Below, one piece after another: positions 1 to 32,165 of a stretch of 32,165 nucleotides of DNA. The DNA is taken from assembly GCF_002149035.1 (NCBI RefSeq), contig NZ_NGFP01000043.1:1-32165 (forward strand). Direction: 5' to 3'. Under the pieces are notes generated by a model, which had not been told where the DNA came from, did not search any database, and worked only from the letters and a program-made list of their open reading frames with translations. The position numbers and the translations under genes are program-made. Every line of letters starts with the position of its first letter. Positions within the stretch are counted from its first letter, which is position 1. The DNA comes from Streptosporangium minutum. Lineage in GTDB: Bacteria > Actinomycetota > Actinomycetes > Streptosporangiales > Streptosporangiaceae.

Positions 1-138
1 CCCCTCGGGGGTGTCGTCGGGGAGTTCGGCGGCGGCCGCATCCGGCGGGGCGGCGGGGGATACCCGCCCTTCCCGGTCTGCGTCGGCCTCCGGGGCGGCG
101 CCGGCCAGGCGGCCATCCGTGGAGTCGGTTTCGGACAT
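1..138 (-). CDS. N-terminal part of an unidentified acidic protein (cut by left edge)
   Basis: An open frame starts with ATG at 138 and reads 46 codons without a stop to the window edge. The visible N-terminus (MSETDSTDGRLAGAAPEADA and onward) is rich in Ala, Asp, Glu and Pro and has no hydrophobic segment, so it looks like a disordered acidic tail in front of an unseen domain. The ribosome binding site is weak (only GGCGG just upstream). It lies downstream of the LuxR gene on the same strand, 115 bp away, with a hairpin between them. The family cannot be told from this part. Confidence 0.45.
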   Translation of the reverse strand, partial: MSETDSTDGRLAGAAPEADADREGRVSPAAPPDAAAAELPDDTPEG

Positions 139-179
139 GCCGCCAGCGTCGCTTGCGCGGCACGCCGGGACTATGGGTA

Positions 180-201
180 GGGCCCCCCATTCGGAGGGCC
201 C
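180..201. terminator. Hairpin between LuxR gene and left-edge gene
   Basis: GGGCCCCCC at 180-188 and GGAGGGCCC at 193-201 pair in 8 of 9 positions around the tetraloop ATTC. It lies 53 nt past the LuxR-gene stop and has no T-run, so it is a candidate terminator only. Confidence 0.35.
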
Positions 202-253
202 CGATCGGGTGGGGTACTACGGGGGTAGGCGGTGCCGTACAGATCTGCCCGGT

Positions 254-3145
254 TCAGAGGCCGTCGCGGTCGACGCCCAGGTGCATCCCGAGGGCCGCGC
301 GAGAGCGGAGTCCGAGCTTGCGCAGCACGGCGCCGAGATGCTTCTCCACCGTTCTGGGTGATACGAAAAGCTGCTGGCCGATCTCCCGGTTGGTCAGCCC
401 GGCGGCGGCCATTTCGGCGATCTCCCGCTCCCGGGGCGACAGCCCGCCGCCGTACCCCTGCGGGCCACCGGGGTACCGCCCCCTCACCGCCACCCCGTAC
501 TTGCGGGCCAGCTGCGCGGCACGGTCCAGATCCCATCGGGCGCCCAACGCCTGAAACGTCGTGATCGCCGCGCGTAGCGGCTCCTCGGCCCGTGCGTCCG
601 CGGCGGCGAACAGGCAGCCGGCCGCCTGTTCACGGGCCTGGGCCGCCTCGTACGGGGCGCCCAGCCGGTCGTAGGCGGACCCGGCCGCCAGGAACTGCTC
701 CGCGGCGGCCGTACGGCCGGCCGCCAGATGCCCGCGCGCGTGCGCCAGCGCGGCCGGAGCCAGCGGAGCGTCCAGGCCGTCGGGCAGCGCCGAGAGCCGG
801 GCGATCAGATCGGCGGCCTCGTCGCGCCTGCCGACGCCGGCCATCGCCTCGGCCAGCGCGGGCACCGCCCGCACCGCCAGCGGCCAGAGCCCCTTGGTCT
901 CCCACACGGCGACCGCCGCGCCGGTCACCGCGAGCGCCGCCTCAGCCTCGCCGCGTGCGCTGGACAGCCTGAGGAATCCGGTCACCGACAGCGGGAGCAG
1001 CTCGTAGCCGCCCAGGGCGACGGTGCGCCGGACGACATCGTGCAGGTCGCGCCGGGCGGCGTCGAGGTCGCCGCGCGCGAGCGCCAGGCAGGCGGCGACC
1101 GTCTCGGCGGTGATCCGGTCGGCCGGGCGCCCGCCGTACTCGTCGAGAAGCAGCGCGGTCTCCTGGTCCAGCCCGTCCCATGTGCCCCGGCAGTAGGACA
1201 GCAGCAGCGCGACCAGCCGGCAGCGGGCCAGGGGTTCCCGGGAGGATTCCTCACCGGCCGCTCCCTGCGACGCGGCGGTCAGCAGCTGATCCGCGAGCTC
1301 GAAATGCCCGGCGCAACACACGTTCTCCGCGATGGACCGGTAGGCGTTCACCTCCTGGCGGTGCCGCGGCCGGCCGCCGGTCCGCCGGCGGATGCCGTCG
1401 GTCAGCGCGGCCCAGCGCGGATCACCGAATGCGCTCAGCGAGGTCGCGATCTTGCCGAGCACGAAGATCTCCTCTACCGGATCGCCTATGGCGGGCACCG
1501 CCTCCAGCGCCCGGTCCAGCCACACGGTGTGCTCGGCCAGCGTCACGGCCGCGTCCATCGGCCTGCCGAGCGCCGCCATCACCCACGCCGCGAGTTCGGG
1601 CCGGTCGCCGAGATCGTCGACCGCCGCGACGAAGGCACGCCGCTGCGCCCCGGGATCGTCGCCGAGCCTCTCCTGCAGCAGGCCGATCAGGAAGTGCAGC
1701 TGCCCGCGCGACGGCCCCGGCTGCTCGGACTCCAGAGCCTCCGACAGCAGGTCGATCACCTCCGGGGGACGCAGCACCTGACCGGCGGCCCAGCCCAGCC
1801 GCACCGCCAGACGTCCCCGGCGTTCTGGCTCCAGCGGCGCGTTCCGCAGCACGTCCTCCAGAATCCGCACGGCCTCGGCGTCGTCGCCCAGCTCCGACGC
1901 CTGGCCGGCGGCCTGCTCCGCGGCGTCCACCCACTCCCTCAGCAGACCGGCATGGCGCAGATGGTGAGCCTCCTGCCCCAGCGGCACCGGCTTCACCGAA
2001 CGTACGGCGGCCGCCGCCCGCGTGTGCAGGTCCTGCCGCCGCCCCAGGGGGATCCCCCCGTACACCGCCTGTGCGGCCAGCACATGCCGGAAGACCACCG
2101 TCCCGTCCTGCTCGGCCAGCAGCCCCGAGACCAGCAGCTCATCCAGCCCGGCCACGGTCTCGGGCCGGGACAGCCCGCCCACCTGGGCCAGCACCGCCAC
2201 CCGCGCCGGCACCTGCAGCACCGCCGCCGCCTCGGCCACCCCGCGCGCCGCCGCGGACAGCCGGCCCACCCGCTCGCGCACCGAGTCACGGACCCCCGGC
2301 GGCACGTCCAGCTCGGCCAGCGCCTTACGCGCCCATCGCCCGCTGCGCAGCTGGATCAGCGCACCTCGTTCCCGCAGCAACGCCAGCAGTTCCTGCACCG
2401 CCAGCGGCAGACCCGACGACAGCTCATGCAGGTGCGCCCCGAAGTCGGGGGTGACGTCCTTCGCGTCCAGGATCGAAGCCGCGAGCACGCCGGTCTGTTC
2501 GGCGTCCAGGGCCTCCAGCACGACATGGTCATGGAAGACCGAGTCCGGGAGACGGCCCGTCGTCTCCCGGATGCCGGCTCCGACCTCCTCGCCCCGGTAG
2601 ACGAGCACCACCGACATCCGGGCAGGCAGGGCCGCCAGCAGGTAGGCGAGGAACTCGACCGTCTGCTCGTCGGCCCAGTGCAGGTCCTCCATCACCAGCA
2701 CCACCGGCCCCAGCGCGTCCAGCACCTCCACCAGGCCGCGGAACAGCCGGTGGCGTTCGGCCGCCCGGTCGTCCAGCGGCTCCAGGGGAGGCGGCAGCAC
2801 CTCCGCGAGCTCGGGCAGCAACCCCCGCAACGCGCCCGCGACCGGTGACAGCTCGGCCCGCGCCAGCGGTCCACCCAGGCCGCGCAGCGCCTCCACCACC
2901 GGTCCCAGGGGGAACGGCTCCCGGATCCGCCGGGCGCCCCCGACGAGGAACAGGCGACCCGCCGCATCCGGGTGAGCCGCCATCTCCGTCACCAGCCGGG
3001 TCTTGCCGATGCCGGCCTCTCCCTCCAGCACCGCCACGGCGGGCGGACGGCTCACCGCGGTCACCAGACGCCGTAACTGGTCCTCACGCCCTACCAGAAC
3101 CGGAGAAACCACCCGTCCCGCGGCCGTACCGCCGTCCATCGCCAT
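254..3145 (-). CDS. Large ATPase-type LuxR family transcriptional regulator (LAL)
   Basis: This is a 963-residue regulator of the LAL (MalT-like, STAND-type ATPase) class, thought to switch on target promoters after ligand and ATP binding. Near the N-terminus VLVGREDQL opens the ATPase domain, GEAGIGKT is Walker A and VVLVMEDLHWADE is Walker B. The middle, about 500 residues, is Ala/Leu/Arg-rich and helical, consistent with a TPR-like sensor solenoid. The C-terminus (LSPREREIAEMAAAGLTNREIG through SPRTVEKHLGAVLRKLG) is a complete LuxR helix-turn-helix. Start choice: ATG at 3145 has GGAG nine bases upstream, whereas an in-frame GTG at 3160 has no such site. The length is normal for the class. 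No biosynthetic cluster is visible beside it, so the target is unknown. The epoxide hydrolase gene lies upstream on the same strand. Confidence 0.92.
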   Translation of the reverse strand: MAMDGGTAAGRVVSPVLVGREDQLRRLVTAVSRPPAVAVLEGEAGIGKTRLVTEMAAHPDAAGRLFLVGGARRIREPFPLGPVVEALRGLGGPLARAELSPVAGALRGLLPELAEVLPPPLEPLDDRAAERHRLFRGLVEVLDALGPVVLVMEDLHWADEQTVEFLAYLLAALPARMSVVLVYRGEEVGAGIRETTGRLPDSVFHDHVVLEALDAEQTGVLAASILDAKDVTPDFGAHLHELSSGLPLAVQELLALLRERGALIQLRSGRWARKALAELDVPPGVRDSVRERVGRLSAAARGVAEAAAVLQVPARVAVLAQVGGLSRPETVAGLDELLVSGLLAEQDGTVVFRHVLAAQAVYGGIPLGRRQDLHTRAAAAVRSVKPVPLGQEAHHLRHAGLLREWVDAAEQAAGQASELGDDAEAVRILEDVLRNAPLEPERRGRLAVRLGWAAGQVLRPPEVIDLLSEALESEQPGPSRGQLHFLIGLLQERLGDDPGAQRRAFVAAVDDLGDRPELAAWVMAALGRPMDAAVTLAEHTVWLDRALEAVPAIGDPVEEIFVLGKIATSLSAFGDPRWAALTDGIRRRTGGRPRHRQEVNAYRSIAENVCCAGHFELADQLLTAASQGAAGEESSREPLARCRLVALLLSYCRGTWDGLDQETALLLDEYGGRPADRITAETVAACLALARGDLDAARRDLHDVVRRTVALGGYELLPLSVTGFLRLSSARGEAEAALAVTGAAVAVWETKGLWPLAVRAVPALAEAMAGVGRRDEAADLIARLSALPDGLDAPLAPAALAHARGHLAAGRTAAAEQFLAAGSAYDRLGAPYEAAQAREQAAGCLFAAADARAEEPLRAAITTFQALGARWDLDRAAQLARKYGVAVRGRYPGGPQGYGGGLSPREREIAEMAAAGLTNREIGQQLFVSPRTVEKHLGAVLRKLGLRSRAALGMHLGVDRDGL

Positions 3146-3281
3146 CCGGCACGTCTCCACTCACCCGGCCCAGCTCCACAACGGCCACTCGGACTCCAGG
3201 CCCTGAACCGTTACGATCCGGATAATTCAAACAGCAAGCCCCCGCCGCCACTACCGCCCCTCCCGGATTCCGGCCGCCGTC

Positions 3282-3295
3282 CGCGGGAAGCCGCG
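3282..3295 (-). terminator. Small hairpin after epoxide hydrolase gene
   Basis: CGCGG and CCGCG pair around GAAG (CTTC loop on the minus strand), some 29 nt downstream of the epoxide hydrolase stop. The stem is short and there is no T-run; a weak candidate. Confidence 0.28.
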
Positions 3296-3323
3296 TCACG
3301 TCGCCGGGAGCCGGGCCGGGCCG

Positions 3324-4496
3324 TCAGGCGAGCTTGCGGAAGAACCCGCGGATGTCGTCGATCAGCAGGTCGGGGGCGTCGTGGGCGGCCCAGTGGCTAC
3401 CGCGGTCGTACTCGTTCCACGACACGATGTTGGAGTGGTCGCGCTCGGCGAAGCGGCGCAGCGGGCGGAAGTCGTAGGCGAAGGAGGCCAGGCCCATCGG
3501 GAAGGTGGTCGGCTCGGTCTCCTTGTCGCCGTGGTGGTTCTCGTAGTAGAACCGCGCCGAGGAGGCGGCGGTGTTGGTCAGCCAGTAGATCGTGGCGTTG
3601 GTGAGGATCAGGTCAGGGTCCGGGACGCCGCCCAGCAGCTGGCCGATCCAGGCGAGCTGTCCCGCAGGCGAGTCGGCCAGGGCGTGGGCGAGGGTCTGCG
3701 GCTGCGCCTGCTGGGCGCGGTCGTGGACGGCGTGTTCGACGAAGGACTGCAGGAAGCCCAGATACGCCATGTCCTGTGGGGAGAGGCTCTCGAACTCGGC
3801 GGGATCGCCGGAGGGGAAGGAGAAGATCTGGTTGACGTGGACGCCGATGACCTGGTCGCCGTGGCGGCGGCCCAGCAGGGGGCTGACGATCGCGCCGGCG
3901 TCGTTGCCGTGCGCGCCGAACCGCTCGTAGCCCAGGCGGCGCATCAGCTCGGCCCACGCGTCGGCGGTGCGGGCCGCGTCCCAGCCCTTGCTCCGGGTGT
4001 GGCCGGAGAATCCGAATCCCGGCAGGGACGGGATGACCACGTGGAAGGCGTCGGCGGGGTCGCCGCCGTGCGCGGCGGGGTCGGTGAGCGGGCCGATCAG
4101 GCCCAGGTACTCCACGAAGGTGTTGGGCCAGCCGTGGGTGAGGATCAGCGGCGTGGCGGCCAGCTCGGGGGACCTGACGTGGACGAAGTGGATGAGCTGC
4201 CCATCGATCTCGGTGGTGAACTGCGGGAAAGCATTGATCTTGGCCTCCCACGCCCGCCAGTCGTAGGAGCCGCGCCACCGCGCCAGCAGATCCCGCACGA
4301 ACGACACGGGCACGCCGTACTCCCAGCCGGGCTGTACCGGGCCCCGCTGCACCCCGTCGGTCACCTCGGACTCGGGCAGTTCCTCGGCGAACCGGGTGCG
4401 GGCCAGCCGGTCGGCCAGGTCGTCCAGGTCGGCCTGCGGGATCTCGACGCGGAACGGTTCGATCTTCTCTTCAAAGCTCACAGGTAGTCCCATCAT
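3324..4496 (-). CDS. Epoxide hydrolase (EHN-domain, microsomal-type alpha/beta hydrolase)
   Basis: A 390-residue enzyme expected to open epoxides to diols in the cytosol. Residues about 10-115 (KIEPFRVEIPQADLDDLADR and following) form the N-terminal EHN domain. HGWP at 121-124 is the oxyanion-hole motif. HGNDAGA places the nucleophilic Asp at 199. The C-terminal GSHWAAHDAPDLLIDDI carries the likely catalytic His. Start choice: an in-frame ATG exists at 4697, but the extra 67 residues are Arg/Pro/Cys-rich and unlike the family. ATG at 4496 has GGAG eleven bases upstream and gives the usual length; 4493 is a second ATG. The 291 bp upstream to the response regulator hold no convincing gene. No cofactor or pathway partner is adjacent. 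Confidence 0.9.
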   Translation of the reverse strand: MMGLPVSFEEKIEPFRVEIPQADLDDLADRLARTRFAEELPESEVTDGVQRGPVQPGWEYGVPVSFVRDLLARWRGSYDWRAWEAKINAFPQFTTEIDGQLIHFVHVRSPELAATPLILTHGWPNTFVEYLGLIGPLTDPAAHGGDPADAFHVVIPSLPGFGFSGHTRSKGWDAARTADAWAELMRRLGYERFGAHGNDAGAIVSPLLGRRHGDQVIGVHVNQIFSFPSGDPAEFESLSPQDMAYLGFLQSFVEHAVHDRAQQAQPQTLAHALADSPAGQLAWIGQLLGGVPDPDLILTNATIYWLTNTAASSARFYYENHHGDKETEPTTFPMGLASFAYDFRPLRRFAERDHSNIVSWNEYDRGSHWAAHDAPDLLIDDIRGFFRKLA

Positions 4497-4787
4497 CGGG
4501 TTGACCACTCCAAGCGGTCTTGACCTGCATAAGCTTCGCAACGGGCATGGTCGTGCGGGTAGTGTCTCCCACACCGTTCCCGATGGTGTCCGCATGTCCC
4601 GGGCTGCGCTCCGCGTGCCATGGACATGCAGATTGCACACCCGGAATCCGCGGCGTACCCGATGGCCGTCCGGGGCGTCCGGGCAGGAGGCGCGCACGCG
4701 CCGGTTCTGTGACGGCGGGCGGCTGGTCTCCGCCGGCCCGGAGCGGGGCCCACCTGGCCGAACCGGTGGCGGCCGCCGTGGGGCGCC

Positions 4788-5393
4788 TCAGATCCAGCCG
4801 GCTTCGGCGGCGATCCGGATGGCGTCCACCCGGTTGCGCGCGTTGAGCTTGGTGACGGACGAGGCCAGGTAGTTGCGCACCGTCCCGTATGACAGGCCGA
4901 TCCGCGCCGCGATCTCCGGCGGCTCGGCACCGGAGGCGGTGAGGCGGAGCACCTCGGCCTCCCGCTCGGTCAGCGGGCTGCCCTGGACGTCGAGGGCCGC
5001 GAAGGCGAGCTGGGGATCCACCACCCGGCCGCCCCCGGCGACGGTGCGGACGGCCTCGATCAGTTCCTTCGGCCGGGAGTGCTTGACCATGAACCCCGCC
5101 ACGTGCGCCGACAGCGCCCGGCGCAGGCTGCCGGGCCGCCCGACGCCGGTGAGGATCAACGTCCGGCACTCCGGCAGCCGTTCGTGCAGCTCGGCGGCCG
5201 CGCTGAGCCCGTCCATGCCGGGAAGCTCGATGTCGATCACGGCCACGTCGGGGCGAGTCCGCAGAGCCGTCGACACGATCACATCACCGGCTCCGACCTC
5301 GGCGACGACCTCGATGTCGTCCTCCAACGCCAGCAGGGCGGCCAGCGCCTCCCGCAGCATGCTCATGTCCTCGGCCAGCAGAACGCGGATCAC
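4788..5393 (-). CDS. NarL/FixJ-type response regulator (orphan)
   Basis: A 201-residue two-component response regulator. The receiver domain starts MIRVLLAEDMSMLREAL, with acidic residues E8/D9 and phospho-acceptor D54 in VIDIELPGMDGL. The C-terminal part (SPLTEREAEVLRLTASGAEPPEIAARIG, then GTVRNYLASSVTKLNARNRVDA) is a LuxR-type helix-turn-helix. The usual pattern in this subfamily is phosphorylation, dimerisation and promoter binding. GTG at 5393 is chosen because GGAGGG lies six bases upstream; the longer in-frame ATG at 5462 adds a Pro-rich tail foreign to the family. No histidine kinase is next to it, although this subfamily (DesR/LiaR-like) is commonly paired with one. Its partner is therefore elsewhere. 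Confidence 0.9.
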   Translation of the reverse strand: MIRVLLAEDMSMLREALAALLALEDDIEVVAEVGAGDVIVSTALRTRPDVAVIDIELPGMDGLSAAAELHERLPECRTLILTGVGRPGSLRRALSAHVAGFMVKHSRPKELIEAVRTVAGGGRVVDPQLAFAALDVQGSPLTEREAEVLRLTASGAEPPEIAARIGLSYGTVRNYLASSVTKLNARNRVDAIRIAAEAGWI

Positions 5394-5603
5394 TCGGCTC
5401 CCTCCGTCCGGTGACAGACCTGTCCTCGCCAGGATAGGGAGCCGCACGACAGGCAGTGGCATCGCCCGGCGTCCGCGCGACCGGTCCGGTGGAACACGCC
5501 GAGCCCGGCCGCAGCGCCGTCCCGGCGGCGGAGGTGATCCAGGCGGCGGCCGTCGCCGTCCGAAGGCCGAACCGGCCGCTCGCCGGCCGGATCCCCGCCG
5601 GCA

Positions 5604-5628
5604 GCCGGGGCAGGGGCGCCGCCCCGGC
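5604..5628 (-). terminator. Terminator of the amino acid importer operon
   Basis: GCCGGGGC at 5604-5611 and GCCCCGGC at 5621-5628 form a perfect 8-bp stem with a 9-nt loop, 14 nt beyond the stop of the ATPase gene. There is no T-run, as is common in GC-rich actinomycetes. Confidence 0.5.
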
Positions 5629-5642
5629 CACCTGGCAGAGCA

Positions 5643-6455
5643 CTACTGGTGATCCTGGCGCTCCTTCGGGTGGAGCACGCTGGACAGGAAGGCCCTGGTC
5701 CGTTCGTGGCCCGGGTTGGCCAGGAGTTCGCGGGGCCGGCCCCGCTCGACGACCACGCCGTCGGCGAAGAAGGTCAGCCAGTCGCCGACCTCCCTGGCGA
5801 AGGCGATCTCGTGGGTCACCACGACCATCGTCATCCCCTCGGCGGCCAGGCCCTTCATGACCTCCAGGACCTCGTCGACCAGCTCCGGGTCCAGGGCGGA
5901 GGTGGGCTCGTCGAACAGCATCAGCGCCGGGTTCATCGCCAGTGCCCTGGCGATGGCCACCCGCTGCTGCTGACCGCCGGAGAGCTGGTGGGGCCGCTTG
6001 TGCGCGTGGTCGGCCAGGCCCACCCGCTCCAGGTGCTCCATGGCCAGCGCCCGCGCCCGGTCCCCGGGGGTGCCCAGGACGTGGACGGGGCCGCAGGCGA
6101 CGTTCTCCAGCGCGCTGTGGTGGGCGAACAGGTTGAAGCGCTGGAACACCATGCCGATGTTCCTGCGGAAGGCGGCGAACTCCTTGGGCGTCCAGGGGTG
6201 GTACCTGTCGCCGCGCAGGGTGTGGCCGACCTCCTGGCCGAGCACCCGCAGGCTGCCGCCGAGCACCGGCTCCAGGCCGTTGAGGCACCGCAGGAACGTG
6301 GACTTGCCCGAGCCCGACGGGCCGATGATGCAGCTCACCTCGCCGGAGGCGACGGTGAGGTCCACGCCGTTGAGCACCTGCACCTCGCCGTAGCTCATCC
6401 GGACGCCCGAGGCCTGCACGACCTGCTTGTCCGGCTGCTTGTCCGGCGCGTTCAT
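5643..6455 (-). CDS. Polar amino acid ABC transporter, ATP-binding subunit
   Basis: A 270-residue GlnQ/HisP-type ATPase that would power uptake of an amino acid or related solute at the inner face of the membrane. Visible motifs are Walker [10 protein letters not shown]-loop region FQRFNLF, signature [16 protein letters not shown], Walker B LMLFDEP with the D-loop SALDP, and the switch His in VVVTHE. The start is ATG at 6455, which overlaps the permease stop by 4 bp (ATGA) and suggests translational coupling. Longer readings of this frame run out of frame through the permease gene. It is the last gene of a four-gene operon with a terminator hairpin behind it. Confidence 0.94.
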
Positions 6456-7366
6456 GCGGCCGCCTTCGGCAGGATCCTGGCGGCCAGGCCGCCGCCGCGC
6501 ACCAGCCGTACGGCCTCGGAGCCGAAGCGGCGCTCCAGTCTGCCCTGCAGGAAGGTCGCCACGGCGGTCATGAGCATGTACCAAAGGCTCGCCACGATCA
6601 GCAGCTCCATGATCCGATTGTTCGCCTTGTAGATCTGGCTGGCGTTGGTCATCAGGTCGTGCCCGGCGACCACGTAGACCAGCGAGGTGGTCTTCAGCAT
6701 GGAGATGAACTCGTTGCCGGTGGGCGGGATGATGATGCGCAGCGCCTGGGGCAGCACGATGACCCGCATCCGCTTGGCCGGGGTCATGCCCAGCGCGTAC
6801 GCCGCCTCGGTCTGGCCGTTGTCGACGGCCTGGATCCCGGCGCGCACGGTCTCGGCGAAGTAGGCCGCCAGGTTCAGCCCCAGCCCCAGCATGGCCGAGG
6901 TGAAGCCGGTCATCACATCGTTGGTGTCCCACTTGACGCCGATCATGGTGAACGGGATCTTGAGCACCAGCTCGGGGAACAGGAACGCCAGGTTGTACCA
7001 GAAGATGAGCTGCACCAGCACCGGCGTGCCCCGGAAGAACCAGATGTAGAACGTGGCCAGCCCGCTCAGCACCGGGTTGTGCGCCAGCCGCATGATCGCG
7101 ACCAGCACGCCCAGGATCAGCCCGAGGGCCGTGGCCAGGACCGAGATCTCGATGGTGACCCAGACCCCGCTCAGGATCCGGTCGTGGAACACGTACTCGG
7201 CGACCTTGCCCCAGTCCAGGTTCGGGTTGGCCACGATGAGGTAGGCCAGCTGGGCCGCGACCGCCAGCGCGACCACCGCGGCCAGCCAGCGGCCCCAGTG
7301 CCAGGTCCGCGCGACGGGGATCGGCCTGCCCGACGCGTCGGTGATCGGTTCGGTCCGCACGGTCAC
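6452..7366 (-). CDS. Polar amino acid ABC transporter permease
   Basis: A 304-residue HisM/GlnP-type membrane permease. It has a charged N-terminal tail, then a first membrane segment [19 protein letters not shown], followed by several more ([38 protein letters not shown] and others). The coupling loop [22 protein letters not shown] with downstream [21 protein letters not shown] is the classic ATPase-contact motif of this family. One permease gene is present, so a homodimer is likely. It overlaps the binding-protein gene and the ATPase gene by 4 bp each, so all three subunits are probably translated in step. Confidence 0.94.
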
Positions 7367-8316
7367 TTACCGCCGTTGATCACAGCGGACTGGACGGCCA
7401 GCTTGTCGATGTTCCACGCGGAGAGCAGCTTGCCGTACTCCCCGCTCTGGATGAGCGAGTCCAGCGCGCCCTTGACGGACTCGATGAGCTCCTTGTTGTC
7501 CGGCTTCATCCCGATGCCCCACGGGCTCTCGGTGCCTTCGAGGGCGATCGCCTCCATGGCGAGCTTGGGATCCGTGGACTTGTAGGCGGCCACCACGTAG
7601 TCGGTGACGGTGGCCTGCGCGCGACCGTTGCTCACCTGGAGCATGGCCTCCGTGTCGCCGGGGAACTTCAGGATGTTCATTGCGGTCTTGCCGTTTTTCT
7701 TGCAGTCGGCGTCGTAGCTCTCGGCCAGCTCCATCGAGGAGCCGTTGTCGACGACGGAGACGGTCTTGCCGCAGATGTCCGCCGGCCCGGCGATACCGGC
7801 CGGGTTGCCCTTCTTGACCAGCAGCGCCGAGCCCGCCTGCACGTAGTCGACGAAGGTGACCTGTCCCTGCCGCTCGGCGTTGTCGGTCATCGAGGAGATG
7901 ACGAAGTCGTAGCGGCCGGTGAGCACCCCGGGGATCTGTGAGTTGAACTCCTCGTCGGTGATGGTCACGTTGACGCCGAGTTTCCTGGCGATGGCCCTGG
8001 TCAGGGCGGGGTCGAAACCGATCGGGGTCTTGCCGTCACTGGCGAACATCTCCATCGGCGGGTAGCCGATGGAGGAGACGACCTTCAGACCGGCGGACTT
8101 CACGTTCGCCGGCGCCTTGGCGGCGAGGTCCTTGTCGGGGGTGATGGCGTTGATGACGTCGGCCGCCTTCTCCTCGGTGGGAGCAGGGTCGAGGACGACG
8201 GCCGGCGCCGTGGCCGCCGCGTCGGACGTGCCGCCGTCCAGGGACTGGGCGCCGCACGCCGTGGTGGCGGCCAGCAGTGCGCCGGCGGCGAGCGTGGTGA
8301 GAATCCGGGTGTTCAA
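7363..8316 (-). CDS. Amino acid ABC transporter substrate-binding lipoprotein
   Basis: A 317-residue extracytoplasmic binding protein (SBP family 3). The N-terminus [21 protein letters not shown] is a lipoprotein signal with the lipid Cys at 21. The mature part contains [20 protein letters not shown] and [20 protein letters not shown], typical of the His/Gln-binding fold. The start is a TTG at 8316 preceded by AAGGAG eight bases away; this ribosome site is joined to the stop codon of the upstream amidohydrolase gene (TGAAGGAG), so the genes are co-transcribed. The ligand cannot be read from the sequence. Linkage to an amidohydrolase suggests an amino acid or amide substrate. Confidence 0.93.
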
Positions 8317-8329
8317 GGGGGGTGCTCCT

Positions 8330-9898
8330 TCAGGAGTGCTGCCAGCGGACTTCGCCGCCGACGACAGTGGTCATGACCTTGGTACGCAGCACCGCGTCTG
8401 GCGACTCCACGAAGGGGTCGGTGTCCACCGCGATGAAGTCGGCGAGCTTGCCGGGGGCGAGAACGCCCTTGTGGTCCTCCTCGCCCGCGGCGTAGGCCGC
8501 GCCGAGGGTGTGGGCGGTGAGGGCCTCGCCCATGCTCAGCCGCTGCTCGGGCTGCCAGCCACCGACGGGCGTGCCGTCGGTGCGGGTACGGGTCACCGCG
8601 GCGTACAGCGCGGCGAAGGGGTTGGGGTGCTCGACCGGGGCGTCGGAGCCGAAGGCCAGCGCGACGCCGACGTTCAGCATCCCGCGCCAGGCGTAGGAGG
8701 CCAGCTCGTGCCCGGCCAGCAGCGAGTCGACCAGGTCGATGTCACTGGTGCAGTGCACGGGCTGCATCGAGGCGGCGATGCCCAGCCTGGCCATCCTGGT
8801 CAGGTCGCCGATCCGCAGGTGCTGGGCGTGCTCGATGCGGTGCCGCAGCCCCGCCGTACGGCCGATGGCCTCGTAGGCGTCGATGACCAGGTGGTTGGCC
8901 TGGTCCCCGATGGCGTGCGTGGCCACCGCGATGCCGGCCCCGGCGGCCGTGCCGAACAGCTTGACCAGGTCCTCGTACGGCGTGACCGCGATGCCCACGT
9001 TGCCCTGCTCACCGGCGAAGGACTCGCCCATGTGACAGGTGTGCGAGCCCAGCGCCCCGTCACTGAAGATCTTCACGGGCCCGGTGCGGAACCAGTCGTC
9101 GCCCTGCCCGGTGCGGCGCCCCTCGGCGATGGCCGCCTCCAGGTGGACCATCGGGATCGCCTTGTGCACGCGCAGCTTCAGCTCACCGGCCTCGCGCAGC
9201 TCCAGGTAGGCGGCCCGGCAGTCCTCGCCGTCGATGTCGTGCACGCTGGTCAGGCCGAGTGCGAGCAGCTCCTCCTGCCCGGCGCGGAGCTGGTCGCGCA
9301 GGTCGGCGGAGACCATGAGGTTGCGCAGCGGGTAGGAGGCCGACTCGCGCAGGATGCCGGTGGGCTCCCCGCTCGCGTCCCTGACGATCTCGCCGCCCAC
9401 CGGGTCGGGGGTGGTGGCGTCGATGCCGGCCAGCCGCAGGGCGGCGGAGTTGGCCCACACCGTGTGGCCGTCGACGCTGGGCAGCGCGACCGGCAGTTCG
9501 GGGCAGATCGAGTCCAGCGCGTACCTGTCCGGCTGCGCCGGCGGATCCCAGGTGTTGCTGTTCCACCGGCCGCCGAACAGCCAGGCGCCCGGTCGCAGCC
9601 GCGCCGCGTGCGCGGCCACCATGGTCAGCGCCTCGTCCAGGGACCGCACGTCGCGCAGGTCCACCGCGTCCAGGCTCTGGGCGTACTGCGCGGTGTGGAT
9701 GTGGGCGTCGTAGAGCCCGGGGAGCACGGCGGCGCCCTCCAGGTCGATCAGCTCCGCTCCCCGGCCCGCGGCCTCGCGTACCTCGGCCTCTCCGCCGACG
9801 GCCAGCAGCCGCTCGCCGTCCACGGCCATGGCCTGGGCCAACGGGTTGCCGCTGTCTCCTGTACGGATGGCGGCGTTGCGGTACACGCGGATGCTCAT
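8330..9898 (-). CDS. YtcJ-like metal-dependent amidohydrolase
   Basis: A 522-residue member of the amidohydrolase family 3 (YtcJ / N-substituted formamide deformylase group), which hydrolyses C-N bonds of amides at a metal centre. Seen: the HxH metal motif in GLYDAHIHT, KIFSDGALGSHT mid-protein, VATHAIGDQAN, IEHAQHL and the late Asp in FGSDAPVEHPNP. Start choice: ATG at 9898 precedes MSIRVYRNAAIRTG, which matches the family start; a further ATG at 9934 adds 12 residues with no better ribosome site. It is the first gene of the operon with the amino acid importer (13-bp gap), so its product or substrate probably uses that importer. The LysR gene starts divergently 109 bp away and is the obvious regulator candidate. 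Confidence 0.9.
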   Translation of the reverse strand: MSIRVYRNAAIRTGDSGNPLAQAMAVDGERLLAVGGEAEVREAAGRGAELIDLEGAAVLPGLYDAHIHTAQYAQSLDAVDLRDVRSLDEALTMVAAHAARLRPGAWLFGGRWNSNTWDPPAQPDRYALDSICPELPVALPSVDGHTVWANSAALRLAGIDATTPDPVGGEIVRDASGEPTGILRESASYPLRNLMVSADLRDQLRAGQEELLALGLTSVHDIDGEDCRAAYLELREAGELKLRVHKAIPMVHLEAAIAEGRRTGQGDDWFRTGPVKIFSDGALGSHTCHMGESFAGEQGNVGIAVTPYEDLVKLFGTAAGAGIAVATHAIGDQANHLVIDAYEAIGRTAGLRHRIEHAQHLRIGDLTRMARLGIAASMQPVHCTSDIDLVDSLLAGHELASYAWRGMLNVGVALAFGSDAPVEHPNPFAALYAAVTRTRTDGTPVGGWQPEQRLSMGEALTAHTLGAAYAAGEEDHKGVLAPGKLADFIAVDTDPFVESPDAVLRTKVMTTVVGGEVRWQHS

Positions 9899-10007
9899 GT
9901 GACTCTCTAGGGCTCGAGGAACGGTGGCCATCACTGTAGGAGTGGCGGAAAGAAGTAGGAAGCGCTATAAACACGACATTTAGCAACGCTGAGCACAAGG
10001 AATGCTA
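9899..10007. promoter_or_regulatory. Divergent control region between amidohydrolase operon and lysR-type gene
   Basis: This 109-bp AT-richer region must hold both promoters. It contains AGCGCTATAA at 9961-9970 and an imperfect mirror of it, TTAGCAACGCT, ending at 9990. This layout would suit a LysR dimer site. The decamer AGCGCTATAA recurs in inverse orientation in front of the AsnC gene at 20489-20498. Exact promoter boxes are not clear. Confidence 0.4.
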
Positions 10008-10883
10008 ATGCTGAAGCCAGACCACCTGCGCACTCTCCGTGAAGTCGTTGAGTTGGGATCCTTCGCCGCCGCCGCCAACCGGCTCGGCTACACCTCATCG
10101 GCCGTCTCCCAGCAGATGGCCGCGCTTGAGCGGGAGATCGGCGTGAAGCTGTTCGTCCGCGCCGCCCACAGCGTGCTGCCCACCGGCGCCGCCGAGGTGC
10201 TGGCCAGGCACGCGGAGACCGTGCTCATCGACATCGAGCGCATGGTCGCCACCGTCCAGGCCGTGCACAGGAACAGCGAGCGGCAGATCCGCCTGGGCAT
10301 CTTCCCCAGCTTCGTCGACGTGCTGACCGGAGTCCTGCGGCGGATGGAGCCCGAGGAGCGCGCCGGCATCAGGGTCTCCGTGGCCGAGTCCTCCCAGCTC
10401 ATCCCACGCCTGGGCGCCGGCGGCGAGATGGACGCGGCGATCATCTACCAGGTGGGGAACTCCGGCCTGTCATGGCCGTCGGCGCTGGGCCGGCGCTGGA
10501 TCGCCGAGGACCGCTACAAGCTCGTCCTGCCGAGCAGCTGGCCCGACCTGGCGCCCTACCGGGCCGAGCAGCTCGTCGACCTGCCGTGGATCATGCACCA
10601 CCCGGCGACCAGCGACGCCTCCCTCTTCGAAGGCCTGTTCGCCCACTGGGGTCTGCACCCCCGGGTGGCCTGCCACTCCGACGACTTCAAGATCACCATA
10701 GCCATGATCGGGGCGGGGATGGGCGCGGCGCTCGTCCCCGAGCTCGCGCTGCGCGGGCACGGCCCGGACGTCATGGTCGTCGACGTGCCGTGGCTGAACA
10801 TCAGCCGCAGCATCTTCACCCTCGTCCATCCCGACCGCGAGACCGCCCGGCTGCAGTCCTTGCTGGACGCGCTGACGGTCTGA
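10008..10883 (+). CDS. LysR family transcriptional regulator
   Basis: A 291-residue LysR regulator. Residues 1-60 (MLKPDHLRTLREVVELGSFA, then SAVSQQMAALEREIGVKLF) form the winged helix-turn-helix, followed by a linker helix and a substrate-binding-like effector domain. The start is ATG at 10008, because AAGGA (9997-10001) lies six bases before it; the ATG at 10002 would touch that site. It is transcribed divergently from the amidohydrolase/ABC importer operon, the classic arrangement for a LysR protein controlling its neighbour, probably with the imported or hydrolysed compound as effector (inference). The amidase 142 bp downstream on the same strand may belong to the same regulon. Confidence 0.93.
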   Translation: MLKPDHLRTLREVVELGSFAAAANRLGYTSSAVSQQMAALEREIGVKLFVRAAHSVLPTGAAEVLARHAETVLIDIERMVATVQAVHRNSERQIRLGIFPSFVDVLTGVLRRMEPEERAGIRVSVAESSQLIPRLGAGGEMDAAIIYQVGNSGLSWPSALGRRWIAEDRYKLVLPSSWPDLAPYRAEQLVDLPWIMHHPATSDASLFEGLFAHWGLHPRVACHSDDFKITIAMIGAGMGAALVPELALRGHGPDVMVVDVPWLNISRSIFTLVHPDRETARLQSLLDALTV

Positions 10884-11025
10884 CCGCTCCCGCGCACTCG
10901 ACTGGACACGGTGGATCTGCCAGCATGTGCCGGATTACGGGCGCGGCCGGTGACGGACCCGGCGCGCCGATCGTCACCTGCCCGGCTTCCCTGCGGCCGG
11001 GGCGGGCTTTAGGAGGTTCTTGACC

Positions 11026-12207
11026 GTGGAACACGAGGCGGCGATCGCCAGGTCCGCCGAGGCCATACGCCTGCACAGCGGGCACAACATCCTCATCGAG
11101 TCCGGCCCCGAGCCGGTCATCGACCGGCTCGCACGCCGCGACCGGCCGGTGCCCGCCACCCCGCCCGAGCTGTGGGCCTGGACGTTCGTGGTCAAGGACA
11201 TGATCGACGTCGCCGGGCTCCGCACGACCCGGGGGTCGGCCCTGTACGGGAGCGAGGAGGCGCTGACCACCGCACCCTGCGTCGAACTGCTGGAACGTGC
11301 CGGGGCGCTGCTGGTCGGCAAGGCGAACCAGCACGAGTTCGCCTGGGGCGTCACGAGCGAGAACCCGCACTGGGGCGATGTGCGCAACCCGCGCCACGAG
11401 CACCTGGCGCCCGGCGGGTCGAGCGGCGGCACGGCCGCGGCGCTCGCCGCCGGGATCGCCCGGGTCGGCCTCGGCACCGACACCGGCGGCTCGGTGAGGA
11501 TCCCGGCGGCCTGCTGCGGCGTGGTCGGACTGCGTCCGAGGGCCGGCGTCCTTTCCTCCGAGGGGGTCGCGCCCCTCGCCCCGATGTTCGACGTGGTCGG
11601 GCCGATGGCCACCTCGGTCGCCGACTGCGCGCATGTGTGGCGGGTGCTCTCCGGGGAGGCCGTCGAGCCACCGCGCTCGCTGTCGGGGCTGGTCGTCGGC
11701 GTGGCCGAAGGATGCGCGCAGGCCGGGGAGTTCGCGGACCTGGGCGCCGAGGTCCGCGAGATCGCCCTGCCGTACGAGATCCTCGCCCCGTACTGGACGA
11801 TCGTGGGCGCGCAGGCCCGGCGCACCCACGAGGCCACCTACCCGGCGAACGCCGCGAGCTACAGCGCGGGCGTGCGGCGGAAGCTGGACGACGCCGCCGG
11901 GATCGGCCATCGGGAGTACCGCCGGGCCGTGGAGGAACTCCTGGCCGTCCGGGCCCGGTTCTCGGCGGAGATGTCCGGCGTCGACGTCCTGATCACGCCG
12001 ACGCTCGGTGGCCCCGCGCCGCGGGCCGGCTGCGACGAGGCCGCCGTCCGCGGCGAGGTCGGCCGGATCACCTCCGTCGTGTCCGCGCTCGGCCTGCCCG
12101 CCCTGGCCATCGGAGACCTGCAGGTGGTGGGGCGCGGCGAGGCCGACGTGCTGCGGGCCGGCCTGTGCTGGGAGGCCGGCGGAGGCGCGATCCCCGCGCC
12201 GCGCTGA
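11026..12207 (+). CDS. Amidase (amidase-signature family)
   Basis: A 393-residue amidase-signature hydrolase. The Ser-cisSer-Lys triad is visible: K57 in FVVKDMID, cis-Ser S132 in GGSSGG, and nucleophile S156 in GTDTGGSVRIPA. The 24-residue spacing between the two serines fits the family. It is shorter than most members (450-500 residues) but has the full core. GTG at 11026 is chosen since AGGAGG at 11011-11016 is nine bases upstream; an in-frame TTG at 11020 would be only three bases away. Its stop lies 3 bp from the stop of the convergent regulator gene. With the amidohydrolase, importer and racemase nearby it suggests catabolism of amides or amino acid derivatives; the substrate is unknown. 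Confidence 0.9.
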   Translation: MEHEAAIARSAEAIRLHSGHNILIESGPEPVIDRLARRDRPVPATPPELWAWTFVVKDMIDVAGLRTTRGSALYGSEEALTTAPCVELLERAGALLVGKANQHEFAWGVTSENPHWGDVRNPRHEHLAPGGSSGGTAAALAAGIARVGLGTDTGGSVRIPAACCGVVGLRPRAGVLSSEGVAPLAPMFDVVGPMATSVADCAHVWRVLSGEAVEPPRSLSGLVVGVAEGCAQAGEFADLGAEVREIALPYEILAPYWTIVGAQARRTHEATYPANAASYSAGVRRKLDDAAGIGHREYRRAVEELLAVRARFSAEMSGVDVLITPTLGGPAPRAGCDEAAVRGEVGRITSVVSALGLPALAIGDLQVVGRGEADVLRAGLCWEAGGGAIPAPR

Positions 12208-12210
12208 ACG

Positions 12211-13251
12211 TCAGGTACGCGGCGACAGGCTCCACGGGTCCACCGGGACGACGCCCGTGCAGCGGCCGAAGGGGTCGAGGACCCGCCCGTAGAGCTTCGA
12301 CTGCCTCAGGACGATCTGCCGGTCGGCGATGCTCACGTAGGGGAACCGCTCCTCAAGCCGCATCACCAGCGGATGCAGGTCGGAGACCCCGTGCAGGCCG
12401 ACGGTGAGGAGCATGTTGCGGGCCCCGGCGAGCGCCGCGCACGTCCGTGTCTCCGGCCAGTCGAGCAGCGCCCGGCCCGTCTCCTCCAGCAGGCCGTCCG
12501 GCATCCGCAGCCACAGCACCGCCGAGGAGTGCCAGCCCGCGTGCGAGCGCGCCAGGTCGCAGCGGAAGTCGATGTCGCCGGTCGCGACCAGGCGTGACAG
12601 CCTGCGCTGCACCGTGCGCTCGGACTTGCCGACGGCTTCCGCGAGCTCGGAGTAGGTGGCGCGGCCGTCGGTGAGCAGGGCCTTGAACAGCAGCCGGTCG
12701 ACCTCGTCCATCTGCCTGGTGGACTCCGCCGGCCCGGGCCGCCTGGCCAGCGCACCCGCGGATCGTGGCGACAGCACCCGCAACCGCCAGCGGCACGAGG
12801 CCTCGAAGACGCGCGTGGCGACGTGGGTGCGCACCTTCGCCACGCCGGGCACCCGCGGCAGGCCTGTGAGCAGGTAGTCCGCCAGCGCCGGCATCGACGC
12901 GGCGACGGCGATCACGAACAGGTCGTGACCGGCGGCGACGTGCTGCACGGTGATGAGGTGGCCCGCCGTCGCGAGCGTGCCGGCGACCTCGACCGCCGCC
13001 CCGGCCTCGCAGTCGATCTCCAGGAAGACCATGCTCATCGCGTGCATCTGACGATGCCCCAGGGCGGCGGTGGTCCATGCCTCGCCCGTGCTGTTCAGCC
13101 GCTGCCAGCGCCGCGCCGCCGTCACCGGATCAGCGCGGGTCGCCGTCCCGACGTCCACCCAGCTCGCTCGCGGGTTGATCTGGAGGGCGTCGATGAGTTC
13201 GAGGTCGGTCTCCGACAGCAACCGCTGGGGCTCGATGCCGGAAACCTGCAC
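12211..13251 (-). CDS. Double-module Lrp/AsnC family regulator
   Basis: A 346-residue protein built of two AsnC-like halves. The first half has an N-terminal helix-turn-helix (LSETDLELIDALQINPRASW) and a RAM-like beta-alpha domain. The second starts near residue 180 with MDEVDRLLFKALLTDGRATYSELAEAVGKSERTVQRRLSRL, a clear AsnC helix-turn-helix, and a second RAM-like domain. Ordinary AsnC proteins are about 150 residues, so this is a tandem form. The first recognition helix (DPVTAARRWQRL) is more diverged. GTG at 13251 is chosen because AAGGA lies six bases upstream; the GTG at 13257 abuts that site. It diverges from the 57-codon ORF/racemase pair, so regulation of amino acid racemisation is a fair inference. 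Confidence 0.88.
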   Translation of the reverse strand: MQVSGIEPQRLLSETDLELIDALQINPRASWVDVGTATRADPVTAARRWQRLNSTGEAWTTAALGHRQMHAMSMVFLEIDCEAGAAVEVAGTLATAGHLITVQHVAAGHDLFVIAVAASMPALADYLLTGLPRVPGVAKVRTHVATRVFEASCRWRLRVLSPRSAGALARRPGPAESTRQMDEVDRLLFKALLTDGRATYSELAEAVGKSERTVQRRLSRLVATGDIDFRCDLARSHAGWHSSAVLWLRMPDGLLEETGRALLDWPETRTCAALAGARNMLLTVGLHGVSDLHPLVMRLEERFPYVSIADRQIVLRQSKLYGRVLDPFGRCTGVVPVDPWSLSPRT

Positions 13252-13370
13252 GATCACTCCTTCGGTGTCACATTCCTGCGTCTGAACACCGGGTTCACCT
13301 TATACCTCGATCCTTGTGCGGGCAGCCGCCCCTGGCTCGCCCAGCTCACCGCACGGGAGGACGCTTCCCC

Positions 13371-13544
13371 ATGACCCAGCTCCACGATTGCGCCCCGGTG
13401 CCGGCCGGGGGACGGGCCGTCGATCCCGGGTCCGGCCCGCACGCGGTCGCGGACCCGGCCGTCGTGGCCACGGGCGGGCGTCCCGTGTCGCCCGGCACCG
13501 GCACGGCACTGCCCGGCCACGTCATCGCCGGCGGTGCCCGGTGA
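13371..13544 (+). CDS. 57-residue ORF coupled to the racemase
   Basis: ATG at 13371 follows GGGAGG (13355-13360) by ten bases. The frame ends in a TGA at 13542-13544 that overlaps the GTG start of the racemase (GTGA). The peptide is Gly, Pro, Ala and Val rich (MTQLHDCAPVPAGGRAVDPG and onward), has one Cys near the start and no membrane segment. It resembles no family I know. The racemase has no ribosome site of its own beyond GGCGG, so this small frame may act as the coupled leader through which ribosomes reach the racemase. It could instead be a chance frame in GC-rich DNA. Confidence 0.45.
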   Translation: MTQLHDCAPVPAGGRAVDPGSGPHAVADPAVVATGGRPVSPGTGTALPGHVIAGGAR

Positions 13545-14431
13545 GCGAGACCCGGCTGGTCGGCATCCTGGGCGGCATGGGCCCGGCGGCCACCGTCGAC
13601 TTCTACGGCAAGCTCGTGGAGGAGACGGCGGCCACCTGCGACCAGGGACACGTGCCCGTCGTCATCTGGGGCGACCCCCGCGTCCCCGACCGTTCCCTGA
13701 ACCTGCTCGGCGGCGGCGAGGACCCGACCCCGTACCTGCGACGCGGCATCGAGGGGCTGAAGCGGGCGGGGTGCGAGGTGCTCGCCGTGCCCTGCAACAC
13801 CGCCCACGCCTTCGTCCCGCGGCTGGCCGACGAGGCCGGGCTGGAGCTGGTGAGCATCATCGAGGTCACGGCCGACGCCCTCGCCGCCGACGGCGTCCGC
13901 GCGGCCGGCGTGCTGGCCACCTCGGGCACCATGCACGCCGGTCTGTACGCGGAGGCTCTGCGACGGCGTGGCGTGGCGGTGATCGAGCCGGACGAGCCGG
14001 GCCAGCGGCAGGTCACGGCGGCCATCGGCGCCGTCAAGAGCGGCGGCGCCCAACCGGCCCACCGGCGGGCACTGGAGGAACTCTCCCGCTCCCTCGCCGA
14101 CCGCGGCGCGGAGCGGGTCGTCACCGCGTGCACCGAACTCGTCCTGGCTCTGGACGCCTCGCGCGTCCCCGTACCGGTTCTCGACCCCGCCCGCCTGCTG
14201 GCCCACCGGGTCGTCGACATGGCGCTCGGCGCTCAGCGCCTCCTGCCGCCCCGTCGAACGGCCAGCCACAGCACGACCGTCATGACCAGCGCGCCCACGG
14301 CGGCTCCGGTGAGCAGGCCCAAGATGGTGTCGAGGCTGTCGTCGGAGCCGTCGATCTCCGCTGCGGCGACCCGCAACAGCGGCACCAGGGCCACCGCCGT
14401 CAGCACCAGCAGGGCGGAGACGAAGGCGTAG
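13541..14431 (+). CDS. Aspartate/glutamate racemase family protein with long C-terminal overrun
   Basis: A racemase of the PLP-independent Asp/Glu (hydantoin racemase superfamily) type, interconverting L- and D-amino acids with two cysteines. The N-terminal MSETRLVGILGGMGPAATVD is typical; the two catalytic Cys are C85 in PCNTAH and C197 in TACTELVLAL. The family core ends about residue 230. The frame then continues about 60 residues of Ser/Thr/Arg-rich sequence, which is simply the reverse side of the convergent membrane gene (199-bp overlap). GTG at 13541 overlaps the stop of the preceding small ORF. The divergent AsnC-type regulator is the likely controller. Asp, Glu or another amino acid could be the substrate. 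Confidence 0.88.
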   Translation: MSETRLVGILGGMGPAATVDFYGKLVEETAATCDQGHVPVVIWGDPRVPDRSLNLLGGGEDPTPYLRRGIEGLKRAGCEVLAVPCNTAHAFVPRLADEAGLELVSIIEVTADALAADGVRAAGVLATSGTMHAGLYAEALRRRGVAVIEPDEPGQRQVTAAIGAVKSGGAQPAHRRALEELSRSLADRGAERVVTACTELVLALDASRVPVPVLDPARLLAHRVVDMALGAQRLLPPRRTASHSTTVMTSAPTAAPVSRPKMVSRLSSEPSISAAATRNSGTRATAVSTSRAETKA

Positions 14432-15000
14432 AACTTCGGGCTGAGGAAGACGTTGCGCCGCGGAGTCCGCGGCGGGGCGGTCAGCTCGGCGGCGGGCCCC
14501 AGGCTGGCGGCCCTGGGCCGCTTGAAGTACTCGAAGCACACCCACGTGCCGCACGGCTCCCAGCCGTCGGGAGCGAGCAGGTCGAGCACGCTCCGGCGGC
14601 GGCCGGACGTGACCAGCTCTCTTCTGTACTCCCACTGCTGGGGGTGCTCGGGGTCGCGGGCGCTGACGAACAGGCCCTTCGCGTCGACCCTGTCGACCTC
14701 CCAGCCCTGCGCGCCGTACTCGTTGAGCATCTTGACGTCGTGGAACAGGTCGGCGGTCCAGTGCCAGGCGCGGGCGTCCGCGGCGGGCTCGGCGGGCGGG
14801 GCCGAGGTGACGGCCAGCTCCCGGGCCAGCTCGGCCGCCGGGCCGAACTCCTCCTCGGGGTCGCCGCCGCTCTCGGCCAGGTAGCCGGCGAGATCGTCGA
14901 GGGTGGTACCGATCCGGTCGGCCGGCATGCCCGCCTCGGCCAGGATCACGGCGAGCTCGTCGAAATAGCCGCCGGCGGTCTCGTTGACGTGGCCGCTCAT
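14233..15000 (-). CDS. HAAS-like membrane protein with PadR partner
   Basis: A 255-residue protein. Residues 10-55 (YFDELAVILAEAGMPADRIGTTLDDLAGYL) resemble the helical HAAS signalling domain. Residues about 78-165 (HDVKMLNEYGAQGWEVDRVDAKGLF, later YFKRP) resemble a DUF2812-type domain. Two C-terminal membrane segments follow (FVSALLVLTAVALVPLL and LLTGAAVGALVMTVVLWLAV) with a basic end. HAAS-domain proteins are commonly encoded with PadR regulators and are thought to pass a membrane signal to them. Here the start codon overlaps the padR stop (ATGA), so the two are coupled. The last 199 bp overlap the racemase frame on the other strand. The family assignment is by pattern only. Confidence 0.75.
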   Translation of the reverse strand: MSGHVNETAGGYFDELAVILAEAGMPADRIGTTLDDLAGYLAESGGDPEEEFGPAAELARELAVTSAPPAEPAADARAWHWTADLFHDVKMLNEYGAQGWEVDRVDAKGLFVSARDPEHPQQWEYRRELVTSGRRRSVLDLLAPDGWEPCGTWVCFEYFKRPRAASLGPAAELTAPPRTPRRNVFLSPKFYAFVSALLVLTAVALVPLLRVAAAEIDGSDDSLDTILGLLTGAAVGALVMTVVLWLAVRRGGRRR

Positions 15001-15374
15001 CGGAGTTTTCCTTCACGCGGGCCCACGGGCTGGGGTGTCTCCGTGCGGCCCTTGGCCAGCACGGCGCGCACCGACTCGTCGAAGCCCAGCCAGAGCCCGC
15101 CCTGCTCGGCGAGCGTCTGCCTGCCCTGGTCGGTGAGCCGGTAGTAGCGGCGGCCGGGCCCGCGCTCGGTCGCCCGGAACTCGGCGGTGACCAGCCCCGC
15201 CTCCTCCAGCCGGTTGAGCACCGGGTAGAGGGTGCCGCCCTTGATCTGACCGAGGCCCGACTCGGCGAGCTCTTTGGCGATCTCGTAGCCGTAGTTCTCG
15301 CCGGCCGTCAGGCTGGCGAGAACGAGCAGGTCGAGCACACCCTTGAGCCAGCTCGCGCGTCGGTCGCTCGTCAT
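14997..15374 (-). CDS. PadR family transcriptional regulator
   Basis: A 125-residue PadR-type repressor: MTSDRRASWLKGVLDLLVLA, then YGYEIAKELAESGLGQIKGGTLYPVLNRLEEAGLV, the signature winged helix, followed by a long C-terminal dimer helix (QGRQTLAEQGGLW). The start is ATG at 15374; the frame continues upstream without homology. It is the second gene of a three-gene operon, 14 bp behind the CPBP protease gene and overlapping the HAAS-like gene by 4 bp. The inverted repeat over the operon promoter (16171-16199) is a natural candidate for its operator, which would mean autorepression. Confidence 0.92.
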   Translation of the reverse strand: MTSDRRASWLKGVLDLLVLASLTAGENYGYEIAKELAESGLGQIKGGTLYPVLNRLEEAGLVTAEFRATERGPGRRYYRLTDQGRQTLAEQGGLWLGFDESVRAVLAKGRTETPQPVGPREGKLR

Positions 15375-15388
15375 GGTAGTGATCCTAT

Positions 15389-16129
15389 CTAGCCCGCGTG
15401 CTCGACTACCTCGCGTCGCGGCAGCGGGGAGAACACCAGGCCGCGCAGGTCGATCAGCGCGTGGAGCAGGATCGGCAGGAGCAGGCTGCCGGACCTCAGG
15501 TAGACCGAGGTCAGGGTGGCGCCAAGCAGGGTGACCACGAGCATGCCGCGCCACCCCTGGTAAAGGTGGCCGACGACGAACACCGCCAGCGCGCCGGCGG
15601 CCGCGACCTCCTTGCTCAGGCCGAGCGCGCCCATGCCGACCGCGATGAGCAGGCCCCGGTAGACGATCTCCTCGGTGATGCCGGCGGTCACCGACAGGCC
15701 TGCGGCGTACCAGCGCTCGGCCGAGGTGCGCGGCAGCAGGTGGGAGACGGCCTGCCGGCCGGGGGCGGTCTGCTTGCCGGGGACGAACTTGCCCTTGGCC
15801 GTCAGCCACCTGAGGACGAGCACCACGGCCGTGGCGGCGACCAGGAATCCGACGATCGCGCCGAGGGTGGTGTCCAGCGACTCCTTGATCACCAGGCCGA
15901 TGTCCGCGGCGTCGAGGCCCGGTTCCACGGCGACGACGAGCAGCGCCACGGCGGCCAGCACCCACAGCTCGGCGCTCCAGAACGTGAACATCCGGCGGTA
16001 GGCCGTGGGGTCCTGATCGCGGGTGCGGGCCAGCTTGTCGTAGGAGCGCTTGCCGAGCAGGGGACTGACGACGGCCAGGTAGCCGACAAGGACGACCGCC
16101 AGGACAAGCGTCAAGGGGGTGAATGACAT
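15389..16129 (-). CDS. CPBP family intramembrane metalloprotease
   Basis: A 246-residue polytopic membrane protein of the CPBP (CAAX protease/bacteriocin-processing) family. It starts with a membrane segment (MSFTPLTLVLAVVLVGYLAVV) and has about six to eight in all. The three conserved motifs are present: EEIVYRG (Glu-Glu-x-x-x-Arg), FVVGHLYQG (with the His of motif 2) and HALIDLRG (motif 3 His). Such proteins cleave or bind partners in the membrane; substrates are rarely known. GGAGG lies seven bases before ATG 16129. First gene of the operon with padR and the HAAS-like gene, which suggests a membrane stress or surface peptide response (inference). Confidence 0.9.
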   Translation of the reverse strand: MSFTPLTLVLAVVLVGYLAVVSPLLGKRSYDKLARTRDQDPTAYRRMFTFWSAELWVLAAVALLVVAVEPGLDAADIGLVIKESLDTTLGAIVGFLVAATAVVLVLRWLTAKGKFVPGKQTAPGRQAVSHLLPRTSAERWYAAGLSVTAGITEEIVYRGLLIAVGMGALGLSKEVAAAGALAVFVVGHLYQGWRGMLVVTLLGATLTSVYLRSGSLLLPILLHALIDLRGLVFSPLPRREVVEHAG

Positions 16130-16161
16130 GGGGGAACCTCCGGTACGGCTCTGCTATCTAA

Positions 16162-16199
16162 ACCGTAGAGCAAGCTAGTTAGGAATACAACATAGCTTG
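16162..16199 (-). promoter_or_regulatory. Promoter and operator-like dyad of the CPBP-padR operon
   Basis: On the minus strand TTGTAT (16185-16190) and TACGGT (16162-16167) are separated by 17 bp, a plausible promoter about 33 bp before the ATG. A perfect inverted repeat, CAAGCTA at 16171-16177 and TAGCTTG at 16193-16199, has one arm inside the spacer and one just upstream of the -35 box, as expected for a repressor such as the operon-encoded PadR. Confidence 0.6.
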
Positions 16200-16338
16200 T
16201 GGTCCAGTCAGGCGGGTGGCGCCGTCCTCACCACGACCGAGGCCGGCAGGCGCCGCCGGCCGCTTGGCCGGGCCGGTAAAACACCTCTCGCCACCGAGTG
16301 GCCGGCCGGGACCGCGGGAAGACTGCTGTGGGGGAGTG

Positions 16339-16369
16339 GGGCTCCGTGCGCGGAGCCCGCCGAAGGCGG
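16339..16369 (+). other. Tandem hairpins in front of the NmrA-like gene
   Basis: GGGCTCC and GGAGCCC (16339-16345, 16352-16358) form a 7-bp stem with a 6-nt loop. CCGCC and GGCGG (16357-16361, 16365-16369) form a second small stem. They lie 32-62 nt before the start codon and may belong to the leader RNA. The rest of the 16200-16400 gap holds nothing I recognise. Confidence 0.3.
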
Positions 16370-16400
16370 CGCGGCCGCCGTCGATCGAGGGGGCAGCGGC

Positions 16401-17285
16401 GTGATCCTTGTAACCGGAGCGACCGGGCACGTGGGCTACCACCTGCTGGAACAGCTGGCCGACGCGCGTGTGCCGGCTACGGCGATGGTGCGCGTGGAGG
16501 CCGAGGCGGAGGACCTGCCGACCTCGGTGCGGCATGTCGTGGGGACCCTCGACGGGCCCCCGCCGGCCGAGGTCCTGCAGACATTCGAGCGGGTTTTCCT
16601 GCTCTCCCCCTCCGAGGAGGGACAGGTCGAACTCGAGATGTCGTTCGTGGACGCGCTGATCGCCGCCGGTCACGGCCCGCGCATCGTGAAGGTCGCCGCG
16701 GACGGGTTCCAGGAGCCGGACTGCGAGGTGCGCTTCATGCGCAACCACCGGCTGGTCGCGACGCATCTGGACGCGACGGGCCTGCCGGTCACCTACCTCG
16801 CCCCGAACCTGTACATGGAGAACCTGCTGTCGGCGACCGGCGCCATCCGGGAACAGGCCGCGCTCACCGCCCCCGCGGGGGCGGGCCGGGTCGGCTTCGT
16901 GGCGGCCAGTGACGTGGCGGCGGCCGCGGTCCACGCGCTCACCGGTGACGGCCAGGAGGACGGCGTCCACGTCCTCACCGGACCGGAGGCGTTGAGCTAC
17001 GCGGATGTGGCCGGCCGGATATCCACCGTGTTCGCACGGCAGGTCGACTACGCCGACGTGCCTCCGGAGCGGGCGCGGGAGACGATGCTGGCGGACGGCC
17101 TGCCCGCCTGGCAGGCCGACGGCATGATCGAGTTGTTCGAATGGATCCGGAACGGCGGCTGCGACACGGTGACCGACGAGGTGCGCCAGGCGACCGGACG
17201 GGACGCCCGCCCGGTCGAGGACTGGCTGAGCGAGTGGCGGGGCGCCTTCCTGGGCCCCGGGGATCTGACGCCTCCCCGCTTCTGA
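16401..17285 (+). CDS. NmrA-like NAD(P)-binding oxidoreductase
   Basis: A 294-residue atypical short-chain dehydrogenase of the NmrA/QorB type. The N-terminus MILVTGATGHVGYHLLEQLA is the Rossmann glycine motif. RIVKVAADGF, then RNHRLVATHLDATGLPVTYLAPNLYMENLL and TGPEALSYADVAGRIS are the usual family blocks. Members act as NAD(P)H quinone reductases, as redox sensors, or have unknown roles. GTG at 16401 is chosen as GAGGGGG lies seven bases upstream; upstream readings add an Arg/Pro-rich tail with no homology. It is divergent from the CPBP operon, 271 bp apart, and probably has its own promoter. Exact substrate is unknown. Confidence 0.88.
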   Translation: MILVTGATGHVGYHLLEQLADARVPATAMVRVEAEAEDLPTSVRHVVGTLDGPPPAEVLQTFERVFLLSPSEEGQVELEMSFVDALIAAGHGPRIVKVAADGFQEPDCEVRFMRNHRLVATHLDATGLPVTYLAPNLYMENLLSATGAIREQAALTAPAGAGRVGFVAASDVAAAAVHALTGDGQEDGVHVLTGPEALSYADVAGRISTVFARQVDYADVPPERARETMLADGLPAWQADGMIELFEWIRNGGCDTVTDEVRQATGRDARPVEDWLSEWRGAFLGPGDLTPPRF

Positions 17286-17302
17286 CCGGTCACGCGCCGT
17301 GA

Positions 17303-17339
17303 GGTCGTCTCGATACTATCCATCTCCTGGGAGACGGCC
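17303..17339. terminator. Hairpin between NmrA-like gene and the 40-residue ORF
   Basis: GGTCGTCTC at 17303-17311 pairs with GAGACGGCC at 17331-17339 (8 of 9 positions), 17 nt past the oxidoreductase stop. The 19-nt loop is long, so this is only a candidate terminator serving one or both convergent units. Confidence 0.3.
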
Positions 17340-17362
17340 TGCGACCGCGCGGGATCGACGCC

Positions 17363-17485
17363 TCAGGTGTTCTTGGAGTCCGGCGGAATGGGGGTGTTCT
17401 GCGCGCGGACGTACTCCAACAGATGGAAACCTTGCCCATCTTCCTTGCGGCTCACGACGACCGCCAGGGCAAGCCGTCGCCTCAT
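17363..17485 (-). CDS. Possible 40-residue small protein
   Basis: ATG at 17485 follows AAAAGGA by ten bases. The 40-codon frame starts MRRRLALAVVVSRKEDGQGF, continues HLLEYVRAQNTPIPPDSKNT and stops at 17363. The basic start with a short hydrophobic stretch, the mixed well-formed composition and the good ribosome site make it better than a random frame, but I know no family for it. An inverted repeat TTGAG/CTCAA lies just upstream (17502-17522 region). It occupies a gap that otherwise holds no gene. It could also be the surviving end of a longer decayed gene. Confidence 0.35.
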   Translation of the reverse strand: MRRRLALAVVVSRKEDGQGFHLLEYVRAQNTPIPPDSKNT

Positions 17486-17829
17486 GGGGGATTTGTCCTT
17501 TTATTGAGCTTTTAAGGCACTCAATGGGAAGGCGTGGCTCAAATGTAATGGTAACCGGCACATTCCACCGGAAACCTTGCCCGCTTCGGCGTTGGGCTCC
17601 GTCGCGGGGACGAGAACCGATGTGCGCAGAGCGGTTCGGCTGAGTATCGTGCTTGCCATGTCGAGCCCAGAGGCATCCAAGGTGGGGGCTTTCGGTCACC
17701 CGTCAGCCCCCTGAACCACTGAACCGTCCTGTTCCGCCGCACGATGGCGGCAGGCGACAGGAGTAGTCGGGCCGCTGGCCGCGGTGACGAGACGTCTCAT
17801 CTGATCTCTCATCACCCCGGAGTCTCTGG
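17486..17829 (+). promoter_or_regulatory. Gap upstream of the MFS exporter with leader structures
   Basis: This 344-bp stretch begins with an unusually AT-rich patch (17490-17560). A perfect 7-bp stem, GGGGGCT at 17684-17690 with AGCCCCC at 17705-17711, falls inside an 18-codon frame from ATG 17658 to TGA 17714. Nearer the exporter, GGTGACGAGA (17783-17792) pairs 9 of 10 with TCTCATCACC (17807-17816), just before the exporter ribosome site GGAG (17819-17822). A six-codon frame, GTG 17785 to TGA 17805 (MTRRLI), spans the first arm and the loop. The arrangement fits translational attenuation, but no leader ribosome site is evident. Confidence 0.35.
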
Positions 17830-19008
17830 ATGCCTCTCCCTCTCTATCTGCTTGCCGTGGCGCTCTTCGCCATGGGCACGTCAGAATTCATGCTCGCCGG
17901 CCTGCTGCCGGACATCGCCGCAGACCTCGGCGTTCCGGTTGCGACGGCGGGACTGCTCACATCGGCCTTCGCCGTCGGAATGGTCGTCGGCGCCCCGCTC
18001 ATGGCGGGACTCGCGCGCCGGTGGCCACGGCGATCCAGCCTGCTGGGCTTTCTCGGCCTGTTCCTGGCCGCACACGTCGTCGGCGCATGCACCGGCAGCT
18101 TCACCGTCCTGCTCGCCACCCGGATCGTCGCGGCGCTCGCCAACGCCGGTTTCCTGGCGGTCGCGCTCACCGCGGCCGCCGAACTGGTCCCTTCCGACCG
18201 GAAGGGCCGGGCCCTGGCCGTCCTGCTGGCGGGCACCACGGTCGCCACCGTCGCGGGGGTCCCCGGCGGCGCCTTGCTGGGGACGCTACTCGACTGGCGC
18301 GCCGCCTTCTGGGGGATGGCGTTGTTGTGCCTGCCCTCGGCGCTCGGCGTAGTGCGCGGCATTCCCGCCAGGACGGAACGACCAGGCGAGCCGGCAGGGC
18401 CGGATCTACGCCGGGAGCTCGCCGAACTACGGCGTCCGCGACTGCTCCTGGTCCTGCTGCTGGGCGCGCTGGTGAACGCCGCGACGTTCGGCACTTTCAC
18501 CTTCCTCGCTCCGATCGTCACCGATGTGGCCGAACTGGATCCGCTGTGGGTCTCCGCCGTACTGGTGCTGTTCGGCCTGGGGTCCTTCGTCGGCGTCACC
18601 GCCGCCGGGCGGCTGTCCGACCAGCGGCCCGGCGCCGTCGTCGCAGTCGGCGGGCCGTTGCTGCTCGGCGGCTGGATCGCCCTCGGCCTCACCGCGTCCG
18701 ATCCGATCGCTCTGCTGATCCTCGCGTTCACCCAGGGGGCGCTCTCCTTCGGCCTCGGGAGCACGCTGATCGCACGCGTGCTGTACGAGGCCGCGGGAGC
18801 GCCGACCATGGCGGGCTCCTACGCCACCGCCGCTCTCAACGTCGGGGCTACCGCCGGTCCCGTCATGGCCGCCGCCACGTTGAACACGCGCCTGGCCGAA
18901 CTGGGACCCGTCTGGGCCAGTAGCGCCCTGGTCGCAGTCGCACTCCTCATCGCGCTGCCCTTCCGTCAGGTCCTCCGACTCGGCGATCACGAGGGGAGCA
19001 TGCGATGA
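17830..19008 (+). CDS. cmlR: Chloramphenicol-type MFS exporter (CmlR/Cmx family)
   Basis: A 392-residue drug:proton antiporter with 12 membrane segments. The N-terminus MPLPLYLLAVALFAMGTSEF, then MLAGLLPDIAADLGVPVATA and GLLTSAFAVGMVVGAPL, is nearly that of the CmlR/Cmx chloramphenicol exporters of Streptomyces and Corynebacterium as I recall them. The loop motif ARRWPRRSSLLGFLGLF, the segment LAGTTVATVAGVPGGALLG and late RVLYEAAGAPTMAGSYATAA also match. It should pump chloramphenicol or a similar amphenicol out of the cell. ATG at 17830 has GGAG seven bases upstream. The leader region suggests drug-inducible translation. No chloramphenicol biosynthesis gene is visible, so this is a general resistance gene. 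Confidence 0.9.
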   Translation: MPLPLYLLAVALFAMGTSEFMLAGLLPDIAADLGVPVATAGLLTSAFAVGMVVGAPLMAGLARRWPRRSSLLGFLGLFLAAHVVGACTGSFTVLLATRIVAALANAGFLAVALTAAAELVPSDRKGRALAVLLAGTTVATVAGVPGGALLGTLLDWRAAFWGMALLCLPSALGVVRGIPARTERPGEPAGPDLRRELAELRRPRLLLVLLLGALVNAATFGTFTFLAPIVTDVAELDPLWVSAVLVLFGLGSFVGVTAAGRLSDQRPGAVVAVGGPLLLGGWIALGLTASDPIALLILAFTQGALSFGLGSTLIARVLYEAAGAPTMAGSYATAALNVGATAGPVMAAATLNTRLAELGPVWASSALVAVALLIALPFRQVLRLGDHEGSMR

Positions 19009-19020
19009 CGTACCGCGACG

Positions 19021-19048
19021 CGCCGTCGGACATCGAGGTCCGACGGCG
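19021..19048 (+). terminator. Terminator hairpin of the MFS gene
   Basis: An 11-bp perfect stem (CGCCGTCGGAC at 19021-19031, GTCCGACGGCG at 19038-19048) with a 6-nt loop starts 12 nt past the stop codon. No T-run follows. A 26-codon frame that overlaps the MFS stop covers this hairpin and is probably fortuitous. Confidence 0.6.
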
Positions 19049-19246
19049 GCTCCTCGACCGGCGCCGGACCCCGCCGATCGCCTGACGGAGCACAGAGGCA
19101 GGGGTTTCGGGGAGGACCGAAAAGTGTTGTGACCCCCGTTCCGGCAACGGCAGGCTTCTCTCGCCGGCGGCCATGACCTCCCGGTCGCCGGAACCCCGAA
19201 CGCGCCCGTGACCGGGCATCGGACGTGAAACCTCAGAGGAGACGAA

Positions 19247-19807
19247 ATGACTCATGCGGTCGCGACACGACGCGCTGGAACCAAGCGGAGACGAGGAATT
19301 CTGGTTTCCGCCGTCGCCGCCGCCGCGGTAGTCCTGATGGCCAATCCCGCACTGGCCCACCAGGAGTTCTCCGATGGCACGGCGCAAAAAGTGGCGACGG
19401 TGCGGACCGTTCTGGCGCCCAGCATCTGGTACGACCTCTCCGACCTGGGGATCGGCTGCCCCGCCACCGCGGCGGCCAAGTTCTACCCGACCTGGACGGT
19501 GTCCAATGTCACCTCCACCTCCGCGTACGTGCGGACGTTGAAGATCACATTCACCCCCGCCGCCTCCGGGGCGACCCTCGGCGCGTCGGATCTGGTCGAC
19601 GGCAACGGCACCAACAAGTGGCACGGCCTCTGGAATGTCGGGCCGGTGTCCAAGGCCGGGGTCACCAAGACGTTCACTTTCAACAAGACAGTGGCCTTCG
19701 GCAGGGGCGGCAAGCTGTACTTCCAGCAGCAGTTCGCTCTCAACGGAGGAGGCGGGGGCAGCTGCACGACTCCCAAATCCGTGTACTTCTATCTCCGGCC
19801 GATCTGA
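19247..19807 (+). CDS. Secreted beta-rich protein of unknown family
   Basis: A 186-residue exported protein. It has a basic n-region (RRAGTKRRRG), a hydrophobic core (ILVSAVAAAAVVLMA) and a signal peptidase site after ALA at residue 37, leaving a mature part of 149 residues starting HQEFSDG. The mature protein is rich in Thr, Ser, Val, Phe and Tyr in alternating patterns (TWTVSNVTSTSAYVRTLKIT), suggesting a beta-sandwich. Its two cysteines, C71 and C173, may form a disulfide. No catalytic motif or wall anchor is seen. AGAGGAG lies five bases before the ATG. It stands alone between two strong hairpins, so it is a single-gene unit. I do not recognise the family. Confidence 0.8.
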   Translation: MTHAVATRRAGTKRRRGILVSAVAAAAVVLMANPALAHQEFSDGTAQKVATVRTVLAPSIWYDLSDLGIGCPATAAAKFYPTWTVSNVTSTSAYVRTLKITFTPAASGATLGASDLVDGNGTNKWHGLWNVGPVSKAGVTKTFTFNKTVAFGRGGKLYFQQQFALNGGGGGSCTTPKSVYFYLRPI

Positions 19808-19826
19808 TCGGCACACAACTGACGGA

Positions 19827-19863
19827 CACGATCCCGGTTGACCGGTAGGCGGCCGGGATCGTG
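19827..19863 (+). terminator. Terminator of the secreted-protein gene
   Basis: CACGATCCCGG (19827-19837) and CCGGGATCGTG (19853-19863) form a perfect 11-bp stem with a 15-nt loop, 19 nt after the stop. Confidence 0.65.
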
Positions 19864-19878
19864 CGGCGAAGCGGGTAG

Positions 19879-19921
19879 CGGCGCCCGGGCGGGGAGGCGA
19901 GAAGGCCCCGCCCGGGCGCCG
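19879..19921. terminator. Very strong hairpin between convergent genes
   Basis: A perfect 16-bp GC stem (19879-19894 with 19906-19921) closes an 11-nt loop. It lies between the secreted-protein gene and the convergent AsnC gene and can serve both, though there is no T-run on either side. Confidence 0.65.
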
Positions 19922-20007
19922 GCCGCCTGAACTCCTTTGAGGGAATGAGGTTCAACACCTGCGGCACTCGCGGCGACTCAGCGGGGTCCGTACGGCTGCC
20001 GCGCATC

Positions 20008-20460
20008 TCAGACCCGAGGCTCCCGAGGCCCGCGGTAGGGCAGTGTCTGGCTGTAGACGATATTGGTGGTGGTGCTGCCGAGCCGGGCCAGTTCGTTGAC
20101 GAGCTGTTCGAGGTGGGGCATGGAGGCCGCGGCCACCTTCAGCGTGTAGCAGTCGTCGCCGGTGGTCCTGAGGCATTCCAGGATCTCGAAGCGCTCGTCG
20201 AGCAGCCGGTGCAGCGGCTGGTGTTGGCTGCCGGGATACTTGAGGCGCACCACGGCGAGCACGGGGAAGCCGACCTTCGCCAGGTCGACGGCGGCGTGGT
20301 AGCCGGTGATGACGCCCGCCGCCTCCAGCCGCTTGACCCGCTCGGTCGTCGCGGAGGCGCTGAGGTTCACCCGCCTCCCCAGCTCGGTGAGCGGGATACG
20401 GCCGTCTCTCTGGACCTCGGCCAGGATCGCCCAATCGGTGGCGTCGAGAATCTCGGTCAT
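20008..20460 (-). CDS. Lrp/AsnC family transcriptional regulator
   Basis: A 150-residue feast/famine regulator. The N-terminal helix-turn-helix reads MTEILDATDWAILAEVQRDG, then RIPLTELGRRVNLSASATTERVKRLEAAG. The RAM effector domain follows (GFPVLAVVRLKYPGSQHQPL, FEILECLRTTGDDCYTLKVAA, TTTNIVYSQTLPYR). Family members bind amino acids or related small molecules. ATG at 20460 gives the standard length; a longer in-frame start has no family support. No ribosome site is present, but TATCTT sits six bases before the ATG, so the mRNA may be leaderless. It diverges from the oxidoreductase/deaminase pair, its probable target. Its -35 area contains TTATAGCGCT (20489-20498, plus strand). Confidence 0.92.
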   Translation of the reverse strand: MTEILDATDWAILAEVQRDGRIPLTELGRRVNLSASATTERVKRLEAAGVITGYHAAVDLAKVGFPVLAVVRLKYPGSQHQPLHRLLDERFEILECLRTTGDDCYTLKVAAASMPHLEQLVNELARLGSTTTNIVYSQTLPYRGPREPRV

Positions 20461-20553
20461 CGGGCAAAGATACCGGCAGATCCACGGCTTATAGCGCTGT
20501 ACACCGGCATAGGTCTCTTCCAGTGGGAGGTGACCGCTGGATAGCATAAACAG

Positions 20554-21420
20554 GTGCAAATAGGCATTAATGTTCCAAATTTTGGACCTGGCACCGATCC
20601 CGGCATGCTGCGGAGCTGGGCGCAGACGGTGGAGGGACTGGGCTTCGACCTGCTGATGGTCTCCGACCACGTCGTGGTGACACCCGACGTCGCGGAGCAG
20701 TACCCGGCGCCGTTCTACGAACCCTTCACCACCCTCGCGTGGCTGGCCGGGATCACCGGCCGGGTCCGGCTCGGAACCACGGTGCTCATCGTGCCGTACC
20801 GGCACCCGCTGCTCATCGCCCGCATGGCCGCCAACCTCAACCAGCTCAGCGGGGGACGGCTGGTCCTCGGCGTGGCCTCCGGGTGGGCGAGGCAGGAGTT
20901 CGAGGCACTCGGAGTCCCGTTCCACCAGCGCGGGAAGCTGACCGACGATCATCTCCGGGCCGTGCGCAGCGCCTGGGACGACGACAAGGACTACCGGAGC
21001 GGGCGGATACCGATCTGGGTGGGCGGCAACAGCGACGCCGGCCTGCGCCGGGCGGTACGTCTCGGTGAGGCATGGCATCCGCTGCGGTCCACCCTTCCCT
21101 GGCTGCGCGAGGCGGTGGACAGGATGAAGACCGTCGCGGACGAGCAGGGACGGCCGGTGCCCGCCCTGGCCCCTCGCATCGCCCTGCGACTCACCGAGTC
21201 GCCGATCACCGACCCCGGGCGGCTCGCCGGCGAGGGCACGATCGACCAGGTCGTCGACGACCTGGAACAGCTCCGTCTCCTCGGCGCCGACACCGTCGTG
21301 CTCGATCCGTTCAACGGCGACCCGCGCGAGACGTGCCGTCCGGAGACGGCGTGGCGGGCACTCGCGACCGTAGCCGCCTGCCGGGACCACAACACCCTCA
21401 CATCGACGGAGCACCAGTGA
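20554..21420 (+). CDS. LLM-class (F420/FMN-dependent) oxidoreductase, shortened
   Basis: A 288-residue luciferase-like protein, a TIM barrel using F420 or FMN. MQIGINVPNFGPGTDPGMLR, GLGFDLLMVSDHVV, TTVLIVPYRHPLLIARMAAN and SGGRLVLGVASGWARQEFEA are family blocks. Between DDHLRAVRSAW and RIPIWVGGNS there are only about ten residues; relatives usually have 25-35 there, so an active-site loop is reduced. The start is GTG at 20554 with no ribosome site in range; TAGCAT at 20542-20547, six bases away, is a -10-like box for a leaderless mRNA. Its stop overlaps the deaminase start (GTGA). It may act on a nucleobase-like substrate given that partner (inference). Confidence 0.88.
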   Translation: MQIGINVPNFGPGTDPGMLRSWAQTVEGLGFDLLMVSDHVVVTPDVAEQYPAPFYEPFTTLAWLAGITGRVRLGTTVLIVPYRHPLLIARMAANLNQLSGGRLVLGVASGWARQEFEALGVPFHQRGKLTDDHLRAVRSAWDDDKDYRSGRIPIWVGGNSDAGLRRAVRLGEAWHPLRSTLPWLREAVDRMKTVADEQGRPVPALAPRIALRLTESPITDPGRLAGEGTIDQVVDDLEQLRLLGADTVVLDPFNGDPRETCRPETAWRALATVAACRDHNTLTSTEHQ

Positions 21421-21842
21421 CACACGACGACGAACGACTTCTCCGCAGGGCCATCGAGCTCGCCGGTACGGCACGGGCGGCCGGCGACCCGCCGTTCGGA
21501 TCACTGCTGGCGGGACCGGACGGCAGCGTGATCGCCGAAGACCGCAACACGGTTCTCACCGACTCCGACATCACCGCCCACCCCGAGCTGAAGCTGGCCA
21601 GATGGGCGGCCCGCGAACTCGACCCCGAGACCGCCGCCGCCACCACCATGTACACCAGCTGCCAGCCCTGCGGCATGTGCGCGGGCGCCATCGAACGGTC
21701 CGGCCTCGGCCGCGTCGTGTTCGCGCTCTCCACCGAACAGCTCACCGGCCTCAAGCCGCCGGCCACAGGCGCCGGCGCCCGCCAGGAAGGCCCGGCGCTG
21801 TTCGAGGAGGCGAGCAAGGCGGTCGAGGGCTACTACCAATGA
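21417..21842 (+). CDS. Cytidine/nucleoside deaminase-like zinc enzyme
   Basis: A 141-residue deaminase of the CMP/dCMP and guanine-deaminase superfamily. The zinc site is complete: H55 and catalytic E57 in TAHPELKLAR, C85 and C88 in TSCQPCGMCAGAI. AGDPPFGSLL near the start is the usual substrate-loop motif. HPE replaces the commoner HAE, which some family members share. GTG at 21417 overlaps the oxidoreductase stop by 4 bp, so the pair is translated together. It could deaminate a free base, a nucleoside or a pterin-like compound; the sequence does not say which. A strong hairpin lies 115 bp downstream. Confidence 0.88.
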   Translation: MTHDDERLLRRAIELAGTARAAGDPPFGSLLAGPDGSVIAEDRNTVLTDSDITAHPELKLARWAARELDPETAAATTMYTSCQPCGMCAGAIERSGLGRVVFALSTEQLTGLKPPATGAGARQEGPALFEEASKAVEGYYQ

Positions 21843-21957
21843 TCCACCACGGGGGAAGGAGCGGGACGGCGCGATCGACGCGAGCGGCACCGGGGACCCC
21901 GTGACCGCGCGGAACCGGCCGGCCGCCCGGGCCGGTCCTGCTCCGACCCCGGAACGG

Positions 21958-21993
21958 GACAGGGCCCGCACCTTTCCAGGTGCGGGCCCTGTC
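21958..21993. terminator. Bidirectional terminator of deaminase and cspA units
   Basis: A perfect 16-bp stem (GACAGGGCCCGCACCT and its complement) with the loop TTCC lies 16 nt past the cspA-type stop and after the convergent deaminase gene. Confidence 0.8.
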
Positions 21994-22009
21994 TCGGGCG
22001 TGTGCTGCG

Positions 22010-22213
22010 TCAGACGGGAACGATGTTCTCGGCCTGCGGGCCCTTCTGGCCCTGCGTGATGTCGAAGGAGACCTTCTGGCCCTCCTGCAGCTCACGGTAG
22101 CCCTGGGCGGCGATGTTCGAGTAGTGGGCGAAGACGTCAGCGCCGCCGCCGTCCTGCTCGATGAAGCCGAAGCCCTTTTCCGAGTTGAACCACTTCACGG
22201 TTCCAGTCGCCAT
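22010..22213 (-). CDS. cspA: Cold-shock protein, CspA family
   Basis: A 67-residue single cold-shock domain, an RNA chaperone that melts mRNA structure. [20 protein letters not shown] contains RNP1 (KGFGFI); VFAHYSNI is the RNP2 position (VFVHFSAI in the best-known members). GAAGGAGA sits five bases before ATG 22213. Nothing is abnormal in the length. It is a single-gene unit with a long leader containing a perfect hairpin and ends at a strong terminator. Actinomycetes carry several paralogues, so whether this one is cold-induced cannot be told. Confidence 0.95.
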
Positions 22214-22561
22214 GTCAATCTCCTTCGATAGGGGGCAGAGCCGGAATCCGCCTTGCACGGATTCCGCGTCGCCGCGATGAGCCCACCGGAGATGACCGGT
22301 AAAACAAAATGCACCTGAGGGTCACATCCCGCCAGGTGCACACAGAGTTTCATGGGTACCGCAACTGCAACTGGATTAACGGTACCACCTGTGCGGGCCG
22401 GAGTACGAGGCCACCCGGGTTCTGCCCGTCATTTTCCGGCCCGGAAGGGCTCGGAGCTCTCCCGAAGGGTGCGGATCGCCAGGAAAACCGCCCCCCGACA
22501 GGGCCGGCGACCACGCGGTCAGCGCGGATACCATCGGCGGCCTCTCCGCGCCGGTCGGTGA
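22214..22561 (-). promoter_or_regulatory. Leader and upstream region of the cold-shock gene
   Basis: The 348-bp gap holds no gene. CGGAATCCG (22242-22250) and CGGATTCCG (22258-22266) form a perfect 9-bp stem with a 7-nt loop, 29 nt before the start codon. Farther up is TGCACCT/AGGTGCA (22310-22316, 22334-22340), then two GGTACC sites (22355-22360, 22381-22386) flanking a tandem GCAACT repeat. The region 22300-22400 is AT-richer and probably holds the promoter; I cannot fix its boxes. Confidence 0.45.
22522..22551 (-). terminator. Terminator candidate after the dehydratase gene
   Basis: GCGCGGA (22522-22528) and TCCGCGC (22545-22551) pair perfectly around a 16-nt loop, 10 nt past the dehydratase stop on the minus strand. 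Confidence 0.4.
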
Positions 22562-23524
22562 TCATGGCGCCAGCAGCGACACGAAGCGGTCGAGGTCGAC
22601 GTTGCCGCCGCTGACGATCACACCGATCCGTCGGCCTCGCAGCCGGGGGGCGAGTTTGCGGACGGCGGCGAAACCGAGGCATCCGGTGGGCTCGACGACG
22701 ATCTTCATGACCGACCCGAAGATCCGCATGCATTCGACGAGTTCGGCGTCGGTGGCGGTGAGGATGTCGTCGACCTCGCGACGGATGATCTCGAACGTGT
22801 GGGCGCCGAGATGCTGGGTCTGCGCGCCGTCGGCGATGGTCTCAGGGGTGTCGATATGGACCACGGCCCCCTGGCGCAGGGACTGCTGGCCGTCGTTCCC
22901 GGCTTCGGGTTCGACGCCGTACAGCTCGCAGCCGGGCGAGAGCGACCGGGCCGACAGCGCCGTACCGGAGAGCAGCCCGCCGCCGCCGAGAGGCACGAAG
23001 ATCGCGTCGAGGTCGCCGACCTCGTCGAACAGCTCCTTGGCGGCGGTGCCCTGACCGGCGATCACATGAGGGTGGTCGTAGGGCGGGATCAGCGTGAGAC
23101 CGCGGTCGGCGGCCAGCGCACGGCCGATCTCCTCCCGGTCCTCGGTGTAGCGGTCGTAGGTGACGACCTGCCCCCCGTACCCCTTGGTGGCGGCCACCTT
23201 CGCGGCCGGCGCGTCGTGTGGCATGACGAGCGTGGCCGGGATCTCCAGCATCCGGGCGGCCAGGGCGATCGCCTGGGCGTGGTTGCCCGAGGAGTAGGCG
23301 ACCACGCCGGCACGCCGCTGCTCGGGGGTGAACCGCGACAGGGCGTTGAACGCGCCGCGGAACTTGAAGGCGCCCATGCGCTGGAAGTTCTCGCACTTGA
23401 ACACCACGTCGGCGCCGACCAGTTCGTTGATCCGGCGTGAGCGCAGCGCCGGGGTGCGGTGGGCGTGTGGCGCGATGAGGGCGGCGGCGCTCCGGACGTC
23501 GTCATAGGTCGGGGACAGGGACAC
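22562..23524 (-). CDS. PLP-dependent threonine/serine dehydratase family enzyme
   Basis: A 320-residue fold-type II PLP enzyme of the threonine ammonia-lyase / serine racemase group, without the C-terminal ACT domain of biosynthetic IlvA. K54 in GAFKFRGA is the Schiff-base lysine, SSGNHAQAIA holds the cofactor ring, and GGGGLLSG is the phosphate-binding glycine loop. The length fits catabolic threonine dehydratase or serine racemase. The start is GTG at 23524 with AAAGAGG four bases upstream; an ATG at 23575 would add a tail without homology. It lies between erm and cspA on the same strand but is separated from erm by a strong hairpin, so it has its own promoter. Confidence 0.9.
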   Translation of the reverse strand: MSLSPTYDDVRSAAALIAPHAHRTPALRSRRINELVGADVVFKCENFQRMGAFKFRGAFNALSRFTPEQRRAGVVAYSSGNHAQAIALAARMLEIPATLVMPHDAPAAKVAATKGYGGQVVTYDRYTEDREEIGRALAADRGLTLIPPYDHPHVIAGQGTAAKELFDEVGDLDAIFVPLGGGGLLSGTALSARSLSPGCELYGVEPEAGNDGQQSLRQGAVVHIDTPETIADGAQTQHLGAHTFEIIRREVDDILTATDAELVECMRIFGSVMKIVVEPTGCLGFAAVRKLAPRLRGRRIGVIVSGGNVDLDRFVSLLAP

Positions 23525-23622
23525 GGCGCCTCTTTCCGGGTGTCGGCGTAGGTGCGATGGGCCGGTTCTTCCCACCCGGACCGGTCCGAACCCGGTGGCG
23601 TCAGCGGTGCGACGGCGGAGCG

Positions 23623-23653
23623 GGCCGGGGACCGCGCGGCGCGGTCCCCGGCC
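23623..23653 (-). terminator. Terminator of the erm gene
   Basis: GGCCGGGGACCGC (23623-23635) and GCGGTCCCCGGCC (23641-23653) form a perfect 13-bp stem with a 5-nt loop, six nt past the erm stop. Confidence 0.75.
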
Positions 23654-23659
23654 GGGTGA

Positions 23660-24487
23660 TCATCCGGTGTGGTGGAGACGGTCGAAGAGGAGCGGCCACA
23701 GATCGGGGTGGACGTGCGCGACGACCGCGCCGCGGGCGACGCCCGCGGCGGCGAAGGCCGCGTCGACCTGGTCGGCCGGGTAGCGCAGCCGCATGGTCGC
23801 GTGCAGGGAGCCGCCCAGGCCGGTGAAGCCGTAGTCGACGAAGGCGCGGTAGCCTGGCAGATCGGGCGCCTGGGAGCGGCGTTCGATCCGCAGGATGGCC
23901 GAGTCGACCGCGGGGACGGGCCGGAACACCTCACGGCTGAGGTGGCCCAGCAGCTCCCAGCTGTACCAGGGCCAGGTCTGCACGGTCAGCATGCTCCACC
24001 GGCCGAAGTCGCCGGTGCGTTTGCGGGCGTACTCCAGCTGGGTGGTCAGGGTGGCCGAGGTGAGCTCGGGCGCCCGCAGGCACCAGTCGACGATCTTCGA
24101 GGTGATCGAGTAGGGGATGTTCCCGGCGACCGCGAACGGCTCGCGCGGCGCGCGGGCGGTCAGGAAGTCTCCCCGGACGACGCGGATGCGGGCGTCGTCC
24201 CGGGTGCGGGCGGCCAGCCTCCCCGCCAGCAGCGGATCGACCTCGTAGCCGACGACCTGGCCGCAGGTCTCGGCGAGCGCCCGGGTCAGGACGCCCTCTC
24301 CCGCGCCGGGCTCCAGCACCAGGTCGTGCGGGCCGACGGCCTCGACGATCCGGGCGACGGCGTCGGGGTCGACGACGAAGTTCTGCGACAGGGTGCGCCT
24401 GGCCTGGTCGCGGCCGGTTCTGCCACCGCCGCCGCGGGCTTTCTTCTGGGTGTGCGAGTAGTTTCCGTGAGCGAAGGACTGCGCCAC
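23660..24487 (-). CDS. erm: 23S rRNA adenine N6-methyltransferase, Erm (ErmE-like)
   Basis: A 275-residue SAM-dependent methylase expected to methylate A2058 of 23S rRNA and give macrolide-lincosamide-streptogramin B resistance. The N-terminal tail (MAQSFAHGNYSHTQKKARGG) is of the actinomycete type. SQNF at 34-37 (motif X), EPGAGEG at 59-65 (SAM site, motif I) and NIPY at 123-126 (motif IV) are intact. TQLEYARKRTGDFGRWSMLT closely resembles ErmE. The C-terminal part is about 30 residues longer than the minimal domain. GTG at 24487 follows AAAGGG by eight bases. This ribosome site can be trapped in a hairpin, and a leader peptide precedes the gene, so drug-induced expression is likely. No macrolide synthase is visible nearby. 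Confidence 0.93.
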   Translation of the reverse strand: MAQSFAHGNYSHTQKKARGGGGRTGRDQARRTLSQNFVVDPDAVARIVEAVGPHDLVLEPGAGEGVLTRALAETCGQVVGYEVDPLLAGRLAARTRDDARIRVVRGDFLTARAPREPFAVAGNIPYSITSKIVDWCLRAPELTSATLTTQLEYARKRTGDFGRWSMLTVQTWPWYSWELLGHLSREVFRPVPAVDSAILRIERRSQAPDLPGYRAFVDYGFTGLGGSLHATMRLRYPADQVDAAFAAAGVARGAVVAHVHPDLWPLLFDRLHHTG

Positions 24488-24494
24488 AGGTGTT

Positions 24495-24580
24495 GCCCTT
24501 TCGGGTCCGAGAGGAAGTGGTCTCGGAGGCCCAGGGCTCGCGCAGAGAGAGGCAGGAGCCTTCTCTACCGGCCCGAGGCC
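24495..24580 (-). promoter_or_regulatory. Attenuator-type RNA structures in front of erm
   Basis: Between leader and erm, TCTCGGA (24521-24527) pairs perfectly with TCCGAGA (24506-24512), 8-nt loop. The erm ribosome site (complement of GCCCTTT, 24495-24501) can pair with the segment at 24533-24537. That segment overlaps 24535-24539, which can instead pair with 24556-24560. The end of the leader frame (24573-24577) can compete for 24522-24526. These mutually exclusive stems are the hallmark of erm attenuators; the exact switch order is inferred. Confidence 0.6.
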
Positions 24581-24633
24581 GGGTTGTGGCGGAAGCGGAT
24601 GAAGAACTGGGGCGCGTGGCACGTGAACGACAT
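24565..24633 (-). CDS. Erm leader peptide, 22 residues, with Arg-Phe-Arg motif
   Basis: ATG at 24633 opens a 22-codon frame ending in TAG at 24565, 77 bp before the erm start. The peptide begins MSFTCHAPQ and contains FFIRFRHNP. The RFR triplet fits the +X+ pattern (basic-any-basic) at which macrolide-bound ribosomes stall in known leader peptides such as that of ermD. A -10-like TAGCCT ends seven bases before the ATG, with TTGTGC 18 bp further up, so the transcript probably starts at or next to the ATG (leaderless). Stalling here would rearrange the downstream stems and free the erm ribosome site. No other role is likely for so short a frame in this position. Confidence 0.72.
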   Translation of the reverse strand: MSFTCHAPQFFIRFRHNPASGR

Positions 24634-24640
24634 GCGGCTC

Positions 24641-24681
24641 AGGCTAGGGAGCCGCGCGCCGTGCGCACAAACGGTTTTACG
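24641..24681 (-). promoter_or_regulatory. Promoter of the erm leader
   Basis: Minus-strand -35 TTGTGC (24665-24670), 18-bp spacer, -10 TAGCCT (24641-24646). An AT-rich patch, minus-strand GTAAAACCGTTT, lies at and just upstream of the -35 box in otherwise GC-rich DNA. WhiB7-controlled promoters of actinobacterial resistance genes have such a patch; WhiB7 control is a guess here. Confidence 0.5.
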
Positions 24682-24994
24682 GCCGCCCGGCCGACAGCCG
24701 GCGGACCGGACATTCGGTCCGGCCGCCTGGCCGGTCCCCGCGATCCGGGCGTCTCTCCGGTCACCCATGTCGCAGGGCGCAGTCGTGTTTTGTGGCAGAC
24801 CTTGCGTGAAACGGCGGCCGGGCGGTGTGGCCGGTACGGTTTTTGTGGAGTTCCCACAACGAAGCAGCTCCGCCATGCACGATGGGGGACATTGGTGTAC
24901 CCGGCGGTAATCAAGCAGGGTGTAGACAGGTACAGGCGACGCTCCGGGTCCCGGGCGTCGCCTTCTGTGCGTGGGTAGTTGGGAGTCTCAGCTG
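24682..24994 (+). promoter_or_regulatory. Upstream region of the carboxylase gene
   Basis: About 310 bp without a gene. Seen: a 7-bp stem CGGACCG/CGGTCCG (24702-24708, 24715-24721); a dyad TTGTGG/CCACAA (24843-24848, 24854-24859); and an 8-bp stem GGCGACGC/GCGTCGCC (24935-24942, 24955-24962) that ends 18 nt before the ribosome site GGGAG of the carboxylase. The last probably lies in the leader RNA. No clear -35/-10 pair. Confidence 0.35.
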
Positions 24995-30475
<5,481 letters not shown>

Positions 30476-30479
30476 CGCT

Positions 30480-30524
30480 TCGCGAAACCGGCCGCACCCC
30501 CGGCGCGGCCGGTTTCGCGATTTT
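30480..30524 (+). terminator. Rho-independent terminator of the carboxylase gene
   Basis: A perfect 15-bp stem (CGCGAAACCGGCCGC at 30481-30495, complement at 30505-30519) plus a T-A pair, 9-nt loop, followed by TTTT. It starts 5 nt after the stop codon. It is the only textbook T-tailed terminator in the window. Confidence 0.9.
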
Positions 30525-30754
30525 CGGGGATAATGATCGTCGCCCGCGCGGTCGAGCGCGGCGAGCTGCCCGACGTGCCGCGTTCGCCCCGCGTGGTGAA
30601 CCTGCCGTTGGACCTGTTGCGCCACGACATGTTCATGACGATGCGCGCGGTGCCGGACGAGTCGATCATCGAGTTCGTGGACGAGGTGTGGCTGCCACTG
30701 CTGGGGGCGCTCGGGGTCCCGTCCACGTCGCCGGCTCCGGCGCCACCGGCCTGA
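30521..30754 (+). pseudogene. C-terminal remnant of a TetR family regulator
   Basis: The frame from about 30521 (an ATG occurs at 30533) reads MIVARAVERGELPDVPRSPR, then VVNLPLDLLRHDMFMTMRAVPDES and IIEFVDEVWLPLLGAL. This is the last half of a TetR ligand-binding domain: the ARAVERGELP helix start and the IVDEVWLPLL end helix are typical. The DNA-binding half is missing; the sequence begins directly at the carboxylase terminator. There is no ribosome site. The last dozen residues (PSTSPAPAPPA) run into what seems another remnant. Deletion next to the terminator is the simplest explanation. An expressed 74-residue effector-only protein is possible but unlikely. Confidence 0.7.
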
Positions 30755-30850
30755 CCCTCGCCTGCGACGGCCCGCCGGGCGTCGCCGTCCGCCTCGTCAA
30801 GCGGGCCGGGCATCCCGGCGCCGCCTCCCACGCCCGGACGGTTCGATCCC
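30721..30850 (+). pseudogene. Possible N-terminal remnant of an FAD-dependent monooxygenase
   Basis: In the frame starting at 30721 the translation VHVAGSGATGLTLACDGPPG, then VAVRLVKRAGHPGAASHART, follows the start of PheA/TfdB-type FAD monooxygenases: a strand, the GxGxxG loop (GSGATG), LTLAC, and a second strand VRLV followed by a residue that is usually Glu or Asp but is Lys here. The rest of the roughly 500-residue enzyme is absent. It overlaps the end of the TetR remnant in another frame, with no start or ribosome site. Recognition is by eye over about 40 residues only. Confidence 0.45.
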
Positions 30851-30914
30851 CGTGCCCTGGAAGCGGGGCAAAAGGACCAGCCGGGCAGCGCGCACCCGCC
30901 AAAACGCATCACTT

Positions 30915-30957
30915 TAGATGCATCGAACTTGATGTATCTATTTTGATGCTTTATGGT
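30915..30957 (+). promoter_or_regulatory. Promoter with overlapping operator-like dyad for the hydrolase
   Basis: TTGATG (30929-30934), 17-bp spacer, TATGGT (30952-30957) form a good promoter in an AT-rich island. TAGATGCATC (30915-30924) and GATGTATCTA (30931-30940) are inverted repeats matching 9 of 10, covering the -35 box, so a dimeric repressor (TetR or MarR type) probably binds here. No intact regulator gene is adjacent. Confidence 0.65.
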
Positions 30958-30994
30958 CGGCCAGGACCGGCCGGAACCGGCCGGTCCTGGCCGA
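30957..30994. repeat. Near-perfect 38-bp palindrome
   Basis: Arms of 18 bp (TCGGCCAGGACCGGCCGG at 30957-30974 and its exact complement at 30977-30994) are separated only by AA. It runs from the -10 box to the ribosome site of the hydrolase gene. It could act as a DNA operator or, in RNA, as a 5'-end hairpin next to the ribosome site. Confidence 0.85.
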
Positions 30995-31007
30995 GAGGAC
31001 ATTGCCG

Positions 31008-31847
31008 ATGGACACCGCCACGACGACAGAGCCGACGACGGGCCTGCTGCGGGTGCCGGGCGCCACGCTCTACTACGAGGTCCGTGGCACCGGCCCGGTG
31101 CTGCTGATCTCCCAGAGCGGCGAGGGCGACGCCGGGCGCAGCAAGGACCTGGTCGACCGACTCGTGACCGACTACACCGTGGTCACCTACGACCGCCGCG
31201 GCCTGTCCCGCAGCACGCCGGACGACCCCGCCCGCGGGGTGACCATGACCGAACACGCCGACGACGCGCACCGGCTGCTGACCGCCCTCACCGACAGGCC
31301 GGCGCTCATGCTCGGCTGCAGCCTCGGCGCCTCCATCGGGTTCCATCTGGCCGTCGACCACCCCGGTCAGATCAGCACGCTCATCGCCCACGAGCCCGTC
31401 ACCCCGCGGCTGCTGCCCGCCGACCAGCGCGCCCATCATGAGAGGGAACTCGAGCACATCCAGCGGGTCCACCGCCGCGACGGCCTGGCCGCGACCTTCA
31501 AGGTGATCGCCGAGGTGCTCGGCATCGACCCCGCCAGCCCCGACGTCGAGCCCGGCCTCACCCCGCAGCCGATGACCCCCCAGCGGATGCGTAACTTCGA
31601 CTTCTTCGTCGAGCACGACTTCACCGCGGTCATCCGCGACACCCTCGACGTCGCCGCGCTCACCGGCACCCCGACCCGCATCGTGCCGATCGCCGGCCGT
31701 ACCACCCCGCGCACCGTCTTCGACAACAAGTGCGCCTTCGCGCTGGCGGACATGCTCGGCGCCGACCTGCAGTGGTTCCCCGGCGGCCACAACGGCAACA
31801 CCACCCACCCCAACGCCTACGCCGCCCGCCTGCGCGAAGTCCTCTGA
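31008..31847 (+). CDS. Alpha/beta fold hydrolase
   Basis: A 279-residue alpha/beta hydrolase. The fold begins at GATLYYEVRGTGPVLLISQS. VVTYDRRGLSRSTP is the usual post-beta-4 block. The nucleophile elbow is GCSLG with S105, and GGHNGNTTHPNAYA near the end carries the likely catalytic His. The acid residue is not certain. Substrate is unknown; relatives include esterases and C-C hydrolases. ATG at 31008 has GAGAGGA eight bases upstream; an in-frame TTG at 31002 is too close to it. It has its own promoter with an operator-like dyad and a long palindrome in between. The TetR and monooxygenase remnants upstream suggest it was once part of a larger catabolic unit (inference). Confidence 0.88.
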   Translation: MDTATTTEPTTGLLRVPGATLYYEVRGTGPVLLISQSGEGDAGRSKDLVDRLVTDYTVVTYDRRGLSRSTPDDPARGVTMTEHADDAHRLLTALTDRPALMLGCSLGASIGFHLAVDHPGQISTLIAHEPVTPRLLPADQRAHHERELEHIQRVHRRDGLAATFKVIAEVLGIDPASPDVEPGLTPQPMTPQRMRNFDFFVEHDFTAVIRDTLDVAALTGTPTRIVPIAGRTTPRTVFDNKCAFALADMLGADLQWFPGGHNGNTTHPNAYAARLREVL

Positions 31848-31851
31848 CCCG

Positions 31852-31875
31852 GCCGGCGTGGTCGACGACGCCGGC
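31852..31875 (+). terminator. Terminator of the hydrolase gene
   Basis: GCCGGCGT (31852-31859) and ACGCCGGC (31868-31875) form a perfect 8-bp stem with an 8-nt loop, 4 nt after the stop; no T-run. Confidence 0.55.
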
Positions 31876-32014
31876 GGTGGAGGCGACCGCCTGCCTGATC
31901 GCCGGGGAACGGCCGGCGGCCTCCCGGCAGAGCACCCCGGCGGCGTCGGAGGAGCGGGGCGGATGCGGCGGCCGTTGAGGGCGGAGCCGGCCTCGGTCAC
32001 CACCCGGTCCGGCT

Positions 32015-32165
32015 TCAGCCGCCGGCGGGAGGAGGCGGGCCGTCGGGCAGGTCGTGCCCGCGCCGGATGCGGCGGCCGGTGATCTCGGAAGGGACGATCC
32101 TGACGTAGAGCCCGCGGTCGCCTCCCGCCCAGGGCTGGACCCCCGAGGCCGCCGCCGCCGCCTCC
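32015..32165 (-). CDS. C-terminal end of an unidentified protein (cut by right edge)
   Basis: A minus-strand frame enters at the right edge and stops with TGA at 32015-32017. The visible 49 residues read Ala-rich, then PWAGGDRGLYVRIVPSEITG and RRIRRGHDLPDGPPPPAGG. The block LYVRIVPSEITGRRI looks like a real protein end: alternating hydrophobics, then a basic patch and a Pro-rich tail. It faintly recalls the last strand of flavin-binding split-barrel (PPOX-like) proteins, but that is not firm. It converges with the alpha/beta hydrolase gene, 167 bp apart. Confidence 0.5.
   Translation of the reverse strand, partial: EAAAAASGVQPWAGGDRGLYVRIVPSEITGRRIRRGHDLPDGPPPPAGG

Follow-up and report, generated by a model that had tools for sequence, protein, structure and literature searches.

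How might an erm gene sense macrolides when the reading frame that encodes its putative sensor peptide has no Shine-Dalgarno (SD) sequence? The question is raised by a 32,165-nucleotide stretch of DNA (the window) from the soil actinomycete Streptosporangium minutum, in which a short frame with an Arg-Phe-Arg motif precedes an erm gene. An earlier note, made from the letters of the window, had read this frame as the leader of a competing-hairpin attenuator, probably on a leaderless mRNA. A close match among known systems is ErmDL, in which, according to passages of PMC8298421, macrolides or ketolides arrest translation at Arg-X-Arg with X in the P site, and arrest by erythromycin does not rely on the Arg-X-Arg motif alone.

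Results

The erm gene, its leader frame and its promoter

The gene (23660..24487, minus strand) starts with GTG at 24487 and encodes 275 amino acids. Its product scored 331.4 bits against NCBIfam NF000337, the ErmE/ErmH/ErmO/ErmR family (cut-off 320), 235.5 bits against the broad Erm model NF000499 (cut-off 212) and 164.8 bits against Pfam RrnaAD, and reached 128.6 bits with the KsgA model, under the cut-off of 171. These profile scores identify it as a 23S rRNA adenine-2058 N6-methyltransferase of the Erm family. The closest named relative found is Streptosporangium canum (97% identity). An AAAGGG sequence (24501-24496, minus strand) is followed by 8 nt and then by the GTG. Fusion of biotin carboxylase, biotin carrier, ACC central and carboxyl transferase domains into one protein is unusual among bacteria; the divergent neighbor of erm (24971-30475, plus strand) encodes a single 1834-aa protein with these four domains.

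The leader ORF MSFTCHAPQFFIRFRHNPASGR has 22 codons (24565..24633, minus strand, stop included). Its codons CGC TTC CGC (24589..24597, minus strand) specify Arg-Phe-Arg, the predicted macrolide arrest motif by analogy with ErmDL. Upstream on the same strand are a -10 element, TAGCCT (24641..24646), 7 nt ahead of the ATG, and a -35 element, TTGTGC (24665..24670), with an 18-nt spacer between the two. An A/T box of the WhiB7/WblC type, TAAAAC (24674..24679), lies 3 nt upstream of the -35. The Erm-family gene, the 22-codon Arg-Phe-Arg leader and the -10-like box seven bases before its ATG, all claimed in the earlier note, are thus present in the window.

For WblC/WhiB7 of S. coelicolor, passages of PMC7157823 give the consensus GAAAWY, 3 bp, TKGMNN, a 16-19 spacer and TANNNT, and place the start sites of the regulon mostly 7 or 8 bp past the -10. 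The window promoter falls within this pattern, with five of six letters in TAAAAC, three of the four defined letters in TTGTGC, a spacer of 18 and TAGCCT. The pattern AAAWYNNNTTGN{20,22}TANNNTN7ATG occurs once in the organism's own 9.58 Mb genome, at the erm leader, and it has 13 occurrences across 16 genomes of the genus (9 of the 16 positive); read backwards, it has none. Six of the 13 sites are erm leaders, one precedes a decayed erm and six are elsewhere.

The decayed gene (L095) is in a same-genus genome (G015) with no full Erm match. There a WhiB7-type promoter heads a 123-codon ORF whose leader-like ATG runs into C-terminal Erm sequence, so that the erm has decayed with its promoter retained. 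At two further sites (L088 and L097, in same-genus genomes) the pattern heads a five-codon ORF of the leaderless type, MWINS, with more coding sequence not far downstream; this is possibly another leaderless sensor. At three others (L089, L098 and L099, also in same-genus genomes) it precedes a conserved protein of about 165 aa starting MTLFTHLSSADDIRSIRRAG, with the ORF intact in L098 and L099.

The organism's own genome carries a whiB7 gene (L085), recognized by a WhiB domain and an RGRPRK tail, and the region upstream of it contains AGAAAATATGTTGCTC and TTTAGGGT. A long region separates the WhiB7-type promoter from whiB7 and ends with a GC-rich inverted repeat and, after it, T-rich sequence, which fits the attenuation expected of whiB7.

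Conservation among related erm loci

We compared 73 loci: the window, 62 others (L017-L078) and 10 from the same genus (L007-L016). Three entries (L004-L006) were excluded because they are the same loci as L017, L018 and L023. A locus passed if an ATG ORF of 12-45 codons started 4-10 nt past TANNNT and at most 450 nt upstream of erm. This was found at 72 of the 73 loci, and all 72 leaders have a hydrophobic residue followed by R.R; the loci are related, and counts among them are not independent trials. Controls gave far fewer: the 744 flanking stretches held 7 such ORFs, of which 2 had the motif, and the 1460 mononucleotide shuffles held 65, of which 11 had it. The sole exception (L022) has the same kind of leader, with a -10 that reads TGGCCT. 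The Arg-X-Arg leader is therefore conserved among relatives (72/73 loci against 2/744 control stretches).

The motif is written with seven different Arg codon combinations, X being I, P, M, L, F or T, and the leader ends exactly 7 codons past it in 67 of the 73 loci. Outside the motif, nearest-neighbor differences at codon positions 1, 2 and 3 number 96, 86 and 100. This bias is weak, and so the rest of the peptide does not appear clearly protected at the protein level.

Conservation of the leader is not explained by a shared neighborhood, as both window neighbors of erm lie within 2 kb of it in only 1 of the 62 loci. For the same reason, promoter, leader and erm seem to travel as a single cassette.

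With the 73 upstream regions aligned from the leader ATG, an A/T block spans about -46 to -41, TTG lies at about -37 and TANNNT at -13 to -8. In 72 of the 73 loci the box has only A or T at its four core letters, and GAAAWY is matched in all six letters in 27 loci, five in 13, four in 21 and three in 12 (both in the best register per locus). Spacers between -35 and -10 are 17 nt in 33 loci, 18 in 38 and 19 in 2. The distance from the -10 to the ATG is 7 nt in 60 loci, 6 in 6 and 8 in 6, with C at -1 in 99% of the 73, and an SD-like 4-mer precedes the ATG in only 4 of them. Because the promoter resembles the WblC/WhiB7 consensus, for which start sites lie 7-8 bp past the -10, the mRNA probably begins at the first base of the leader ATG (24633 in the window). 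The leaderless start proposed earlier is in this way upheld as probable by the 6-8 nt spacing in 72 of 73 loci, the scarcity of SD-like 4-mers and the start-site spacing of the WblC regulon. The resemblance also suggests that the promoter depends on WhiB7.

Leaders of more distant actinomycete erm genes

A class-level search found Erm matches in 53 of 394 genomes, at 54 places. The wider set comprises the upstream DNA of 40 of these, leaving out 11 with at least 67% identity, which belong to the window's clade, and three that scored low; one of the 40 (L101) had already been counted in the first set, as L074. The test was stricter here: an A/T box, T[TGC]G, a spacer of 16-19, TANNNT, and an ORF of 8-50 codons starting 6-10 nt on. 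A leader of this kind was found at 31 of the 40 loci and at none of the 40 reverse-strand controls. All 31 contain R/K.R/K, a count that weighs less than in the 73 loci because the motif turns up by chance more readily in long, Arg-rich ORFs. Spacing was 7 nt in 25 leaders, 9 in 3, 6 in 2 and 10 in 1, and the leaders, for example MTASMRLRTA, MSVFALIRMRRF and VAANNAIIITGLGRGYAHSVRMRRGPGALTGPGSHAR, span four numbered family groups (f1, f4, f18 and f37).

Nine of the 40 loci were negative in the strict test. Four of them (L127, L133, L137 and L139) have an R-X-R leader 7-8 nt past TANNNT without the strict box, and in the upstream DNA of the other five (L112, L113, L117, L122 and L129) no R-X-R leader was found. 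One contig of genome G122 carries two erm-like genes (L101 and L131), each with its own leaderless-type R-X-R leader, and the two leader sequences differ.

A plasmid collection yielded 43 matching records, of which we inspected nine for a leader and a -10-like box. An R-X-R leader starts 6-7 nt past such a box in the records of erm(36), erm(55), erm(50), erm(51) and erm(X) and in those from Kocuria, Nocardioides and Nonomuraea gerenzanensis, eight in all. The erm(X) and Nocardioides values, 7 nt each, were deduced from the distance to a second start codon that lies 3 nt further on. The ninth, erm(46) (L140), has no R-X-R ORF within 320 nt upstream; its only match lies 631 nt upstream, where another gene is located.

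Predicted RNA structure between leader and erm

The window RNA from the leader ATG to erm codon 10 is predicted to fold with -71.6 kcal/mol (z -3.43), a value that none of 200 dinucleotide shuffles equaled. Consensus folding with RNAalifold of four clades of 12, 11, 20 and 16 sequences (59 of the 73 loci) returned one architecture in all four, made of helices P3, P1 and P2 and an SD hairpin, with an identical P3 register. In consensus P3, the erm start region is joined to leader bases about 4-15 nt from the first Arg codon, and the partners of the GTG are leader bases 9-11; the strands in the window are GCCACA (24585..24590) and TGTGGC (24483..24488), which includes the erm GTG. P1 pairs the last leader codons with GCCC-N-GGGCC, here GGCCTCGGGC (24571..24580) with GCCCTGGGCC (24528..24537), the latter termed element B. 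The P2 hairpin (24506..24527) is formed by TCCGAGA (24527-24521) and TCTCGGA (24512-24506), and the SD hairpin CCC-GAAA-GGG (24496..24505) includes AAAGGG. All are on the minus strand.

The most stable conserved helix is P1, whose pairs form in 93.9% of cells (73 rows) against 41-73% when the strands are slid. P2 outer pairs form in 84.5% of cells, with 23 double-change cells, which none of 2000 shuffles reached. P3 pairs form in 89.6% of cells against 20-65% when slid, and its covariation does not exceed that of shuffles (862 of 2000 reach its pairing; 73 rows), so this helix rests on the consensus folds and on synonymous-leader controls. In 66 of the 73 loci the leader codons form a better pairing with the erm start than the median synonymous variant does, with 19 below the 5% tail; the fraction for the window is 0.27. 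At the leader end, the first Ala codon is GCT in 50 of the 62 loci with Ala there, whereas GCT makes up 29 of the 1736 Ala codons of the erm genes themselves. GCT being so frequent, this suggests an RNA-level constraint on the leader end.

In single-sequence folds, at least 4 of the 9 start-region bases are paired with the leader in 53 of the 73 loci; counting only pairs with the part of the leader that a stalled ribosome would cover, the number is 40. In the minimum-energy fold of the window, the GGG of AAAGGG belongs to the 3-bp CCC-GAAA-GGG hairpin, and the erm start codon joins leader codons 6-9 (CACGCGCCCCAG, 24607..24618, minus strand), not 15-17, in a long-range helix. The models thus predict that the SD and start of erm are held in RNA structure. 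Of the stem said in the earlier note to trap AAAGGG, the existence of stems is retained; the partners differ, since this fold leaves the GGG in a short local hairpin and puts the start codon in the long-range helix. An Rfam search of 23600-25000 gave no match up to E = 1.

Modeled effect of a stalled ribosome

According to pairing probabilities, stalling would open the erm start region in 40 of the 73 loci and close it in 2. For the 6-nt SD the result is equivocal (13 open, 16 close), and we counted it against a plain SD trap; the mean unpaired probability of the GGG is 0.026 in the free and 0.115 in the stalled RNA. Competing hairpins had been proposed for this region. Stems with the leader 3' end and with the SD region are indeed conserved, but stalling does not clearly free AAAGGG, and in the models the case for freeing the erm start region is stronger than that for freeing the SD.

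We then scanned a ribosome over codons -6 to +8 around X, with a footprint that reaches from 14 nt before to 15 nt past the first P-site base, as in the analysis of pairing probabilities, and computed the cost of clearing the erm initiation region. On average this cost falls by 2.6-3.0 kcal/mol at offsets -3 to 0, and by 2.81 kcal/mol with X itself in the P site; it falls by 0.6-0.8 kcal/mol at offsets -6 to -4 and shows no drop at +1 to +8 (-0.9 to 0). The best position is X in 23 of the 73 loci and lies between -3 and 0 in 59. Random synonymous recoding of the leader abolishes the effect (-0.01 at X, n=146, vs 2.81), and the native leader exceeds its own recoded versions in 61 of the 73. Other footprints (25 loci) give a drop at X of 2.6-3.2, with the exception of 0.86 when 17 nt are covered downstream; the point at which the effect ends moves by about one codon with the footprint assumed. 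In the window the drop is 1.9 at X and largest, 4.0, at offset -3.

Discussion

The sequence elements, their conservation and their spacing are established, and the folds are predicted. Taken together, they make it fairly probable in our judgment that this erm gene is inducible through two inputs in series: a leaderless leader driven by WhiB7, and macrolide arrest within it that frees the erm start. The transcript start, the WhiB7 dependence, the drug arrest and the switching are what we infer. As the first input, ribosome stress would induce WhiB7, which would activate the promoter of the leader-erm transcript. The transcript would begin at the leader ATG, and the leader would for that reason be translated without an SD. 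As the second, a macrolide-bound ribosome in the leader would arrest at Arg-Phe-Arg with Phe in the P site.

In P3 of the resting RNA, the erm start region would be bound to the codons at and just past the arrest site. This helix would close a multibranch fold with P1 (leader end and element B), P2 and the small SD hairpin inside it. An arrested ribosome would cover the leader strand of P3, and because of this the start codon would be easier to open. It would stop short of most of P1, which would keep element B off the SD. A ribosome moving on would open P1, and element B could then pair with the GGGC of the SD, so that the benefit would be lost. An arrest leader under a WhiB7-type promoter would amount to an AND-like arrangement.

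The stability of P1 also invites a different account, in which this hairpin stops RNA polymerase unless a ribosome stalled on the leader prevents it, as in whiB7/wblC and several ABCF genes. No other conserved helix is as stable as P1, and high-GC bacteria can use terminators without a U tract. With the T-run model, however, no terminator-like site was found in 23500-25000; judging from the coordinates, most of P1 would lie outside the footprint of a ribosome stalled at Arg-X-Arg; and the erm SD and start codon are predicted to be in helices, which termination would not need. Such control is published for related resistance genes in the accounts cited below, and, no terminator having been found, we keep transcription attenuation as a rival that we regard as unlikely.

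Similarly improbable, we think, is that the leader is translated without acting as a macrolide arrest peptide, WhiB7 alone inducing the gene while leader traffic tunes basal erm translation. Sections of the published work report WhiB7/WblC control of lrm, erm(37), erm(38) and erm(41), and the peptide is little constrained outside Arg-X-Arg. Yet the motif is present in 72 of 72 clade leaders adjacent to a -10 and in 31 of 31 strict leaders of the wider set, and in the models X is the last codon at which a parked ribosome helps. That the transcript starts further upstream, the leader belonging to a longer or SD-led ORF, is very doubtful: the frame is open upstream in the window, where a 103-codon ORF from the ATG at 24876 includes the leader and the 101 upstream codons examined have no in-frame stop, but such a stop occurs in the stretch examined at 53 of the 73 loci (within 30 codons at 29), few loci (4/73) have SD-like 4-mers and the -10 lies 6-8 nt from the ATG in 72 of 73.

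The preferred reading, a WhiB7-driven leaderless leader with macrolide arrest, has much in common with known systems. Already known are erm arrest leaders, actinobacterial ones included, the erm(X) leader, WhiB7 control of some erm genes, uORF attenuation and leaderless ermE. As in ErmDL-ermD of Bacillus (the Arg-Leu-Arg class), a short leader with Arg-X-Arg precedes erm; unlike there, the leader has no SD, follows a WhiB7-type promoter and has codons predicted to pair with the erm start. Bacillus erm leaders are SD-led. The earlier note had set this leader apart from the best-studied Firmicute erm leaders: its leaderless character is probable, but in actinomycetes this looks more like the usual arrangement than like a peculiarity of one locus. 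That note had mentioned neither a WhiB7-type promoter nor the occurrence of such leaders in other actinomycetes.

The erm(X) leader MLISGTAFLRLRSNR is already annotated ahead of its gene, passages of PMC3350403 mention it as a possible attenuator and, from the derived spacing, it resembles the present leader in starting 7 nt past a -10-like box. For plasmid-borne actinobacterial erm leaders, erm(X) included, the portions of the published accounts consulted make no mention of leaderless translation. The promoter elements and spacing are like those of the WblC/WhiB7 regulon, in which, according to PMC7157823, WblC activates lrm, an Erm(O)-type gene of S. coelicolor; the relevant passages of that account do not mention an arrest leader. 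As described in parts of PMC12421871 and PMC10727445, whiB7/wblC and the actinomycete ABCF genes lmrC, tiaA and are5sc have uORF attenuators. The likeness is a ribosome stalled on a short upstream ORF that alters RNA structure, as predicted here; the difference is that those act through transcription termination, whereas here no terminator was found and the start codon is predicted to be paired. A leaderless ermE mRNA (Bibb 1994, cited in passages of PMC9031893) is likewise an erm transcript translated without a conventional ribosome-binding site, with the distinction that there the site is missing from the methyltransferase gene, while here it is missing from the frame of the sensor peptide and erm is preceded by an SD.

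A term search of the main text of a survey of uORFs upstream of erm (PMC11264731) did not return 'leaderless', 'WhiB' or 'Streptomyces'. Our literature search, which covered the older erm literature incompletely so that an earlier report is possible, found no description of a leaderless WhiB7-type arrest leader ahead of erm. The leaderless WhiB7-type arrangement of an erm arrest leader is thus apparently new, in that we did not find it in print.

Leaderless messages can start on whole 70S ribosomes, and for this reason the drug-bound ribosome may itself be the initiating particle. We tentatively extend the proposal, with less than even confidence, to Actinomycetes at large: macrolide-sensing erm leaders would as a rule be leaderless and WhiB7-driven, perhaps with a drug-bound ribosome initiating, and erm would need both the WhiB7 alarm and Arg-X-Arg arrest on codons that pair with its start. 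The arrangement follows a simple sequence rule, and searches that expect an SD before short ORFs could miss such leaders. It would unite WhiB7 activation of intrinsic resistance with drug-dependent arrest in erm leaders, which the literature consulted treats separately. If true, macrolide sensing by erm genes takes place on leaderless transcripts in many actinomycetes, and a neglected question becomes testable, namely how a drug-bound ribosome starts and then stalls on an mRNA without a ribosome-binding site.
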